Assembly (NCBI RefSeq): GCF_018118585.1
Contig: NZ_CP069421.1
Coordinates: 434,001 to 498,000, forward strand
Direction of reading: 5' to 3'
DNA from: Aristaeella lactis
Lineage (GTDB): Bacteria; Bacillota; Clostridia; Christensenellales; Aristaeellaceae
DNA: 64,000 bases
In this document: positions 1-64,000 of the stretch, in pieces
Layout: each line of letters begins with the position of its first letter
Numbering within the stretch: the stretch's first letter is position 1
Translations under genes and position numbers: made by a program
The notes under the pieces: generated by a model
What the model saw: the letters and a program-made list of their open reading frames with translations, nothing else
Database searches by the model: none
What the model was told of the DNA's origin: nothing

Positions 1-690
1 AAAAAAGTGTTATGTTTGATTATGGTGTTTGCTTTATGCTTTGCAACCGTGGGTTATGCCAGTGAAGCAACCCCGACAGATATGAAATCCAATAAGAAAA
101 GCAGCAAAAGGGCTACTCCTACCGACGTTTCCGAAGACATTGATTCCGTATCCATCTTCGGTAAAGAAGTGAACGGCAACTACGAAAACGAGTTCCTGGG
201 CCTGGGATTCAAACTGAAGGACTGGCATCTTTATTCTGAACAGGAACTGGCGGCTGTGAACCAGGTCAGCAACGACCTGATCAGCTCCAAGGTGGAACAG
301 GATATCGGCCTGGCCGACAATCTGACGATCATGATGGCCAGCGCGCAGGATGACAAGGCCAGTATCAATATCGTGCTGCGGAACATGAAGGAATACGTGG
401 ACGCGATCAACACGATGGGTGTGGATAATGTGATTGCCAGCTCCCTGGACGCTTCCCGGGAAATGTATACCCAGGTGGGCTTCGAGAATGTGAAGGTGGA
501 CGGCGCGAAGATCGGCATTGAAAACAAGGATTATGCCGGCACGTCCGTATATTACGAAGTCCAGGGCGTCCCGACCTACCTGAAGCAGATCTGGCTGGTC
601 CGCGGCGATTATGTGGCCTATATTACCATTACCAGCATGAATGAAGACACAACAGACGAAATTGTGAAGAACCTGTATCACCTGAAGTAA
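1..690 (+). CDS. Secreted protein of unknown function, paralogue 1 (5' end cut by window)
   Basis: The reading frame is open from the first base. Its first residues KKVLCLIMV match the signal peptide of the paralogue at 4150 (MKKVLCLCLV), so I infer the true ATG lies one codon outside the window. A signal peptide of about 20 residues ends at GYA, followed by a Thr/Pro/Lys-rich linker and a conserved core starting GNYENEFLGLGFKLKDWH. The same core opens the proteins at 4150 and 4925, so the three form one exported family. I do not recognise a named domain. A strong terminator follows directly. Likely released or held at the cell surface; role unknown. Confidence 0.75.
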   Translation, partial: KKVLCLIMVFALCFATVGYASEATPTDMKSNKKSSKRATPTDVSEDIDSVSIFGKEVNGNYENEFLGLGFKLKDWHLYSEQELAAVNQVSNDLISSKVEQDIGLADNLTIMMASAQDDKASINIVLRNMKEYVDAINTMGVDNVIASSLDASREMYTQVGFENVKVDGAKIGIENKDYAGTSVYYEVQGVPTYLKQIWLVRGDYVAYITITSMNEDTTDEIVKNLYHLK

Positions 691-702
691 AAAACCATAC
701 AG

Positions 703-735
703 ACCGCCGATGAAATGGAAATCGGCGGTTTTTTT
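703..735 (+). terminator. Rho-independent terminator after the first secreted protein
   Basis: Nine-base arms ACCGCCGAT and ATCGGCGGT enclose a short loop and run into seven T residues, just after the stop codon. Confidence 0.85.
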
Positions 736-777
736 GTACATTTTTTCTTTTTTTGCAGATGTTCGCGGCCGTATATA

Positions 778-806
778 TTGATATTAGATGAATGTTCATG
801 TACAAT
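778..806 (+). promoter_or_regulatory. Sigma-A type promoter for the InlB-repeat protein
   Basis: TTGATA and TACAAT are separated by exactly 17 bp. The start codon lies about 80 bp downstream, which leaves a leader of ordinary length. Confidence 0.6.
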
Positions 807-890
807 ATGTGGCAGTCAGCAACGGAATAACAGGAAGGACTTGACCGACATGACCGCAAGGGCCACGCACAGACAGGCAGGAATACTGCA

Positions 891-3800
891 ATGAGAAAAC
901 TGCTGTCTGTGCTTTTTGTTTTACTGTGCGTGATCTTTACCAATGTTACTGCTGACGCGGATACTGCTGACAGCCGGATCTTCAGGTTCTATACAGGGAA
1001 AGAGCTTTATCAGCTGCTGGCAGTCAAAGAAGGGGAGAATCTGCCGGAACCGGCGGCGCCAGCCGCGCCGGAAGGACAGCGCTTTGAAGGATGGTACGCG
1101 GATGAGGCGTGCACGAAGCCTTTTTCTTTTGGCATCCAGAACACGCGGAACAGCACAACGACCGTATACGCAAAATTCATACAGACTTTTTGCTTTACCT
1201 ATTATGACGAACTGGGTAATGTGCTGCTGAACGAGGAGCTTGTATCCGGATCGTCCTATACATTCGACAAAGAGCATCCGGCCTATGCGGTCACTGCCAT
1301 TGACAAGGTCAACAGCGGCTGGAAAGACCAGCATGGCACGGTACATACGACAGAAACCATTGCTGTTACAGAAGACATGAATCTGGAACCTGTTCCGGAG
1401 ACCGGCTATTATGCCCGGTTCTTTACACAGGGCGGATCTTTTGTACATTCACAGCTGATCCTGCCGGGGCAGAAGGCGGAAAGACCGGAGCAGGATCCAA
1501 CCCGGGCAGGCTATACTTTTGATAACTGGTATACGGAAGCGGCAGGCGGATCAGTGTTCGATTTCGATACTGTCCCGACACAGGCTGCGGATATCTATGC
1601 CCACTGGACGGCCAATACGGATACGCCTTATAAGGTTGTGCTGTGGGTGGAAAACACAGACGGCGGATATGATTACGGAGCAAGCATAACCAAAACCGGT
1701 ACCACGGGCGGAGACGTGGCTTTTGATCCGGCGACAGATGCGGCTTCCGGAGCACTTTATGAAGCTGTGCGGGTCAATAGTGAGAAATACAGAAACAGGA
1801 AATATGTAACACATATCTTCCTTGATGACAAAAACACGGCAAGTATTTCGGAAGTCAATCAGGATGGCGGTATTCAGGGAGATGGCACCACGGTCCTGAA
1901 TGTATATGCCAGACTGAAACGCTATAAGCTTGAACTGCGAAAAAGAGACACAGGAGAGCTTCTGGTGACAATCGATGACGCAATTCAACAGACAGACTAC
2001 CTGACGGATGTTAAAGATTTGCTGGCAGAACACGATCTGAACCGATGGGATGTTTATTATGGTTCAACCTCTTTTGATACCGGTATGCTGAAGATCAGAC
2101 TGACTTTTCCGCAGACAGCTGATGGATGCAATGCGGATCTTCCGGATGGCGCAACAATCGTATACAGGCTATACAAACAATCCGGAAACTATACATACCG
2201 CAGGGAAATCCTTCGACAGGATCTTGATAATCCATCCAGTTACAATCTGGCATATTCGTATGAATATCGTTACCCTGGAGCTACAGACGGGGCAACACAG
2301 GCGGATGATCCAGGATTTCGCGTGGATCACGGAAAAACAACAGGACAGGTTACCGGCCCGGTCGATTCCGGACCCTATCATTACTTATACTCTTACAGTC
2401 CTTTGCCGAATATACTGAAATTCTACATGGATCGATTGAGCTATCAGCTGGACTTTAATCCGGGTATAGGCGTGACATCCGTTTCCTCTGAACAGGTTCT
2501 GTATGAAAAACCACTTGCCGGATATATACCGGATTCTTATATTCCGGATCAGACAATCGTGGAACAGGATGGCGTGACCTATGTGTTCAAAGGATGGTAT
2601 GACACGGCTGAATATGTGGGCGATCCTGTGACGGCTTTGACAGACAGAACCATGCCGCCCCATGCGCTTGGCCTTTTTGCCAAATGGGAGCCCCTGGCCT
2701 ATACCGTGAAGTTTGACCCCGCCCTGGGCGAGGAAGGCGGCAGCTATACCGGGCCGACAGAGTCCAGGGTGATTGCAGGAGACAAGGTGAGCCAGCCCGT
2801 GAATCCGACGCGCAAACATCGCGGAGACTGGAAATGGACCTTCCTGGGCTGGGCGCTGGACGGAAAACCCTATGATTTTGATTCCGCGGTTCCGGAAAAC
2901 AATATCACACTGGTGGCCCAGTGGAGCCGCCTGCCCCTGCCGAAGGTGAGCTACAACGCGGGAGACGGCTCCGGAAGGGTGCCGGAGGACGAATACTACC
3001 GGACGCATTCCGCGGTTATCGCACCTTCCGGTGAAGGACTGAACGCCCCGGACGGCGAGCATTTTATCGGCTGGATGCAGGACGGGATGCTTTACTATCC
3101 GGGCGATGAGATTCCGGTCGGCGAGGAAGATATCATCCTGACAGCCGCGTTTGCCGCGGACGGCAATACGATCTATACGGTCAGGTATTACAAGCAGGAA
3201 GCGGGAGACAGTTACCAGGAGGATCCGGCACAGACGAAGCAGCTGACCGGACGCATCCGGTCCACGGTGACAGCGGATGAAATCCAGTATCCCGGATATA
3301 CCCTGGAACCTGATATTTCCACGCGAAGCGGTATTCTTGCTCCGGACGGCAGCCTGACGCTGTCCATGTACTACGGCTTCAACACCTACACTGTCACATG
3401 GATGGACGGGGATGGAAATAAGCTGAAGACGGATAAACTGACCGAAGGCGTGATGCCGGTCTACAACGGAGAAGTACCAACAAAGACCTCGACAGCGCAG
3501 TATCTTTATACCTTTAACAACACGTGGGCGCCAGAAATATCCATTGTGAACGGGAACGCAGTTTATACAGCCCAGTTTAACCAGACGCTGCAGAAATATA
3601 CGGTAACCTGGGAGAATGATGATCATACCATCCTGGAAACGGACGAATATGTTCCATACGGCGAGACACCCCGGTATGACGGAAAAACACCGGAGAAAGT
3701 TCCTACAAAGGAATATACTTATACTTTTGACGGATGGAACCGGGAGATTGCCGCGGTAACGGGAAAGGTTACCTATACCGCGGTATATAAAGCGACAGCC

Positions 3801-3980
3801 ATTGCGACAGAAACGCCTTCGGCGACGCAGACTCCCACACCGGCAGACGTACCTTCACCGACACCCAAGCCGATCCCGAAGACCGGGGAACCGGCGGACC
3901 CGATGCTGTATCTGATACTGGTGCTGCTGGGAACGGCAGGAATCGGCGGAACAGCTTTCATCAGACAAAGGAGAAAATAA
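891..3980 (+). CDS. Large cell-wall-anchored protein with InlB B-type repeats
   Basis: A 1,029-residue exported protein. Signal peptide at about 1-23. Several Listeria-Bacteroides (InlB B / Flg_new) repeats are recognisable by the FxGWY core: FEGWYADEAC near residue 65, FDNWYTEAAGG near 205, FKGWYDTAEY near 565 and FLGWALDGKPYDFDS near 650. The C-terminus has a Thr/Pro-rich wall spacer, IPKTGE at about 995-1000, a hydrophobic segment and the basic tail RQRRK. That is a sortase sorting signal with Ile in place of the usual Leu. The repeats are known in surface proteins with binding roles, so adhesion or matrix binding is an inference. No sortase gene lies in the window. Confidence 0.85.
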   Translation: MRKLLSVLFVLLCVIFTNVTADADTADSRIFRFYTGKELYQLLAVKEGENLPEPAAPAAPEGQRFEGWYADEACTKPFSFGIQNTRNSTTTVYAKFIQTFCFTYYDELGNVLLNEELVSGSSYTFDKEHPAYAVTAIDKVNSGWKDQHGTVHTTETIAVTEDMNLEPVPETGYYARFFTQGGSFVHSQLILPGQKAERPEQDPTRAGYTFDNWYTEAAGGSVFDFDTVPTQAADIYAHWTANTDTPYKVVLWVENTDGGYDYGASITKTGTTGGDVAFDPATDAASGALYEAVRVNSEKYRNRKYVTHIFLDDKNTASISEVNQDGGIQGDGTTVLNVYARLKRYKLELRKRDTGELLVTIDDAIQQTDYLTDVKDLLAEHDLNRWDVYYGSTSFDTGMLKIRLTFPQTADGCNADLPDGATIVYRLYKQSGNYTYRREILRQDLDNPSSYNLAYSYEYRYPGATDGATQADDPGFRVDHGKTTGQVTGPVDSGPYHYLYSYSPLPNILKFYMDRLSYQLDFNPGIGVTSVSSEQVLYEKPLAGYIPDSYIPDQTIVEQDGVTYVFKGWYDTAEYVGDPVTALTDRTMPPHALGLFAKWEPLAYTVKFDPALGEEGGSYTGPTESRVIAGDKVSQPVNPTRKHRGDWKWTFLGWALDGKPYDFDSAVPENNITLVAQWSRLPLPKVSYNAGDGSGRVPEDEYYRTHSAVIAPSGEGLNAPDGEHFIGWMQDGMLYYPGDEIPVGEEDIILTAAFAADGNTIYTVRYYKQEAGDSYQEDPAQTKQLTGRIRSTVTADEIQYPGYTLEPDISTRSGILAPDGSLTLSMYYGFNTYTVTWMDGDGNKLKTDKLTEGVMPVYNGEVPTKTSTAQYLYTFNNTWAPEISIVNGNAVYTAQFNQTLQKYTVTWENDDHTILETDEYVPYGETPRYDGKTPEKVPTKEYTYTFDGWNREIAAVTGKVTYTAVYKATAIATETPSATQTPTPADVPSPTPKPIPKTGEPADPMLYLILVLLGTAGIGGTAFIRQRRK

Positions 3981-4149
3981 TGAAGCGGGTGTAAAAAGTG
4001 TGTTTTGTTTATGTTTTTCCCCGCGCAAGCCTGTAACATAAAGGATTCAAGACAACAGTCATCGAAATTATTACTATTCCGCAAATATCCATTTTTAACA
4101 GCATCTTTCCATTGAACCAATATCGCTTCAAAACGAAAGGAGAAACAGA

Positions 4150-4848
4150 ATGAAAAAAGTACTTTGCCTGTGCCTGGTATTCCTTTTCTGCTTCATGGCT
4201 GTCGGATACGCAGCGGATGAAGCTGCCACCACGGACGCCGGAGCGGCGATCGGCAATACTGCCGCGGAAGCCGGGGACGAGACAAGCACCACACCCACGG
4301 ATGTCGCTGCGGATCTGTTCGGCAGGGTGGAAGACGGAAACTATGTCAATGAGTTTATCGGATTCGGGTTCAAACTGGAGGACTGGCATTTCTATACTGA
4401 CGAAGAAATCGACGCGATGAACAACATCACCAAAAAGCTGGTGACAGAGGACTATGCCAAGATGATGGATCAGATCGATATGCTCTATGTCATGATGGCT
4501 ATGGCTCCTGACAGAACGAACATCAACATCTCCATGAGAAATCTGGGTGAATATGCCCCTGTTTACGAGATGCTTGGTGTAGATACGATTGTCGAGAGCA
4601 GCGTTGATGCCAGCGCATCCTCACTTACGACGGCCGGGTGCGAGGACGTGAAGGTTGAGTTTATCAAGAAAACCGTTGACGGTGAAGAATTCAGCGGCCT
4701 GCTGACCAGCTATAAAATGCTGGGAATCCAAATGAGCTCCAAGTTTATTATGTGCATCCGCGACAGATACCTGGTATCGATCACTGTTACCGGCCTTGAG
4801 GAAGATGCAATCGATGCAGTTTTCGACAAACTTTATCTGATCAAGTAA
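4150..4848 (+). CDS. Secreted protein of unknown function, paralogue 2
   Basis: A 232-residue protein with a clear signal peptide ending near GYA, then an Ala/Thr-rich linker of about 35 residues and a core GNYVNEFIGFGFKLEDWHFYTDEE shared in pattern with the window's first gene and the one at 4925. The ATG is preceded by AAAGGAG. No catalytic motif is visible and I do not recognise the family. The three paralogues share the pattern of an N-terminal aromatic motif and a C-terminal half ending in a K/R-x-x-Y-H/L-L-K-like tail. A strong terminator separates it from the next paralogue, so each is probably transcribed on its own. Confidence 0.75.
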   Translation: MKKVLCLCLVFLFCFMAVGYAADEAATTDAGAAIGNTAAEAGDETSTTPTDVAADLFGRVEDGNYVNEFIGFGFKLEDWHFYTDEEIDAMNNITKKLVTEDYAKMMDQIDMLYVMMAMAPDRTNINISMRNLGEYAPVYEMLGVDTIVESSVDASASSLTTAGCEDVKVEFIKKTVDGEEFSGLLTSYKMLGIQMSSKFIMCIRDRYLVSITVTGLEEDAIDAVFDKLYLIK

Positions 4849-4854
4849 ACTGTG

Positions 4855-4890
4855 CAGGAATACGGCGTCAGGCTGTATTCCTGTTTTTTT
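4855..4890 (+). terminator. Rho-independent terminator after paralogue 2
   Basis: CAGGAATAC and GTATTCCTG form nine-base arms around a ten-base loop and end in a T7-8 run. Confidence 0.85.
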
Positions 4891-4924
4891 AGATTTTTCC
4901 TCTATCTGAAAGGAGAATATGATA

Positions 4925-5563
4925 ATGCGTAAAACGCTGTGCGTATGCCTGGTACTTGTTTTGTGCCTTTTCGCGACCGGATATGCTGAAGAAGCGTCGG
5001 TTGATGCTGACACGCTGTTTGGAACGATTGAAAACGGAGCATATGAAAACAAATACGTAGGTCTCGGGTTCAAGATTGATGACTGGCAGATCCTTACGGA
5101 CGAAGATTATGAGCGGATGCGCGAAGCTACAAAAGCTCTTATGCCGGAAGAAATGCAACAATTCAAGGAGAACGCAGGCATTCTTACAGTCCTTCGGGCG
5201 AAGGATCTTCTTAATAATGCCATCAATATCAAAATAAAGTACATTGCTGGAAGCAGCGAGTATACGGAAACAGATACGAAAACGTTAATAAAAAGCAATA
5301 TTGATGATTTTCAGCAATGGCTTCGCGAAACAGGATTTGCCAATGCAGAAGCTGAGTATGTGAGCACAACCATAGAAGGCCGGGAGTATGATGGCATGCT
5401 GGGAAGTTATGATATCCTTACGGTTAATCAGCATATGTACTCCAGACTTATCATGTTTATCCGCGGTGAATACATGGTTATAATCACTGCTTCATCAGTA
5501 ACTGAAGACAGAACAGAGGAAATCTGCCAGCGTTTCTATCATTTGAAGGATTCTGAAGAGTGA
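4925..5563 (+). CDS. Secreted protein of unknown function, paralogue 3
   Basis: A 212-residue protein with signal peptide MRKTLCVCLVLVLCLFATGYA and then the family core GAYENKYVGLGFKIDDWQ. An in-frame ATG two codons upstream sits only 3 bases after AGGAG. The ATG chosen here has a spacing of 9 and fits the other paralogues. The C-terminal third ends in ICQRFYHLK, like IVKNLYHLK in the first gene. Function unknown; exported. It has lower GC than its neighbours and no linker, so it is the shortest family member. Confidence 0.75.
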   Translation: MRKTLCVCLVLVLCLFATGYAEEASVDADTLFGTIENGAYENKYVGLGFKIDDWQILTDEDYERMREATKALMPEEMQQFKENAGILTVLRAKDLLNNAINIKIKYIAGSSEYTETDTKTLIKSNIDDFQQWLRETGFANAEAEYVSTTIEGREYDGMLGSYDILTVNQHMYSRLIMFIRGEYMVIITASSVTEDRTEEICQRFYHLKDSEE

Positions 5564-5624
5564 GTATCGAAAGTATATAATTAGTACGGTTTTATATATA
5601 CACCTCAGCACTCAGCACAATATC

Positions 5625-6605
5625 ATGAAAAAGAAATCAAAAAAGATGAAGTGTGTTTTGCACCTGAAGGCTTTTCTGCTTATTATATTGCTGCTGGCCG
5701 GTCTGGTTTCCGGCAGTATAGGGGAGGAAAGAACGTATATGGTAGAAAACAATCCGGAGAAGAATCAGCAAAGATATCCCTACCGTGTGGTAACGGACTC
5801 GGCTGTGCTGTATCTGAGCCGGGATGATATTGAACTGCTCGGGGAAGAGAAGTTCTATGCCGGCCTGGAGCTGCTGCTGGCCGGTATGGAAAAGGACTTT
5901 GCCGAAGTGCGGGAGGTCCTGAAAGACTATCTGAAGGACGAGGTTCCTTCGATCCCGATCTATACGGATTTTGCGGGACGGGCGGAGGAAGCGCAGCTAT
6001 CTGACGCGTTTTACTATGATCCGGACATGGGAATCCGGCTGTTCAAAGGATGGGATGATGCCGGATACAGCCTGCTGCATGAATATGTACATTTCCTGAC
6101 GGATGTATGTGTTACCTTTGGGATCAGCCATGGTTTCTGGGCGGAAGGGATCGCGGAATACCTTTCCAAGCTGGTCTGCAGCAACCGTATGGCCAGGGCG
6201 TTTAATTATGCCATGAGCGATGAATTCGCGGCCGGCATGATTGCCCGCGGAGCAGGAGACGCGGAAGGAAAGATAGACATCCGGAAGGTATACTATGGCG
6301 GAGCCGCAATCTACAACACACCGATCACGGTGGGAGAAAAGTATTTCGCAGTCTGTAACAGCTGGATGCATATGACGGAAACACAGCAGGAGCATCCGAC
6401 CATGATGTCGGTGACCTATCACCAGGCAGCATGCGTTGTGGAATACCTGGTGAAGAAGTTTGGCAAGGACTACGTATTCACGCATATGGATGGAACCGCC
6501 AAAGAGTTTAAGGAAGCATACGGGCAGGAATTTGAGGAACTGTTTGGCGAGTGGAAAGCGGAGAATATGAAAATGTGCGAAAGGATTCACATGGCGATCT
6601 ACTGA
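5625..6605 (+). CDS. Secreted HExxH metallopeptidase-like protein
   Basis: A 326-residue protein with a basic N-terminus and a hydrophobic signal segment at about residues 12-32. LLHEYVHFLTD (HEYVH at 152-156) is a zincin zinc-binding and catalytic motif. It is followed by GFWAEGIAEYLS, whose Glu about 20 residues on is a good third ligand, as in gluzincins of the peptidase MA clan. This suggests a zinc-dependent peptidase acting outside the membrane. Substrate unknown. No Shine-Dalgarno is obvious; a second in-frame ATG lies seven codons in. The gene ends with a short CGATC/GATCG mirror over its stop codon and then a hairpin array. Confidence 0.65.
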   Translation: MKKKSKKMKCVLHLKAFLLIILLLAGLVSGSIGEERTYMVENNPEKNQQRYPYRVVTDSAVLYLSRDDIELLGEEKFYAGLELLLAGMEKDFAEVREVLKDYLKDEVPSIPIYTDFAGRAEEAQLSDAFYYDPDMGIRLFKGWDDAGYSLLHEYVHFLTDVCVTFGISHGFWAEGIAEYLSKLVCSNRMARAFNYAMSDEFAAGMIARGAGDAEGKIDIRKVYYGGAAIYNTPITVGEKYFAVCNSWMHMTETQQEHPTMMSVTYHQAACVVEYLVKKFGKDYVFTHMDGTAKEFKEAYGQEFEELFGEWKAENMKMCERIHMAIY

Positions 6606-7080
6606 TCGATAAGTGAAGTGAAATATTGAACCGCAAGCGGTTCAATGTGAAATATCCGACCTGCGGTCGGATGTGAAATATTTGCCTTCGGCAAATGTGA
6701 AATATGCCTTCCGCAAGCTCAATCGACGCACTGCTTGCTTGGAGCGCTTCGCATTGCTTGTTTCGGTAAGGAAACGCACACGCACCGCGGACGGAATCCC
6801 CGTCCCGCGCACCGCGCGCGTCAGGACTCCAGGGCGCTTTTGACTTTGTCAAATGTCACACTGTGGCACCGCTTCCTTCGCTCCCCGCGAATGTGTAAAT
6901 TACTGTGCTTCGCACGTGATATTTGCCGGAGGCAAATATATAGACGCTGCGCTGGGCCTTTTGAAAACCCGAAACTGACGAATGAACTGCAGGGACGCTC
7001 CTTTTGTTCCAGTTAATACTGTAACACGGCGAACGTCCCTGCAGTTTGTAGTCCTGAGCACAGCTCAGTCCCGCGGTCAT
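6606..7080 (+). repeat. Composite intergenic repeat: hairpin array, GC-rich element, long hairpin
   Basis: No credible gene. First comes a run of palindromes (TTGAACCGCAAGCGGTTCAA, CCGACCTGCGGTCGG, TTGCCTTCGGCAA) separated by a constant TGTGAAATAT. Then follows a GC-rich element of about 120 bp also present near 10455, 27590 and 41060, next a TGTGCTTCGCACGTGATATTTGCC module, and finally a long hairpin with 13-base arms (6985-6997 and 7034-7046, AACTGCAGGGACG). The last part recurs near 12900 with the same downstream CTGAGC...GCTCAG sequence. The open frames here are by-products of the repeat. Confidence 0.8.
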
Positions 7081-7264
7081 TCTGACCAGACATCATTTTT
7101 GAATGATTGAAGGAAAACGGGGGAAAGGGCGAGAAATATACGGAAAAACAACAGTTGCAACCGGTGGTTGCGGAAGTTCAAGGTGGAATTGATAGCCTGC
7201 CACGGGGAATTGGGATAGGCTGGGTTTGCCCGAAAGGGACAGAAAATCCAGGAGGAAGAAGAAA

Positions 7265-8248
7265 ATGATCTTTGCGGACAAACTGATTGATCTGAGGAAA
7301 AAGAGCGGCTGGTCCCAGGAGGAACTGGCTGAGAAACTGAACGTGAGCCGGCAGGCGGTTTCCAAATGGGAAGGCGCGCAGTCGATCCCGGATATGGCAC
7401 GGATCGTGCAGCTGTCGGAACTGTTCCACGTCAGTACCGATTACCTGCTGAAAGATGAAATGGAGCAGGCGGACGGAACGGAGATCGTACAGGACAGCAG
7501 CGCGGAAGGCCCGGTGAGGACTATCGGGATGGAAGAAGCAAATGCTTTCCTGAAAGTTAAGGAAGAGAACTCCCGGAGGGTGGCCATTGCGGTGATGCTG
7601 TGCATCCTTTCCCCGGTAGCACTGATTCTGCTGGGCGGCGCGCAGTCATACGGCCTGCTGAAGTGGAGCGAGAACGCGGCGGGCGGAATCGGCATGGTCA
7701 TTATGATGCTGATGATCGCTCCGGCAGTAGGGCTGTTCGTTACTTCCGCACAGAAAATCTCCCGCTATGAATACCTGGAGAAAGAACCTGTGGAAACGCT
7801 GTATGGCGTGACGGGTATGGCGCGGGAACGGAAAGAAAGATTCCAGCCAGTTCACAGCCGTTACCTGATCATCGGGATTATGCTGTGCGTGGCATCATGC
7901 ATTCCGCTGTTTCTCAGCCTGATCCTTGGCGATGAATCCTTTATGATGGTGGCAGGGCTTGCGGCGATCCTGGTGCTGACGGCTATCGGTGTGATGATGA
8001 TTGTCCGGGTATCCATCGTCCAGGGAAGCTATCAGATGCTGCTGGAGGAACAGGAATACACCCGGGAAAACAAGGCTAACAACAAGCACTCTGGATACAT
8101 CAGCGCGGCGTACTGGTGCCTGGTGACCGCGGCATACCTGGCATGGAGCTTTATCGGGAACGCGTGGAGGGACTCCTGGATCATCTGGCCGGTGGCGGGC
8201 GTCGCGTTCGGAGCGGTCATGGCGATAAGGAACGCTTTGAAAAAATAA
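7265..8248 (+). CDS. XRE-family regulator with a C-terminal membrane domain
   Basis: A 327-residue protein. Residues 1-65 form a helix-turn-helix of the Cro/CI type (SQEELAEKLNVSRQAVSKWE), followed by a linker and five or so hydrophobic segments from about residue 95 on. The layout is that of membrane-tethered XRE regulators common in Clostridia, which probably sense the envelope state. The start is set by GGAGG nine bases before ATG ATC TTT; an earlier in-frame ATG lacks this. DNA targets unknown. Eight-base arms GAACGCTT/AAGCGTTC bracket the stop codon. Confidence 0.8.
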   Translation: MIFADKLIDLRKKSGWSQEELAEKLNVSRQAVSKWEGAQSIPDMARIVQLSELFHVSTDYLLKDEMEQADGTEIVQDSSAEGPVRTIGMEEANAFLKVKEENSRRVAIAVMLCILSPVALILLGGAQSYGLLKWSENAAGGIGMVIMMLMIAPAVGLFVTSAQKISRYEYLEKEPVETLYGVTGMARERKERFQPVHSRYLIIGIMLCVASCIPLFLSLILGDESFMMVAGLAAILVLTAIGVMMIVRVSIVQGSYQMLLEEQEYTRENKANNKHSGYISAAYWCLVTAAYLAWSFIGNAWRDSWIIWPVAGVAFGAVMAIRNALKK

Positions 8249-8340
8249 AGGGAAGCGTTCAGGTAGGAGGTAGGAAGTAGGAGGCCTACATCAGGTAGGA
8301 GGTAGGAAGTAGGAGGTAGGAAGTGCTATCCGCCTGCGGG
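8249..8340 (+). repeat. GTAGGAG heptamer repeat
   Basis: Two copies of a 25-base block starting CAGGTAGGAGGTAGG begin at 8260 and 8292, and heptamer-like AGGAGGT units continue to about 8322. No coding sequence is visible. Confidence 0.6.
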
Positions 8341-8346
8341 CGGGAA

Positions 8347-8425
8347 CTACTGAAAACTTAAGACTTAAAACTTAAAAATGAATAATGGTGGAGAAAACAG
8401 CGTCTTCGGACGCTGTTTTTTTTTT
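8347..8425 (+). terminator. Terminator cassette 1
   Basis: An ACTTAAA heptamer leader, then AATAATGGTGGAGAAAACAGC, a GTC-TTCG-GAC tip and a T-run of nine or ten. This is one of about 18 copies of the cassette in the window and ends the XRE gene transcript. Confidence 0.8.
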
Positions 8426-8446
8426 GAATTGATCCGCTGCGGCGAG

Positions 8447-8515
8447 AGACTACTGAATACATAAAAATGGTGGAGAAAATCGCACCCGGGAGGGTGCGAT
8501 TTTATTGAATTGAGG
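8447..8515 (+). terminator. Terminator cassette 2 (bidirectional)
   Basis: AAAATGGTGGAGAAAATCGC leads to a stem with arms AAAATCGCACCC and GGGTGCGATTTT. It lies between convergent genes and has T and A tracts on both sides, so it can serve both strands. Confidence 0.75.
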
Positions 8516-8523
8516 GAATGGGG

Positions 8524-8718
8524 TTAGTTGCCGGATTTGTGGTGCTTGGCGAGGCGGTAGCTGCTGATGAAGAGGCCGGTGGTGGTGCAGGCGAGGGCGA
8601 TGGCCAGGACCCAGCGGGAGGCGGTATCATCCAGCATGGACCAGATGAGCAGACCTATGCCGGTAATGCCCAGGATGGCACTGATAATTGTTAAAATAGT
8701 ATTGGTTTTCTTATTCAT
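8524..8718 (-). CDS. Small two-helix membrane protein
   Basis: A 64-residue protein with two hydrophobic segments (about 7-27 and 35-53) and a basic tail YRLAKHHKSGN. Its ATG overlaps the stop codon of the 58-residue gene upstream (ATGA), so the two are translationally coupled, and both follow the XRE regulator gene on the same strand. I do not recognise a family. The coupling suggests the two peptides work with the regulator in the membrane. Confidence 0.6.
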   Translation of the reverse strand: MNKKTNTILTIISAILGITGIGLLIWSMLDDTASRWVLAIALACTTTGLFISSYRLAKHHKSGN

Positions 8719-8891
8719 TTGCTTGTTTCTCCATGTTTTGTTTTTGTGGTTTTGTACAGTCCGATGATGAAAAGCAGGACGGCAAGGGTGTACAGAATGA
8801 CTGCCGGTGCTGAAGGAATTTCAATCACAAAGCGGTTTGTCAGAATGATTACGATGGCCAAAAACAGACCGAATTCTGTTAATCTGTGCAT
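8715..8891 (-). CDS. Small membrane protein, 58 residues, coupled to the XRE regulator
   Basis: Read by hand from the gap between the two neighbouring genes: MHRLTEFGLFLAIVIILTNR, then a short loop, then a second hydrophobic segment (PAVILYTLAVLLFIIGLY) and a basic tail. The ATG lies one base after the regulator's stop codon and its TGA overlaps the next ATG. The tight packing on both sides is the main evidence that it is a real gene. Two transmembrane segments are predicted; role unknown. Confidence 0.6.
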   Translation of the reverse strand: MHRLTEFGLFLAIVIILTNRFVIEIPSAPAVILYTLAVLLFIIGLYKTTKTKHGETSK

Positions 8892-8892
8892 T

Positions 8893-9414
8893 TCATCGAA
8901 CCGCTTTCTCTTTGCCGATCAGGCGCATTTTGAAATCGTAGAGCTTCTTCATTGCACTTGTGGTGTACAGAAGCCCCATGATCATGGCCGCGACCGCAAG
9001 GCCGATGGTGCCGCCCTTCAGGAAGCCTGACCAGTAAGTGTCCGGCAGATCCATAAAGAGGGTGGCGGCATTGACGCAAAGCGCCAGAATACCGAGCAGG
9101 AAATATACGCGCACAACCTTTGTGGCACGTTCCTGGCCGGCGTTGCTGTATTCAGCAACCTGTAATACGGTTTCTTCCATTTCTTTATCCATTGTTTTCT
9201 CACTTTTCCTTTCTCCGTTGAGCATCTCCCGGAGATCCACCTCATAGAGATCTGAAATCTCCATCAGCAGGTCCAGATCCGGCATGTTGCTCCCGGTTTC
9301 CCAGCGGGATACTGTCCGCCTGGAAACATTCAGGGATTCAGCCAGCTGCTCCTGGGTAAAACCTTTCTCTTTCCGAAGTTCTTTCAGGAATGTTCCGATC
9401 TTCTGCAGATCCAT
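8893..9414 (-). CDS. XRE-family regulator with two membrane segments
   Basis: A 173-residue protein beginning MDLQKIGTFLKELRKEKGF, with helix-turn-helix TQEQLAESLNVSRRTVSRWE at about 20-40 and two hydrophobic segments near residues 103-125 and 135-152. The start is fixed by a GGAGG a few bases upstream; the longer frame upstream lacks one. It heads an operon with two tiny membrane proteins. The promoter region holds an inverted repeat (9459-9499) that may be its own operator. Probably a membrane-associated autoregulated repressor. Confidence 0.75.
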   Translation of the reverse strand: MDLQKIGTFLKELRKEKGFTQEQLAESLNVSRRTVSRWETGSNMPDLDLLMEISDLYEVDLREMLNGERKSEKTMDKEMEETVLQVAEYSNAGQERATKVVRVYFLLGILALCVNAATLFMDLPDTYWSGFLKGGTIGLAVAAMIMGLLYTTSAMKKLYDFKMRLIGKEKAVR

Positions 9415-9458
9415 CGGGGTTCCTCCTCTCGGGTGACAGTTTATGAAAAAAGGCTCAT

Positions 9459-9499
9459 GGTGAACAGGACATAAAGTGAGCAAAAGTCCTGTTTTCACC
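9459..9499 (-). promoter_or_regulatory. Inverted repeat upstream of the XRE operon, candidate operator
   Basis: GGTGAACAGGAC on one side and GTCCTGTTTTCACC on the other form near-perfect arms (two extra A residues on one side) about 45 bp before the start codon. That is a usual place for an XRE autorepressor site. No binding evidence. Confidence 0.35.
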
Positions 9500-9532
9500 G
9501 ATGAGACAGGGTATGTCCCATTACAAATGAGG

Positions 9533-10186
9533 TCAGGCGGTGGGGGTGTAGGCGGCGAAATAACGGTTATACAGGCGGTTGAAGAGCTTCATGATGTTTC
9601 CGACGGCGATGGCGGCGAAGATGCTGCCTTCGCGCACGCCCTTCAGTTCGCCCAGGAAGACCAGGCAGATGACGGTGGAAATGATGATATAGAGCACGTC
9701 AAAAAAGATCTTCACATTTTCATATTTCCGGCCGGTGACGCGGCTGATGGCCCGGTTCATGGCTTCGCCCGGGAGCATGGCCACACCGCCCTTGTACTGG
9801 ATCCAGAGGCCCAGGGCAAGGATGAGGCAGCCCAGGAACATATACAGCAGCTGCATGGGGTAGCTGTTGACGGCGATGTTCCGGATGAGCCAGCAGGAGA
9901 AATCGGACAGGTAGCCATAGACAAAGGCAAGAACGGCCTGGATGGCGATCTCGGCATAGTTGCATTTGAACTTCTGGACAAGGATCTGGGTGATGATATG
10001 GATCACGCTGAGCAGGTTGAGCCAGGTACCGAGGGAAAGTACGGGAGTGATGAGTGAAACCGAATAGGCCACCGAAGCGACAGGGGAAGTGCCCAGTCCT
10101 GCTTTGGCGGAGAAGGCAACGCCCATGGAGGCGACAAAGAGGCCGACCAGGAAGAGGGCGTAGCGGGGGAGAAGATTACGTTTCAT
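9533..10186 (-). CDS. YitT/YczE-type integral membrane protein
   Basis: A 217-residue protein with five or so transmembrane segments. The N-terminal pattern LFVASMGVAFSAKAGLGTSPVASVAYSVS is typical of the YczE/YyaS/YitT group (DUF6198-like), whose members are uncharacterised membrane proteins sometimes linked to export or lipopeptide production. It stands alone on the minus strand, upstream of the XRE operon. No substrate can be inferred from the sequence. Confidence 0.75.
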   Translation of the reverse strand: MKRNLLPRYALFLVGLFVASMGVAFSAKAGLGTSPVASVAYSVSLITPVLSLGTWLNLLSVIHIITQILVQKFKCNYAEIAIQAVLAFVYGYLSDFSCWLIRNIAVNSYPMQLLYMFLGCLILALGLWIQYKGGVAMLPGEAMNRAISRVTGRKYENVKIFFDVLYIIISTVICLVFLGELKGVREGSIFAAIAVGNIMKLFNRLYNRYFAAYTPTA

Positions 10187-10435
10187 AATGGAGCTCCTGA
10201 ATATGAGATGAAATAAAACACAAAAAATATATTAACATAATTATTGTACTGAAAAATGAAAAATGAGAACTTAAAACTTAAAAATGGTGGAGAAAACAGC
10301 AAAAATGCTGTTTTTCTGAATTGATCAGGTTTAATGTTTGTGTGATTTTGTTGAATTAGGCAAGGAACGGAGGAGCGGGGACGGCTGCAGTCGAAAGTAT
10401 TATAGTCGGAAGAATAATGATTGTCTGCGGGTCAG
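10187..10435. other. Intergenic region upstream of the YitT/YczE-type gene
   Basis: Holds a short AT-rich leader of the minus-strand gene, terminator cassette 3, and about 100 bp in which I see no gene or clear signal. Confidence 0.5.
10248..10325 (+). terminator. Terminator cassette 3
   Basis: An ACTTAAA leader, AAAAATGGTGGAGAAAACAGC, a short loop, GCTGTTTTT, then CTGAATTGA. No plus-strand gene ends here, so this copy lies upstream of a minus-strand gene. Confidence 0.7.
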
Positions 10436-10660
10436 GATTATAGTAAGGGATTCCTCCGCAGTCTCAATCGGCGCATTGCTCCCTTGGAGCGGTTCGCATT
10501 GCTTGTTTCGATAAGGAAACGCACACGCACCGCGGACGGGATCCCCGTCCCGCGCACCGCGCGCGTCAGGACTCCACCTCGTTTTCGGCTATGGCGAATG
10601 ACCCACTGGGTCACCACTCGGATCATTCCCCACGCACTAACGTTTGGTCGGAATGACATG
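10436..10660 (+). repeat. GC-rich dispersed repeat, copy 2
   Basis: Contains the conserved CGCATTGCTTGTTTCG, AAGGAAACGCACACGCACCG and GCGCACCGCGCGCGTCAGGA blocks seen also near 6720 and 27600. Short open frames inside it are products of the repeat. Confidence 0.75.
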
Positions 10661-10693
10661 GTACATACATAACGGTAGAATTCCCCTGTTTAT

Positions 10694-10701
10694 GTTATAA
10701 T
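10694..10701 (+). promoter_or_regulatory. Extended -10 promoter for the D-lactate dehydrogenase operon
   Basis: TGTTATAAT combines a TGn extension with a near-consensus -10 about 65 bp before the start codon. No good -35 is visible, which fits an extended -10 promoter. Confidence 0.5.
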
Positions 10702-10764
10702 CTGAAACCGCAGGAGACATAAATCAATGAACACATATAATGCATAACAGAAAAGGAGGAGAAG

Positions 10765-11802
10765 ATGATCAAAGTTGCTTTTTATGATGCCAAGGCATAT
10801 GACAGGCCGTCGTTTGAACATTACGGCGAGCTGAACGATATCCGGTTCCGGTTCCTGGAAACAAAGCTGAACGAGGACACAGCAGAACTGGCCAGGGGCT
10901 GCGACGCGGTGTGCGTTTTTGTGAATGACACGGTGAACGCGGAAGTGATCGACAGGCTGTATGAATACGGCGTGAAGCTGATCGCCCTGCGGTCGGCGGG
11001 CTACAACAATGTGGACGTGCCCCATGCCTTTGGGAAGATCCATGTGGTGCATGTGCCGGCCTATTCACCCTATGCCGTGGCGGAGCATGCCATCGCACTG
11101 CTGCTGACCTCTGTTAGGCGGATCCACAAGGCCTATAACCGCACCCGGGAGTTCAACTTCTCCCTGAGCGGGCTCACCGGATTTGACTTCCACGGGAAAA
11201 CTGTGGGCGTTGTGGGAACCGGCAAGATCGGGCGGATCTTTATTGATATCTGCCGGGGATTCGGCATGAACGTCATTGCCTATGACCTGTTTCCGGCGAA
11301 GGACAGCGGAATTGAGTATGTGCCGCTGGACGAGCTGCTGGAGCGGAGTGACATCATCTCCCTGCACTGCCCGCTGACAGATGATACACGGCATATGATC
11401 AACGCGGAAGCCATCGGGAAGATGAAGAAGGGCGTGGTGATCGTCAACACCTCCCGGGGCGGCCTGATCGACGCTGAAGCGCTGCTGGAAGGCATCAAAG
11501 CCCGGAAGATCGGCGCGGCCTGCCTGGACGTGTATGAGGAGGAAGCGGATGTATTCTTTGAAGACCGCTCCGGACACATTATGGACGATGAACTGCTGTC
11601 CAGGCTGATCTCCATGCCGAATGTGATCGTGACCTCACACCAGGCGTTCCTGACAGAGGAAGCACTGAACAATATCGCGGAAACCACGGTGAACAACATC
11701 CTGTCCTGTTTCCGGAATGACGGTTTCTGTGACAATGAACTGTGCTACCGCTGCGGCAAGATAGAAGAATGCAGGAAAGAACGGAAACAGGAGTGTTTCT
11801 GA
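10765..11802 (+). CDS. ldhA: D-lactate dehydrogenase / D-2-hydroxyacid dehydrogenase with Cys-rich tail
   Basis: A 345-residue member of the NAD-dependent D-2-hydroxyacid dehydrogenase family, probably reducing pyruvate to D-lactate to recycle NADH in fermentation. Visible motifs: LRSAGYNNVD at about 76-84, Rossmann GTGKIG at 151-156, HCPLTDDTRH at 201-210, NTSRGG (catalytic Arg 231), DVYEEE (Glu near 258-260) and TSHQAF (catalytic His 292). AGGAGG precedes the ATG. The C-terminus is unusual: after the normal fold come Cys 322, 327, 330, 336 and 344 in about 25 residues. The following LytTR and DUF3021 genes are close enough to be cotranscribed. Confidence 0.85.
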   Translation: MIKVAFYDAKAYDRPSFEHYGELNDIRFRFLETKLNEDTAELARGCDAVCVFVNDTVNAEVIDRLYEYGVKLIALRSAGYNNVDVPHAFGKIHVVHVPAYSPYAVAEHAIALLLTSVRRIHKAYNRTREFNFSLSGLTGFDFHGKTVGVVGTGKIGRIFIDICRGFGMNVIAYDLFPAKDSGIEYVPLDELLERSDIISLHCPLTDDTRHMINAEAIGKMKKGVVIVNTSRGGLIDAEALLEGIKARKIGAACLDVYEEEADVFFEDRSGHIMDDELLSRLISMPNVIVTSHQAFLTEEALNNIAETTVNNILSCFRNDGFCDNELCYRCGKIEECRKERKQECF

Positions 11803-11815
11803 CAGGGATAAAGGC

Positions 11816-12250
11816 ATGAGGATTGACATAAAACATGTGGAGACCCCGGAAGAGGAAAGTGCCGTCATCAGCGTGGTGAACGTTACGGACAGCGTCCGGG
11901 GAGCGATTGACCTGCTGGAAAACCAGTGCGCGACCATACCGGTTCAGCATGACGACAAGACCATGATGTGCCGGATCGACCAAATCTACTACATTGAATC
12001 GGTGGACAAGCGCTCGTTTGTGTACACCAAGGCAGGCTGCTATGAAACGAAGTACAGGTTGTATGAGCTGGAAGAGATCCTGAGCAGCCGGTTCCTGCGC
12101 TGCGCCAAGGCAATGATCGTCAACATCCGGAAGATCCGGTCCGTGAAGGGCGAGATAAACGGACGGATGAGGGCGGAACTGCTGAACGGGGAACAGATCG
12201 TGATCTCCCGGGGCTACGTGAAGGAACTGAAGGAAAAGCTGGGGGTGTGA
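11816..12250 (+). CDS. LytTR-type DNA-binding regulator
   Basis: A 144-residue protein whose C-terminal 100 residues form a LytTR DNA-binding domain (IDQIYYIESVDKRSFVYT, FLRCAKAMIVNIRKI, GEQIVISRGYVKELKEKL). It lacks a receiver domain, as is usual for LytTR proteins paired with DUF3021 membrane proteins; the partner follows directly. Only 13 bases separate it from the dehydrogenase gene, so fermentation and this regulator may be linked. Probably binds direct repeats near its own promoter; no target is identified here. Confidence 0.8.
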   Translation: MRIDIKHVETPEEESAVISVVNVTDSVRGAIDLLENQCATIPVQHDDKTMMCRIDQIYYIESVDKRSFVYTKAGCYETKYRLYELEEILSSRFLRCAKAMIVNIRKIRSVKGEINGRMRAELLNGEQIVISRGYVKELKEKLGV

Positions 12251-12252
12251 AC

Positions 12253-12687
12253 ATGAAGAAATGGAAGATCGTATTCAACCAGACGCTGATGATCTCTACG
12301 GGAATCCTGTTCGGCCTGGGTGTGGAAGCGCTGATTGGCCGGCTGTTCGGTAAGGACATGGTCATTGAATGGCCGTGGTACATTCCGCTGTCCATTATCC
12401 TGACCGGTTTCCTGTGCGCGCTGGCGACACTGTTCCTGATTGACAGGGAAGGCGAAAACATCGCAAGCGGAAAAGGACGGATCCTGCTGCATTTCTTTTT
12501 CCTGCTGATCGTGGTGGCAGGATGCGGATGGCTGTTCGGGTGGTATTCAAACCTGACAGAGTTCATTGTGATCGCCGTGATGTATGTGGTGATCTATGCG
12601 TTTGTGTGGATCAGCTCCCTGTGGATGGCAAAGACGGACGAGAAGAAGATTAATGAAGCGATTAGAGACATTCGTGATGATGAATAA
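12253..12687 (+). CDS. DUF3021 family four-helix membrane protein
   Basis: A 145-residue protein with four hydrophobic segments and a short acidic tail, typical of DUF3021 proteins that accompany LytTR regulators. The ATG lies seven bases after GGGGG; the GTG two codons earlier is too close. It probably controls the activity of the preceding LytTR protein at the membrane (inference from gene pairing). The coding end GAGACATTCGTGATGAT is mirrored perfectly after the stop codon, with TAA in the loop. Confidence 0.75.
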   Translation: MKKWKIVFNQTLMISTGILFGLGVEALIGRLFGKDMVIEWPWYIPLSIILTGFLCALATLFLIDREGENIASGKGRILLHFFFLLIVVAGCGWLFGWYSNLTEFIVIAVMYVVIYAFVWISSLWMAKTDEKKINEAIRDIRDDE

Positions 12688-13030
12688 ATCATCACGAATG
12701 TCTCAATGAAATATTTGCCTTCGGCAAATGTGAAATATCGGCTGATGAATCAGCCGATGTGAAATATTGAACGGCAAGCCGTTCAATGTGAAATATGCCC
12801 TCCGGGCATGTGTAAGTTAGTGTGCTTCGCACGTGATATTTGCCGGAGGCAAATATATCAACGCTGCGCTGAGCTTAATGAAAAAACGAAACTGATGAGT
12901 GAACGGAAGGGACGGTTTTCTACGTTTCCAGTAAACTGGAACGAGAGAACTGCCCCTTCCGTTCGCGGTCCTGAGCATAGCTCAGTCCCGTGATCATTCT
13001 GACCAGACATCAGTATTTTCTTTGAATTAT
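12665..13030 (+). repeat. Stop-spanning mirror repeat, hairpin array and long hairpin
   Basis: Starts with 17-base perfect arms (12665-12681, 12688-12704) whose loop GAATAA carries the stop codon. AATGAAATAT follows, then palindromes TTTGCCTTCGGCAAA, CGGCTGATGAATCAGCCG, TGAACGGCAAGCCGTTCA and GCCCTCCGGGC, each set off by TGTGAAATAT. The TGTGCTTCGCACGTGATATT module and a long hairpin with arms GAACGGAAGGG/CCCTTCCGTTC follow. The latter part is a second copy of the region near 6900-7080. No gene. Confidence 0.85.
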
Positions 13031-13095
13031 TGCGCCCTTCGGACGTAGTAAGGGACAGTGGGCTGCGCCCAAATTCAGAATTCTGAATTGAAATT

Positions 13096-13129
13096 GTGCA
13101 TGTTGGTAAAGGGAAAGTGCATGTTGGTA
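13096..13129 (+). promoter_or_regulatory. Direct repeat upstream of the ABC exporter
   Basis: GTGCATGTTGGTA occurs twice with starts 21 bp apart (13096 and 13117), about 75 bp before the ATP-binding gene. The second copy also begins a GCATG...CATGC hairpin followed by seven T residues, so it may be part of a terminator or attenuator. Confidence 0.4.
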
Positions 13130-13200
13130 GACATGCTCTTTTTTTATTGATTTTTTCTGATATGATGCTCATGAACCAAACGGAAGGAGCCAGTTGAGAG

Positions 13201-14103
13201 ATGGAAAAAGCGATTCAGGTGGAGCATCTGGTGAAGCAGTACAAGGAGCACACCGCGGTGGACGGGATCTCCTTTGAAGTAGGAAAGGGCGAGTTCTTCT
13301 CACTGCTGGGAGAGAACGGCGCGGGGAAATCGACAACGATCAACATCCTGTGCACGATCCTCGAAAAGACCGGCGGACGGGTGAAGATTTACGACCACGA
13401 GCTGGGACGGGAAGACGACGAGATCCGCAACCTGATCGGGATCGTGTTCCAGAACTCAGTGCTGGACAGGGAACTGACGGTGAAGGAAAACCTGTTCACC
13501 CGGGGAAGCTACTACGGACTGAACCGGAAGCAGGTCCTGGACCGGATCGAGCCTTTCATGGAAGGCTTTGAGCTGAAGGACATCTGGAACCGGAAATACG
13601 ACAGGCTGTCCGGTGGACAGAAGCGCCGGGTGGACATCGTACGGGCGCTGCTCAATGAACCGAAGATCCTGTTCCTGGACGAGCCGACCACGGGCCTGGA
13701 TCCCAAGTCCCGGAGGATGATCTGGGACCACATCCGGAAGCTGCGGGAGGAAAAAACGCTGACGATCTTCCTGACTACCCACTACATGGAAGAGACCGCG
13801 GACGCAGACCAGGTCGTCATCCTGGACAGGGGTCACGTGATCGCCAACGGAACGCCCTCCGACCTGAAGAGCCGGTTCACATCCTCCCGGCTGGTCTGGT
13901 ACACGGAGCAGGATCCGGCGCATGAGAAACTGCTGGATGGATGCGTATGGACCTATGACGCGGACCACTACAACGTTTACCACATTGACTCGGTGACTGA
14001 GTTCCTGTACAGGAACCGGACGGAGATCCTGGACTATGAAATCCTGAAGGGAACCATGGATGATGTGTTCCTGAACCTGACCGGAAGGGAGATGGCAGTA
14101 TGA
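13201..14103 (+). CDS. ABC transporter ATP-binding protein (DrrA/CcmA-like exporter type)
   Basis: A 300-residue ATPase: Walker A GENGAGKST at 37-45, signature LSGGQ at 136-140, Walker B ILFLDEPTTGLDP at 156-168 and a switch His in LTTHYMEE. The C-terminal 80 residues are the extra domain usual in drug or polysaccharide exporters of the ABC-2 class. It powers the permease encoded next, whose ATG overlaps its stop codon by four bases. The substrate is unknown; antibiotic or peptide export is the common role of this class. Confidence 0.85.
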   Translation: MEKAIQVEHLVKQYKEHTAVDGISFEVGKGEFFSLLGENGAGKSTTINILCTILEKTGGRVKIYDHELGREDDEIRNLIGIVFQNSVLDRELTVKENLFTRGSYYGLNRKQVLDRIEPFMEGFELKDIWNRKYDRLSGGQKRRVDIVRALLNEPKILFLDEPTTGLDPKSRRMIWDHIRKLREEKTLTIFLTTHYMEETADADQVVILDRGHVIANGTPSDLKSRFTSSRLVWYTEQDPAHEKLLDGCVWTYDADHYNVYHIDSVTEFLYRNRTEILDYEILKGTMDDVFLNLTGREMAV

Positions 14104-15017
14104 AAATGTACCTGGGACTGACCAAAAGGAATATGCTCGTCTATCTGAAAGACAGGCAGGCGATCCTCTTTTCCCTGCTGACCTCCATTATCGTATTCGC
14201 ACTGTATCTCCTGTTCCTGCGGAACACTTTCATCGACGCGATCAACCAGGCGCTGGCGGAGGCTCCGATGATCCGGGAGCTGATTCGGGATGAAGACCTG
14301 AACATGTTCACGAATATCAAACTGCTGGTGGGCATTATCGGTTCCGCGGCGATCACTATTCCCTTCAGCTGCCTGACCACTGTGACCCGCGACCGGGAAA
14401 ACAAAGTGGACCAGGATATCCTGGCCACGCCTGTCCGCCGGTGGCAGATCATCCTGGCGTACTTCACCGCTTCCAGCCTGTGCGCCATCCTGATGACTTT
14501 TGTGATCATGACGATCGGCCTGGTAATCCTGCAGCAGTTCGGAAACCTGTATATCACCGTGCCGGGTATCCTGAAGGCTTACGGGGTGACAGCCCTTGGC
14601 TGCGTCTCCTCCACGGCGCTGTTCATGAACATTGTGCTTTTCTTCAAATCCGGTTCTGCTTCCTCCGCTTTCTTCGGCATCCTGTCCGCCGTTTCCGGTT
14701 TTGTGATCGGCGCCTATATCCCGATCTCCCAGTTCTCCGGACGGGTGCAGACGGTCTGCAATCTCTTCCCGGCCAGCCATATCACCATCCTGCTGCGGAA
14801 CACGCTGCTGGGCGGTATGCTGGATCATATTGACGGAGGCATCGGCGGACTGGACGGCGGTGAGTTTGTGCGGGCTCTGAAGGACCTGTTTACCTTCCAG
14901 GCGAAGATGTTCGGGAATAATGTGCAGACGGGTGTGACGCTGATCTATATCGGCGTGATCCTGGCTGTAAGCCTGTCCGTGATGATCTTCACCTATTCGA
15001 GGAAATACAAGAAATAA
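14100..15017 (+). CDS. ABC-2 type transporter permease
   Basis: A 305-residue membrane protein with six predicted helices and the ABC-2 membrane pattern (TTVTRDRENKVDQDILATPV followed by several helices). It forms a two-gene exporter with the ATP-binding protein, to which it is translationally coupled (ATGA). The large loop around residues 235-270 lies between the fifth and sixth helices. Substrate unknown. Confidence 0.85.
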   Translation: MKMYLGLTKRNMLVYLKDRQAILFSLLTSIIVFALYLLFLRNTFIDAINQALAEAPMIRELIRDEDLNMFTNIKLLVGIIGSAAITIPFSCLTTVTRDRENKVDQDILATPVRRWQIILAYFTASSLCAILMTFVIMTIGLVILQQFGNLYITVPGILKAYGVTALGCVSSTALFMNIVLFFKSGSASSAFFGILSAVSGFVIGAYIPISQFSGRVQTVCNLFPASHITILLRNTLLGGMLDHIDGGIGGLDGGEFVRALKDLFTFQAKMFGNNVQTGVTLIYIGVILAVSLSVMIFTYSRKYKK

Positions 15018-15057
15018 CAAGGCGAAACGGAAAAACGTTCATCAGTGTGTTTTCCCA

Positions 15058-15104
15058 GATTTTACATCATTGTTACACCTATTTTCCCTTTTTCGTGATA
15101 CAAT
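15058..15104 (+). promoter_or_regulatory. Promoter with shared 22-bp box (copy A)
   Basis: The box GATTTTACATCATTGTTACA plus CC is followed 19 bp later by TGATACAAT, an extended -10 element. The same box, 19-bp gap and TGATAnAAT occur before the gene at 35192. There is no normal -35, so activator control is likely. Confidence 0.5.
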
Positions 15105-15151
15105 AAGTCCCGTGCATGACGATGCTATGGCATCTTCAGAAACGGAAAAAG

Positions 15152-15186
15152 AAGATCACCGGTCATGCTGAATGACCGGTGATCTT
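15152..15186 (+). terminator. Leader hairpin with 15-base arms
   Basis: AAGATCACCGGTCAT and ATGACCGGTGATCTT form a perfect stem with a five-base loop and a short T-run. It lies between the predicted promoter and the start of the next gene, so it may act as an attenuator as well as a terminator. Confidence 0.6.
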
Positions 15187-15208
15187 TTACGGATAACAGG
15201 GGGATCTC

Positions 15209-15610
15209 ATGAAGTACATTCTGATCATTGCGGGGATTATTCTGCTGACGGTATGCAGCACCGCGTGGACGGACAAGACCGCCGCGGACGAACGGACAGG
15301 CGCTTTTGTGGAATACACCTGCCAGATGCCCGGGGACGCGGAAGAAAGCACAGACGAGCTGATGGACACCGCCGTTGACGCGATGAAAAAGCGCCTGAAC
15401 ATGAAGCACTTTGACGAATCCGGTGTGAAGCGCGTGGGCAGGAAAGGCATTCGCGTGGAAGCGATGGGCATCTCTCCGGAGGAACTCATCAACCTGACCG
15501 GTTCTCACGATCCGGCGGAGTTCACGGACCGGGAGGGCAGCTGGATCATTCCGGTGCGCCTGGTGTTTGAAGGTGCCGGGGAAATTACAGGGATTTCCTG
15601 CGCAGAATAA
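15209..15610 (+). CDS. Exported protein with a SecD P1-like domain
   Basis: A 133-residue protein with an N-terminal signal or anchor segment (about 3-20). The middle (DAMKKRLNMKHFDESGVKRV, then KGIRVEAMGISPEELINLTG) resembles the first periplasmic domain of SecD, in which a KRL-x(3-8)-G...RI-V-LPG..-LIG pattern is typical. It has no SecD membrane domain. Role unknown; perhaps an accessory factor outside the membrane. Its 3' end overlaps the convergent methyltransferase gene by 26 bases. The family assignment is tentative. Confidence 0.5.
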   Translation: MKYILIIAGIILLTVCSTAWTDKTAADERTGAFVEYTCQMPGDAEESTDELMDTAVDAMKKRLNMKHFDESGVKRVGRKGIRVEAMGISPEELINLTGSHDPAEFTDREGSWIIPVRLVFEGAGEITGISCAE

Positions 15611-16307
15611 ACAGACGGCGCCGCTCGGCTGATTCACCGGGCCAGGCAAAATGGTCCAGCTTTTCAACGGAATACCAGGGAGAGAAGAGCTGCGCCCATT
15701 CTTCATCAGAGCGGGAAACAAGGCGCAGCACGCCATCCTCATAGACCATGTTCCCGTTCACCAGTTCTTCGCCTTTTTCAGCGGCTCTTTCCGGGGACAT
15801 GTAGAAGTTCATTCCGATGATAACCAGGGCGTCCGGCGTGGTGACGCGGGCAGACTCCCGGAGGATATCTTCCGCTATCTCCGGCGGGACAACATCCAGG
15901 ACGTTGGAACAGATGAAACCGTCATAGGTTCCGGAGGGAACAGAGTGCAGCCAGTCGGTGGAGACGCAGGCGGTATGCAGCTGATCCTGCAGGCCGAGAA
16001 GATCCGCGTAGAAGCGGGTAGTATCCACGGGGCCGGCAGACACGTCCACAGCCGTGACATCCGGGCAGCCGGATTTCGCGGCGGTGATGGCGGCCCAGCC
16101 GATACCGCAGCCATAGTCCAGCACTTTCTGCTGCTTGCCGAGGAGGCAGACAGCATTAAAAATCTTTTCAGAAGGGGCGAAAGTCTTCCAGTCGTCCGGG
16201 CCGATCTCTTCAGCCAGGGCCTGGGCACGTTCTTCTTCCGACAGGGTCTGTACCTTATCCCAGAAATCGATCAGGGCTTTATTGTCCTGCTGTGTTTTTT
16301 CGTTCAT
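15585..16307 (-). CDS. Class I SAM-dependent methyltransferase
   Basis: A 240-residue cytoplasmic enzyme. Motif I VLDYGCGIGWAAITAAKSG (near 79-97) and the following acidic strand VTAVDVSA bind S-adenosylmethionine; DGFICSNVLDVVPPE corresponds to the motif region after them. It is a single gene on the minus strand, and its acceptor cannot be told from sequence. It overlaps the convergent SecD-like gene at the 3' end. Confidence 0.8.
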   Translation of the reverse strand: MNEKTQQDNKALIDFWDKVQTLSEEERAQALAEEIGPDDWKTFAPSEKIFNAVCLLGKQQKVLDYGCGIGWAAITAAKSGCPDVTAVDVSAGPVDTTRFYADLLGLQDQLHTACVSTDWLHSVPSGTYDGFICSNVLDVVPPEIAEDILRESARVTTPDALVIIGMNFYMSPERAAEKGEELVNGNMVYEDGVLRLVSRSDEEWAQLFSPWYSVEKLDHFAWPGESAERRRLFILRRKSL

Positions 16308-16398
16308 GTGAATAACCGCCTTTCAGTGTAAGTGTGGCATCTATCATACAATAAAACATCCCGGGATGCACCTGTTTTTTTACGCCAGGCATGAAGAA

Positions 16399-16423
16399 TC
16401 CCGGCTTCAAAGTGAAGCCGGGA
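16399..16423 (-). terminator. Hairpin downstream of the anti-sigma gene
   Basis: TCCCGGCTTCA and TGAAGCCGGGA form 11-base arms around a three-base loop. On the minus strand only a weak T-rich stretch follows, so it may act partly as an mRNA 3' end. Confidence 0.55.
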
Positions 16424-16439
16424 CTTTGGTTGTGTACGG

Positions 16440-17411
16440 TTATTCGCCGTTGAAGATGCGGAGAGTGGTATCCTCGTCCAGAACGGCGGAACTGACACTG
16501 AGCCTTTCCTCAACACCCCAGTGCGGAGCGGACTGATCAAGATCCTTATACCTGACTATTCCGGGAAACTTGCGATGCATTTCCAAAGAGATGATCCGGT
16601 TATCCAGAGTGGATGTCAATAGTGAATCGTCCATTCCCCTGACATTAACAACACGGACAGAATCTGTTTCTCTCAGGCTGGCTCCAACCTCAGGAATAAT
16701 AGATTCATTGTACATATGGGAATCTATCCATACATTTCCAAGACCGATATAGAATTCAATCCGATAACCTGTTACAACGGAGAGGGAATCATCGAAAGTG
16801 TAACGTTTGTAGTGTGCAGGTCCGTCCTGATACTCCTCAACCTCAATGCTATTCCGGCGGAGCGCGGGACTCATATCCATCTGTACTTCAGCGTTAAAGT
16901 CTGTCATGTTTTCCGGAAGCCAGGCGGGGATCGTCAGATAATCATAATCCGCCATGTATGCTTTGAATTCTTCAAAGGAGGTAAAACGCTTCCGCTTGGG
17001 GTGAGAAGAAAATGCATTATGGTCACCAGACAGTTCATATTCAACCTCGACGTAATAATTATCCGGAACTTCAGCTGCCAGGCTGTTTGCAATCTCATAG
17101 GCTTCATGCATTGACATGCCCGTGCTGGCTTTGAATTCAGCATACTCTTCGTCAGTTGTATCCGGGTACTCATTGATGGTTTCGCCCTTCCAGTTAACAC
17201 TGTGAGACATTTTTGAAGCGGCATAGGCAACAGTGGCCAGGATGATCAGTATAAGCAGGACAAGAGCTATACTTACGGATGTTTTCTTCATCTTCGGTTC
17301 TCCTTTCTCCGCAGCGATGATGCGCGAAGCGAGAAAGGGATCTGCCTTGGAACCGGAGAGAATACGGTCCATGGATGCCCGGAAGTTTTCCGGCGTGACT
17401 TTATTATTCAT
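16440..17411 (-). CDS. Membrane-anchored anti-sigma factor-like protein
   Basis: A 323-residue protein: a short cytoplasmic N-terminus with a conserved pattern (VTPENFRASMDRILSGSKAD), one transmembrane segment near residues 44-65 and a long extracellular domain. The gene overlaps the end of the ECF sigma gene by eight bases, the usual arrangement of a sigma factor and its membrane inhibitor. The ATG is preferred over a TTG one codon earlier. Function inferred from position and topology; the outer domain is not recognised. Confidence 0.65.
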   Translation of the reverse strand: MNNKVTPENFRASMDRILSGSKADPFLASRIIAAEKGEPKMKKTSVSIALVLLILIILATVAYAASKMSHSVNWKGETINEYPDTTDEEYAEFKASTGMSMHEAYEIANSLAAEVPDNYYVEVEYELSGDHNAFSSHPKRKRFTSFEEFKAYMADYDYLTIPAWLPENMTDFNAEVQMDMSPALRRNSIEVEEYQDGPAHYKRYTFDDSLSVVTGYRIEFYIGLGNVWIDSHMYNESIIPEVGASLRETDSVRVVNVRGMDDSLLTSTLDNRIISLEMHRKFPGIVRYKDLDQSAPHWGVEERLSVSSAVLDEDTTLRIFNGE

Positions 17412-17934
17412 CAAACTCTCTCCCTTCCAGCATATTCTTCAGCCTCTCACGTCCCCGGACCAGCCTGCCTGATACAGAGGAGTGGGAGATGTTCAGCGCA
17501 TCAGCGATATCATTTACTTTCATTCCCTGATAGTAATAGAGAAGGATCACTTCACGCAGCCTGCGCGGCAGGTTCATTACCGCTGCCGCAAGCTCTTCAT
17601 CGCGTTCATCGGGCTGTTCAGCCATAGCCTGATCAGCAAGCATCTCCGGTGTCAGATGACGGTTTGTGTGCCGGAACCAGCCGGAGCGGTTGATGTCATA
17701 ACAGACGTGCATGGCAATCTTCATGATCCATGTCTTTTCACTGCATTCACCCCGGAAATTGTCCAGCGTCCGGTAGACCTTGAGAAAGGTTTCCTGTACA
17801 GCGTCCTCAGCCAGCGATTTGTCACGCAGATAGAGGATACACATACGAAGCAACGGTTCCTGATACTGATCCACAAGACTGATAAACCTCAGATCGCGAT
17901 CCGGAGCAGTGTCAGGGCCCTTAACAATGCTCAC
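17404..17934 (-). CDS. ECF-type RNA polymerase sigma factor
   Basis: A sigma-70 family protein with region 2 (LRMCILYLRDKSLAEDAVQE, then LDNFRGECSEKTWIMKIAMH) and region 4 (LPRRLREVILLYYYQGMKVN, DIADALNISHSSVSGRLVRG). It directs transcription of an envelope or stress regulon. A GTG at 17955 is also in frame but has no ribosome binding site, while AGGAGG lies 11 bases before the GTG used here. It is followed immediately by the likely anti-sigma gene, and activity is probably held back by that protein. Confidence 0.8.
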   Translation of the reverse strand: MSIVKGPDTAPDRDLRFISLVDQYQEPLLRMCILYLRDKSLAEDAVQETFLKVYRTLDNFRGECSEKTWIMKIAMHVCYDINRSGWFRHTNRHLTPEMLADQAMAEQPDERDEELAAAVMNLPRRLREVILLYYYQGMKVNDIADALNISHSSVSGRLVRGRERLKNMLEGREFDE

Positions 17935-18013
17935 GTTCTGTTTCACCTCCTGCACTTATACTGACGCAATACCAGCGGAAAATGTCGGATTTTCGGCAAA
18001 AAAACTGAAAAAA

Positions 18014-18044
18014 GGGAAACACAGGCATGTTCGCTGTGTTTCCC
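18014..18044 (-). terminator. Terminator of the aminotransferase gene
   Basis: On the minus strand GGGAAACACAG and CTGTGTTTCCC form an 11-base stem followed by a T6 run, just after the stop codon. Confidence 0.85.
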
Positions 18045-18059
18045 CGTGTGAGCGGCGGG

Positions 18060-19265
18060 TCAGCCGCAGAAGACATACCGGTCCAGACGGCTGAAGGCTT
18101 CCTGCACTTTAGCCAGCGGCAGGGCCAGGTTCATGCGGATGCTCCAGGGATCGTTGAAGAGGCGGCCGTCCTGCCAGGCAACGCCCACATCGGTTCCTTT
18201 GACCAGCAGGTCATCCAGGATCATGCTGTGCGCTTTGCACCATTCTTCACAGTTAATGAAGAGCATATAAGTGCCTTCCGGCTTCATGAGGGTAACGCCG
18301 GGGAAATGATCGCGGATGAAATCACAGGCGAAGTTGATGTTCCCACTCAGCACATCGCAGAGCTGGTCAACCCATTCCTCTCCCTCCGGCTTGTACGCGC
18401 CGATCAGCGCGTGCATGGAGAGAACGTTCATTTCATTGTAAGAGCTGAGGGAAGCCTCCTTTGCCTGCCTGTCCCGGAGCCAGTCATTATAGATAATATG
18501 ATAGCTGCCCACGAGACCTGCCAGGTTAAAGGTTTTGGACGGCGCGTAGAAAGCGGCGGTGTGGCTGCGGGCATAGTCACTGACGGACTGGACGGGGGTA
18601 TGCTTGTGGCCGTTGAGAAGCAGGTCGGACCAGATTTCATCCGAGACAACCCAGACGTTGTGCTTTTCGAAAATCTCCATGGCCTTCCGGATCTCCTCAG
18701 CTTCCCAGACGCGGCCGCAGGGGTTATGGGGACTGCAGAAGATGGCAGCGTGGATCTTATTCTCCACGATCTTCTTTTCCATATCTTCATAGTCCATCCG
18801 CCAGATGCCGGAAGCATCCTTCACCAGCGGGTTACAGACGAGACGGTATCCGTTATTCTCCAGCGCGTGCCTGAAACCGACATAGAACGGGCTCTGGATC
18901 AGCACGGAGTCTCCGCGGGAGCACAGGACGTTCAGGGTGGAGACAACGCCGCCAAGCACGCCGTTTTCATAGCCGATATGCTGCGCTGTGAGGCCGGTAA
19001 CACCGTTGCGCTTTTCCTGCCAGCGGATGATGGACTGATAATATTCCTTTGATATAGGGAAGTAGCCGAAAGCCGGATGCTCCGTACGGCGGATGATCGC
19101 CTCCTGAATAGACGGGAAGACAACGAAGTTCATGTCCGCTACCCACATAGGGATCGCGTCAAAGCCGGGCTTCGGGGCGCCGGGAGCATCGCCGCCGCCG
19201 ATCCAGTCTATGGCGATGGCGTCTTTTCCACGGCGATCGGGACAGGTTGTGAAATCGAAAGTCAT
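18060..19265 (-). CDS. MalY/PatB-type PLP aminotransferase (C-S lyase)
   Basis: A 401-residue fold-type I PLP enzyme. The start MTFDFTTCPDRRGKDAIAIDW follows AGGAGG. Diagnostic stretches: IPMWVADMNFVVFPSIQEAI, FGYF near 85, NPCGRVW, SDEIWSDL and the Schiff-base lysine in APSKTFNLAGL. This group (MalY, PatB) cleaves cystathionine or cysteine conjugates to thiol, pyruvate and ammonia and sometimes transaminates. A single gene with its own terminator; likely cytoplasmic sulfur amino acid metabolism. Confidence 0.85.
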   Translation of the reverse strand: MTFDFTTCPDRRGKDAIAIDWIGGGDAPGAPKPGFDAIPMWVADMNFVVFPSIQEAIIRRTEHPAFGYFPISKEYYQSIIRWQEKRNGVTGLTAQHIGYENGVLGGVVSTLNVLCSRGDSVLIQSPFYVGFRHALENNGYRLVCNPLVKDASGIWRMDYEDMEKKIVENKIHAAIFCSPHNPCGRVWEAEEIRKAMEIFEKHNVWVVSDEIWSDLLLNGHKHTPVQSVSDYARSHTAAFYAPSKTFNLAGLVGSYHIIYNDWLRDRQAKEASLSSYNEMNVLSMHALIGAYKPEGEEWVDQLCDVLSGNINFACDFIRDHFPGVTLMKPEGTYMLFINCEEWCKAHSMILDDLLVKGTDVGVAWQDGRLFNDPWSIRMNLALPLAKVQEAFSRLDRYVFCG

Positions 19266-19338
19266 AACTGCCTCCTGAGAAAAGAAAGATAAGAGTAGTA
19301 TAGCACAAAGAATAAATGTGTCAGCAAGCTGACACAAC

Positions 19339-19410
19339 TGAAAACTTAAAACTGAAGACTTAAAACTTAAAAATGGTTGATAAAACAGCACAGAGTGCTG
19401 TTTTTATGAA
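19339..19410 (+). terminator. Terminator cassette 4
   Basis: ACTTAAA leader, AAAATGGTTGATAAAACAGC and the stem AAAACAGCAC/GTGCTGTTTT. Both neighbouring genes are on the minus strand, so the cassette is inverted relative to them, though A and T tracts on both sides allow either direction. Confidence 0.7.
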
Positions 19411-19411
19411 T

Positions 19412-19441
19412 GAAAAAAACTCCGCCGGGGCGGAGTTTTTG
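19412..19441 (-). terminator. Bidirectional terminator after the peptide cluster
   Basis: AAAAAACTCCGCC and GGCGGAGTTTTT arms with a two-base centre, just after the last small peptide gene; the T-run on the minus strand is strong. Confidence 0.75.
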
Positions 19442-19463
19442 AGTTGGGGTGGTCAATGTTTTT

Positions 19464-19745
19464 TCAGTTGCAGTGAACCTTACCATAGGTTGTAGAATCA
19501 TAGCTGACTGATACATCACCACAGGTATAGCATAAATACCTTCTGTAAAGATCGTATTTGTACCGCCAGTGTTTATGCGCCCAGGATTTTGCAGGGCATC
19601 CATGTTGCATGGCTATGTATTGAATTGTGGTTACTGTGTAAGAACCTACGCAATGCTTGTTGTTGTGGCTGCAATCCGCAAGGGCGAAGCCGATGATGCC
19701 GACAAGAAGAATGATTGCGAGAACCAAGGCAATGGGCTTTTTCAT
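19464..19745 (-). CDS. Small exported Cys/His-rich peptide 4 of the agr-linked cluster
   Basis: A 93-residue product: signal peptide MKKPIALVLAIILLVGIIGF ending at ALA, then DCSHNNKHC, a middle HGC...HKHWRYKYD and the core RRYLCYTCGD, with a final Cys near the C-terminus. The peptides encoded at 19796 and 20178 share the same layout and nearly the same signal sequence. Paired Cys and His suggest a metal-bound or disulfide-held small fold. The last gene in a row that starts at agrB; 50 bases separate it from peptide 3. Confidence 0.7.
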   Translation of the reverse strand: MKKPIALVLAIILLVGIIGFALADCSHNNKHCVGSYTVTTIQYIAMQHGCPAKSWAHKHWRYKYDLYRRYLCYTCGDVSVSYDSTTYGKVHCN

Positions 19746-19795
19746 GGCTTGTCCTCCTTTATCAAATAATGTTTTATAACATAAGAATTAGATTA

Positions 19796-20101
19796 CTATT
19801 TGTGAACAGGATCTACAAGAGAACAATGATCTTTTTTACCAACAGATGTAGTCGTTATTTGTTTTATATCACCACAGGTAAAACATACATATGTTGTTCG
19901 AATTTTAGTTGTTGTTTTCCAGTGCTTATGAGAAGCATAGCGGTTAGGACATGAACCTTGTCTGCAATTATATATTTGGTAGCCTGTACCTACGATAGCT
20001 GTATTAGCGGTATGCCAGTTGTTATGACTGCATGCAAGAGCAGTACTTATGATGCCGGCGAGAAGAATAACCGCGAGCACAAGAGCAATGGACTTTTTCA
20101 T
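19796..20101 (-). CDS. Small exported Cys/His-rich peptide 3 of the agr-linked cluster
   Basis: A 101-residue product with signal peptide ending TALA, mature start CSHNNWHTANT, then NCRQGSCPNRYASHKHWK and the core TTYVCFTCGDIK, and a longer tail DHCSLVDPVHK. A Cys directly after the cleavage site could suggest a lipoprotein, but the residues before it do not fit a lipobox well and the sibling at 19464 has Asp there. Function unknown; probably secreted. AGGAGG precedes the ATG. Confidence 0.7.
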   Translation of the reverse strand: MKKSIALVLAVILLAGIISTALACSHNNWHTANTAIVGTGYQIYNCRQGSCPNRYASHKHWKTTTKIRTTYVCFTCGDIKQITTTSVGKKDHCSLVDPVHK

Positions 20102-20137
20102 TTTTTATCCTCCTTTTTGCTTATATACAGGCATAAA

Positions 20138-20167
20138 GAATCCGGTTCCGTTTACGGAACCGGATTC
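20138..20167 (-). terminator. Hairpin between peptide genes 2 and 3
   Basis: GAATCCGGTTCCG and CGGAACCGGATTC form 13-base arms around four bases. The T-rich tail on the minus strand is short (TTCTTTAT), so it may be a partial terminator or attenuator that lowers expression of the distal peptides. Confidence 0.6.
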
Positions 20168-20177
20168 GAATTAACAA

Positions 20178-20459
20178 TCAGTCTTTGGGGCAGTGTTCAG
20201 GGCCACTGCTTGTAGACCTGATCGTTTTTGTATCACCACAGGTAAAGCATACGTATGTGGTCTTAGTTACGTAATTATACCGCCAGTGAGTATGCGGATT
20301 GGAGAGCTTAATGCATCCATGCGTCTTGGCAATGGTCTGCTTTGTGGATGTGGTGTAGGTGTTAACCTGATGCCAGTTGTTGTGGCTGCATGCAAGGGCA
20401 GTGCCGATGATGCCAACGAGAAGGATAACCGCGAGAACCAGGGCAATGGACTTTTTCAT
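20178..20459 (-). CDS. Small exported Cys/His-rich peptide 2 of the agr-linked cluster
   Basis: A 93-residue product with signal peptide MKKSIALVLAVILLVGIIGT ending ALA, mature start CSHNNWHQVNT, middle HGCIKLSNPHTHWRYNY and core TTYVCFTCGD, ending EHCPKD. Signal peptide and first ten mature residues are almost identical to peptide 3, showing recent duplication, while the middles differ. No named family recognised. Confidence 0.7.
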   Translation of the reverse strand: MKKSIALVLAVILLVGIIGTALACSHNNWHQVNTYTTSTKQTIAKTHGCIKLSNPHTHWRYNYVTKTTYVCFTCGDTKTIRSTSSGPEHCPKD

Positions 20460-20504
20460 GATGTTTTCCTCCTTTTTTATATTTTGATTGAATAAGTCCC
20501 GAAA

Positions 20505-20789
20505 TTAATGAGAGTAGGGGCAGTACTTATTGACTGTGTCAGTATAAGTGGATGTTGTCTGAGAGGTTCCGCATGAACACAGGTATGTGACTGTCACACG
20601 CGCGTCATAGTGGGTATGACGGTAAGGACAGTTGTGGCAGCCCTGAACAGTTGTCGCGCCAGACCATGCGTTTTCAACTGTCTTTCCGCCCCAAACGTTG
20701 TAAGTATGGGAGTGCACCGCTGCCAGACAGGTCGCGGTAACCGCCGTCAACAGGATGACAACAAGGAGTACAGAAATTGCTTTCTTCAC
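20505..20789 (-). CDS. Small exported Cys/His-rich peptide 1 of the agr-linked cluster
   Basis: A 94-residue product with a different signal peptide (MKKAISVLLVVILLTAVTAT) and mature start AVHSHTYNVWGG. It keeps the family pattern: GCHNCPYRHTHYDARVTVTY, LCSCG and a final CPYSH. It lies 19 bases after the agrD stop codon, so cotranscription with agrBD is very likely. The most diverged of the four. Function unknown; possibly a secreted effector or bacteriocin-like peptide (inference only). Confidence 0.7.
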   Translation of the reverse strand: MKKAISVLLVVILLTAVTATCLAAVHSHTYNVWGGKTVENAWSGATTVQGCHNCPYRHTHYDARVTVTYLCSCGTSQTTSTYTDTVNKYCPYSH

Positions 20790-20808
20790 GATTTCAGGTT
20801 CCTTTCTG

Positions 20809-20958
20809 TCAGTCTTCCTGTTTCATGCAGTCCGGTACTTTGGGCTGATAATAGCAGTAGGTGCAGGCACGGGCGGCGGAAATGCGCCCCAGGATCAGCG
20901 CGAACACGGAGGCTGCGCTTGCCAGGTAAACCAGGATACCGATCAGTTTCTTCTTCAT
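20809..20958 (-). CDS. agrD: AgrD-like autoinducing peptide precursor
   Basis: A 49-residue gene read by hand between agrB and peptide 1. The N-terminal half (MKKKLIGILVYLASAASVFA) is amphipathic and hydrophobic, the middle is ARACTYCY and the tail YQPKVPDCMKQED is acidic. The tail matches the xQPxxP pattern that follows the ring in clostridial AgrD proteins. By analogy with the C. perfringens CLWFT ring before HQPEEP, the likely product is a five-residue thiolactone CTYCY. A good AGGAG site precedes the ATG. AgrB should make the first cut and close the ring. Confidence 0.8.
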   Translation of the reverse strand: MKKKLIGILVYLASAASVFALILGRISAARACTYCYYQPKVPDCMKQED

Positions 20959-21019
20959 TTTGATTCTCCTCCTATTTATTTAACGGAAACCAGGTTCCGT
21001 TATATACGGATTCATGCAT

Positions 21020-21610
21020 TCAGGCCTCCGGGCCGTGTTTCGCAAGCTGGTATTTACCGATGATCAGGGAAACGGAAACAGCAGTTACAGCAAAGCTGAT
21101 GGAAAAAGCCCATTGAGCGGCGGAAAAAAACAGCAGGAAAAAGACTGCCGCGCCAAGGAACAGGATAATCAGGCAGCAATCCCTTTTTAACTGTCCGGAC
21201 TGCCTTCTGCCAATCGGTTTATTTCCTGTGCCGACGGGCGCCAGGATGAAGACGGTGATAATGGCAAAAGCAATGAGAACAATGGAGACATATGGCAGGA
21301 TCCCGGCAGGGATCACAGCCGCGAGAAGCCTGTAAAGCAGGAAAGTGCCAACTGTTTCAGCAAAGCAGACGAGATGGCTTTCCGCGTGATAACCGCCGGC
21401 ATTGCTTTTCAGCACGGCGAAAACCAGCATGAAACAGACCGTCTGCGCAAGGAAACCGGTGCAAAGACCGATCAGCAGGACGGAAGCAAAATTCAGCAGG
21501 GTGGAAAGCATGATTTCATAACAGTAGTCATACTTTTCCCGATCCTGTTCAACGATAATCCCGTTTGAAATACAGAAAGATGATATCCTTTTTGCCTGTG
21601 ACGCCAACAT
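21020..21610 (-). CDS. agrB: AgrB-family autoinducer-processing membrane peptidase
   Basis: A 196-residue membrane protein of the accessory gene regulator B family with five or six hydrophobic segments. The catalytic pair is visible in NAGGYHAESHLVCF: His and Cys seven residues apart as in S. aureus AgrB (His77, Cys84). It removes the AgrD tail and forms the thiolactone. The ATG used has AGGTGA just upstream; two in-frame starts (GTG, ATG) lie 6-9 bases earlier. It heads the agrB-agrD-peptide row. Confidence 0.9.
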   Translation of the reverse strand: MLASQAKRISSFCISNGIIVEQDREKYDYCYEIMLSTLLNFASVLLIGLCTGFLAQTVCFMLVFAVLKSNAGGYHAESHLVCFAETVGTFLLYRLLAAVIPAGILPYVSIVLIAFAIITVFILAPVGTGNKPIGRRQSGQLKRDCCLIILFLGAAVFFLLFFSAAQWAFSISFAVTAVSVSLIIGKYQLAKHGPEA

Positions 21611-21628
21611 TTTCATCACCTGCTCAAA

Positions 21629-21697
21629 GAGATACCATCTGATGGGGTATTGTTCAATTGTTTATGCAAAAGTGGTCGCTTTTTCTGCAAATCTGGT
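21629..21697 (-). promoter_or_regulatory. AgrA-type box pair and promoter of the agrBD operon
   Basis: On the minus strand ACCAGATTTGCA and ACCACTTTTGCA start 21 bp apart. Seven bases after the second lies TTGAAC, then 17 bp and TATCTC. The geometry is the same as at 23842-23910. LytTR-domain regulators such as AgrA and ComE bind paired repeats with this spacing just upstream of a -35. The predicted leader before agrB would be only about 12 bases. Confidence 0.6.
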
Positions 21698-21701
21698 ACG
21701 G

Positions 21702-23000
21702 TTATGCCACCTGCAGGATCAGGTAGGAAGTGAAGTCCTGATCGGTGGAGCGGAAGGTGCAGTCTCCCTGATATTTGGAGGCGATTTCCCGGACGCTGCT
21801 CAGGCCGAAACCATGCAGTTCCTTCTGCGCTTTTGTGGTACGGATGGTCTTTCCGTCAAGGGGGACAACATGGGACGCCGCGTTCCGGATGGTGATGCTC
21901 AGCCAGTGCTCCTGCTGGGTGATGGTCAGGGAAACATAACGGTTTTCCGGCACTATATGTTCGTTTGCCTCGATCGCGTTATCCAGCAGGTTGCCCAGGA
22001 GGATACACATGTCCAGCGGGTCAACGGAACAGCCGGGGGAGATATATACGGCGTGCTCAAAACGGATTCCAAGGGTTTCCATCTGCTGCTGTTTGGTGAA
22101 GATCAGGGAGTCGACGGCATCAATGCCGGTGATCTTCATGGGGGAGGCGGCAAAAATCCTGCCGGTTATGCTTTCCATGATCTCCTGGGTTTTTCCGGGA
22201 GCGGTTTTCATGGCCTCTGAAAGGGCAAACATCTGGTTTTTCAGGTCATGCATGGTCTTGTTGCTGACCTTTTGCCTTTCGGCCAGTTCGCGGTAATAGG
22301 CGATCTGCCCTTCGGTCTGCTTCTGCATGAGATGCATCCGGGCCTTTTCCTTTTCCTCCCGCTGCTGGTATTCCAGCAGGAAGAAAAGGCCGATGTTGGC
22401 GACGGTCAGGAGCAGCAGGGCGGCGACGGCATAATAGGTCAGGGTGGACGTTCCGTCCTGGAGCGTGTATTCACCCAGGGCAAAGGTCATGAGGAAGGTA
22501 GCCACCGGAAGCATTGTCAGGGGAACCAGCAGATAGCCGGGGATTTTCTCGCCAAACGAGGGAACAATAAAATGAACCAGCTTCAGGAAGGAGAGAAGCA
22601 GCATTTTGGAGACGAACAGACAGCCGGTAAAGATCAGGATATTGGAAGAGGCTTCTTCCTGGGATAGGCCGGTTAACAATAAGATGAACATCATTACCAG
22701 GGCCTCTGAAAGGAACATCATGATCAGCATGATCGGAGAAAAGATCATCCGTTTCAGCTGAGGCATATCATACAGGGATGACAGGCCCGCGATGGCAAGC
22801 AGGGAGCAAACGAGGTTCATGGTACGACTGGGCAGCAGGAGAGACACAGCACTTCGCATCAGTGTCATCAGGACGCAGACGATGATCACTGTCCGAAGGG
22901 ATTTGTGCCGGCTGCCGGAAACAGACCTGAAGAATGAAAGGATCACCAGGTCATCCAGGCAGTTTCCAATGAAGTCAACCGCGTAAAACAGCCATGTCAT
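21702..23000 (-). CDS. agrC: AgrC-like GHKL sensor histidine kinase
   Basis: A 432-residue protein with six or seven N-terminal membrane helices (about 1-215), a dimerisation helix with the phospho-acceptor in NKTMHDLKNQMFAL and a GHKL ATPase domain (GNLLDNAIEAN, HGFGLSSVREIA). This is the AgrC layout, sensing the cyclic peptide outside and phosphorylating AgrA. Its ATG overlaps the agrA stop codon by four bases, so the two are coupled. Its 3' end borders the agrB promoter. Confidence 0.88.
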   Translation of the reverse strand: MTWLFYAVDFIGNCLDDLVILSFFRSVSGSRHKSLRTVIIVCVLMTLMRSAVSLLLPSRTMNLVCSLLAIAGLSSLYDMPQLKRMIFSPIMLIMMFLSEALVMMFILLLTGLSQEEASSNILIFTGCLFVSKMLLLSFLKLVHFIVPSFGEKIPGYLLVPLTMLPVATFLMTFALGEYTLQDGTSTLTYYAVAALLLLTVANIGLFFLLEYQQREEKEKARMHLMQKQTEGQIAYYRELAERQKVSNKTMHDLKNQMFALSEAMKTAPGKTQEIMESITGRIFAASPMKITGIDAVDSLIFTKQQQMETLGIRFEHAVYISPGCSVDPLDMCILLGNLLDNAIEANEHIVPENRYVSLTITQQEHWLSITIRNAASHVVPLDGKTIRTTKAQKELHGFGLSSVREIASKYQGDCTFRSTDQDFTSYLILQVA

Positions 23001-23704
23001 ATCAGTTTCCCCGCCATATAAAGATTAAAATCACTCATCAGGCTGGCGTAATGGCGCCGGCTGACCGGGATTTCGCTTCCGTTATCCATCTTTACAGAGG
23101 ATTTGCTGATGCTGACAATGCGACTCATATTAACAACAAAACCCTGATGGCATTGGGCGAAACCGAAAGGCTTCAGCTTTGTATACTCTTCCTGCAATTT
23201 TCCGACACATTCGTAATCAGCGTCCGACGCGTGAACAAAGATATGGCGGTGGTAGGCCTCCAGATAAAGGATGCTGCGGTATTCCAGCATGTTGCTGGTG
23301 TTGCGCCATTTGATCAGGTAACGCCTGCGACGGTTTTTCCAGACACGGAGGGCACGTTCAAAATCCTTCCGGAAATCCTCTTCCTGTACGGGCTTGAGGA
23401 GGAACTGGAAGGCGTCCTGGCGGAAGGCATCGGAAACGTAGTTGACGTGGCTGGTGACAAAGATCACGATCACATCCCGCTGCATTTTCCGAAGGCGTTT
23501 TCCGGTTTCAATACCCGTCAGTCCGTCCATCTCAATATCCAGGAATACAATATCCCAGATTTGGCCGTTCTCACAGGAAGCGACCAGATCCTCGCCGCGG
23601 CAGAATTCCGCAATATCCAGTTTGTTGGCAGCAATGTAGGGTGCCAGCAGCTCCTTCAGTTTCTCCCGGTATTCGGGAAGATCATCACAAACAGCAATAT
23701 TCAT
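22997..23704 (-). CDS. agrA: AgrA-like response regulator with LytTR domain
   Basis: A 235-residue regulator. The receiver domain starts MNIAVCDDLPEYREKL with phospho-acceptor Asp 56 in IVFLDIEMDG and the conserved Lys in FLLKP. The C-terminal LytTR domain covers about 135-230 (NMLEYRSILYLEAYHRHIFV, FGFAQCHQGFVVNMSRI). The ATG follows AGGAG; the longer frame upstream has no support. It should activate promoters with the paired ACCnnTTTTGCA boxes found before agrB and at 23842. Confidence 0.88.
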   Translation of the reverse strand: MNIAVCDDLPEYREKLKELLAPYIAANKLDIAEFCRGEDLVASCENGQIWDIVFLDIEMDGLTGIETGKRLRKMQRDVIVIFVTSHVNYVSDAFRQDAFQFLLKPVQEEDFRKDFERALRVWKNRRRRYLIKWRNTSNMLEYRSILYLEAYHRHIFVHASDADYECVGKLQEEYTKLKPFGFAQCHQGFVVNMSRIVSISKSSVKMDNGSEIPVSRRHYASLMSDFNLYMAGKLI

Positions 23705-23841
23705 TAGCGCACTCCTGTCCGTGTAGGTCGTATCAGCCGAAGACCGCATGTCTCTGCAAAGAATATACAGCATTTTACAGATTTGGTAAATGTTCGTACT
23801 GCTTTTATCTTGTATACTTTACAAAACACCAGGATGATATG

Positions 23842-23910
23842 ACCAGTTTTGCATTTCAAACGACCGGTTTTGCAGAATTGGTTGTACGGAGAGCGTGAAA
23901 AACGTATTGT
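23842..23910 (+). promoter_or_regulatory. AgrA-type box pair and promoter for the exported protein gene
   Basis: ACCAGTTTTGCA and ACCGGTTTTGCA start exactly 21 bp apart. Seven bases later comes TTGTAC, 17 bp, then TATTGT. The same boxes and distances precede agrB, so both promoters are likely AgrA targets. The region also separates this gene from the divergent agrA. Confidence 0.65.
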
Positions 23911-23945
23911 AGCCGTAAAGATATCTGTATAAAGGAGTAAAAGCC

Positions 23946-24407
23946 ATGAAATCAAAGACGCTGCCCAAGGTTGTAGGTGTCATTATCATCGTTGTTGCTG
24001 CCCTGCTGGTGATATTCGGGATATTCTTATATACAGGGCACATGGAACACAACCATGAACAGGGGCATATTGATATAGAACAGGTAGTGACCGATGAAGA
24101 GCATGAATATGTGCTCGATCTCGGATTCAGCTTTGAACTGGAGCACGAGGGCGATCACAGCTTCCCGGTATGGCTGCACGCGGATTCAAGCGTGGCCGTG
24201 ACGGAACTGGAATCAACAATGCCGTGCACGCTGACCTTATACGATAAAGAGGATAAGGAACTCTGGTCTGACCAGATCAAGGCGGGAATGGAAATCACTC
24301 CCGGTGTGGAGGAAGGCGAGTACCGGTTCCAGCTGGTTATGTGCGGAAACGGGAAAGGGAGAATCGTAATTGATGATGGATGCGGGGAGGAGCACGCTAA
24401 TCCTTAA
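23946..24407 (+). CDS. Membrane-anchored exported protein, likely AgrA target
   Basis: A 153-residue protein with one N-terminal transmembrane segment (about 9-30), a His-rich stretch HMEHNHEQGHIDIEQ and an acidic extracellular domain that looks beta-rich (VLDLGFSFELEHEGDHSFPV). No named family. AAAGGAG precedes the ATG. It is divergent from agrA and its promoter carries the paired agr boxes, so it may be induced by the quorum signal. The coding end GCTAATCCTTAA is mirrored perfectly after the stop. Confidence 0.7.
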   Translation: MKSKTLPKVVGVIIIVVAALLVIFGIFLYTGHMEHNHEQGHIDIEQVVTDEEHEYVLDLGFSFELEHEGDHSFPVWLHADSSVAVTELESTMPCTLTLYDKEDKELWSDQIKAGMEITPGVEEGEYRFQLVMCGNGKGRIVIDDGCGEEHANP

Positions 24408-24422
24408 GAGTTAAGGATTAGC
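24396..24422 (+). repeat. Stop-spanning mirror repeat at the end of the agr-linked gene
   Basis: GCTAATCCTTAA (ending in the TAA stop) and TTAAGGATTAGC form perfect 12-base arms with loop GAG. It is not followed by a T-run; GCAATGAAG and a terminator cassette come next. Confidence 0.8.
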
Positions 24423-24423
24423 G

Positions 24424-24498
24424 CAATGAAGAATGAAAAATGAAGAATGAATAATGGTGGATAAAATCGCTCCCGCTGGGAGCGATTTTTCTGAATAA
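24424..24498 (+). terminator. Terminator cassette 5
   Basis: AATGAA-type leader, AATAATGGTGGATAAAATCGC, arms AAAATCGCTCCC and GGGAGCGATTTT, T5. Confidence 0.8.
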
Positions 24499-24556
24499 AT
24501 GAGCCTTCGACATAGTAAGGGAATGGTTCTCATGTTTATTGTTTCACTCTGAATCC

Positions 24557-24587
24557 GTAGGAGATCCTTCGACTGCGCTCAGGATGA
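24557..24587 (+). repeat. Short dispersed palindromic repeat
   Basis: GATCCTTCGACTGCGCTCAG plus GATGACA, also found near 45436 in an expanded form. The outer bases pair (ATCCT.. with ..GGAT). The rest of the 24499-24758 gap shows only an AT-rich promoter area with TTGACA at 24664. Confidence 0.6.
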
Positions 24588-24758
24588 CACGATGGCGGGA
24601 GAATATGGTTCCCATGTTTATTTGGGATCGATTCTTTATCCCAGTCGATGGCTTGGTTTCGGATTGACAGTTTTAGGGGAAAGTAATGACAAAAGAGGGG
24701 AAATCGTATATAGTAGGGGCAGAAGAAAAAGATGAAAACTGCAAAGGAGTACGGACAG

Positions 24759-26048
24759 ATGAAGAAGATCCTGGTGATACTGGCAATCGTGTTGATGATA
24801 AGCATCCTGGGCACTGCGGCGGCGGTGGATTGGCCCTTCCTGGGAAAACCGTTTGTAGATTTTTCATTTACGGATACGGACGGGAACGAGTTCTCCCTGT
24901 CCGAAGCACTGAAGGACCACGAAGCGGTGTTCATCAACCTGTGGACCTCCTGGTGCGGCCCCTGCAAGCGGGAATTTCCGTATATCAACCTGGCATATAA
25001 AGAATTCGGGGATAAAATAGCGTTTGTCGGTCTGACGGTCGAGCCGGAAGATACCATGGAGAAGGTTGCATGGGTCAAGACAACACAAGGCATGGAGTAT
25101 CAGGTCGGACAGGAGGAAGGCACCGGCATACTGGAATATATAGGCGGCAGGCAGGGTAATCCGACCACGATCATTGTGGACCGCTTTGGGAATGCTGTAT
25201 TTATGCAGGATTACGCATTCAGGAACGGGCCGGAACTGTTCAGGCTGCTGAAGCTTTTCACAGGTGACGAATATACTGAAACGAAAGTGTGTAACAGGCT
25301 TCCTACGCCTGACGGGACGCAGGCACTGCCGGTATCTTCTGTCCGTCGTATGTTTGTAGAGAACGAGGACGCACGGAAGATTATCTTTACCAGCCGCGAC
25401 AGAGATCCGGAGCTATATGCTGAATACGGAGAATGGCAGGATGTGGGCTACGTGGTTCCCGGGGACACTGCCAGAATCATTATCGAATTAACAGCGGAGG
25501 ATGATCCTTCAAGAATTGTTTTTATCAATGACAGCATTCGATTTTTTGATATGTTCTCCCTGCTGGATAAAGAACGGAATGCCTATGTCTATGAGCAGGA
25601 CATTGTGAATGGACTTAACGATTATTACTATATTTCCTTATTTAACGGACTGAGTACAAATGAAGAAGCACTGGAAGAATTACAGATTTTTCCAAACAAG
25701 GAAGCTATCCAGGAATGGATTGACTATATGCAGGAGGAAAATGACTATATTATGACCTGGGAGTATGCGGACGAGGAAGAACCGGAAACGGAACAGGAAT
25801 CCTATATTCTTCATGTGATGGATCAGTACGGAGAAGCTGTACCCGGGACAGCGGTGAACTTCTGCACGGACCTGGCCTGTACAATGGTGATTGCTGACGA
25901 GAACGGGACAGTTACCTTTAACGGCGAACCGGCAGACTATCATGTGCAGGTGCTGAAGGTGCCGGAAGGATACAGCTATGATCCGGAGTTTGAGATGCAG
26001 ACAGGGGATGAATTTGGAGAATGGTTTGTAATTGTTAAAAGGAACTAA
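24759..26048 (+). CDS. Secreted TlpA/ResA-like thioredoxin with C-terminal B-like domain, paralogue 1
   Basis: A 429-residue exported protein: signal peptide about 1-22, AhpC/TSA-TlpA-like thioredoxin fold with WCGPC at 65-69 and the cis-Pro in NPTTIIVDRFGN, a linker domain (about 180-345) and a C-terminal prealbumin/Cna-B-like domain (YILHVMDQYGEAVPGTAVNF). It probably acts as a thiol-disulfide enzyme outside the cell. The ATG nine bases after AGGAG is chosen; an upstream in-frame ATG lacks a site. The gene at 26261 is a full-length paralogue with the active-site residues changed. Confidence 0.8.
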   Translation: MKKILVILAIVLMISILGTAAAVDWPFLGKPFVDFSFTDTDGNEFSLSEALKDHEAVFINLWTSWCGPCKREFPYINLAYKEFGDKIAFVGLTVEPEDTMEKVAWVKTTQGMEYQVGQEEGTGILEYIGGRQGNPTTIIVDRFGNAVFMQDYAFRNGPELFRLLKLFTGDEYTETKVCNRLPTPDGTQALPVSSVRRMFVENEDARKIIFTSRDRDPELYAEYGEWQDVGYVVPGDTARIIIELTAEDDPSRIVFINDSIRFFDMFSLLDKERNAYVYEQDIVNGLNDYYYISLFNGLSTNEEALEELQIFPNKEAIQEWIDYMQEENDYIMTWEYADEEEPETEQESYILHVMDQYGEAVPGTAVNFCTDLACTMVIADENGTVTFNGEPADYHVQVLKVPEGYSYDPEFEMQTGDEFGEWFVIVKRN

Positions 26049-26070
26049 ATAATGCGTCTGCAAGCAGACG

Positions 26071-26155
26071 CTACTGAAAACTGAAAAATGAAAACTGAAA
26101 ACTTAAAAATGGCGGAAAAAACAGCACTTTCAGGTGCTGTTTTCTTCCAATTAAG
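26071..26155 (+). terminator. Terminator cassette 6
   Basis: AACTGAAA/ACTTAAA leader, AAAAATGGCGGAAAAAACAGC, arms AAAACAGCAC and GTGCTGTTTT. A small GCGTCTGC/GCAGACGC hairpin at 26053-26070 precedes it. Confidence 0.75.
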
Positions 26156-26260
26156 GAATTACGGGGATATGGCAAAACGGTACAAAACGAGTGGGTGAAT
26201 CGTTTATATATACGAGGGGGGAAGAAAATAGACGATAAACCCAAAAGGAGGAAACAAGAA

Positions 26261-27550
26261 ATGAAAAAAATCCTGATTATATTCATAGCGATAATGATGT
26301 TATGTATCTTCGGCGCGGCTGCGGCGGAAGAAGATAATTCAATCATAGGGAAGCCGTTCCCGGATTTCCAGACCATGGATACGGAACGGAATGTGTTTTC
26401 CCTTTCAGAAGCACTGAAGGATCATGAAGCGGTGCTGATCAACCTGTGGGCTTCCTGGTGCGAGCCCTGTGTGCATGAATTCCCGTATCTGAATGAAGCA
26501 TATAACAAGTATAAGGATAAAGTGGCGTTTGTCGGGCTGACGGTTGAACCGGAAGACACCTGGGACATTCTCAGGGATATGAAGAAAGAATACAGCATGG
26601 AATACCCTGTGGCACGGGAAGCGGGAACCAATATCGGCCAGCATCTCGGCGGCGTGCAGGGAACACCGACCACCATTATTGTGGACCGTTTCGGAAACGC
26701 GGTGTACATGCAGGTGATGGCATTTAAGGACAGCGCCGAGATCAGCAGGCTGCTGGACTCATTCCTGGGTGAAAACTATACAGAATCCAGGGCGCTGACA
26801 GAAATTCCGCTGCCGTCTGAAACGCAGGCACTTCCGGTTTCTGACGCACGGAGAATGCGGGTGGAAAATGAAGGCGCAAAGCAAATTACCATCAAGACCC
26901 GCAATACAGATCCTGAATATGATGCCATATATGGAGAACAAACATACACAGGATATGTTGTGACCGATGACACTGCCCGGATCGTTCTGGAGATCAAGGC
27001 TGAGGATAATCTGAAGGATATTGTTTTCTCAGACTATGAAAACAATCAGACTTTCTACATATACTCCCTGCTGGACAAGGAACGGAACGAGTATGTTTAT
27101 GACGATAAGATGGCGGATCACTGGTTCGTTGTTTCCCTGGGGACGCAGACAGGCGACCTGAGTATTGATCCGGACTTCACCGCGATGTACCTGTTCCGGA
27201 ATGAACAGGACATCCAGGAACTGGTTGACTATGGACGGGGAGAGGGGTTTGACGTTACCTGGGAGTACGTGGAGAGTAAGGAACCGGAGACTGCGGAGAA
27301 AGGATCCTATATCCTGCATGTGATTGACCAGAACGGAGAACCCGTGCCCGGGGTGATGGTGAACTTCTGCACGGAGCAGAACTGCACCATGGCAGCCGGT
27401 GATGAAAACGGCGTGATCACGTTTGACGGTGAGAAGGCAGACTACCATGTACAGGTGCTGAAGGTGCCGGAAGGTTACAGCATTGATCCGGAGTTTGAGA
27501 TGCAGACAGGAAACGATAGAGAGTGGATAATATTGGTCCGTAAGGACTAA
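26261..27550 (+). CDS. Secreted TlpA/ResA-like thioredoxin with C-terminal B-like domain, paralogue 2
   Basis: A 429-residue paralogue of the preceding gene with the same order of signal peptide, thioredoxin fold, linker and B-like domain. The active site reads WCEPC (66-70) in place of WCGPC, which may shift its redox potential. AAGGAGG lies eight bases before the ATG. The B-like C-terminus (YILHVIDQNGEPVPGVMVNF) is strongly conserved with its neighbour, whereas the linker domain differs more. Probably separate transcripts, because a terminator cassette lies between. The coding end is mirrored around the stop. Confidence 0.8.
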   Translation: MKKILIIFIAIMMLCIFGAAAAEEDNSIIGKPFPDFQTMDTERNVFSLSEALKDHEAVLINLWASWCEPCVHEFPYLNEAYNKYKDKVAFVGLTVEPEDTWDILRDMKKEYSMEYPVAREAGTNIGQHLGGVQGTPTTIIVDRFGNAVYMQVMAFKDSAEISRLLDSFLGENYTESRALTEIPLPSETQALPVSDARRMRVENEGAKQITIKTRNTDPEYDAIYGEQTYTGYVVTDDTARIVLEIKAEDNLKDIVFSDYENNQTFYIYSLLDKERNEYVYDDKMADHWFVVSLGTQTGDLSIDPDFTAMYLFRNEQDIQELVDYGRGEGFDVTWEYVESKEPETAEKGSYILHVIDQNGEPVPGVMVNFCTEQNCTMAAGDENGVITFDGEKADYHVQVLKVPEGYSIDPEFEMQTGNDREWIILVRKD

Positions 27551-27825
27551 TATTATCCACCTCCAATGAAATATTCGCATTCCGCAACCTCAATCGACGC
27601 ACTGCTTGCTTGGAGCGCTTCGCATTGCTCGTTTCGGTAAGGAAACGCACACGCACCGCGGGCGGAATTCCCGCCTCGCGCACCGCGCGCGACAGGACTC
27701 CAGGTGGCTTCCTGCTACGCAGGATAGCCCACTGGGCTACCGCTTCCTTCGCTCCCCAGCGAATGTGAGATTTACTGTGCTTCGCACGTGATATTTGCTG
27801 ACGCAAATATATAAACGCTGCGCTG
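27523..27825 (+). repeat. Stop-spanning mirror repeat plus GC-rich element, copy 3
   Basis: GTGGATAATATT (27523-27534) and AATATTATCCAC (27549-27560) pair, and GTCC/GGAC pair inside, giving a 17-pair stem (one G-T) that spans the stop codon. AATGAAATAT follows four bases later, then the GC-rich dispersed element and the TGTGCTTCGCACGTGATATT module ending in ACGCTGCGCTGAGC. No gene is supported here. Confidence 0.8.
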
Positions 27826-27828
27826 AGC

Positions 27829-27870
27829 ATATGGAAGAAAAAATCGCTCCCGGAAGGGAGCGATTTTTAT
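27829..27870 (+). terminator. Terminator cassette 7 (short form)
   Basis: TATGGAAGAAAAAATCGCTC, then GGGAGCGATTTT. It lacks the heptamer leader. It lies between convergent genes and can serve both. Confidence 0.75.
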
Positions 27871-27884
27871 GATTGTATGATGGG

Positions 27885-28349
27885 TTAGAGGGTGGTTTTG
27901 ATTTTCTGGTTGATGGCATCGACGCCGGTGCGGATCTTGCGGTAGTTAATGAGCCAGATGATCGCATAGATCAGCAGGAAGATGCCGATGTAGATCAGGA
28001 AGCCGACGAAGGTATGTGCCATCCACTGCATGAAGTAGGCGATGGGCAGTACCGCAAGGGAAATGGCAATCAAATGCACAACCGTCATTTTAGTCAGACT
28101 CCAGTCTGTTTCAAAAACAACCGAAGCACCCGCAAAGATGGCTCCGTACAGGAAGGAGCAGAGCGCCTGGATCAGGACGGCGTTGATCTCGGAACCGCAG
28201 TCCGCAACCAGGGCGGGAACGACAGGATAATACTGTCCGTCCGCCTTGCACAGGGAAATGATGATGGTTATGACTGTGCTGATCGTAAGCCCGATGGGCA
28301 TGCCGATCAGGGCCCGTGAAAAGGCTTTTTTCCAAAGCTGCTTATTCAT
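27885..28349 (-). CDS. DUF3021 family membrane protein, second LytTR partner
   Basis: A 154-residue protein with four membrane segments (about 13-33, 60-85, 92-112 and 118-136), like the DUF3021 protein encoded at 12253. Its ATG overlaps the stop codon of the LytTR gene upstream by four bases. The pair repeats the arrangement at 11816-12687 on the other strand. Presumed membrane partner of the regulator. Confidence 0.75.
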   Translation of the reverse strand: MNKQLWKKAFSRALIGMPIGLTISTVITIIISLCKADGQYYPVVPALVADCGSEINAVLIQALCSFLYGAIFAGASVVFETDWSLTKMTVVHLIAISLAVLPIAYFMQWMAHTFVGFLIYIGIFLLIYAIIWLINYRKIRTGVDAINQKIKTTL

Positions 28350-28786
28350 ATTCCTAATACCTCCTTGATTTTTGACATATAACGTCTTGAAACATAGGTT
28401 TTGCTGCCGTCTGACAGAATGACGCAGATCGTTCCGGTAAAACTCAGGTCAAAGCTTTTGACTTTCCTGAGATTGATGATCTCGGAATTGGAAATCCGGA
28501 CAAAGCGGGACGATTTCAGGCGCTCCTCGGCTTCATACAGGCGAAGACGCAGCGCGTACTCGCCGGACGGCAAAACCGCGTATACTTTGCCGTTGGCGGC
28601 ATAGATTCTGAGGATATCCTTTTCATCCAATACGGTGACGGTGTCATCCCGGAAACCTGTGATCATCCTTGGTTCGGATTCGGACAGCACCTGGATCAGC
28701 GCGTTGACCTCCTCCGTGAGCTCATTCGCCACGACGATCACTTTCGGCTCGGTTACGGACGCATCGATCTTTATCTCAACCTGCAC
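28346..28786 (-). CDS. LytTR-type DNA-binding regulator, second copy
   Basis: A 146-residue protein without receiver domain; LytTR domain in the C-terminal 100 residues (EKDILRIYAANGKVYAVLPS, SRFVRISNSEIINLRKVKSF, KTYVSRRYMSKIKEVLGI). I chose the GTG start because AGGAG lies eight bases before it; a longer ATG start upstream has none and would add 20 residues of low similarity. Translationally coupled to the DUF3021 gene. Confidence 0.78.
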   Translation of the reverse strand: MQVEIKIDASVTEPKVIVVANELTEEVNALIQVLSESEPRMITGFRDDTVTVLDEKDILRIYAANGKVYAVLPSGEYALRLRLYEAEERLKSSRFVRISNSEIINLRKVKSFDLSFTGTICVILSDGSKTYVSRRYMSKIKEVLGI

Positions 28787-28911
28787 TTTTTTGGCTCCTT
28801 TCTCCCGGGTGATTGTATTATATGGGAAGGCCGGTACGGTTTCCATAGTTTTTCGATAAATGGTAGGAAAATGGAAATAAGTGGCTGTTCACAAGATGTT
28901 GAAATACATCT

Positions 28912-28985
28912 TGTGAAAATGAACAATGAACAATTAACAATGAACAATTGTGGAAGAAAAAGCGTGTGAGACACGCTTTTCTTTT
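28912..28985 (+). terminator. Terminator cassette 8
   Basis: ACAATGA heptamer leader, AACAATTGTGGAAGAAAAAGC, arms AAAAGCGTGT and ACACGCTTTT. It lies upstream of two divergent genes, with no plus-strand gene directly before it. The rest of the 28787-29103 gap shows no gene. Confidence 0.7.
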
Positions 28986-29103
28986 ATAGTATTTATTTAA
29001 GAACTATGAGTTTACGGTGTGTTCATAAGGCGTTCATCTGTTCCGGATAGTATGGCAGGGAAGAACAGCGCCGGAAACGGCGCGGAAAAGAGGAAAGAGA
29101 ACG

Positions 29104-29550
29104 ATGAAGAAACTGTTAACCTGGATCCTGTGCCTGTGCCTGCTGATGGGAACCGCCGCATTTGCGGAGGAAGAAGCGGGAGATGATTCCTTCCTGCTGA
29201 AGATTTATGACCAAAGCGGCCTGGAAATTTCCTATCTCCGCTTTGATTTTTATGCGGGCGAGCAGTATATGGGATACGTGTGTTCCACTCCCGATGAGGG
29301 AGAAGACTTTTACCGCTGCCCCTATTCCACGGACAACCCGGAGGAACTGAAAGACCTGCGGATTGAGGTGGCATACGGGGTATCGGACCTTGCGCCGGAA
29401 GACGCGATCCTCCAGGTGATGATGGGAAAAGAAATGGAGGAACACAAGGTGGGAACGATCGAACAGGAATTCGAATTAGGGAAAGAGTATGATATTTTTC
29501 TCATCGGAGAGGGAGGAGAATATCAATTAACAATTAACAATGAACAATGA
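29104..29550 (+). CDS. Small secreted protein of unknown function
   Basis: A 148-residue protein with signal peptide MKKLLTWILCLCLLMGTAAFA and an acidic, aromatic mature part (SFLLKIYDQSGLEISYLRFD) that looks like a single beta-sandwich domain. AAAGAG-type ribosome site before ATG. The last codons (YQLTINNEQ) are translated from the heptamer repeat of the following terminator cassette, so the repeat has supplied the C-terminus and the stop codon. No named family. Confidence 0.65.
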   Translation: MKKLLTWILCLCLLMGTAAFAEEEAGDDSFLLKIYDQSGLEISYLRFDFYAGEQYMGYVCSTPDEGEDFYRCPYSTDNPEELKDLRIEVAYGVSDLAPEDAILQVMMGKEMEEHKVGTIEQEFELGKEYDIFLIGEGGEYQLTINNEQ

Positions 29551-29590
29551 ATAATGGTGGAGGAAAGCGCGTGTGAACGCGCTTTCTTTT
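29522..29590 (+). terminator. Terminator cassette 9
   Basis: ACAATGA-type leader overlapping the coding end, AATAATGGTGGAGGAAAGCGC, arms GAAAGCGCGT and ACGCGCTTTC, T5. Confidence 0.8.
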
Positions 29591-29767
29591 TGTCTTTTCA
29601 GATCTGTCCGCTTCGGTCGAGATGACAATAGGGACAATGTGCCATATCAATTAACAATGAACAATGAACAATGAATAATGGTGGAGGAAAGCGCGTGTGA
29701 ACGCGCTTTCTTTTTGTTTTTTCAGATCTCACCGCTTCGGTCGAGATGACAATAGGGACAATGTGCC
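29531..29767 (+). repeat. Tandem duplication of a terminator cassette and a short repeat
   Basis: Two units of 113 and 120 bp, nearly identical, each holding a terminator cassette (9 and 10) and a CGCTTCGGTCGAGATGACAA repeat. The second has one extra heptamer. They fill most of the gap before the transporter gene. Confidence 0.8.
29645..29715 (+). terminator. Terminator cassette 10
   Basis: Same stem as cassette 9, in the second unit of the tandem duplication. Confidence 0.75.
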
Positions 29768-29797
29768 TGCGGATGACACCTGGCGGGCAAGGAAATA

Positions 29798-29850
29798 AGC
29801 AATAAACAATTGCGGAGAGAACAATGTCTTCGGACGCTGTTTATTTGATT
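29798..29850 (+). terminator. Terminator cassette 11 (decayed)
   Basis: AATAAACAATTGCGGAGAGA followed by a mismatched ATGTC-TTCG-GACGC stem. It has lost the T-run. Confidence 0.4.
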
Positions 29851-29895
29851 GGAAAATAAAATATGGGGGAAGATGTTCAGAATGTGATTTTGTTC

Positions 29896-29925
29896 TTTAC
29901 GTATAAGGATATTTTTTGGTATGAT
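29896..29925 (+). promoter_or_regulatory. Promoter of the Na/Pi cotransporter gene
   Basis: TTTACG and TATGAT with an 18-bp spacer. The -10 covers an upstream ATG, which supports the later start codon for the transporter. Confidence 0.5.
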
Positions 29926-29986
29926 AAACGCGGTTTTGGGGTTTTCCGGAAAACCTTTATGCATAAGCGAAAGAGACGGAAAAAAG

Positions 29987-31846
29987 ATGAACTTTTTTGA
30001 CGTTTTGTCCCTGCTGGGCGGCCTGGCAATGTTCCTGTACGGCATGCGCCTGATGGGCGATTCCCTGAAGGAAAACTCCTCGGGGACACTGAAGCATGTC
30101 ATGGAAAAAGTGACAGACAACCCCCTGAAGGCATTTATCCTGGGTATTGCTGTTACCGCCCTGATCCAGTCCTCCACGGCAACCATCGTGATCACTTCAG
30201 GCCTTGTTGCAGCCGGAATCCTGACGCTGCACCAGTCACTGGGTATTATTATCGGCGCTAACGTCGGTACAACGGTAACGGGACAGATTATCCGGCTGCT
30301 GGACCTGAATACTTCCGGAGATACTTCATTCCTTCGCATTTTCCAGCCTTCCACACTGGCGCCTATTGCCCTGATCATCGGTATCCTGCTGATCATGACA
30401 GGGATTTTGAGAAATTCACGTTCTATCGGTAATATAGCGATCGGTTTCGGCATCCTGTTTTCCGGCCTGCTGAACATGACCAGCGCCGTGAATGCACTGC
30501 AGAAATCCGGCATGGTGGAACAGCTTTTTTCCGGACTGGGCAACAATCCGTTCCTGGGTTACCTGACCGGCGCGGGCGTGGCGTTTATGCTGCAAAGCTC
30601 TTCGGCAGCAGTTGGTATCCTGCAGGCGTTTTCCGCCAGCGGACTGCTGACCTTTAAAGCCATCTATTCCGTAATCGTCGGTATTTACCTGGGAGACTGC
30701 GTGACAACAGCTATTGTATGCTCCATCGGCGCAAACCGGGAAGCACGGCGGGTCGGTATCGTGAATATCCTGTACAACCTGAGCAAAAGTGCTATGGTTC
30801 TGATCGTGATCACGATCATTCATCATCTCGGACTGCTTGACAACCTCTGGGATGCCACGGTGAATTCCGGTATGATCGCAAATACGAACACGGTATTCAA
30901 CCTTGTATGCGCGGTCTGCCTGCTTCCTGTGATCGGTTTCCATGAACGGCTGAGCGACCGGATCGTTGGCAAGGACAAGACAGTTACAACCAAATATGAC
31001 GAGGTGATCAGGGGCCTGAACCCTGTGTTCTATAACACACCCGCGCTGGCCCTGGGCAGCTGCTTTGATACGCTGCAGACCATGTTTACCATTGCCCGGG
31101 CAAACCTGGGCAAGGCGCAGAAACAGTTTGAAGATTATTCCAAAGAACGGAATGACAAGATCAACGCGGAAGAACTGCAGCTGGACCGGCTGACGGATAA
31201 CCTGAGCCGCTACCTGGTGGAGCTTCTGCCGCATCTGCAGAGCGACCAGTATACGGATATCCTGAACCAGTATTACAAAGAGACAACGGAATTTGAACGG
31301 CTGGGCGACCAGGCGGTGAAGATCGCGGATATCGCGGCAAGGCTGTCCGAGAACAATACCGCTTTCTCCGATAAATGCAAAGGCGAGCTGAAGATCCTGC
31401 AGGATCTGATGGAAGATGTGCTGAACAACGCGGAGGAGGCTTTCTCCGGGAAGAATGAACAGGCCGCTGCCCTGATCGAGCCGAAGGTGCATGTGGTGAA
31501 CGACCTGATCAACCAGATGACCCAGAATCACCTGAACCGCATGAGCGCAGGTGAGTGCTCCTTTCTGGCCGATGCCATCTTCTCCAACCTGATGGCGGAA
31601 TATAAGCGGGTTGCGGGTATCTGTTCCAACATCGGTATGGCGACCCTGATCCGGATCTATCCGGAACTGGCTTCCCGGGAGCATATGTTCCTGGAGACGC
31701 TGGACGAGAACGGCAGCGCGGAATACAAGACGGTGCTGCGGCAGACGCGGAAGCAGTATTTTGACCGGCTGAGGGAAAAGGAAACGGGAGACCAGGGACA
31801 GCAGATTACGATGGAAGAAGCATTGTCAATGAACAATGAACAATGA
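29987..31846 (+). CDS. Na/Pi cotransporter family protein with PhoU-like domain
   Basis: A 619-residue protein. The N-terminal 330 residues form a duplicated membrane domain of the NptA/YjbB group, with two QSS repeats (IQSSTATIVITSGLVAAG, LQSSSAAVGILQAFSASG), the signature of sodium-phosphate symporters. The C-terminal 220 residues are helical and PhoU-like (ERLGDQAVKIADIAARLSE). Likely moves phosphate with sodium, direction unknown. The start follows the promoter -10. The final MNNEQ comes from the repeat that follows. Confidence 0.88.
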   Translation: MNFFDVLSLLGGLAMFLYGMRLMGDSLKENSSGTLKHVMEKVTDNPLKAFILGIAVTALIQSSTATIVITSGLVAAGILTLHQSLGIIIGANVGTTVTGQIIRLLDLNTSGDTSFLRIFQPSTLAPIALIIGILLIMTGILRNSRSIGNIAIGFGILFSGLLNMTSAVNALQKSGMVEQLFSGLGNNPFLGYLTGAGVAFMLQSSSAAVGILQAFSASGLLTFKAIYSVIVGIYLGDCVTTAIVCSIGANREARRVGIVNILYNLSKSAMVLIVITIIHHLGLLDNLWDATVNSGMIANTNTVFNLVCAVCLLPVIGFHERLSDRIVGKDKTVTTKYDEVIRGLNPVFYNTPALALGSCFDTLQTMFTIARANLGKAQKQFEDYSKERNDKINAEELQLDRLTDNLSRYLVELLPHLQSDQYTDILNQYYKETTEFERLGDQAVKIADIAARLSENNTAFSDKCKGELKILQDLMEDVLNNAEEAFSGKNEQAAALIEPKVHVVNDLINQMTQNHLNRMSAGECSFLADAIFSNLMAEYKRVAGICSNIGMATLIRIYPELASREHMFLETLDENGSAEYKTVLRQTRKQYFDRLREKETGDQGQQITMEEALSMNNEQ

Positions 31847-31895
31847 ATAATGAACAATTCAGGATAAAACAGCGCGGGGGCGCTGTTTTTTTGAA
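31827..31895 (+). terminator. Terminator cassette 12
   Basis: ACAATGA leader overlapping the coding end, GGATAAAACAGCGC, loop GGGG, GCGCTGT and a T7 run. Between 31896 and 32031 only decayed heptamer repeats and a TATAAT at 31995 are seen. Confidence 0.8.
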
Positions 31896-32031
31896 TTGAT
31901 GCGTCTTTCGGACTTATGAAGAATGAACAATTGAAGTCAATAAGTAATTTGCAATGAACAATATAAATCAATGAACCAATAACAATGAATAATGTATAAT
32001 GACTGCAGAGTAAACCGCGGAGGGCGAAAAA

Positions 32032-32856
32032 ATGAAAATCATAAAACGCGCAATGATTATCCTGACAGTATTGGTGCTGGTGATGGGTACTGCCGGAGCG
32101 GAAACGGCTCCCGGATTCAAGTATCCCTTTGGCGTGATCCTGAACGTCTGTGATGACCTGGAACAGTTCGGGGATTACGAAACCATTGTGATCGATGCCC
32201 AGTACTATACAAAAGAACAGATTGACAGTTTCCGGAGCAAGGGTCATAAAGTCTTCTCCTATATCAACGTCGGTTCCCTGGAAGATTTCCGGGATTACTA
32301 TGACGAGTACAAGGATCTGGCCCTGGGTGCCTATGAGCACTGGGAAGAGGAAGTATGGGTGGACGTTTCCAATCCGCGCTGGCAGGACCTGATCCTGAAG
32401 AATGTTGCCGTCTGGCTGATGGACAAGGAGATTGACGGCTTTTTCGTGGACAACTGCGACGTCTATTATGTATATCCCCGGCCGGAAATTCTGGAAGGCC
32501 TTTCCGTGATCATGAAGAGCCTTGTGCAGACAGGGAAGAAAGTGATCATCAACAGCGGGGATACCTTTATGGATGCCTACTGCGAGCAGGGCGGCAAGTG
32601 GAGCGACGTGATCACGGGCATTGCCCAGGAATCCGTGATCTCCACGATCCTTTGGGACGAGAATGCCTTCGGCAGGGCTGATCCGGAAGACCGGGAATAC
32701 TTTGAATCCTATATCGGCCGGTACGGTTCCCAGGGGGCGGATATCTACCTGATCGAATACACCACGGATGAGGAACTGATCAAGGAAATCGATGAGTTCT
32801 GCAAGGAACATAACTATCTGTATTACGTGTCGGATTCGATTGAGCTGGACGGGTGA
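32032..32856 (+). CDS. Secreted GH114-like (endo-alpha-1,4-polygalactosaminidase family) protein
   Basis: A 274-residue protein with signal peptide about 1-23 and a TIM-barrel of the glycoside hydrolase 114 type: FSYINVGSLEDFRDYYDEYK, EVWVDVSNPRWQDLILKNVA and IDGFFVDNCDVYYVYP match the conserved strands, with acidic residues at their ends. Enzymes of this family act on galactosamine-rich exopolysaccharides, so a role in biofilm or wall polymer turnover is plausible. GGAGGG precedes the ATG. Confidence 0.78.
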   Translation: MKIIKRAMIILTVLVLVMGTAGAETAPGFKYPFGVILNVCDDLEQFGDYETIVIDAQYYTKEQIDSFRSKGHKVFSYINVGSLEDFRDYYDEYKDLALGAYEHWEEEVWVDVSNPRWQDLILKNVAVWLMDKEIDGFFVDNCDVYYVYPRPEILEGLSVIMKSLVQTGKKVIINSGDTFMDAYCEQGGKWSDVITGIAQESVISTILWDENAFGRADPEDREYFESYIGRYGSQGADIYLIEYTTDEELIKEIDEFCKEHNYLYYVSDSIELDG

Positions 32857-32871
32857 GGCAGCAGAGCTGCC

Positions 32872-32945
32872 ACTTAAAACTTAAAACTTAAGGCTGAAAA
32901 ATGAATAATGGTGGAAGAAAGCGCGTGGAAACGCGCTTTCTTTGA
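32872..32945 (+). terminator. Terminator cassette 13
   Basis: ACTTAAA leader, AATAATGGTGGAAGAAAGCGC, arms GAAAGCGCGT and ACGCGCTTTC. A GGCAGC/GCTGCC hairpin directly after the stop codon precedes it. Confidence 0.8.
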
Positions 32946-32956
32946 ATTGATGAGCC

Positions 32957-33033
32957 AAAACGGAACCCCGGGACGGTTCCTCTGTTCTACTTTTTAGAAA
33001 ATGGAACCAGGAACCGTCCCGGGGTTCCGTTTT
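32957..33033 (+). repeat. Long perfect hairpin of the GGGACGGTTC family
   Basis: Arms of 25 bases (32957-32981 and 33009-33033), beginning AAAACGGAACCCCGG, with a 27-base loop and a T-run after the right arm. Shares the GGGACGGTTC core with the hairpin at 57856 and is related to those near 6985 and 12901. Confidence 0.8.
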
Positions 33034-33053
33034 TGGCGGGAAATGCTGTAAAG

Positions 33054-33075
33054 GGTGTAACAATATAGTAAATTC
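33054..33075 (-). promoter_or_regulatory. Shared 22-bp box (copy C, inverted)
   Basis: On the minus strand GAATTTACTATATTGTTACA plus CC, matching the boxes at 15058 and 35083 in all but four or five positions. No -10 lies 19 bp beyond it, and the nearest gene is on the other strand. Confidence 0.4.
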
Positions 33076-33156
33076 TGAGGGGAATTTATTGATTCGTGGT
33101 TTGACAGCGGGTAATATGGTCGCGGAGAGACCGAAAGAGCATTGACAGAGAGTGGG

Positions 33157-34494
33157 ATGAAAATGGGCGCGACATACTGTAACCTGTATTTTCACGGCGA
33201 TGATGTGAATATTCCTGAAGGAAAGATCCAGGGAAAGAGCAGGCTGCTGGGCGGATTCGACGGGTGGACGATCCTGCTGTGTGAGGATAACAACTGGCGG
33301 AAGATCACACGCCTTACACGGTTTTTCCCCGGGGACGCGCTGGCATTCTTCTGCTTTGACGATGAACTTTTCGAGCTGATGTTTTACCGGGACGGAAAGA
33401 AGATTGCCTCGATCGATAACAGCGGAACAAGCTCGAAACTGAAGGATGCGGGAGAAATGTTCCCGGAGGATCCGACAGTCCTGAAAAAGCTTCGGATGAT
33501 GAAATGGTGTACCTCTGTGGACGAAAGCTTCAGGCTGCTGGAAGAAACCTTTGGTCTTCCCTTTGACGTTGTCTATGAACAGGAAGAGATTGGGAAGGTA
33601 AAGAAAAGCGATGAAACCTGGAAAACGCTGAAGGCACGGGAAAAGGAATTCCGGAACCGGCCCAATCGCTTTGTTCTGGAACTGCTTCCGCCGGAACAAT
33701 GGCCTGAATCTGTGCGGAACCAGGAGAAAAAAAGCCCATACAGGCTTCGCCTTTCACCGGACTATCATGAAATAACCTGTGTGGATCCTGAGGGCAGGAC
33801 GCTGTGGACTTTTGCACCGGGACTGAACGGGATGCGTGAGCAGCTTCAATTTGTCCAGGCGGACCTTGACGAGGCTGTCATTCAGATGAGTTTCCATGAT
33901 GAAAACAGGGACAGGAATGATAAAGTGTGCCGCCTGGCAGCCACGGACGGTGCCATGCTGACTGAATATGTTTTACCGGACAGCACAAAAAAGGCATATG
34001 CCTTTTACTGGAATCCGTATATGGGATGTTATGTATATTCCATGCGTGAGCAGATGGTGATCATGGACAGGGAACTCAAAGAGAACAGGCGGTTCAAGAC
34101 AGATCCCAAAGCATCATACTTTTATTTTTTCAGGGAACAATATGGCTATACACAGTATGAAAGACATGGCGATGAAAATGACTTGTTCAGGATTGACCTG
34201 AACAGCGGAGAACAGAAAAGAATTGAGCTGGAGATTCCGGTGTATCTGGAATCAGTATGCCTGCCGGGGGAAATATTCTGCGGAGTTACATTCAGGGGAA
34301 CAATCGTTGACAAGCTTGTTTTCTTTGACGGAAACGGCAGGGTTATATCCCGCAACGGGATAGAGAACGGGCCAGAGGATTACCCCATGAAGCTATGGGG
34401 AGAAAAGGGCAGAATCTATATCAAGACCCAGAAATGGTATGGTCCGGATCCGATAAAGATTTACCTTGTACGTGATACCGCCGAACAAAAATGA
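33157..34494 (+). CDS. Unrecognised protein, 445 residues
   Basis: A soluble protein without signal peptide or membrane segment. The N-terminal half (to about 190) is rich in charged and aromatic residues. The C-terminal half contains repeated short beta-strand motifs with Asp/Gly turns (LWTFAPGLNGM, KAYAFYWNPYMGCYVYSMRE, EIFCGVTFRGTIVDKLVFFD) that could be a beta-propeller. I do not recognise a family. A TTG five codons earlier is possible, but the ATG is more likely. Confidence 0.5.
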   Translation: MKMGATYCNLYFHGDDVNIPEGKIQGKSRLLGGFDGWTILLCEDNNWRKITRLTRFFPGDALAFFCFDDELFELMFYRDGKKIASIDNSGTSSKLKDAGEMFPEDPTVLKKLRMMKWCTSVDESFRLLEETFGLPFDVVYEQEEIGKVKKSDETWKTLKAREKEFRNRPNRFVLELLPPEQWPESVRNQEKKSPYRLRLSPDYHEITCVDPEGRTLWTFAPGLNGMREQLQFVQADLDEAVIQMSFHDENRDRNDKVCRLAATDGAMLTEYVLPDSTKKAYAFYWNPYMGCYVYSMREQMVIMDRELKENRRFKTDPKASYFYFFREQYGYTQYERHGDENDLFRIDLNSGEQKRIELEIPVYLESVCLPGEIFCGVTFRGTIVDKLVFFDGNGRVISRNGIENGPEDYPMKLWGEKGRIYIKTQKWYGPDPIKIYLVRDTAEQK

Positions 34495-34564
34495 AACGAT
34501 GCCATGGAATTCAGGTAAGGGGTGGAGCGTTATATAGGCAGATGAAGGAGGGAGGGAGACGTAA

Positions 34565-35011
34565 ATGATCGCTTTGCCGATTCGCGTTATCCTTTTGGCT
34601 ATTCCATTCTGGCTGACCAAAAGAAAGGTGAGAATCTCGCTCATCATTATTTCCCTGGTCCTGTATGCGCTGCTGCTGTTTGCGAACGCTTTTTACTATG
34701 TTCACTGGTATGTGTTTAAGATTGCTTTCTCACACATGGAATCAATCCCTTTATCGTCCGCTTTGAACGGATTCTTCAGCCTTGGCTTTGCGGCGTACGC
34801 GGTTTATAAGCTCATGTGCGGGGAAGATAAACGTAAATATACGGTTGTTTTTCTTTTCAATATATGCCTTATGGTGATCAGTGTATACGCTGTTGCCAAA
34901 GGCGGACCGAAAGACTGTCCGGCATGCTGCACAGAATCAGTGGAAAACGATGCTATCTTCAAAGAAATGTACCGGATCTTTGAGGGGAGAAGATGGTTTC
35001 CGCCGGGCTGA
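34565..35011 (+). CDS. Small multi-pass membrane protein
   Basis: A 148-residue protein with four hydrophobic segments (about 5-17, 23-48, 57-76 and 88-107) and a soluble tail containing GPKDCPACCTES, three Cys in four residues. AGGGAGGGAG lies upstream. No named family; could be a partner of the preceding gene, 70 bases upstream. Confidence 0.55.
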   Translation: MIALPIRVILLAIPFWLTKRKVRISLIIISLVLYALLLFANAFYYVHWYVFKIAFSHMESIPLSSALNGFFSLGFAAYAVYKLMCGEDKRKYTVVFLFNICLMVISVYAVAKGGPKDCPACCTESVENDAIFKEMYRIFEGRRWFPPG

Positions 35012-35082
35012 GATATATCTGTAATGAATGACGCGGGAGACACAGGAATGTCTCCTGCGCTTTTTGTACAGACCGGTTTACA

Positions 35083-35129
35083 GAATTTACAGGATTGTTA
35101 CACCGTTGTGATTCAAGACATGATAGAAT
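35083..35129 (+). promoter_or_regulatory. Promoter with shared 22-bp box (copy B)
   Basis: GAATTTACAGGATTGTTACA plus CC, 19 bp, then TGATAGAAT, identical in geometry to the promoter at 15058. It drives the 1,924-residue repeat protein. Confidence 0.5.
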
Positions 35130-35191
35130 CATATCAGAGAAAAATGCCCTCCTGGTTTTTTCACGGAGCAAAGTGAAGGGAGACAAAAGAA

Positions 35192-38100
35192 ATGAAAAAG
35201 TTCCTGATCATTATGGCGGCGGTACTGCTGGCAGGCATCGTATTCACCGGTATTGCCTCGGCAGAAACGAACTACACCAGCGTTTCTGAGATTCCCATGG
35301 CTGTGGACTTCACATTCATGCTGGAGTTTGATGACGCCGGTGAACCGCATATCGTGACGGATTATCCGTTCGAATCCACCGGAGCGACGGAAATGGTCCT
35401 GAATTACAATACCGCCGGAACGCTGAAGGCGGTGGAACTGACATATGAGTTTAACACAGGGGAAACCCGGGTGGTTATCTGGAATAACCGTTACTCCAGC
35501 TTCCAGGCGGCAAACCAGGCGCTCCGGAGCGGACAGCTGACTGTGGATAATACGATAAGTATCAACACATCAAACTATGGTCCGGAAACAGACTGGTTCC
35601 TGCTTTATTCCCTGGAAGGAGGACGATTCTTCCAGTACGATGAAAAAACCTATGCCCAGCCCGATAATGGCATTGAAACGGGAGGAACGATAAAAAGCGC
35701 CAGCTATGATGCTGACGGCAACCTGATCTATTCAAGTTTCATGAAACGTTCCAAAGACGCGGACCTGTGGATCATCTATGATGTGAACGGGGAAGTTACC
35801 GACTGCAGGATTGATCCGAATTACCGGAAATCCTCCTTCTACAGTTACGACAAGACCACCGGTCTTTTCAACGGAAAGAAGCTCAGCGAACTGGAGCTTG
35901 GATTTGATGATGAGGATCTGCAGGTACCTGCGATTGCCGCACTTGGAAGGGATCAGGTCAATGCTGAGCAGGCTGTTGCAGCAACAGAGACGGAACCGGC
36001 AAAGACTGAACCTGCGGCTGTGACAGCGGAAGAAACGCTCGTGTCTGTTGGCTATACCAGCGTGTCACAGATCCCGATGGCTGTGGACTTTACGGTCAGT
36101 GTGGAGTTCGATGACGCGGGCAATCCGCGTGTTGTGACGGATTATCCGTTTGAAACCACGGGTGCCACCGAAATGAACCTGACGTATGATAAAGATGATA
36201 TCAGGGGCGCCATCACGGTGAATTACCGGGCCGAAACCGGTAAAACAAGAATCATTGGTTTTAACAGGAAGGTATTCCCTGACTTTGATACATCAGGAGC
36301 AGGAGACATGATCCGGAACGGCGTCCTGACCCTGCATGACAGTGTCTACGTCGGTACAACAAATGAAAACGAGCAGACAGACTGGTATCTGGCGTATTCC
36401 ATCAGCAAGAAAGCTTATGTGTTTTATGAGGAAAAAACACATTCCCAGGGATTTAACGCCATGGGATCCGGTGGTACAGCAAAAACAATCAATTATGAAA
36501 ACGGAATAATAAGCGACTCATCAATCATTAAGCGCATGAAAAATGCTGATATGATCCTGAACTTTGATCAGTTCGGCAATATGAGCAAATGCTCTGTTTC
36601 TCAGTACCGTCCGGAAAGCAAAACCTATGAATACAATGCCGAAACCGGACTATTTGACGGGAAGAAGATCAGCGAACTGGACTTTGGATTTGAAGAAGCA
36701 GACCTGCAGGCAGCCGCGCCTGCCGCACTTGGAAAGGAACAGGATAATGCTGAACCGGCTGCCGTAACAGAAGAGTCAGAACGAGCGGAGATTGAGCCGG
36801 AAACAGATAAGACTGAACAGGTAAAGACTGAATCTGCGGCTGTGACGGCGATTGAAAAACCTTCGATCGAAGAGTTTACCAGCGTATCAAAGATCCCGAT
36901 GGCTGTGGACTTCACAGTCAGCGTGGAAATCGATGACGCAGGCATGCCGCACATTGTGACGGACTATCCTTTTGAAGCTATGGGTGCTACAGAGCTGGGT
37001 CTGCAATACAGCAAGAAGAATTTCAAGCATGCCACTGAACTGGTGTATGATGCTGTCAGGAAAGAAACAAGAATGGGATGGTATACTCCAAAAGCGTTTT
37101 CCAGCGATAATTATACTGACAGGATTGCAGAGGTCGGTCAGATGATCCGGGATGGCGTCCTGACCATGGATGACAGTGTCTGGATTGGTACAACGTATGA
37201 AAACGAGAATACGGACTGGTATCTGGAGTATTCCATCAGTAAGAAATCCTATGTTTTATATGAAGAAAAAACCCAATCCCATGGATATAACGCAATGGCA
37301 ATAGGCGGCAAAAGTGCAACAATCAATTATACAAACGGGAAAATATCCGGCTCATCGATTACGAAACGTTTGGAAAAAGCTGATTTGATCCTGTCCTTTG
37401 ATCGATATGGAAAGCTGCTTAGCGGGTATGTTACCCAGCGTGTTGTGGGAGGAAGCGCCTACGACTATAATCTCTCAACCGGACTGTTTGGTGGAAAAAA
37501 GATCAGCGAACTGGATTGGGGATTTGAGGAGGCAGACCTGCAAATACCGGCACCTGCTGCACTGGAAGCAGAGCAGGCGCCGGCAAAGACTGAGCCTGCG
37601 GCTGTGACAGCAATTGAAAAGCCTCCGATCGACGAGTTTACCAGCGTTTCGAAAATCCCGATGGCCGTGGACTTTACGGTCAGCGTGGAATTCGATGACG
37701 AGGGTGAGCCTCGTATTGTGACGGATTATCCATTTGAGACCATGGGCGCGGCGGTAATGAACCTGCGGTATGATAAAGGCGATATCCCGGAAGCCGTTGT
37801 GCTGAGTTACTATGCTGATACCGGAAGAACATGGCTTACAGGCTATAATGGCAAGTTATTTCCTGACCACGATACATCAGGAGCCTGGGATATGATCCGG
37901 AACGGCGAAGTGACCATGAATGACAGCGTCTGGGTCGGTACAGCGTATAGAAATGCGCAGACGGATTGGTATCTGGAGTATTCCATCAGTAAGAAAGCCT
38001 ATGTTTCATATGAGGAAAAAACCCATTCCCAGGGTTTTAACGCCATGGGTACAGGCGGAATCAGGAAAAAGCTCGCTTATTCGGGTGATGAACTGGTGCG

Positions 38101-40966
38101 GTCCTATTATCAGAAAAGAACCGAAAATGCTGATCTGTGCCTGTACTTTGATCAGTTCGGTCATATGAACTCCTGCTATATTTCTCAGTACCGTCCGGAA
38201 AGTAATTCTTTTTACTACGATTTTGCTACAGGACTGTTTGGCGGGAAAAAGATCAGCGAGCTGGGACTTGGATACGAAGATGAGGACCTGCAGGTGACCG
38301 CGCCTGCGGCACTGGAAGCGGAGCAGAAATATGCCGGAACAGCAGAGACAGAACAAAAGACTGAATCTGCGTCTGTGACAGCAATTGAAAAGCCTTCGAT
38401 AGACGAGTTTACCAGCGTATCAAAAATCCCGATGGCCGTGGACTTTACGGTCAGCCTGGAATTCGATGACGAGGGCAAGCCGCATGTCGTGACAGATTAT
38501 CCCTTTGAAGCCACGGGCGCTACAGAAATGAACCTTGTGTTCAGCAAAAAGGATTTCCGAAGCGCAATTGATATGAGGTATGATGCTGCTACAAAAGAAA
38601 CAAGGTTCAGCGGCTATTATCCCCAGGCCTTCTCCAGTGAGGATTATTATGAAATAGTGGAAGAGGCCAGCAAGATGGTCCAGAACGGAGAACTGACCAT
38701 GGAGGACAGTGTCTGGATCGGCACATCATTCCATAGTGAGAAAGCAGACTGGTACCTGGAGTATTCCATCAGCGAAAAGACCTATTTGTCATATGAGGAA
38801 AAAACTCACTCCCAGGGCTTTAACGCCATGGGTACAGGCGGAGAGATAAACCAGATCAGTTATAATAACGGAATGCTCAGCGGTTCATACTATATGAAAC
38901 GCGGGGAAAAACTCGATATGATCCTGCGTTTTGACGAATATGGCAAAGTGGTATACGGCTATATTTCGCAGCATTATCCGGCTCAAATATTCTATGAATA
39001 TGATCCTGCCACCGGCCTGTTTGACGGGAAGAAGATCAGTGAACTGGGCCTTGGCTTTGAGGATAAAGACGTCCAGGTGTATGCGCCTGCAGTACTGAAA
39101 ACAGAGCAGGGAAAGACTGATTCCGTGGCTGTGACAGCGGTTGAAAAGCCTTCGATGGATGAATTTACAGAGGTGTCGAAGATCCCGATGGCCGTGGACT
39201 TCACGGTTAGCGTGGAATTCGATGACGCAGGTAAGCCGCAGATTGTGACGGATTATCCTTTTGAAGCTATGGGTGCTACAGAGATGAACCTGGAGTACAG
39301 TAAAAAGGATTTCCGGTATGCTATTGAATTGACATACGATGCTGTCAGGAAAGAAACCAGATTCGGTGCATATTATCCCAATGCGTTTTCCAGTGATGAT
39401 TATTATGGCAGGATAGAAGAGGCCAGTCAGATGATCCGGGATGGCGTCCTGACCATGGAAGACGGTGTATGGGTCGGCACAACGTATGAAAACGAGCAGA
39501 CGGACTGGTATCTGAAGTATTCGATCAGCAAGAAAACCTATGTAACGTATGAGGAAAGAACACAATCCCAGGGATTTAACGCTATGGGAGCCGGCGGCAT
39601 AGGAAAAACAATCAATTATGTAAACGGAACAATCAGCAAATCATCAATCAGTAAACGCATGGAAAACGCGGATATGATCCTGAGCTTTGATCGATATGGA
39701 AAGCTGCTGAGCGGGTATGTTTCCCAGTATCGCCCGGAAAGGAATTATTATGACTACAATCCCACAACCGGATTGTTTGGCGGAAAGAAGATCAGCGAAC
39801 TGGGCCTGGGATTTGAGGAGGCAGATCCGCAAATGCCGGCACCTGCCGCGCTGAAAGCGGAGCAGGAGCAGGCAGAGACGGCGCCTGCAACAGTTGAAAC
39901 TGAACAGGCGAAGGCAGAACCAGCCGCACCGGCAGCTGAAGAAGCTCCAGGGACGGATGCCGGACAGGAAACAGCGGATCCGAAACTGTTCGGGTACAAG
40001 GTAAAGGAAGACGGAACAGCTGAGATCACATCTGTCAAAGAGAGTATTACAGACGGCAGGATCCCGGCGATGCTGGACGGATACGCGGTGACATCAATCG
40101 GGTATCAGGCGTTTATGAATTGCAACAATCTTACGGTGGTTATTATTCCGGAAGGCGTGAAAAAGATCAGCCATTGGGCATTCTCTTATTGTGAAAACCT
40201 GAAAAACATCAGCCTGCCGGACAGTATTGAAGAGATTGGACAACCGCCGATCCTGCAGTGCTATAACATGCTGTCCTTTTCGATCTCCCCGAATCATCCG
40301 ATCTACGCGTTCAGCAATTGCGCACTGATCAATAAGAAAAACATGCAGATGATCACGGCCTGCGGTATGGGAGAAACATATGAGGTGAGCTGGGGAATAA
40401 CGGAAATCCTGGAAGATGCCTTCTGCAGCAGTGAAGTGAAAAAGGTTATTCTGCCGGACAGTGTACAGATAATTGGCATGTGTGCCTTCACAGGTGCCAC
40501 GAACCTGGAAGAGGTCTTTATTCCGGAAGGAATTAAAGAAATAGGAACCCAGGCATTTATGCATTGCGGTATGCTGAATTCCGTTACGATCCCCAACAGT
40601 GTATACAGCATCGGAGCCGGTGCGTTTGATGACTGCAATAACCTGACGACTGTTCAGATTTCCAAGGATCATCCTGTCTATGAAGTGAAAGACCGGGTGC
40701 TGATTGAAAAGAGGACAATGACATTAATCAGTGTCGCCGGATCGATCAAAGGTGCTTATACGGTTCCGGCAGGAATCAAGGTCATCGGGACTGTCTCTTT
40801 ACAGAATTGCTCTCAAATGACGGAAATTATTATTCCGGACAGTGTGATTACCATTGAAGATGCCGCAATCCCAAAGTTTTATGACATTGTTTGCAAAGCC
40901 AGGAAAGGATCGTGCGCAGAGAAGTATTGTAAAAAGAACGGGATAACGTTTGAACCAATAAAGTAA
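35192..40966 (+). CDS. Very large secreted protein: six tandem repeats and a BspA-type LRR tail
   Basis: 1,924 residues. Signal peptide about 1-25. Six copies of a unit of about 255 residues start near residues 28, 287, 561, 815, 1072 and 1324; each opens with SxIPMAVDFTVSxEFDDAG and closes with GLFxGKKISELxLGFE followed by a Glu/Ala/Thr-rich linker. From about 1587 to the end come leucine-rich repeats of the BspA/LRR_5 kind (IIPEGVKKISHWAFSYCENL). No wall anchor is visible. Repeat units are also alike at DNA level, implying recent duplication. Likely surface or released binding protein; the repeat domain is not one I recognise. Confidence 0.8.
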   Translation: MKKFLIIMAAVLLAGIVFTGIASAETNYTSVSEIPMAVDFTFMLEFDDAGEPHIVTDYPFESTGATEMVLNYNTAGTLKAVELTYEFNTGETRVVIWNNRYSSFQAANQALRSGQLTVDNTISINTSNYGPETDWFLLYSLEGGRFFQYDEKTYAQPDNGIETGGTIKSASYDADGNLIYSSFMKRSKDADLWIIYDVNGEVTDCRIDPNYRKSSFYSYDKTTGLFNGKKLSELELGFDDEDLQVPAIAALGRDQVNAEQAVAATETEPAKTEPAAVTAEETLVSVGYTSVSQIPMAVDFTVSVEFDDAGNPRVVTDYPFETTGATEMNLTYDKDDIRGAITVNYRAETGKTRIIGFNRKVFPDFDTSGAGDMIRNGVLTLHDSVYVGTTNENEQTDWYLAYSISKKAYVFYEEKTHSQGFNAMGSGGTAKTINYENGIISDSSIIKRMKNADMILNFDQFGNMSKCSVSQYRPESKTYEYNAETGLFDGKKISELDFGFEEADLQAAAPAALGKEQDNAEPAAVTEESERAEIEPETDKTEQVKTESAAVTAIEKPSIEEFTSVSKIPMAVDFTVSVEIDDAGMPHIVTDYPFEAMGATELGLQYSKKNFKHATELVYDAVRKETRMGWYTPKAFSSDNYTDRIAEVGQMIRDGVLTMDDSVWIGTTYENENTDWYLEYSISKKSYVLYEEKTQSHGYNAMAIGGKSATINYTNGKISGSSITKRLEKADLILSFDRYGKLLSGYVTQRVVGGSAYDYNLSTGLFGGKKISELDWGFEEADLQIPAPAALEAEQAPAKTEPAAVTAIEKPPIDEFTSVSKIPMAVDFTVSVEFDDEGEPRIVTDYPFETMGAAVMNLRYDKGDIPEAVVLSYYADTGRTWLTGYNGKLFPDHDTSGAWDMIRNGEVTMNDSVWVGTAYRNAQTDWYLEYSISKKAYVSYEEKTHSQGFNAMGTGGIRKKLAYSGDELVRSYYQKRTENADLCLYFDQFGHMNSCYISQYRPESNSFYYDFATGLFGGKKISELGLGYEDEDLQVTAPAALEAEQKYAGTAETEQKTESASVTAIEKPSIDEFTSVSKIPMAVDFTVSLEFDDEGKPHVVTDYPFEATGATEMNLVFSKKDFRSAIDMRYDAATKETRFSGYYPQAFSSEDYYEIVEEASKMVQNGELTMEDSVWIGTSFHSEKADWYLEYSISEKTYLSYEEKTHSQGFNAMGTGGEINQISYNNGMLSGSYYMKRGEKLDMILRFDEYGKVVYGYISQHYPAQIFYEYDPATGLFDGKKISELGLGFEDKDVQVYAPAVLKTEQGKTDSVAVTAVEKPSMDEFTEVSKIPMAVDFTVSVEFDDAGKPQIVTDYPFEAMGATEMNLEYSKKDFRYAIELTYDAVRKETRFGAYYPNAFSSDDYYGRIEEASQMIRDGVLTMEDGVWVGTTYENEQTDWYLKYSISKKTYVTYEERTQSQGFNAMGAGGIGKTINYVNGTISKSSISKRMENADMILSFDRYGKLLSGYVSQYRPERNYYDYNPTTGLFGGKKISELGLGFEEADPQMPAPAALKAEQEQAETAPATVETEQAKAEPAAPAAEEAPGTDAGQETADPKLFGYKVKEDGTAEITSVKESITDGRIPAMLDGYAVTSIGYQAFMNCNNLTVVIIPEGVKKISHWAFSYCENLKNISLPDSIEEIGQPPILQCYNMLSFSISPNHPIYAFSNCALINKKNMQMITACGMGETYEVSWGITEILEDAFCSSEVKKVILPDSVQIIGMCAFTGATNLEEVFIPEGIKEIGTQAFMHCGMLNSVTIPNSVYSIGAGAFDDCNNLTTVQISKDHPVYEVKDRVLIEKRTMTLISVAGSIKGAYTVPAGIKVIGTVSLQNCSQMTEIIIPDSVITIEDAAIPKFYDIVCKARKGSCAEKYCKKNGITFEPIK

Positions 40967-40967
40967 A

Positions 40968-41200
40968 TAACCCTTACGGGTTAAATGAAATATTTCAAAG
41001 CAACGGTGTTGCTTTGAAATGTGAAATATCGGCCGATGGAGCGGCCGATGTGAAATATGCCTTCCGCAAGCTCAATCGACGCACTGCTTGCTTGGAGCGC
41101 TTCGCATTGCTTGTTTCGCTTGAGTCGTTCAGGTCGCTTTTGCCTTAGGCAAATGCCACACTGTGGCACCGCTTCCTTCGCTCCCCTGCGGGCGGGGAAC
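40968..41200 (+). repeat. Hairpin array and truncated GC-rich element, copy 4
   Basis: Two bases after the stop come TAACCC-ttac-GGGTTA, AATGAAATAT, a TTCAAAGCAA/TTGCTTTGAA palindrome, TGTGAAATAT, a CGGCCGATGGAGCGGCCG-like palindrome, and then a shortened copy of the GC-rich element without the GCGCACCGCGCG block. No gene. Confidence 0.75.
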
Positions 41201-41209
41201 TACTTAAAA

Positions 41210-41280
41210 CTTAAGACTGAAAAATGAATAATGAATAATGGTGGAGAAAACAGCGCTGTGAAGCGCTGTTTTTTCGATTA
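41210..41280 (+). terminator. Terminator cassette 14
   Basis: ACTTAAA leader, AATAATGGTGGAGAAAACAGC, arms AACAGCGCT and AGCGCTGTT, T6. Confidence 0.8.
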
Positions 41281-41359
41281 AATGAGATTTTGGATTTACT
41301 GAAACTGGAAAACGATTACGAAATTTGCAGAAAAATGTTGGGGAAGAGGATAGGAATGC

Positions 41360-41388
41360 TTGAAAACACGGGCATATAATTGTACAAT
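41360..41388 (+). promoter_or_regulatory. Promoter of the L,D-transpeptidase gene
   Basis: TTGAAA and TACAAT with a 17-bp spacer, about 45 bp before the start codon. Confidence 0.6.
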
Positions 41389-41430
41389 GATATACAGCAT
41401 ATTGACTCTGAACGAAGGAGTTTGCGCAAG

Positions 41431-42744
41431 ATGATGCGGTTGCGATCCCTTTTCTGCCTGCTGCTGGCGCTCGTGTTACTGGGCACCTGTGGTTTCGCAT
41501 GGGCTGAAGAGGACGAGATCGTTGAAGATATCTGGGTCGATCCGGATGATGAGCTTTCGGAAACCATCGAAAAGGCGACACCTGTCCTGGAAACAGAGGA
41601 AGTTTTCACGCCGTCCCACGGCAGTGCCTATACAGACGGGCAGGGATCAGCCTACTGGAACACTCCAATGGACATCAGCGATGAAGAAGCTGTATGGAAT
41701 ATGCTCATGGAGCCGATCACCGTGGTGGATCTGGGAAAGATCAAGGGCAAAAGCAAATCCCAGCTGACCAAGGTGCAGACTTACCTGTATCAGGAACCGG
41801 ATGAGAAATCCAAGATCATCGGCGAAGTATCCAACCTGTCACAGGGACTTCGCGTGATCGAGACGCTGGATAACGGCTGGTCCCTGGTGGAATGTTATTC
41901 CAGTTCCTTTTTCTCCAAGCCGGCCACAAAGACCAAAGCATGGAACCTGCTCGTAAGCGGCTATATCCCGACAAAATACCTGAAGCAGGTGGAGCCAACA
42001 AAGCGGCTTGCCCTTGTCGTGGATAAGCTGGCACAGCGGCTGTATGTTTTCCAGGAAGGAAAGATGATCGCCACACTCCTGTGCTCCACAGGCCTGGTGC
42101 AGTGGAACGGATCAAAATATCAGCCGTATAACGAGACGCGCTCCGGAGAGTTCCTGCTGATCAACATGACCGGCCAGCTGACCAGCGACAAGCTGATCTG
42201 CGCCTACGCCATCCGTTTCAACGGCGGGGACGAAGTGCATGAGGTGCCCCATCAGAAAAACAAGGACGGTTCACATAACTACAAAACAACGGAACCGAAA
42301 CTCGGCACCAAGTGCAGCCATGGCTGCATCCGGGTGCAGCGCCTGAAGACCCCTGAAGGGATCAACATGGCGTGGATCTATAACCTGGTGAATTCAGAGA
42401 AACTCTGCGGCAAGGTGAAGGTCGTTATCTGGGAGGACTGGCAGGGACGCCAGCTTCCGGAACCCGATCCGGAAACAGTGCTGTATTACAATCCGAACGG
42501 CGGTTCCTACTACCACCGGGAGGATCACTGCACCAACGGGAAAGGGATTACTTTTACACCCTTTACCTATTCCCAGCTTGATGAGGCACCCTACAGCAAA
42601 CTGCAGGCCTGCCCGAACTGTGTGCCGGAGCGGCGGCTCCAGGACATCCAGGCCGTGAATGAAGTGTATGCGGAAGGCGGGGACCACGAGGAACTGCTGA
42701 ATACACTTCGACAGGACTACTGGGATTATCTTAACAAGGATTGA
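41431..42744 (+). CDS. Secreted L,D-transpeptidase (YkuD) with SH3-like domain
   Basis: A 437-residue exported enzyme: signal peptide about 1-25, SH3-like wall-binding region about 104-185, then the YkuD domain with HxxxH (VHEVPH, 270-274) and the active site SHGCIR at 296-301 (nucleophile Cys 299). It cross-links peptidoglycan stem peptides 3-3 or attaches proteins to the wall. A short C-terminal domain with Cys 367, 394 and 397 follows. The ATG ten bases after AGGAG is used; an upstream in-frame ATG lies at the promoter's -10. Confidence 0.88.
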   Translation: MMRLRSLFCLLLALVLLGTCGFAWAEEDEIVEDIWVDPDDELSETIEKATPVLETEEVFTPSHGSAYTDGQGSAYWNTPMDISDEEAVWNMLMEPITVVDLGKIKGKSKSQLTKVQTYLYQEPDEKSKIIGEVSNLSQGLRVIETLDNGWSLVECYSSSFFSKPATKTKAWNLLVSGYIPTKYLKQVEPTKRLALVVDKLAQRLYVFQEGKMIATLLCSTGLVQWNGSKYQPYNETRSGEFLLINMTGQLTSDKLICAYAIRFNGGDEVHEVPHQKNKDGSHNYKTTEPKLGTKCSHGCIRVQRLKTPEGINMAWIYNLVNSEKLCGKVKVVIWEDWQGRQLPEPDPETVLYYNPNGGSYYHREDHCTNGKGITFTPFTYSQLDEAPYSKLQACPNCVPERRLQDIQAVNEVYAEGGDHEELLNTLRQDYWDYLNKD

Positions 42745-42765
42745 AAGGAATCATATAACTTATCT

Positions 42766-43167
42766 ATGGACATCAGAGAATACCCTGCTTACAGGGAAGA
42801 AGAAATACTGCGGCTTTATTCAGCTGTGGGCTGGAGTGCCTATACCAACGACCCGGCAGCTCTGCAAAAGGGATTTGAACAGTCCCTGCTGGTACTGGCA
42901 GCTTATGAGAATGATAAGCTGGCCGGAATCATCCGGGTTGTAGGCGATGGCGCCACGATCGTATTTGTGCAGGATATCCTGGTTTTTCCGGAATATCAGC
43001 GCAAAGGCATCGGAACGGCCCTGCTGAAAGAGATATTGGCCCGATACAGCCATGTGCGCCAGATTGAACTGACAACGGATTCCACACCGAAGACGATCGC
43101 TTTTTATGAATCCGTTGGATTCAGGAAGATGTCGGACATGGGGTGCGAGGGGTTTATGCGGGCATAG
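42766..43167 (+). CDS. GNAT acetyltransferase
   Basis: A 133-residue GCN5-related N-acetyltransferase. The acetyl-CoA loop is clear in VFPEYQRKGIGTALLKEILARY (around 80-101), followed by ELTTDSTPKTIAFYESVGF. Substrate unknown. It lies 21 bases after the transpeptidase gene, so they may share a transcript. The coding end GGGTTTATGCGG is mirrored after the stop. Confidence 0.8.
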   Translation: MDIREYPAYREEEILRLYSAVGWSAYTNDPAALQKGFEQSLLVLAAYENDKLAGIIRVVGDGATIVFVQDILVFPEYQRKGIGTALLKEILARYSHVRQIELTTDSTPKTIAFYESVGFRKMSDMGCEGFMRA

Positions 43168-43360
43168 CCGCATAAACCCAATGAAATATGTCAAAGCAAT
43201 TATATTGCTTTGACATGTGAAATATTGAACCGCAAGCGGTTCAATGTGAAATATTTGCCTGCGGCAAATGTGAAATGTGGCCTACCGGCCACGTGATATA
43301 TACTGTGCTTCGCACGGGATATTTGCCGGAGGCAAATATGGAGACGCTGTACCGGGTTTA
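43150..43360 (+). repeat. Stop-spanning mirror repeat and hairpin array
   Basis: Arms GGGTTTATGCGG and CCGCATAAACCC (12 bases) with loop GCATAG containing the TAG stop; then AATGAAATATG, a TCAAAGCAA/TTGCTTTGA palindrome, TGTGAAATAT, TTGAACCGCAAGCGGTTCAA, TGTGAAATAT, TTTGCCTGCGGCAAA, TGTGAAATG, a TGGCCTACCGGCCA palindrome and the TGTGCTTCGCAC module. No gene. Confidence 0.85.
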
Positions 43361-43416
43361 TTGCCTGTTCAATGGTGAACAATACTGCAATGCATCATTA
43401 CTGGAGGAAAAAGAAA

Positions 43417-43866
43417 ATGAATATTACGATCCGTAAAATGAAAGAAACTGATTTTGAATCGCTGCATACCCTTTTATCCAATCCCGATGTGATGAAATAC
43501 ATGGAGCCACCTTATACCGAAGAGCAGACAAAGGAATTCCTGGAATATGCCCTGTCTGACGAACCCCGTGTTTTTACAGCGGAGGATGACGGTAAGTTCA
43601 TCGGCTATGTGATCTACGGCACCTATGAGGAAGACACCATGGAACTGGGATGGGTGCTGCTGCCGGAATACTGGAACAAGGGATACGCATCCGCACTGAC
43701 AAAGCTGCTGATGGAAAAAGCGGCAGCGGACGGAAAGAAACCGGTGATCGAATGCGATCCGGAACAGGCCGTTACCAAACACATTGCTGAGAAATACGGG
43801 TTTGTGTATACCGAAACCTGGGACGATCTGGAGGTTTACAGGCTGCCGGAACAAAAAATTTCATAA
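43417..43866 (+). CDS. GNAT acetyltransferase
   Basis: A 149-residue member of the GNAT family, RimJ-like subgroup (MNITIRKMKETDFESLHTLL, LGWVLLPEYWNKGYASALTK). AGGAGG lies ten bases before the ATG; the longer frame is in a repeat. It probably acetylates a small molecule or protein N-terminus; no target inferred. The C-terminal ISs are read from repeat DNA, and a terminator cassette follows. Confidence 0.78.
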   Translation: MNITIRKMKETDFESLHTLLSNPDVMKYMEPPYTEEQTKEFLEYALSDEPRVFTAEDDGKFIGYVIYGTYEEDTMELGWVLLPEYWNKGYASALTKLLMEKAAADGKKPVIECDPEQAVTKHIAEKYGFVYTETWDDLEVYRLPEQKIS

Positions 43867-43918
43867 TTCATAATTCATAATGGCGGAGAAAACAGCATGA
43901 ATGCTGTTTTTCAGAATT
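43858..43918 (+). terminator. Terminator cassette 15
   Basis: TTCATAA-type heptamer leader, TTCATAATGGCGGAGAAAAC, arms AAAACAGCAT and ATGCTGTTTT. Confidence 0.8.
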
Positions 43919-44017
43919 AAAAAGTTTTGAAGCAAAGGGAACAGGAGAACTGTTGGAACGAAAAGGGGTATCCCCGTCGTTTCAACAGCTCCTGCTGTTC
44001 CGCTGGAGGACGGGAAC

Positions 44018-44722
44018 ATGAAAAAGATCGGGCTGGTGGGCGGAACAGGACCGGAATCTACGCTTATGTATTACAGGGAACTGAATACGAGGATAGACCG
44101 GATGACGGGCGGTAAAGCCATGCCGGACATTGCCATTGAAAGCGTGAATTTCCGCCGGGCCTGGGAATATGTTGAAAAAGGGCAGTATGACCTGCTGGTG
44201 GATTACCTGGCAGAGAAGATCAGCTGCCTGGAGGCAGGAGGCGCGGAAGTGATCTCACTGACTGCCGGAACGATGCATATTGTGATGGATGACCTGCTGA
44301 AGAAGACGAAGGCAGACCTTGTCAGCATTCCCCGGGCAGTGTGCCGGGAGGCACAGCGCAGGGGGTACCGGAGGATCGGCTTGCTGGGGACTATCTTTAC
44401 AATGGAAAAGGACTACATGAAGACGGATCTCCGGGAAGCCGGAATTGAAGTTATCATTCCGGAAAAGGCGGACAGGGAACTGATCGCCAAAAGGATCCTG
44501 GAAGAGCTTGAGAACGGCATTGTAAAGGAATCCACGCTGAATGAATTCCAGGCGATCATCCGGAAAATGCAGGAACAGGACGGTATAGAGGCTGTCGTGC
44601 TGGGATGCACGGAACTGCCGATGATCCTGAATGAGGGAAACTGCCCGGCGGCGGTGCTGGACAGCGTGGAAATACATATTGAAGAGTTGATAAGGATTTC
44701 CATCGGAGATGGAAATCAATGA
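44018..44722 (+). CDS. Aspartate/glutamate racemase family protein
   Basis: A 234-residue protein of the Asp/Glu racemase family (MKKIGLVGGTGPESTLMYYR, VVLGCTELPMIL). The second catalytic Cys is present (197). The first site reads LTAGTMH, so the usual first Cys is Thr 82, as in E. coli YgeA, and the usual Asn of the ANT motif is Gly 84. It may racemise L-amino acids or have another role. Two nested inverted GTTCC/GGAAC sequences lie just upstream (43938-44010), possibly a leader structure. Confidence 0.75.
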   Translation: MKKIGLVGGTGPESTLMYYRELNTRIDRMTGGKAMPDIAIESVNFRRAWEYVEKGQYDLLVDYLAEKISCLEAGGAEVISLTAGTMHIVMDDLLKKTKADLVSIPRAVCREAQRRGYRRIGLLGTIFTMEKDYMKTDLREAGIEVIIPEKADRELIAKRILEELENGIVKESTLNEFQAIIRKMQEQDGIEAVVLGCTELPMILNEGNCPAAVLDSVEIHIEELIRISIGDGNQ

Positions 44723-44830
44723 ATTATTACAAAGCAACGTAGTTGCTTTGTAATATGAATTATCAGCTTACAGCTGATATGAATTATTGGGCATGAAGCC
44801 CAATATGAATTATTCGTCTTCGACGAATGT
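44695..44830 (+). repeat. Mirror repeat at gene end and variant hairpin array
   Basis: GATTTCCATC and GATGGAAATC (10-base arms, loop GGA) end just before AATGAATTAT, which supplies the TGA stop of the racemase gene. Palindromes TACAAAGCAA/TTGCTTTGTA, CAGCTTACAGCTG, TGGGCATGAAGCCCA and TCGTCTTCGACGA follow, separated by ATATGAATTAT. This spacer is a variant of TGTGAAATAT. Confidence 0.85.
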
Positions 44831-44856
44831 TTCAGGCAGTTATGGAAGGAAAAAGG

Positions 44857-45384
44857 ATGATCTATTTTGTGCGGCACGGAGAGACCGTGTGGAATGTGGA
44901 GAACAAGATCTGCGGGGCGACGGACAGTCCTTTGACGGAGCGGGGACACCAACAGGCGATCGAAACGGGTGAAAAGATCCGGGAAAAGGGTATCCACGCG
45001 GATCTGATCCTGTATTCACCGCTATCCCGGGCAAAGGATACGGCGAAGCATATCGCTGAGATCACCGGGATTCCAATGAAGGAAGAACCGAGGCTGTTTG
45101 AACAGCATTTCGGGAAATATGAATCCACACCGCGGAACGGTGAAGAGTTCCGGGAAGCCAAGAAGCAGTTCCTGAACCGCTACGAGGGCGGTGAATCCAT
45201 GTTTCAGCTGGCCCAGAGGGTTTACAACCTGCTGGACGAGCTGAAAGCTGACGGCGGCGATTATATCCTGGTGGCGCATAACGGGATTGCCCGGGTTGTG
45301 CAGTCATATTTTTATGAGATGACGAATGATGAGTATGCCGGGTTTGGGATAGGAAATGGAGAGGTGAGACAGTACAGATTCTAA
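44857..45384 (+). CDS. Histidine phosphatase (phosphoglycerate mutase-like) family protein
   Basis: A 175-residue protein with the phosphatase triad: MIYFVRHGETVWNVENKICG (RHG with catalytic His), SPLSRAKDTAKHIAEITG, EEPRLFEQHFGKYE and VAHNGIARVV. Cytoplasmic; likely dephosphorylates a small phosphate ester. The ATG six bases after GGAAGGA is used; an earlier in-frame ATG lies within the hairpin array. The coding end is mirrored perfectly around its TAA. Confidence 0.85.
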   Translation: MIYFVRHGETVWNVENKICGATDSPLTERGHQQAIETGEKIREKGIHADLILYSPLSRAKDTAKHIAEITGIPMKEEPRLFEQHFGKYESTPRNGEEFREAKKQFLNRYEGGESMFQLAQRVYNLLDELKADGGDYILVAHNGIARVVQSYFYEMTNDEYAGFGIGNGEVRQYRF

Positions 45385-45592
45385 GAATCTGTACTGTCAA
45401 TGAAATATGTCAAAGCAATATAATTGCTTTGACATGAGATCCTTCGACTGCGCTCTCTTCGCACCGCTTGCTCAGGATGACACTTTCTAAGGAAGCAAAT
45501 GTGAAATGTGGCCTGCCGGCCACGTGAAAGTAAGTGTTGCTGTCGCAACGGGATATTTGCTGACGCAAATATAGAGACGCTGCGCTGGGCTT
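45368..45592 (+). repeat. Stop-centred mirror repeat and mixed repeat array
   Basis: GACAGTACAGATTC and GAATCTGTACTGTC form 14-base arms whose three-base loop is exactly the stop codon TAA. Then come AATGAAATATG, a TCAAAGCAAT palindrome, a GATCCTTCGACTGCGCTC-type repeat, the TGGCCTGCCGGCCA palindrome and the ACGCTGCGCTGGGC tail. No gene. Confidence 0.85.
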
Positions 45593-45593
45593 A

Positions 45594-45640
45594 TGGTTGT
45601 GCAAACAGCACAGAGTGCTGTTTGATTGAATTGATCAGAT
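45594..45640 (+). terminator. Terminator cassette 16 (short form)
   Basis: GTTGTGCAAACAGCAC, loop, GTGCTGTTTGATTGAATTGA. A CGCTTCGG...GAGATGACAA repeat follows to about 45690. No gene in the remaining gap. Confidence 0.5.
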
Positions 45641-45742
45641 CTCTCCGCTCCGCCTTCGGCTTCGGTCGAGATGACAATGGGGACAACTGAATGCCAGCTT
45701 TTTGACTGGAAAGGATGATTTAGTTTAATCAGGAGTAAGAAG

Positions 45743-46486
45743 ATGAAAGAATATATCAGGTTTTTGGAAGAGATCGCGGGGAACGGACATGTGGCGCTGA
45801 ATGTGATGCAGTATGACGGATGGCTCCTGCGGTTTTCCAAAGGATATACGAGCCGGGCAAACTCTGTGAGTGTGCTTTATCCTTCCCGGAAGAGCATTGA
45901 AGAAAAGGTGGCATACTGTGAAGCGCGCTACGCGAAACAGGGACAGCCGGCGATCTTCAAGGTAACGGAACTGGACACGGAACTGACTGAATACCTGCTG
46001 AAAAGGGGATACAGCGTTGTGACGCCTACGGACGTGATGGTGCTGGATCTGGAGAAGACAGATCCTGCAGCGGATCTGAAGGACTGCGCTTTTGACGCGG
46101 AACCGTGGGAATGGTTGCCGGCATTCTATGAATTTGAAAACCGGAAGGATACGGCAGTACAGGCCATCTATAACGAGATGCTGTCCAAAGTGCTGGTAGA
46201 CGCGTATTACTGCACAGTGATGAAGGACGGAAAGCCCGTGGCCTGTGCCTCAACCGCGGCGGAACAGGGATACGCGCTGCTGCAGAACGTGGTGGTGGAT
46301 CCGGCACTGCGGGGACAGGGAATCGGTGAAAAGCTCTGCAGGGCGATCCTTGCCAAAGAGAAAGAACGGGGAACACGGTACGCATACCTGCAGGTGGTAC
46401 AGACGAACAAGGCGGCCATGAAACTGTATGAGAAGCTTGGATTCAGCAAGGTGTATACATATCAGTATATGAAGCAGGCGAAATAA
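45743..46486 (+). CDS. GNAT acetyltransferase with N-terminal extension
   Basis: A 247-residue protein. The C-terminal half is a GNAT domain (LLQNVVVDPALRGQGIGEKL, AMKLYEKLGFSKVYTYQYM). The N-terminal half (MKEYIRFLEEIAGNGHVALN, YDGWLLRFSKGYTSRANSV) is a second, degenerate acetyltransferase-like domain common in this subgroup. Substrate unknown. AGGAG precedes the ATG. Confidence 0.8.
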   Translation: MKEYIRFLEEIAGNGHVALNVMQYDGWLLRFSKGYTSRANSVSVLYPSRKSIEEKVAYCEARYAKQGQPAIFKVTELDTELTEYLLKRGYSVVTPTDVMVLDLEKTDPAADLKDCAFDAEPWEWLPAFYEFENRKDTAVQAIYNEMLSKVLVDAYYCTVMKDGKPVACASTAAEQGYALLQNVVVDPALRGQGIGEKLCRAILAKEKERGTRYAYLQVVQTNKAAMKLYEKLGFSKVYTYQYMKQAK

Positions 46487-46573
46487 AGCGGATACAGGAT
46501 TCCGGCTGACTGTTATCGAATATTGTTTATTCAACCGCTGCAGAACAGACAAGTGATCGGAGGAAAAACAGGC

Positions 46574-47614
46574 ATGGTATCGTTTGAAAGTGATTATATC
46601 GCGGGAGCCCATCCGGAGGTCCTCAGACGGTTGATGGAAACCAATACCGAACCGCTGCCGGGATATGGCTCGGATCCATACTGTGAGAGTGCCAAAGAGA
46701 AGATTCGCAAGGCTGTTGGGATGCCTGAAGCGGAGGTCTGGTTCCTGACAGGCGGAACACAGACAAACGCGGTTGTGATATCCACCATGCTGGCGGATTA
46801 TGAGGGCGTGATCGCCGCAAAAACAGGCCATGTGAGCACCCATGAAGCAGGCGCGATTGAATACACCGGCCATGAGGTTCTGGAATTGCCGCAAGCTGAT
46901 GGAAAGATTGTGCCTGAAACACTTGAAAAGTACCTGAAGGACTATTTCGCGGATGAGAACCATGAACACATGACTTTTCCGGGAATGGTTTACCTGTCCC
47001 ATCCGACAGAATACGGCACGCTGTATTCCAAGGCGGAACTGACAGATATTTCAAAAACCTGTCGGGAGTACGGGATCCCTCTGTTCCTGGACGGTGCCCG
47101 GCTGGGATATGCCCTGGAAAGCAGGAAAACAGACCTGACGCTGCCGGAAATCGCTGAACTGTGCAATGTGTTTTATATTGGCGGAACGAAGGTCGGTGCC
47201 CTGTGCGGGGAAGCGATTGTCTTTACCAAAGGGAATATGCCGAAGCATTTCCTGACTTCTGTGAAGAAACGCGGCGCACTGCTGGCCAAGGGACGGCTGC
47301 TGGGAGTTCAGTTTGACGCGCTGTTTACGGATGAACTGTATTTCCGGATCGGCCGGCATGCGATTGAGATGGCTGAAAAACTGAAGGATATTATCCGCAA
47401 ACACGGTCTTCCGTTCTATAACCAGTCTCCGACGAATCAGCAGTTTGTGATCCTGGAAAACAGACAGATGGAGAAGCTGGGAGAGGATATTGCCTTCAGC
47501 TTCTGGGAAAAGACGGATGATACCCATACAGTAGTCCGGTTCGCAACCGGCTGGTCCACCACGGAAGAAGACCTGAAGGCACTGGACGAAGCACTGGGAA
47601 GAAGCCTGGCATAA
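46574..47614 (+). CDS. ltaE: Low-specificity L-threonine aldolase
   Basis: A 346-residue PLP enzyme of the beta-eliminating lyase / threonine aldolase family: MVSFESDYIAGAHPEVLRRL, GTQTNAVVISTML, AKTGHVSTHEAGAIEY, FLDGARLGYALE and the Schiff-base lysine in YIGGTKVGALCGEA. It splits threonine or allo-threonine to glycine and acetaldehyde. GGAGG lies upstream of the ATG; a longer frame lacks a site. The gene 30 bases on encodes an EamA-type exporter, which could move a related amino acid. Confidence 0.85.
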   Translation: MVSFESDYIAGAHPEVLRRLMETNTEPLPGYGSDPYCESAKEKIRKAVGMPEAEVWFLTGGTQTNAVVISTMLADYEGVIAAKTGHVSTHEAGAIEYTGHEVLELPQADGKIVPETLEKYLKDYFADENHEHMTFPGMVYLSHPTEYGTLYSKAELTDISKTCREYGIPLFLDGARLGYALESRKTDLTLPEIAELCNVFYIGGTKVGALCGEAIVFTKGNMPKHFLTSVKKRGALLAKGRLLGVQFDALFTDELYFRIGRHAIEMAEKLKDIIRKHGLPFYNQSPTNQQFVILENRQMEKLGEDIAFSFWEKTDDTHTVVRFATGWSTTEEDLKALDEALGRSLA

Positions 47615-47645
47615 TCCCGGAATCATGAAAAGGGAGATGATGGAC

Positions 47646-48527
47646 ATGGATAACCGGCAGAATGACCGCAGGTCGCTGCTGATGATCGTTGCGTCCATGC
47701 TCATCTTCGGTACGATCGGCCTGTTCAGAAGATATATCCCGGTCAGCTCGGCTTTTCTTGCCTTTTTCCGCGGGCTTTTAGGAGGAATGATCCTGCTGGC
47801 CTTTACCAGGCTGAAAGGGAACCGGAACGGCGAAAAACTGCCGCGCAAAACGATCTTTCTGCTCATTCTTTCCGGTGTCATTATCGGCATCAACTGGATG
47901 CTGCTTTTCGAAGCGTACAATCATACAACTGTCGCGACAGCAACGCTGTGCTATTATATGCAGCCTACGATCGTGATGCTGCTTTCCCCAATGCTCTTCC
48001 GTGAAAAACTGACGGTCCGGAAATCGATATGCGCCCTGATCGCGGTGATCGGAATGGTGCTCGTGTCGGGCGTGACGGAAGGCGGAAACCGGCCGGAAGG
48101 ACACCTGCAGGGTGTTTTCCTGGGCCTTGGCGCCGCAGTCTGCTATGCCACAGTGATCATCCTGAATAAGAAGATCAGCGGAATGGATCCATACCGGAAA
48201 ACGACGGTCCAGCTGCTTTCCGCGGGTGCGGTGATGATCCCTTATATGCTGCTGACAGGCGGTATTGGTACAGGAGAATTCAGCGCAACCACGGCGATTC
48301 TGCTGCTGGTCACAGGGATTGTCCATACGGGACTGGCTTATGTGCTGTATTTCGGAAGCATGGACGGGCTGAAGGCACAGTCCATTGCCATGCTCAGCTA
48401 TATTGATCCCGTAACCGCGCTGCTGCTGTCCGCCCTGATCCTGAGGGAACCGCTCAGTACGGCCGGCCTGGCCGGCGCGGTGATGATCATCGGATCCGCG
48501 ATCGCGGCGGAATGGCGGAAGGAATAA
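47646..48527 (+). CDS. EamA/DMT-family permease
   Basis: A 293-residue membrane protein with ten helices in two EamA repeats (FGTIGLFRRYIPVSSAFLAF, NHTTVATATLCYYMQPTIVM, AQSIAMLSYIDPVTALLLSA). AGGGAG is nine bases before the ATG used here; three earlier in-frame ATGs are closer or upstream of the site. Family members export amino acids or other metabolites. Position behind the threonine aldolase gene suggests an amino acid link. Confidence 0.82.
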   Translation: MDNRQNDRRSLLMIVASMLIFGTIGLFRRYIPVSSAFLAFFRGLLGGMILLAFTRLKGNRNGEKLPRKTIFLLILSGVIIGINWMLLFEAYNHTTVATATLCYYMQPTIVMLLSPMLFREKLTVRKSICALIAVIGMVLVSGVTEGGNRPEGHLQGVFLGLGAAVCYATVIILNKKISGMDPYRKTTVQLLSAGAVMIPYMLLTGGIGTGEFSATTAILLLVTGIVHTGLAYVLYFGSMDGLKAQSIAMLSYIDPVTALLLSALILREPLSTAGLAGAVMIIGSAIAAEWRKE

Positions 48528-48640
48528 ACCGGAGAGGCGGGCGGCATGCCTGGCTGAGAATGAAGAAACCCAACGGAATAACAGAATACATACAGACATA
48601 CGGAACATACCGGTACTGATCAACGTATGATTAACAGGAG

Positions 48641-49081
48641 GTGGTATGTACGAACGGAAAGAAAATACTGCTGATCGCAATGACTGGATGCTGCATCCTG
48701 CTGGCGGCGGTGCTCGCTGCCGGAGCTGTCAGGATCTATATGGAAGGATCTGCAAGGAAGGCCGCGGATCCGCTGGAGAGTATTTACACCGCGGAGGAAG
48801 TGACCCGGAAGCTGTTCGCTGCAGTGCCGCTTATTGCCAATTCCGTAATCCTGCTTTTGATGTGCCTTGCGGTGAAAGTGAAGGATCCCGATGCTGACCG
48901 GCCCGCAAAGGCAGAAGGACGCATGACTCCAAAGAAAGAAACGAAAAGCACGAAGATTGTGCAGGCAGTTGTTGTCGTCGCGGCTGTGCTGCTGATTATC
49001 GCCGGGATCTGCAACGGCAGTGCCCTGGATGTGCTGATCAAGGGAATCAATATCTGTACGGAGTGTGTCGGCCTTGGATAA
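48641..49081 (+). CDS. CD1871A-type CXXC motif membrane protein (start uncertain)
   Basis: A 146-residue frame with three hydrophobic segments (about 9-28, 60-77 and 107-124) and the C-terminal signature NICTECVGLG, typical of the CD1871A family found beside polyferredoxin genes. The GTG used directly abuts AGGAG, which is poor spacing. A better-placed ATG (48646) is in another frame, and a one-base shift near 48658 would join MYERK to KILLIAMTG. It overlaps the next gene by 17 bases and is probably coupled to it. Possibly an electron-transfer partner. Confidence 0.65.
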   Translation: MVCTNGKKILLIAMTGCCILLAAVLAAGAVRIYMEGSARKAADPLESIYTAEEVTRKLFAAVPLIANSVILLLMCLAVKVKDPDADRPAKAEGRMTPKKETKSTKIVQAVVVVAAVLLIIAGICNGSALDVLIKGINICTECVGLG

Positions 49082-50561
49082 GAACGAAGTCCATACATCC
49101 GGAAAGTTTCGCCGTCCGACGACACGGCGGCTTGTACAGCTATACGCGGCCATGCTGCATAACGCTTACCTGCGGGGCTTTATCGAAGGAAAAATCTACG
49201 AAGGGAAGGCGAAAGCCCTCTGTGTTCCCGGACTGAACTGCTATTCCTGCCCGGGAGCGGTCGGCTCCTGCCCGCTGGGCTCACTTCAGAACGCGCTTTC
49301 CTCCACCGGCCACCGGGCCGGATGGTATGTGCTGGGGATCCTGCTGCTTTTCGGAATCGTACTGGGACGGACCATCTGCGGCTGGCTGTGTCCCTTCGGA
49401 CTGATCCAGGAGCTGCTTCATAAGATCCCCACACTGAAGATCCGGAAGAGCAAGGTGACCCGGGTGCTGTCCCGGCTGAAATATGTGATCCTGGCGGTGT
49501 TCGTGATCGGCCTGCCGCTGTATTACGGGCTGACAAAGGACCTTCCTTATCCGGCCTTCTGCAAATTCATCTGCCCCGCGGGGACGGCTGAAGGAGCTGT
49601 TGGACATCTGGCAAACCCGGCCAACACATCGATGTTCGGGATGCTGGGAGCCCTGTTTACCAATAAATGGGTGATCCTGCTTGTTGTATTCCTGGCCTGC
49701 GTTCTCTGCTACCGGGCTTTCTGCCGCTTTATCTGCCCACTTGGCGCGCTGTACGGCCTGTTTAACCGCTTCAGTATCGTCGGGGTGAAGGTGGACGCGG
49801 ACCGCTGCACCGGCTGCGGCACCTGTGTGCGTCACTGTGGTATGGACGTGAAACAGGTGGGCGACTGTGAATGCATCCAATGCGGCAAGTGCATGGATCA
49901 CTGCAGCCAGGGAGCTATTTCCCTGAAGGCCGGAAAGATCACCCTGAAGGGCAATGATCCCGCGGCAGCGGGAGACAGCGTCCGGGAAAACAAACACCGT
50001 AAGGCGAAACTGATCTTCCGTGGCATCGCGCTGGCGGTGCTGTGCTTTGCGCTGGTGTGGTTCAACTTCCTGGATCCATCAATCCGAAAGACGGAACAGA
50101 CCGCGGCAACGGTGACCGTGAGCGACGCGCCGACCGGCTATGAAGAAGGAAACCAGCTGGCTGATTTCACGCTGACCTGCTACGACGGAAGCGAGTTCCA
50201 CCTGGCGGATACCCGGGGCAAGGTGGTTGTGATCAACCGCTGGGCCACCTGGTGTACACCCTGTATTGAGGAACTGCCGTATTTTAATGACCTGTACCTG
50301 GCCCATCCGGACGATATTGCCATGATCGTCATCCATCCGAGCATGATCGTGACGGATCCGGAGGAATACCTGGAAAGCTTCGGCCTGGCCATGCCCTGCG
50401 CGACAGACGGCGAAGGGGATCCGGTGAAGGAGATCATCGGCGGAACGACAACGCTTCCGCAGACGGTTGTGCTGAACCGGAAGGGCGAAGTGATCTATAA
50501 CAGTGTCAGTTCCGTGACGCCGGAAGAGCTGGAATCACTGTATCAGAAAGCATCTGAATAA
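49065..50561 (+). CDS. Polyferredoxin (NapH-like) fused to a TlpA-type thioredoxin
   Basis: 498 residues. Membrane part with conserved Cys pairs (CYSCPGAVGSCPLG near 59-72, CGWLCPFG near 105-112, CKFICPAG, CRFICPLG), then two 4Fe-4S motifs (Cys 248/251/254/258 and 270/273/276/280), another helix (about 318-335) and an exported thioredoxin fold with WCTPC at 396-400. The layout suggests electrons from the cytoplasm pass through the iron-sulfur part to reduce the outer CXXC. The GTG is close to GGAG; a TTG three codons later is better spaced. Confidence 0.85.
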   Translation: MSALDKNEVHTSGKFRRPTTRRLVQLYAAMLHNAYLRGFIEGKIYEGKAKALCVPGLNCYSCPGAVGSCPLGSLQNALSSTGHRAGWYVLGILLLFGIVLGRTICGWLCPFGLIQELLHKIPTLKIRKSKVTRVLSRLKYVILAVFVIGLPLYYGLTKDLPYPAFCKFICPAGTAEGAVGHLANPANTSMFGMLGALFTNKWVILLVVFLACVLCYRAFCRFICPLGALYGLFNRFSIVGVKVDADRCTGCGTCVRHCGMDVKQVGDCECIQCGKCMDHCSQGAISLKAGKITLKGNDPAAAGDSVRENKHRKAKLIFRGIALAVLCFALVWFNFLDPSIRKTEQTAATVTVSDAPTGYEEGNQLADFTLTCYDGSEFHLADTRGKVVVINRWATWCTPCIEELPYFNDLYLAHPDDIAMIVIHPSMIVTDPEEYLESFGLAMPCATDGEGDPVKEIIGGTTTLPQTVVLNRKGEVIYNSVSSVTPEELESLYQKASE

Positions 50562-50583
50562 AGGATAATATACGGAGGATGAG

Positions 50584-51204
50584 ATGATGAGAGCGGAGGA
50601 ATATATCCAGGATCCCTGCCGCGCGTCCGCCCTTCCGTTCTGGAAGACAGAGCAGGTGCGGGTTCCCGAAAGTATCTCCGTCCTGCGGGAAGACAAGTTC
50701 ATCGCTGAAAAACCGGACGGAACAGATGAATCGTATTTCAGGCTGGTGTGCTTCCCGCAGAATACTGAACGGCCGGAGCTGCCTGCCGCGTTTGAGACGG
50801 CGGAATGCGGCACGGAGGAATACGCGGAGCATATTAACAGCTGCTACCGGGAAGAAGGCGTGACGCCGGAAGAAATGGCAGCCCGGAAGGAACTGCCTGT
50901 TTATGACCCGGCACTGTGGATCGCGGTTCGGGACAGGGAAACAGGGCAGATTGCCGCCACCGGCATTGCTGAGCTGGATGCCCGGATCGGGGAAGGGATC
51001 CTGGAGTGGATCCAGGTTTCCCCGGAATATAAGCGAAAAGGCCTGGGGAAATACATCGTGAAGGAACTGCTTTACAGGATGAAGGACAAAGCAAAGTTCG
51101 TCACGGTATCCGGGAAAGTGAACAATCCGGACAATCCATATGCGCTGTACTGTGCCTGCGGGTTTGGGAACCCGGTAACCTGGCATGTTGTCCGGAAGGA
51201 CTGA
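50584..51204 (+). CDS. GNAT acetyltransferase
   Basis: A 206-residue protein with the GNAT core in the C-terminal half (WIAVRDRETGQIAATGIAEL, WIQVSPEYKRKGLGKYIVKE). First gene of a tightly spaced row of five (gaps of 13-25 bases) ending at 54616. Two ATG codons follow GGAGG; either may be used. Substrate unknown. Confidence 0.8.
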   Translation: MMRAEEYIQDPCRASALPFWKTEQVRVPESISVLREDKFIAEKPDGTDESYFRLVCFPQNTERPELPAAFETAECGTEEYAEHINSCYREEGVTPEEMAARKELPVYDPALWIAVRDRETGQIAATGIAELDARIGEGILEWIQVSPEYKRKGLGKYIVKELLYRMKDKAKFVTVSGKVNNPDNPYALYCACGFGNPVTWHVVRKD

Positions 51205-51221
51205 ACGAACAGGAGAGAAGA

Positions 51222-51800
51222 ATGTATTATCACGCTTCACAGGTAAAAAATATCAAAGTACTGGAGCCGAGAATCTCCAACCACGGGATCCCGCTGATCT
51301 ATTTCTCGACGAAACGGGAAAATGTGCTTGTATACCTGAGCAACGCGATCCAGAAGTACTGCAGGGATACCGGATTTGCCTGGGACGGCGTATGGAAGAA
51401 ATGGGGACCCTACGGGTTTGCCAAAGACGGGCGGCAGTGCATTCAGGAGTATTATCCGGACGCGCTGGCGCAAACCTATAAGGGCGTATCCGGATATATC
51501 TACTATGCCGATAGCATTACTGACTCCGGGTTTGAAGTAAAAATCCCGGACGCGGCCACCAGCAGTCAGCCGGTGCCTGTGACCGGTGTGGAGTTTGTGC
51601 CGGATGCCTATGAGGCGATCCTCGAAGCGGAACGGGAAGGCCTGATCGTTATCCAGCGGTATGATGAAATGCCGGAAAAGATGCGGGAATGGAACGAACG
51701 GACGATCCGGGAGGAATATATGGAAGCGGCGGATCATCCGGAATACAGGCATTTTATCCGCGGCTGTTTTCCGGAGATCGTGAAAGACCTGACAGACTGA
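51222..51800 (+). CDS. Conserved-looking protein of unknown function
   Basis: A 192-residue soluble protein starting MYYHASQVKNIKVLEPRISN. The YHAS-type opening recalls ADP-ribosyltransferase-like or RNA phosphotransferase-like folds, but that is a weak hint. No active-site signature can be confirmed. Second gene of the five-gene row. A strong ribosome site (AGGAG) precedes the ATG. Confidence 0.6.
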   Translation: MYYHASQVKNIKVLEPRISNHGIPLIYFSTKRENVLVYLSNAIQKYCRDTGFAWDGVWKKWGPYGFAKDGRQCIQEYYPDALAQTYKGVSGYIYYADSITDSGFEVKIPDAATSSQPVPVTGVEFVPDAYEAILEAEREGLIVIQRYDEMPEKMREWNERTIREEYMEAADHPEYRHFIRGCFPEIVKDLTD

Positions 51801-51813
51801 AAAGAGTAAAGCA

Positions 51814-52713
51814 ATGAGTGTGTATCTGGAAAAAACGGAAGACGTATCCGGAATAAAGGACGTGCTCCTGAAACTGGCGGGGATCAGCGAGTTTGAGGCT
51901 TACCGGTTCCGGGATGATTTCGGGGAAGAACACAAGTGTTATGATGTGTTCAAAATCGTATATCCCGGCGGGGCGCTTGTCCTGAAACAACCGGACGGGG
52001 AAAAATGCTGCGAAGCTGAGAAGGCGGTTTACGGGATGTGTCCCGAAGGACTGCCGCTTCCCAAAGTATACGGATTTGAGGACGGATATATGCTGTCGGA
52101 GTACATCGAAGGGGAAGACCTGAAGAACCCGACAGATGAAGGGATTACCGCGGCAGCAGAATCACTGGCGGCGATTATGAACGCGTTTCCCATAGGGAAA
52201 GAGTATGACCGGACTATATGCGACAAGGAGATCGCATACAGGGAGAAGCGCAGCGCATGCCTGCAAAACGAACCGCTACTGCGGCAGGCATATCAGTTAT
52301 TCCTGGAACGGCTGAAAGAGATGCCGCTCACCCTGGGAAACGGTGATTTTGTTCCGATCAACTGCATTTATACAGGGGAACGGGTCTATATCATAGACTG
52401 GGAATACGGCGGATTTATGCCGTACGCGCTGGACATCGCGCGGTTCATCGCCCATTCCGGTGAAGAGGAATCCGACATATACAGGCTGACAGCGGCACAG
52501 CGGAAACTGTTTATCAACACAATCTATGACCGCCTGGACACAAAACCGGCAAGAAACGTGTTTGAACGGGATATCAGGCTGGCACTCCTGGATGAATATG
52601 TGATGGTGCTGGGATTCTGGCTGAGGGATCCGGAAAAGCAGAGGGACGGAGAATTCCAGAAGTATTATAAGCGGGCGGAAGCCCTGGCAATGGAATTGAC
52701 CGGACAGGAATAA
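51814..52713 (+). CDS. Aminoglycoside phosphotransferase-like kinase
   Basis: A 299-residue protein of the APH/choline kinase fold. ALVLKQPDGEKCCEAEKAVY holds the ATP Lys and helix Glu, GYMLSEYIEGEDL the hinge, and TLGNGDFVPINCIY is the catalytic loop with Asn in place of the usual His of HGDxxxxN. VYIIDWEYGGFMPYALDIAR holds the metal-binding Asp. It likely phosphorylates a small molecule; antibiotic resistance cannot be claimed. Third gene of the row. Confidence 0.75.
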   Translation: MSVYLEKTEDVSGIKDVLLKLAGISEFEAYRFRDDFGEEHKCYDVFKIVYPGGALVLKQPDGEKCCEAEKAVYGMCPEGLPLPKVYGFEDGYMLSEYIEGEDLKNPTDEGITAAAESLAAIMNAFPIGKEYDRTICDKEIAYREKRSACLQNEPLLRQAYQLFLERLKEMPLTLGNGDFVPINCIYTGERVYIIDWEYGGFMPYALDIARFIAHSGEEESDIYRLTAAQRKLFINTIYDRLDTKPARNVFERDIRLALLDEYVMVLGFWLRDPEKQRDGEFQKYYKRAEALAMELTGQE

Positions 52714-52731
52714 CCGACTGAGGAAACGAAA

Positions 52732-53604
52732 ATGAAATCGGACGAAATGAGGATCATCCAGATACCTGAGATCTCAGCAATCTATTATGGACTGCTGCAG
52801 TCCGGTTATGATTTCTATTCCATTGAGCGCAGCAGCGAGCATGTGAATGCCCTGATGAAGCTCACCGGAAAAGGAACCGCAAACGACTTCTTTTCCGGTA
52901 CGAAACAGAAGACCTGCGAGGTGTATCCCTACTGGCCACGGGCCTTTATCCTGGAAGCGGCCACGTTCTTCCTGAATGACAGCAGGACGGCATACAGGGA
53001 CATGGAGGGGCTGCGGCGGAGAATCTTTTCCGCAGGAAACATTACGGACCGGGAAAGGGACAGCGGGCTGTGGGATTGGCTGGAGGGATTCCCGGAGGCG
53101 CTTCGAAACGTCCTTGCGGATACTGGCTTTTCAGGCTATATGGAATGGGAAAAGAAATGGATTGCCGGGCAGAATGATGCCTGCAGGGAAGAACTGGATA
53201 TGATCCGGAGATGCCTGGAAACCTGCACCGGCCGGTATGATTCACCGGTAAAGGAGATCCGGATCTGCGTCAACCCGATCAAATGCGTGTATTCCTCAGA
53301 CTATCACCTGGACGGTGACCGGTTTGTGTTTACCTCCGGAGCCTTTCAGGCAGGATCCGTGATCCATGAATTCCTGCATCATGTGGTGCATCCTGCTGTA
53401 GAAGCGCAGAAAGAACTGATCCTTGCGAAAAGGCCGGCAGATGAAACGATAGATGAATCGTACTATCAGGCCGGAAGTGACAGGGGGATCCTGAACGCGT
53501 TTGAGGAAATGGCTGTCAGGTCCCTTACTGAAGAGGTCATGCGGGATGAGTATCCCGGAGATCTGGAAACTTATATCAAAACCATACTGGACAGGAACGT
53601 CTAA
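52732..53604 (+). CDS. Cytoplasmic HExxH metallopeptidase-like protein
   Basis: A 290-residue protein without signal peptide. SVIHEFLHHVVHP (His 212, Glu 213, His 216) is a zincin motif and NAFEEMAVRSL about 42 residues later offers a third Glu ligand, as in gluzincins. The N-terminal 200 residues are helical and unrecognised. Fourth gene of the row. The substrate is unknown; it is unlike the exported HExxH protein at 5625 except for the motif. Confidence 0.65.
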   Translation: MKSDEMRIIQIPEISAIYYGLLQSGYDFYSIERSSEHVNALMKLTGKGTANDFFSGTKQKTCEVYPYWPRAFILEAATFFLNDSRTAYRDMEGLRRRIFSAGNITDRERDSGLWDWLEGFPEALRNVLADTGFSGYMEWEKKWIAGQNDACREELDMIRRCLETCTGRYDSPVKEIRICVNPIKCVYSSDYHLDGDRFVFTSGAFQAGSVIHEFLHHVVHPAVEAQKELILAKRPADETIDESYYQAGSDRGILNAFEEMAVRSLTEEVMRDEYPGDLETYIKTILDRNV

Positions 53605-53629
53605 AAATACAGAGCGGAGGAAACAGAGA

Positions 53630-54616
53630 ATGGCTTTTGAACAGAATACACTGGGAGAACTGCTGAGCAATCCGAAGATCAAACAGATCGCGAAGGACGC
53701 GATCCGAAACAGGGATCTGAGCCAGGAAGACCTGTGGAACAAGACACTGAGACAGATAAAGGATGAATATATCTTTTTCGGGGAAATCGGCAACGGATTC
53801 CGCTGCCTGTACAGGGCGGCGGACAGCGGTGACTGGTATTACCCGCTGTACAGCGAAGCAGAATGCGATGAGGATGAGGCACGCAGAGGTGTAAACATTA
53901 TCCGGCTCTCTTCTGAAGATCCGAAAGCGGATGAACGTCCGTTCATTTTCCTGATGCCCGGCGGCGGATTCATGAACGTATGGAGCCTGACGGAAGGCTG
54001 GCCTGTGGCGGATCAGTTCAACCGGCTGGGTTATCATGTGTTTGTGCTGACCTACCAGGTGGATACCGGGGACAATCTTATGAAAAAGAACATGGAAGAT
54101 TTTGCCCGAGCTTTGAAGCTGATCAGGGAAAAGGCAGGACAATTCCATGTACAGGTGGACAAGTATATTACCTGTGGATTCTCTGCAGGCGGATACCTGA
54201 TCTGCCTGTGGAATACAAAGATGGGATATCCGGCCTTTGGACTGCCGAAGCCGCAGGCCTGCTTCCCTGTTTATGCGGAAACGAGCATTAAGGAAACGAT
54301 GCTGGTCTGGCAGGCGGATCCGGAGGATGCCATGGACCTTTACGGATGCACCCAGGCAGAAGCAGCGGAGAGTGAATATGAGATTCCGGAACACGCGGAG
54401 GGATTCCCGCCCAGCGCAATCTTCGCCACAGCCACGGATGACCTGGTGAATCCGAACCACTCCAGGAAGCTGGCAAAGGCACTGGAAGAACTGTCCATTC
54501 CCTGCAGGCTGGAGATCGGACCGGAAGGCGGACACGGGTTCGCGGACGGTACGGGCATGTGCATGGAAGGATGGACGGAGAGAGCGGCGAGATGGGTTCA
54601 ATCAATGAACAATTAA
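53630..54616 (+). CDS. Alpha/beta hydrolase (esterase/lipase-like)
   Basis: A 328-residue enzyme. Oxyanion motif FLMPGGGFMN, nucleophile elbow GFSAGGY, acid in ATDDLVNPNHS and catalytic His in EGGHGFADG place it with esterases of the BD-FAE/acetyl-esterase type. The ATG nine bases after GGAGG is used; the longer frame overlaps the previous gene. Last gene of the row; its final MNN codons come from the following repeat. Confidence 0.82.
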   Translation: MAFEQNTLGELLSNPKIKQIAKDAIRNRDLSQEDLWNKTLRQIKDEYIFFGEIGNGFRCLYRAADSGDWYYPLYSEAECDEDEARRGVNIIRLSSEDPKADERPFIFLMPGGGFMNVWSLTEGWPVADQFNRLGYHVFVLTYQVDTGDNLMKKNMEDFARALKLIREKAGQFHVQVDKYITCGFSAGGYLICLWNTKMGYPAFGLPKPQACFPVYAETSIKETMLVWQADPEDAMDLYGCTQAEAAESEYEIPEHAEGFPPSAIFATATDDLVNPNHSRKLAKALEELSIPCRLEIGPEGGHGFADGTGMCMEGWTERAARWVQSMNN

Positions 54617-54675
54617 CAATGAACAATGAACAATTGCGGAAAAAACCGCACCGAAAGGTGCGGTTTTTTTGAATT
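54604..54675 (+). terminator. Terminator cassette 17
   Basis: ACAATGA leader, AACAATTGCGGAAAAAACCGC, arms AAAACCGCACC and GGTGCGGTTTT with loop GAAA, T7. It lies between convergent genes and has tracts on both sides. Confidence 0.85.
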
Positions 54676-54691
54676 GATATGGATGCTGGAA

Positions 54692-55267
54692 TCAGAGAAT
54701 ATTCGTATTGCCGGTTTGTATGATTTCAATCTGATTTTCGGTCACGCCAAGGACATGCAGGACTTTGGAACGGCATTCAGGACCGGATAAATCAGTATTA
54801 TCAAGAATGATACAAACTACATCATTCCCCTGTTGGGACATCCATATTGCGGTTCCATTTTCAGACACCATCATGCCTTCTATATTACGCAGGCGAATCT
54901 GCTCATAAACCGGCAATTCCGCGTCTGAATTTGTATGAGACATAATGGTATATAAAATCACATAGGACATGATTTCGTCCGGTGAGAGTTTTACTGTTTC
55001 AAAACAATCAATATAAGAAACATGGATCTGCTCCGGTGCTTCCGAATTTAGATGATAAGCTTTGTTTATGGCCTTTTTCATGCTATGATCCGATTCAAAT
55101 TCAGACCAATCATCCCATATGAAATAGACAAAGTCCTCAATGCTGCAGGCCTGCATGCCGGGAGGAGTATCCGGAATGGAAGCAAACGGCAGATCAGCAG
55201 TGTCGGCATATACAGGGGCAGATAACAGAAGACATAAGGACAGGATATAAGCAAGTGCTTTCTTCAT
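54692..55267 (-). CDS. Small secreted protein of unknown function
   Basis: A 191-residue protein with signal peptide MKKALAYILSLCLLLSAPVYA and an acidic mature part with EDFVYFIWDDWSEFESDHS and three Cys. The C-terminal stretch KVLHVLGVTENQIEIIQTGN looks like a small alpha/beta element. No family recognised. The start after AGGAG is preferred over an ATG eight codons earlier. Confidence 0.65.
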   Translation of the reverse strand: MKKALAYILSLCLLLSAPVYADTADLPFASIPDTPPGMQACSIEDFVYFIWDDWSEFESDHSMKKAINKAYHLNSEAPEQIHVSYIDCFETVKLSPDEIMSYVILYTIMSHTNSDAELPVYEQIRLRNIEGMMVSENGTAIWMSQQGNDVVCIILDNTDLSGPECRSKVLHVLGVTENQIEIIQTGNTNIL

Positions 55268-55343
55268 TGGGTGTTTCTCCTCTAATATCATCAGGCTGCG
55301 GGCTGTGACCGAAAATCCGGTGAGAATGCTGATGGCAAAGATA

Positions 55344-56906
55344 TCAGTCTGAAAGGACGTATTTCAGGTTGTTTTTCCGGCAATAGGTTTCCGCAAAGGA
55401 ATTGCCAGTGACGGTGATGATAAGACTTTCGCAGTCGGAGAAGGCATTGTCGTCGATTTCGGTTACGCTTTCAGGAATAACCAGAGCAGACAGGGAAGGG
55501 CAACGGGAAAAAGCATAGCTTTCGATACGGGTTATACTGTCGGGAATGACAATGTCTGTCAAAAGAGGACAGTTGTCAAAGGCGCCGGAATCGATATTGA
55601 GTACCGTTTCGGGAATGGTTACTGATACAAGGCTTTTGCAATTACAAAAAGTGTCTCTTTCGATTGATGTCAGTCCATAAGGTAATGTGACAGATGTCAG
55701 GCCGGAATTCTCAAAAGCGTGCCCTCTAATGGCTTTCACGCTATCGGGAATAAAAATTGAAGCCAGTTGATGGCAACCTATGAAAGCATATTGACCAATG
55801 GTGTTTACGGTACCGGGAAGAATCACGGAATTCAGTTTTTCACACCAGCTGAAAGCATATTCATTTACAGTATTCAGGTTGCCGGGAATAACAATCGATT
55901 CCAGCTGGCTGCAGCAGCAAAAAGCGTATTCACCGATGGTGTTCACGGTACCGGGAAGAATCACGGAATTCAGTTTATAACAACGGTAGAAAGCATAATC
56001 ACCGATGGCGGTTACACCTCTGGGAATGATAATGGACGACAGAGAGACGCATTTTTCAAAAGTACAATCTTCAATGCTGGTTAATGAACCGGAAAGCCTG
56101 ACCGATGTCAGGTTATCGCTTCCTATGAAAGCGCTTTTTCCAAGGGAAACCACGCTGTCCGGAAGCGTAACGGACGTCAGCGAACACCATTTGAAAGCAC
56201 ATTCACCGATTTTCTTTACACCTTCGGGGATGGTGATATCCGTTAATTCTGTGAAGGCCAGAGCACGGTTTCCGACTTCTGTGACGGTTTCCGGAAGGGT
56301 GAAAGACTGATTGATACGGGAGTGGGTATAGGCAATCAGGCGGGTACCATCCCGGGTCAGCAGGACACCGTCTGAGAAGGTCAGGGTAGGATGATCCGGG
56401 GAGAGGATAACATCCAGCTGATTACAGCCGGTAAACGGATTTGCTTCCAGCCGTGTTACGCTGTCCGGGATCCGGATAACAGCGAGGGACTTGCAGTTAT
56501 AGAACGCTGATTTTTCAATGGCTGTGACACTGTCCGGAATAATGATTTCGGTCAAACTTATGCAACTGTCAAAAGCCCTGCATCCTATCGTGGTAATACC
56601 ATCCGGGAGAGTGATGCTTTTCAGGTTTTTGTTTTCAGAGAAAGCATACGAACCAATACTTGTGATTTGAATTCCATTGTGTTCCGAAGGCAGAATAATA
56701 TCATCAGAGTTTCCCAGGTATTTGGTGATTTCCAGGGTGCCATCTTTCAGGGGCTTATACAGCAAGTCACTGATATCAAAAGGTTCCGCAGCCCTTGGCT
56801 CTTTTGACGGGTCAAAGACTTTATCAGGAAGAAGGCAGAGAAACAGGATGATAAAAACACTCAGACAAAGGAACAGAATGAAGAGGAGAGCGGGATGTTT
56901 TTTCAT
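55344..56906 (-). CDS. BspA-type leucine-rich repeat surface protein
   Basis: 520 residues: an N-terminal membrane anchor (about 5-26), a short linker and some 18-20 LRR_5 repeats of 23 residues, for example ITSIGSYAFSENKNLKSITL and LTEIIIPDSVTAIEKSAFYN. Faces outward; such proteins are known as adhesins in gut and oral bacteria. DNA blocks inside it are nearly identical (55799-55838 and 55937-55976), offset by two repeat units, showing recent exchange between repeats. The tail RKNNLKYVLSD caps the fold. Confidence 0.8.
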   Translation of the reverse strand: MKKHPALLFILFLCLSVFIILFLCLLPDKVFDPSKEPRAAEPFDISDLLYKPLKDGTLEITKYLGNSDDIILPSEHNGIQITSIGSYAFSENKNLKSITLPDGITTIGCRAFDSCISLTEIIIPDSVTAIEKSAFYNCKSLAVIRIPDSVTRLEANPFTGCNQLDVILSPDHPTLTFSDGVLLTRDGTRLIAYTHSRINQSFTLPETVTEVGNRALAFTELTDITIPEGVKKIGECAFKWCSLTSVTLPDSVVSLGKSAFIGSDNLTSVRLSGSLTSIEDCTFEKCVSLSSIIIPRGVTAIGDYAFYRCYKLNSVILPGTVNTIGEYAFCCCSQLESIVIPGNLNTVNEYAFSWCEKLNSVILPGTVNTIGQYAFIGCHQLASIFIPDSVKAIRGHAFENSGLTSVTLPYGLTSIERDTFCNCKSLVSVTIPETVLNIDSGAFDNCPLLTDIVIPDSITRIESYAFSRCPSLSALVIPESVTEIDDNAFSDCESLIITVTGNSFAETYCRKNNLKYVLSD

Positions 56907-57005
56907 TCCTGTGGAACCTTCTTTCTGTGGGAAAGTGTACAATTGAATAAGGGATGCCGAACCCGGATCCCTTTGTGATGAAACAGTATTTCGGAAAACA
57001 GATGG

Positions 57006-57227
57006 TTACGGAGTGTCTGCCTTGCGGTATTCGAGAAGGTCACCGGGCTGGCAGTCCAGAACCTCACAGAGTTTGGTAAGGGTACTGATCCGAACGGCAC
57101 GGGCCTTGCCGGTTTTGAGAACGGACATATTGGCCGGGGTAATGCCAACGCGCTGGGACAGCTCATTAAGGCTCATCTTGCGTTTGGCCAGCATGACATC
57201 TATGTTGAAAATGATTTCACCTTCCAT
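57006..57227 (-). CDS. Small Cro/CI-type HTH regulator (YozG-like)
   Basis: A 73-residue protein that is a single helix-turn-helix (LAKRKMSLNELSQRVGITPA, NMSVLKTGKARAVRISTLTK). It follows the DUF2975 gene with a 12-base gap; this pair is common in Firmicutes and the small regulator probably controls its own operon. Confidence 0.85.
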   Translation of the reverse strand: MEGEIIFNIDVMLAKRKMSLNELSQRVGITPANMSVLKTGKARAVRISTLTKLCEVLDCQPGDLLEYRKADTP

Positions 57228-57239
57228 AGCTATCCCTCC

Positions 57240-57719
57240 TTACACTGTCAGGTCGCTTTGTTCCTGAAGATCCGCGGCCTTTTTAACCAGGTGAGACAGG
57301 CAGATGGCGGCGATGGTGATGGACACACCGACGGCGCAGATCAGCAGGGCGATCAGTATAATGCCGGGATGATTCATGTTCAGGAACAGGAACACAACAT
57401 TTCCGATGAAGTAATACAGGGTGACACCGGCAACCAGCCAGGCGATGATCTGCAGCAGACGGGCATTTTCCAGGGAGAAGGACTTATCCTGCCCGATATT
57501 ACAGGCGATCCGCCAGCCGAAGAACAGCGCCGCATAGCAGGGAATGGCAGTGACCCAGAGAAAGATCAGCCAGGGCCAGTGCCAGGCGGCAAATTCCGGG
57601 AAGCTGGCGTGAAGAGATTCACCGCAGGTGGGAAGAATGAGGAAATATACGACTAAGCCACAGACGCCGATGACAGCGAGAATGACCTTCAGGTAAACGG
57701 AAAGCTTATTCTGATTCAT
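57240..57719 (-). CDS. DUF2975 family four-helix membrane protein
   Basis: A 159-residue protein with four membrane segments (about 8-28, 45-65, 90-110 and 120-145) of the DUF2975 type. AGGAGG precedes the ATG; a longer frame has no site. Partner of the small HTH protein encoded downstream. Function unknown; perhaps a sensor or inhibitor of the regulator. Confidence 0.8.
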   Translation of the reverse strand: MNQNKLSVYLKVILAVIGVCGLVVYFLILPTCGESLHASFPEFAAWHWPWLIFLWVTAIPCYAALFFGWRIACNIGQDKSFSLENARLLQIIAWLVAGVTLYYFIGNVVFLFLNMNHPGIILIALLICAVGVSITIAAICLSHLVKKAADLQEQSDLTV

Positions 57720-57855
57720 GACAAACACCTCCTGATGAGAGGATGATAGCATGAGAGAAAATGAATGTCAATAGAAAAATATCGAGAAACGATAAAAAAT
57801 TGCTGAGTTACAAAAAGCCTTCGGGTGACAGAAGGACAGACATAACGCGAACGGA

Positions 57856-57905
57856 CGGGACGGTTCTCACGTTCCCGGCAAGCGGTAACGCGGAGAACCG
57901 TCCCG
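57856..57905 (-). repeat. Hairpin of the GGGACGGTTC family
   Basis: CGGGACGGTTCTC and GAGAACCGTCCCG form 13-base arms with a 24-base loop. Related to the hairpin at 32957. The surrounding 57720-57945 stretch holds no gene. Confidence 0.75.
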
Positions 57906-57945
57906 CGGTTCACTTATTCGTTTCGGGGTGCAGGGAGTAAGAGAA

Positions 57946-58306
57946 AAGCCTGCCGAACGGCAGGCTTGAGTGAAAAGTGAAGTGCGATCGCTGTGTTCCG
58001 CAATCTCAATGGTCGTAACTCCACACTGTGGAGATTACTCCCTTTCGATTGACCTCAGATCCGATGAGATTTCCGCCACTGGCGGTCATCGGCTCTTCGC
58101 CCAAAGCTCTGTTCGCTAACGCTCCAGACCTTTGACAGCTGTAGCATGGGAGGCATTCGCATCGAATGGCTCGGTGTTACCAATGCTAAAGCATTGACAC
58201 CTGCATGGACGATCTGTTATCAGTGCTGAAGCACTGACAGATCAGTCTAAAGCGCTGATGCCTCCTCAACTGAAGAGTTGATCAAAATGATTAAGCATTT
58301 TGATCA
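57946..58306 (-). repeat. Terminator and hairpin array after the BceB-like gene
   Basis: Read on the minus strand from the gene end: TGATCAAAATG and CATTTTGATCA (11-base arms) enclose the TAA stop. Then come CAACT-CTTC-AGTTG and palindromes TCAGTGCTTCAGCACTGA and AATGCTTTAGCATT, other paired segments and finally the terminator AAGCCTGCC-GTTC-GGCAGGCTT with a T-rich tail (57946-57967). No gene. Confidence 0.75.
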
Positions 58307-60351
58307 GTGGCACCACTGACGATGCGGTAGTAGATACCGGAGGTCAGGACGTAGACGATGCCGTAGAAGATGGCAAAGACTACGAAGCTGATGATGGTGG
58401 TGCGCATGAAGAGGTCAACGTTCGTCAGATGGAGGAGGGCCAGCATCTTCCGGATCATCGGGAAGGCAAAGATGAGATGCATACCGGCGAAGATCATCGG
58501 AAGGGCGAAGACTGTCAGCAGCTGGGAGCTGATGCTGGAACGGATCTCCTTCTTTGTCATACCAACCTTCTGCATGATATCAAAGCGTTTGGCATCTTCA
58601 TAGCCTTCGGAGATCTGCTTGTAGTAGATGATCAGCACAGCGGCGAAGACGAAGACGATGCTGAGCAGGATGCCGATGAAGAAGAGACTGCCGTATGTGC
58701 CATAGAAATCAGCGGAACCTTCGGCGCGGGTATCTATGGATATCCATCTGGTGGCATCTTCCGTGAAGAGGTTATTGAGATCAGGCCTGACGTTCTTACT
58801 CAGGGTTACATGCAGGTCTGTATTCTCAGCATCGGACAGGCCGGTGTCAAAGCTGTAATACCACTGGGACTGGAACTTCATGCGGCCTTCATCGTCAGCT
58901 TCTTCCAGACCACTGACCGCGGCGGCCAGGTCGGCCACGGCAACGGTCATGGTCGGAAAGCCCATAGAGGAAGTATCTCCGTTGGTATCATTCCGTTCAT
59001 AATGCCGGATCTTCCAACTGCGGGTCTTTTCACCCATGGCCAGGGTCAGGGTATCATCGGTATAGTCCATGCCGTCTGTGATTACCACAACTTCATCAGC
59101 AGCCAGATCCAGGAGACTGTTGTCCGAAGTTTCAATGGAATCGGCAGGCACCATGTAGATCTCCAGCAGGGAGTTGAAATCGGCTCCCATGCTTGCGGTT
59201 TCATAATCGCACTGGATCAAACCGTCTTTCCGGACACCGCTCAGGTCGATCAGCTTCTGCTCCCGGATGTTCTTCGGGGCAATACCGTTTTTCTGAAGCT
59301 CATCCAGGATCATGGAAGCAGCCTTGTCCGGTGTGCCGTCTGTCAGCTTTTCGGGATTGTTCAGGTTGGCAGTGAAGTTGATCTCACGGGGGAAGGTTTT
59401 TCTGAGGGAATCTTCCGCGCCGAACCACATACAGGTGGTGGTGGAAAGCATGACCAGGATCATCGTGGCGATGATGCAGATGGAGGCCAGGCCGGCACCG
59501 TTCCGTTTCATACGGAAAGCCATGGAAGAAACCGAGACAAAGTGCTTTGCTTTGTAATAGTAGCCTTTATTTGACTGCAGGATGCGGCACAGCTTTACGC
59601 TGCCTGTGACAAGCAGAAGATAGGTGGCCAGGATGACCATGAGCACAGCAACGAAGAACAGCAGGATCGCGGTAACCGGGTTTTTGACGGTGATGGCGAT
59701 ATAGTAAGCGCCGCCCAGAATGAGCACACCCAGGATCGCAAACAGCCAGTTGCCCTTCGGGGGCTTCTCACCGGCATTCTCGGTCTTCATCAGGGAAACT
59801 GCATTGGCACGGACGGTCCGGATGACCGCGGACAGCATGAGCAGGCCAAAGATAATGGCATAGAACAGGACCGTCTGCCAGATCGCGGTTGAATCAACGC
59901 GGAAAACGAAGTCGATGGTGCCTCCCAGCAGGTTGACCAGTCCGAGTTCCGCCAGCTTGGACAGGAGAATACCCAGGAACAGGCCGCAGGTCATGGCAAT
60001 AGCAAAGGTGATGACATTCTCCCAGGTAATGATACGAACCAGGTTCCGTTTGCCCATGCCCAGCACGTTATACAGGCCGAATTCACGGGAACGGCGGCGA
60101 AGCAGGAACGAATAGGTGTAATACAGGAAGATCAGGGAAAAGGCCATGATGACATACCGGCCAAGGTTCATGATTTCGAAAACGATGCTGGCACCTACCG
60201 GTATCAGGGGAAGCACTATCGGAGAAGCCAGGAAGGACAGGATGTAGAACACAGCGACCATGCAGACGCAGGTCAGCAGATAGGGCCTGGAGAGCTGACG
60301 GTTTTTCCGCAGACCCTCCCAGGCCAGGCGGGGATAGAAGAGCTTCTTCAC
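58291..60351 (-). CDS. bceB: BceB-type ABC transporter permease (FtsX family)
   Basis: A 686-residue protein with about ten helices and a large extracellular domain (about 315-555) between helices, the layout of BceB/VraG permeases that detect and remove bacitracin or other peptides from lipid carriers. Conserved pieces: RSREFGLYNVLGMGKRNLVR near the first helices and EDAKRFDIMQKVGMTKKEIR near the end. The start overlaps the ATPase stop by four bases. Works with the BceS kinase encoded upstream. Confidence 0.88.
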   Translation of the reverse strand: MKKLFYPRLAWEGLRKNRQLSRPYLLTCVCMVAVFYILSFLASPIVLPLIPVGASIVFEIMNLGRYVIMAFSLIFLYYTYSFLLRRRSREFGLYNVLGMGKRNLVRIITWENVITFAIAMTCGLFLGILLSKLAELGLVNLLGGTIDFVFRVDSTAIWQTVLFYAIIFGLLMLSAVIRTVRANAVSLMKTENAGEKPPKGNWLFAILGVLILGGAYYIAITVKNPVTAILLFFVAVLMVILATYLLLVTGSVKLCRILQSNKGYYYKAKHFVSVSSMAFRMKRNGAGLASICIIATMILVMLSTTTCMWFGAEDSLRKTFPREINFTANLNNPEKLTDGTPDKAASMILDELQKNGIAPKNIREQKLIDLSGVRKDGLIQCDYETASMGADFNSLLEIYMVPADSIETSDNSLLDLAADEVVVITDGMDYTDDTLTLAMGEKTRSWKIRHYERNDTNGDTSSMGFPTMTVAVADLAAAVSGLEEADDEGRMKFQSQWYYSFDTGLSDAENTDLHVTLSKNVRPDLNNLFTEDATRWISIDTRAEGSADFYGTYGSLFFIGILLSIVFVFAAVLIIYYKQISEGYEDAKRFDIMQKVGMTKKEIRSSISSQLLTVFALPMIFAGMHLIFAFPMIRKMLALLHLTNVDLFMRTTIISFVVFAIFYGIVYVLTSGIYYRIVSGATDQNA

Positions 60352-61112
60352 GCCCGCTCACCTCCCCGGGCCAGCAGGGTCAGGGTGTCAACGATCTTCT
60401 GATAGAACAGTTCATCAGATTCTTCGCCGCGATACAGCTGGTGGAACACTTCACCGTCACGGATGAAGAGCACGCGGCCGGAACGGCTGGCAGCACGGGC
60501 GGAGTGGGTCACCATAAGGACGGTCTGACCCATGCGGTTGACATCCGCGAAAAGGCTGAGCAGTTCATCGGAAGACTTGGAATCCAGGGCACCGGTGGGC
60601 TCATCGGCGAGGATGATCCGGGGCTGGGTGATGAGAGCACGGGCAACGGCCGCACGCTGCTTCTGTCCGCCGGAAACTTCATAGGGGTACTTTTTCAGCA
60701 GGTCTTCAATTCCCAGGGATACAGCGATGGGCATAAGAGTAGCCTTCATTTCCTGATAGCCCTTGCCGGCCAGTACCAGGGGCAGGTAGATGTTATCCTC
60801 CAGGGTGAAGGTGTCCAGCAGGTTGAATTCCTGGAAAACAAAGCCCAGATTATCCCGGCGGAAGGAAGCCACTTCGTTCTCCTTGATTTTGGAGAAATCC
60901 TTACCGTCCAGCAGCACGGTGCCGGAGGTGGCCTGGTCCAGCGCAGCCAGGATGTTCAGCAGGGTGGTTTTACCGGAACCGCTTTCACCCATGATGGCGA
61001 CGTATTCGCCTTCCTCCACGGTGAAATTAACATTCTTCAGCGCTTCGACAGACTGACCACCGAAACGTGTTTTATAAACTTTTTTCAGACTTTTGACTTC
61101 AAGCAGACTCAT
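60348..61112 (-). CDS. bceA: BceA-type ABC transporter ATP-binding protein
   Basis: A 254-residue ATPase of the MacB/LolD-like class: Walker [10 protein letters not shown] near 39, [20 protein letters not shown], signature VSGGQKQR and Walker [13 protein letters not shown]. It powers the BceB permease. A 112-base gap with an inverted repeat separates it from the kinase gene and probably holds the promoter recognised by BceR. Confidence 0.9.
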
Positions 61113-61160
61113 TAACGGGTACCTCCTTGCATTTCGATTACGACCCTATTGTAAAGGCGA

Positions 61161-61188
61161 AAGCCGATCCATTCCATCGAATCGGCTT
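61161..61188 (-). promoter_or_regulatory. Inverted repeat upstream of bceAB, candidate regulator site
   Basis: AAGCCGAT and ATCGGCTT form eight-base arms 12 bases apart, about 50-75 bp before the bceA start. A TACAAT suited to a -10 lies between it and the gene. Site assignment is an inference. Confidence 0.35.
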
Positions 61189-61224
61189 ACAGATCGGAGG
61201 TCAAAACTAACAAAACTGTCACAT

Positions 61225-62202
61225 TTACTCATAATTCATTTTCCGTGTGCCCAGGTCAACACGAACGGTTGTACCCTGATCCGGTACGGATTCGATGGAT
61301 ATGCCGTGCCCCAGGTTGTCACATACCTGCTTGCACAGGCTGAGCCCCAGACCGCTGGCACGCTTGTCAGCCCGGCCGGTGAGACCGGTATAACTGCGCT
61401 CAAATACCCGTGGCAGATCCTTCGAGGAGATGCCGATGCCGGTATCACGGATACACAGAACCGAAGGTTCCTCCAGATAAACGGAGACAGAACCCTTCGG
61501 CGTATATTTGAGGGCGTTGGAAAGCAGCTGCTCCACCACAAAGGAGAGCCATTTCTCATCCGTGAGCACTTCGACATTTGTCGGGGTATAATCCAGCTTC
61601 AGTTTCCGGTTAATGAACTCTCCGGCAAACTGTTTGAAAACAGGACGCAGGATGCTGTCCAGGTTTGTTTTGCGGATCACATAGTCTGTGCTGCTGCCTT
61701 CCAGGCGCAGGTAGGTCAGTACCATGGAAACATAACGCTCAATGCGGCTCAGGTCTGAGAGGAGGACACGGGACTGGGCAGAATCCTCCTCCTGCAGGCG
61801 CAGGCGCATGGAAGCAATAGGCGTTTTGATCTGATGGGCCCAGAGGGTGTAATAGTCCATCATGGCTTTCATTTCGGTTTCGGAACGGGTCAGGGCTTCC
61901 CGGTTCTGCTCCCGCAGCAGACGGACGATCTCCCGGTAGTCCGCGGCTTCAACATTCCGGACTTCCGGAAGAGCGGTATCCATTTCACGGATAGCGGTGA
62001 TCAGATTATGCATCCGCAGGGTCCGGAGAAAACCGATGGCCAGTGCCACAAGCCCCAGAACAGCGCACAGCGCGGCCGGATAGAGTACAGCCTTTACCGG
62101 GAGGTGGTAGAGGGAAAAGGAGAATGCCATGATGGCCGCAAAAAGCAGAAAAATCAGCAGGACGGCGGCTTTACTCCTCAGGTATTGTATAAGCAGCTTC
62201 AT
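61225..62202 (-). CDS. bceS: BceS-type intramembrane-sensing histidine kinase
   Basis: A 325-residue kinase with two helices (about 13-32 and 37-58) and almost no extracellular loop, as in BceS-type kinases that sense through the BceAB transporter. Phospho-acceptor His in YTLWAHQIKTPIASMR, N box EQLLSNALKYTPKG, G boxes DTGIGISSKDL and ASGLGLSLCKQV. Four bases separate it from the regulator gene. Confidence 0.88.
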   Translation of the reverse strand: MKLLIQYLRSKAAVLLIFLLFAAIMAFSFSLYHLPVKAVLYPAALCAVLGLVALAIGFLRTLRMHNLITAIREMDTALPEVRNVEAADYREIVRLLREQNREALTRSETEMKAMMDYYTLWAHQIKTPIASMRLRLQEEDSAQSRVLLSDLSRIERYVSMVLTYLRLEGSSTDYVIRKTNLDSILRPVFKQFAGEFINRKLKLDYTPTNVEVLTDEKWLSFVVEQLLSNALKYTPKGSVSVYLEEPSVLCIRDTGIGISSKDLPRVFERSYTGLTGRADKRASGLGLSLCKQVCDNLGHGISIESVPDQGTTVRVDLGTRKMNYE

Positions 62203-62206
62203 TTTC

Positions 62207-62881
62207 TTACCCCACCAGATAACCTTCGCCGAATTTGGTTGTGATGAAATCGCTGACGCCGGCCGCTTCCAGTTTTTTGCGCAGGCGGCCTACATTGACT
62301 GTGAGGGTGTTCTCATCCACAAAGGAATCGGTCTGCCAGAGGGCTTCCATGAGCTTTTCCCGGCTGACGATTTTGCCCTTGTTCTGCATAAGGGTGAGCA
62401 GGATCCGGTATTCATTGCGGGACAGATCCAGCTTCTGATCGTTGCAGGTCAGGGTATTATCCCCGGTGTTCAGGACGATGCCTCTGTGCTCGATTACCGG
62501 AGCGGAACCGGCAAAATCGTAAGAGCGGCGAAGCAGGGCCTGCACCTTGGCAACCAGGACATCCGGATCAAAGGGCTTGGCGATGAAATCGTCCGCGCCC
62601 ATGTTCATGGCCATAATGATATTCATATTATCGGATGCGGAGGAAACGAAGATCACCGGTACGGCGGAAACCTTGCGGATCTCTGTGCACCAGTGGTAGC
62701 CGTTCATGAAGGGCAGGGAGATATCCAGCAGCACCAGGTGCGGCTGGACACGTTCGAAGTCTTCCATGACATGACGGAAATCCGTGACAGCTTCGGCCTT
62801 CAGGCCCCAGCGGGCCATGGCAGAACAGACAGACATGGCAATGCCCTGTTCATCCTCCACGATCAGGATACGATATTCCAT
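62207..62881 (-). CDS. bceR: BceR-type OmpR-family response regulator
   Basis: A 224-residue protein: receiver domain (MEYRILIVEDEQGIAMSVCS, phospho-acceptor Asp in LVLLDISLPFMNGY, Lys in IAKPFDP) and a winged-helix DNA-binding domain (LSRNEYRILLTLMQNKGKIV, VNVGRLRKKLEAAGVSDFIT). It should activate bceAB on peptide stress. A CCCGGC/GCCGGG hairpin lies in the leader (62903-62923). Confidence 0.88.
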   Translation of the reverse strand: MEYRILIVEDEQGIAMSVCSAMARWGLKAEAVTDFRHVMEDFERVQPHLVLLDISLPFMNGYHWCTEIRKVSAVPVIFVSSASDNMNIIMAMNMGADDFIAKPFDPDVLVAKVQALLRRSYDFAGSAPVIEHRGIVLNTGDNTLTCNDQKLDLSRNEYRILLTLMQNKGKIVSREKLMEALWQTDSFVDENTLTVNVGRLRKKLEAAGVSDFITTKFGEGYLVG

Positions 62882-63072
62882 AGCGGGTCTCCTTTGACGG
62901 CCCGGCTTTTAGATGCAGCCGGGACCACCTGAATCATACCATATTATTGAAAGAAAGGACAGGGAGAAGCGGAATCCATCCGGTCCGTAAAAAGAACAGG
63001 AAGATGTTTGACATTGACCTGTTTTCCGGTTACCATGGGGGCAGATTTTTATATTGCAGGAGGATGAGCACC

Positions 63073-63660
63073 ATGAAGACCTCTCTGGCACGGTCCGCGG
63101 CAGCGGGTATCCTGATCTGTATGGGATGTATTGTGAATCTCAAAGTCGGCGGCGGTATACCGGGAGCGGTGCTCTTCAGCGCGGGCCTCTGGTTCGTTGT
63201 CAACTTTGACGCGGAACTGTTCACCGGACGTGTGGCCCGGGATGACTACAATCCCCTGCAGAAGCTGATCATGCTGGTGATGAACGTGATCGGCGGAGGT
63301 ATATGCGGCTACCTGGCCTCCCTTTTCCTGCCGGAGATCCGGGAAGCTGCACAGAAGATCGCCGCGGGATACCAGGATCCGGTCAAGGTAATCTGGCAGT
63401 CCGTGATGTGCGGTATCTGTATGTATCTGGCAACCACCCAACCGAAGAACAAGGATATCAGCCGCCTGCCTTTTGTGGTGTACGGCGTGGCGCTGTTCAT
63501 CCTTTCCTCCTATGCCCACTCCATCGCCCTGGCCGGATACGCGGCCATCGCCCAGGGAATTGCCTGGTGGGTGATCCCGCTGGCGGCAGTGGGAAACGGA
63601 ATAGGGAGTTATCTGATCAGATTCCTTCTGACATGGCAGAAGAAATCTGATCAGAAATGA
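63073..63660 (+). CDS. Short formate/nitrite transporter (FNT) family protein
   Basis: A 195-residue membrane protein with five or six helices. GGGIPGAVLFSAGLWFVVNF and DAELFTGRV match the FNT pattern, but the protein is shorter than usual for FNT channels (about 250-280). AGGAGG lies nine bases before the ATG used; an ATG directly after the site is too close. Likely passes a small anion such as formate. Its last codons lie in an inverted repeat (arms TCTGATCAGATT and AATCTGATCAGA) before AATGAATAATG. Confidence 0.7.
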   Translation: MKTSLARSAAAGILICMGCIVNLKVGGGIPGAVLFSAGLWFVVNFDAELFTGRVARDDYNPLQKLIMLVMNVIGGGICGYLASLFLPEIREAAQKIAAGYQDPVKVIWQSVMCGICMYLATTQPKNKDISRLPFVVYGVALFILSSYAHSIALAGYAAIAQGIAWWVIPLAAVGNGIGSYLIRFLLTWQKKSDQK

Positions 63661-63730
63661 ATAATGAAAACTTAAAACTTAAAAACGAATAATTGTGGTA
63701 AAAACAGCACCGAAGGGTGCTGTTTTACCA
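63655..63730 (+). terminator. Terminator cassette 18
   Basis: ACTTAAA leader, AATAATTGTGGTAAAAACAGC, loop GAAG, GGTGCTGTTTTACCA; the stem extends to TGGTAAAA/TTTTACCA. Confidence 0.8.
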
Positions 63731-63746
63731 TTAAGGAGTATATCCT

Positions 63747-64000
63747 TTGAAACAAGTGAAATATATGCATTTTAATTCGGCATGTTCTTTTACGGCACTG
63801 GCGTTCATCCTGGCTGAAAAGGGAATCATGACGGAAGATACGGAGATCGTCAGGGAAGCAGGGCTTCCGTGGATTTTTGCCCGGGAAGGGGACTCCTTCC
63901 TGGGCGGGCCGATGCTGCAGGGAAAGAAATGGTATGACCTGTACCTGAATCCGCGGGGACTTTGCATGCGGGAAGAGCCGGTGGAGAGGGAAAAACTGCC
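63747..64000 (+). CDS. Protein of unknown function (3' end cut by window)
   Basis: A TTG start eight bases after AAGGAG opens a frame that runs off the window: KQVKYMHFNSACSFTALAFI, LAEKGIMTEDTEIVREAGLP, then MLQGKKWYDLYLNPRGL. No signal peptide. I do not recognise a family with confidence. An ATG six codons later is an alternative start. Confidence 0.6.
   Translation, partial: MKQVKYMHFNSACSFTALAFILAEKGIMTEDTEIVREAGLPWIFAREGDSFLGGPMLQGKKWYDLYLNPRGLCMREEPVEREKL

Follow-up and report, generated by a model that had tools for sequence, protein, structure and literature searches.

Gene-specific hairpins at the ends of coding sequences in Aristaeella lactis and its relatives

Results

Hairpins at gene ends in the window

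The window, as we call the whole 64,000-nucleotide stretch of Aristaeella lactis DNA analysed here (G000:C1:434001-498000), is part of a genome of 3.45 Mb in two contigs (G000), and the relatives compared with it are designated G001, G004, G007, G022, G035 and G037. A preliminary description had listed eight places in the window at which the end of a gene seemed to be mirrored around its own stop codon. The arms of all eight repeats were compared base by base against the ends of the open reading frames (ORFs), and clear inverted repeats were found in seven; the remaining one, at 8230-8260, is weak, as had been said of it, and stayed unscored because its 15-base loop exceeds the 14-base limit of the stem scan. 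A further, ninth case at 63612-63655 was absent from that list (Table 1).

Table 1 Gene-end stems and adjoining cassettes in the window
Position	Strand	Feature	Gene or context
8230-8260		8 bp arms around a 15-base loop, weak	base-by-base check
12665-12704	+	17 bp perfect stem, loop GAATAA	end of DUF3021 gene 12247-12687
12705-12876	+	hairpin-array cassette, begins AATGAAATAT, linkers TGTGAAATAT	adjoins 12665 stem
24395-24423	+	13 bp stem, left arm ends in TAA	gene 23946-24407
24425-24457	+	AATGAAN heptad cassette, then terminator-like hairpin	3′ of 24395 stem
27523-27560	+	17-pair stem (16 Watson-Crick and one G-T), stop in right arm	end of redoxin-like gene at 27550
43150-43179	+	12 bp stem, loop GCATAG (TAG stop)	GNAT gene 42766-43167
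44695-44717	+	10 bp hairpin within last codons; stop 44720-44722 from following AATGA	Asp/Glu racemase-family gene (start 44018)
45368-45398	+	14 bp stem, loop exactly TAA	histidine-phosphatase gene 44827-45384
58279-58306	-	11 bp stem, TAA in loop, without AATGAA	FtsX-domain gene 58291-60351
63612-63655	+	18 of 19 pairs, wholly in ORF; AATGAATAATG then supplies stop	formate/nitrite transporter-family ORF ending at 63660

The stem at 12665, where the last 17 coding bases had been said to be mirrored around a six-base loop with TAA, and those at 43150, 45368 and 58279 were found as described, each with its stop codon in the loop. Three others needed correction. The repeat given as 12 bp at 24396-24422 exists, but its arms are 13 bp and the TAA ends the left one; the 17 pairs with one G-T at 27523 were confirmed, but the stop codon lies in the right arm and not in the loop; and the 10 bp repeat at 44695 is present but lies wholly inside the ORF, so that the stop follows the hairpin, as it also does at 63612. 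Given that the position of the stop varies in this way, the wording "mirrored around the stop" leaves some of the cases out, and "hairpin at the gene end" fits them all. An Rfam search of the window returned no matches.

Frequency and position of gene-end stems

The sample from G000 consisted of the window and 40 stretches of 20 kb (864 kb, about 25% of the genome). Genes were called using a simple hexamer model, and 716 of the 720 called gene ends were tested, the four at stretch ends being dropped. About a quarter of each of two relatives, G022 and G035, was also sampled (800 kb each). Stop-spanning stems with a score of at least 10 were found at 19 of the 716 ends, and with a score of at least 12 at 14. 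When the coding ends were paired with the downstream DNA of other genes in 20 rounds of swapping, the corresponding means were 0.2 and 0 (maxima 1 and 0), and none of 642 pseudo-stops placed 150 nt upstream scored 9 or more. In the relatives, 24 of 693 ends (G022) and 31 of 701 ends (G035) scored at least 11, against swap means of 3.4 and 5.6, which are probably raised by heptads pairing with heptads. The excess over controls expected from the preliminary description was thus found in G000, with agreement from both relatives. In these gut bacteria of rumen type, about one gene in thirty (~3% of gene ends) has such a stem, a long and almost perfect hairpin in which the final codons usually pair with DNA directly 3′ of the stop.

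Perfect hairpins with arms of at least 10 bases spanned stop codons in 22 cases and start codons in none, while 157 were intergenic and 15 lay inside genes, at least six of the latter being gene ends that adjoin a cassette. The density at stops (22 of 720) is roughly that of intergenic DNA, in which about 4% would be expected at a random site, the intergenic set including terminators. A profile along genes was drawn for those followed by a gap of at least 100 (264 in G000 and 592 in G022 and G035 together). Non-terminator perfect hairpins numbered 0 at -200 to -41 relative to the stop, 2 at -40 to -21, 13 at -20 to -1 and 11 at 0 to 19 in G000, and 2 at -200 to -41, 20 at -20 to -1 and 14 at 0 to 19 in G022 and G035. 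They start at about -20 and are densest from -20 to +39; beyond +40 they drop in G000 and rise again at +60 to +99 in G022 and G035. Terminators peak at +20 to +39, whereas gene-end stems lie mostly at -20 to +19. No association was found between the presence of a stem and the strand of the next gene.

The gene-end class accounted for 22 of the 718 ends counted in G000 and for 50 of the 1,394 in G022 and G035 (stem totals vary slightly between these counts and the border counts below because the T-run filters differ). Elsewhere, stems were found at 3 of 106 ends in loci L073-L090, two of the three being in L075 (G001). Members of the genus that fall outside the array clade, represented by 24 loci, had stems at 2 of 89 ends, and other clostridia, represented by 61 loci (L091-L151), at 2 of 368. 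The class is therefore enriched in the clade and not confined to it. Among the 61 loci, L142, from a Lachnospiraceae member of the dairy cattle rectum, has a similar 18 bp stem with the loop TAA.

Divergence of arms and paired changes

The divergence of 36 homologous gene-end stems was compared between G022 and G035, with two gene-end and 15 terminator stems set aside. The left arms differed at 25 of 487 positions (5.1%) and the right arms at 25 of 483 (5.2%), against 22 of 166 (13.3%) for the loops of the same stems. Four-fold degenerate sites differed at 5355 of 42119 positions (12.7%); within the last 20 codons of genes the figure was 10.3%. Among terminators, the arms were 3.3-3.8% and the loops 15% diverged. 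Alignable 3′ DNA outside stems was 5.9% diverged, near the level of the arms, but since this set includes downstream coding DNA, loops and four-fold sites are the fairer yardsticks.

Changed pairs were counted between orthologues in both directions, after the alignment filters had removed 11 gene-end and 26 terminator stems. Among gene-end stems, 8 pairs were matched changes, 16 became G-T, 9 A-C and 15 other mismatches, and 4 were doubly changed without pairing, so that 40 one-sided changes stand against 8 matched ones; terminators gave 14, 22, 13, 21 and 2, respectively. Judged by these counts, including the G-T to A-C ratio (16:9 against 22:13), gene-end stems and terminators evolve alike between orthologues. 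Mismatches within genomes were counted at inner pairs only, since the T-run of terminators could confound a count of all pairs. Here the terminators had 73 G-T, 22 A-C and 28 other mismatches at a score of at least 8 (36:14:17 at 10 or more), and the gene-end stems 15:12:27 (14:10:16). Terminators thus have the surplus of G-T over A-C expected of RNA, which is not clear in gene-end stems, a pattern that differs from the ratio between orthologues. Given that the arms can change together between species, the coding end and the region 3′ of the stop behave as one unit.

Stems at orthologous gene ends

The stem of the DUF3021 gene has identical arms in G000 and G004, and is followed by the hairpin array in the former and by heptads and a terminator in the latter. 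Likewise, the arms at the racemase-family gene (44018) are kept in a relative despite a different cassette. The GNAT gene end has a palindromic version in G004, with TAA in the right arm. At the histidine-phosphatase gene, two synonymous coding changes separate G000 from G004, and both are matched in the right arm; G022 and G035 have a common stem that is different from that of G000. Of 80 orthologue loci inspected for this gene, five scored at least 8, namely L072 (G004), L074, L075 (G001) and, more weakly, L100 and L151.

A gene identified as RelA/SpoT by Pfam carries the same stem in G022, G001 and G004, from which G035 differs by three synonymous changes, all three matched in the far arm. 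At this gene end the stem of G007 is 18 bp long and set in a different register, and the hairpin of G000 lies almost wholly 3′ of the stop. A comparable non-terminator stem was found in none of 24 further genus members (L295-L318, in two of which an alternative stop was used); the hairpin of G037 spans the stop and is terminator-like. The stem at the end of a DnaJ-domain gene is kept, with matched changes, by G035, G001 and G000 (one G-T in G000), and is absent from G022 and G007. Stems without a cassette were seen at this gene in G000, in L074 and at the DUF3021 gene of G007. Where a G000 gene had a stem, its G035 orthologue had one in 5 of 13 cases, compared with 12 of 126 otherwise (p 0.011), the arms differing in four of the five; the corresponding test of G000 and G022 gave p 0.065.

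Gain and loss between close relatives

Among 545 orthologue pairs of G022 and G035, the stem was present in both in 29, in one in 18 and in neither in 498. The last 30 coding nucleotides were 92.8%, 74.4% and 93.7% identical in these three groups, and the gene bodies 93.7%, 92.1% and 94.1%. Nine of the 18 differing pairs were near the score limit or reflected a filter effect, and the other nine were clear. In the clear pairs the last 30 coding nucleotides were 70.7% identical and the bodies 93.4% (p 5e-6 and 0.49 against the 498 stemless pairs). Six of the nine coding ends had been rewritten (identity at most 0.77), sometimes conservatively (DAKIN/DSRMN) and sometimes not, and three were little changed (0.83-0.90). 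G000 or G001 shares the G035 stem at these three, which suggests loss or replacement in G022. A TAGGAGG-type cassette in G022 takes the place of a stem present in G035 and G000.

That the coding ends diverged where stem status differs argues against a far arm copied from an unchanged coding end, and the comparison fits a replacement of gene ends as blocks, as read from sequences in which few events could be dated. The preliminary description had suggested that an element copies the adjacent coding end in reverse. As a general explanation this lacks support, because stems are shared across different or absent cassettes and because six of the nine coding ends were rewritten. In the comparison of orthologues that it proposed, the same stem does occur beside different cassettes, and an unchanged left arm (relative to a stemless sister) beside a new right arm and cassette was not the pattern of the nine clear pairs among the 18 that differ.

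Cassettes at the right border

AATGAA follows the right arm by 0-4 bases in six of the eight listed cases, 58279 and 8230 being the exceptions. More generally, 13 of 23 stems of G000 have an AATGA that starts 0-5 nt beyond their right arm, compared with 62 of 1,915 control positions, as do 18 of 56 stems of G022 and G035, compared with 105 of 4,075, so that its frequent presence at this border, as first reported for the window, was upheld. Elsewhere the stem leads into a different heptad, such as the ACTCTTC types of reverse sense, and either orientation adjoins stems. In G000, 18 of 21 stem genes and 50 of 247 others had a cassette motif no more than 70 nt away; in G022 and G035 the counts were 30 of 36 and 149 of 587, respectively. 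The arms are gene-specific, with all 19 scored stems different, which agrees with the earlier view that no shared mobile sequence explains them. The cassette is a separate neighbour of the stem and changes faster.

Discussion

We propose, with a probability of about one half, that these gene-specific 3′-end hairpins are kept by selection for pairing, probably at the RNA level, where they would set or shield the 3′ ends of mRNAs, and are renewed by template switching or recombination. The last codons would supply one arm, sometimes both, and selection would keep the arms complementary, so that a change in one could be answered by a change in its partner. The mRNA is the most likely place of action: there the hairpin would block 3′-to-5′ exonucleases at the end of the coding sequence, much as the galE hairpin discussed below does, standing ahead of an AU-rich 3′ region of heptads or spaced hairpin arrays; perhaps it also slows the last ribosome at the coding end. 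We lean to the RNA over the DNA level because the stems sit at stops and not at starts. Template switching in replication, or recombination with diverged relatives, would create and refresh the stems, often as blocks, with AATGA-type cassettes coming and going at the outer foot. Template switching is a likely source of the perfect stems and may explain the clustered matched changes. The strong selection for gene-specific 3′ stems suggested in the preliminary description is favoured by the constraint on the arms, the matched changes, the onset at the stop, and the re-occurrence of stems at orthologous genes, mostly with different arms.

The stems could instead be mainly a product of mutation, in which fold-back template switching in replication copies one arm and the result is tolerated only at gene ends, no RNA function being needed. 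We regard this as a possible but less probable reading. It accounts well for the long perfect arms, for several matched changes clustered in one stem (three in the RelA/SpoT gene) and for the lack of a clear wobble excess within genomes in gene-end stems, and a route for making and repairing stems in this way is described in PMC8794818. Yet non-terminator hairpins are densest near the stop and not even along 3′ regions, stems last across species at the DnaJ-domain and RelA/SpoT ends, the left-arm region was also rewritten in six of the nine clear differing cases, and one-sided changes outnumber matched ones. A version in which fold-back at the DNA level repeatedly writes the coding end into the flank and back, so that the last codons are continually rewritten, cassettes are joined at the foot and protein C-termini are altered in a concerted evolution of codons and 3′ flank, seems slightly less probable again.

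Another alternative is that the hairpin is introduced or generated by an intergenic cassette, mobile or recombining, that inserts near the end of the gene, replaces the last codons and often supplies the stop. The abutting AATGA, the cassette motifs near most stem genes, the hairpins inside ORFs with a cassette-supplied stop (44695, 63612 and further cases) and the low identity of the last 30 coding nucleotides in the nine clear cases would all follow from it. We consider it unlikely, since the same stem occurs with different cassettes and some stems have none, the recoding is synonymous or conservative at several ends, heptads of either orientation adjoin stems, and the arms are unique to each gene.

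That the stems are ordinary intrinsic terminators overlapping the stop codon is quite improbable. Terminator-like stop-spanning hairpins do exist (three in G000 and eight in G022 and G035, in addition to examples such as the RelA/SpoT gene of G037), but a T-run after the right arm is absent in 22 of 25 stems in G000 and 50 of 58 in G022 and G035, for which reason we rejected this reading for most stems, and the positions of the two classes differ as described above. In a comparison of stems with terminators farther downstream, the terminator detector was too strict, finding 42 among 268 G000 genes, and its result carries no weight here. A relative of Rho was found in G000 (2.7e-122, below the curated cut-off). 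Chance inverted repeats could account for the unscored case at 8230, but for the set they are refuted by the swaps, the pseudo-stops, the repetition in two genomes and the constraint on the arms.

In E. coli, a hairpin near the end of galE is described as defining the processed mRNA 3′ end without being itself a terminator (PMC11925234); the stems here are alike in standing near gene ends and mostly not being terminators, but there are many per genome, their arms include the last codons, and many abut AATGA cassettes. REP palindromes within 15 nt of the stop are cited as stalling ribosomes (PMC12306157). The stems here also lie within 15 nt, by the choice of the class, with the density peak given above, but where REPs have a consensus, the arms here are unique per gene (19 of 19 scored stems differ) and use the codons of the gene. 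Template-switch hairpins with perfect stems and multi-base matched changes are described for RNA genes in PMC8794818, and both features recur here, but with one arm protein-coding. Stem-loops spanning gene borders have been surveyed in prokaryotes, with many near stops in low-GC firmicutes (PMC1590033); gene-specific perfect stems with matched coding changes, as seen here, do not appear in the available portion of that survey. Our literature search turned up no paper on stop-spanning gene-specific stems, though such papers may exist.

If the preferred reading is right, pairing with the 3′ flank would dictate which codons are used at the ends of many genes, and the constraint on synonymous sites there would be both visible and testable. 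The paired arms would also offer a natural test of whether compensatory changes arise stepwise through selection or in a single template-switching event.

Several repeats were seen beside the stems. The arrays at 12705-12876, 43180-43345 and 45399-45560 consist of different short hairpins with a constant linker (AATGAAATAT, then TGTGAAATAT). This pattern of two linkers was matched at 20 places in G000 and is present in 6 of 41 genus genomes, with no match to the reversed control; 13 of the G000 arrays lie on the + strand (<0.56 Mb and >2.9 Mb) and seven on the - strand (1.07-2.34 Mb), which may hint at a link with the direction of replication or of genes. An intergenic repeat GATCCTTCGACTGCGCTC...AGGATGACA was found at 24563-24590 and 45437-45484, and GTGCATGTTGGTA stands twice, 21 bases apart, at 13096-13129, downstream of the 12665 array, as well as twice in G004. 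In G022, a recurring insert TTGCGATCGCCGT..., which contains the palindrome GCGATCGC, lies beside gene-end stems or heptads (L212, L213, L218, L269 and L271). Cassettes of the TAGGAGG/TAGGAAG type stand 3′ of gene ends at 8250-8350 of the window and near 167897 of G022c.

Tandem 7-base repeats were observed in the window at 24425, 28913, 29643 and 54599 and in 111 regions of the 864 kb, 12 of them inside called genes. TAACTGA heptamers, as described in PMC4679880, are likewise repeated in tandem, carry stops in every frame and in some cases overlap the upstream gene's stop codon, but they mostly precede start codons; the tandem 7-mers here come in many variants, often beside gene ends and stems. 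The variants include AATGAAC/AATTAAC, ACTTAAA/ACTGAAA, AATTCAG and AGTGAAG; many lie near gene 3′ ends, and some give the stop codon.
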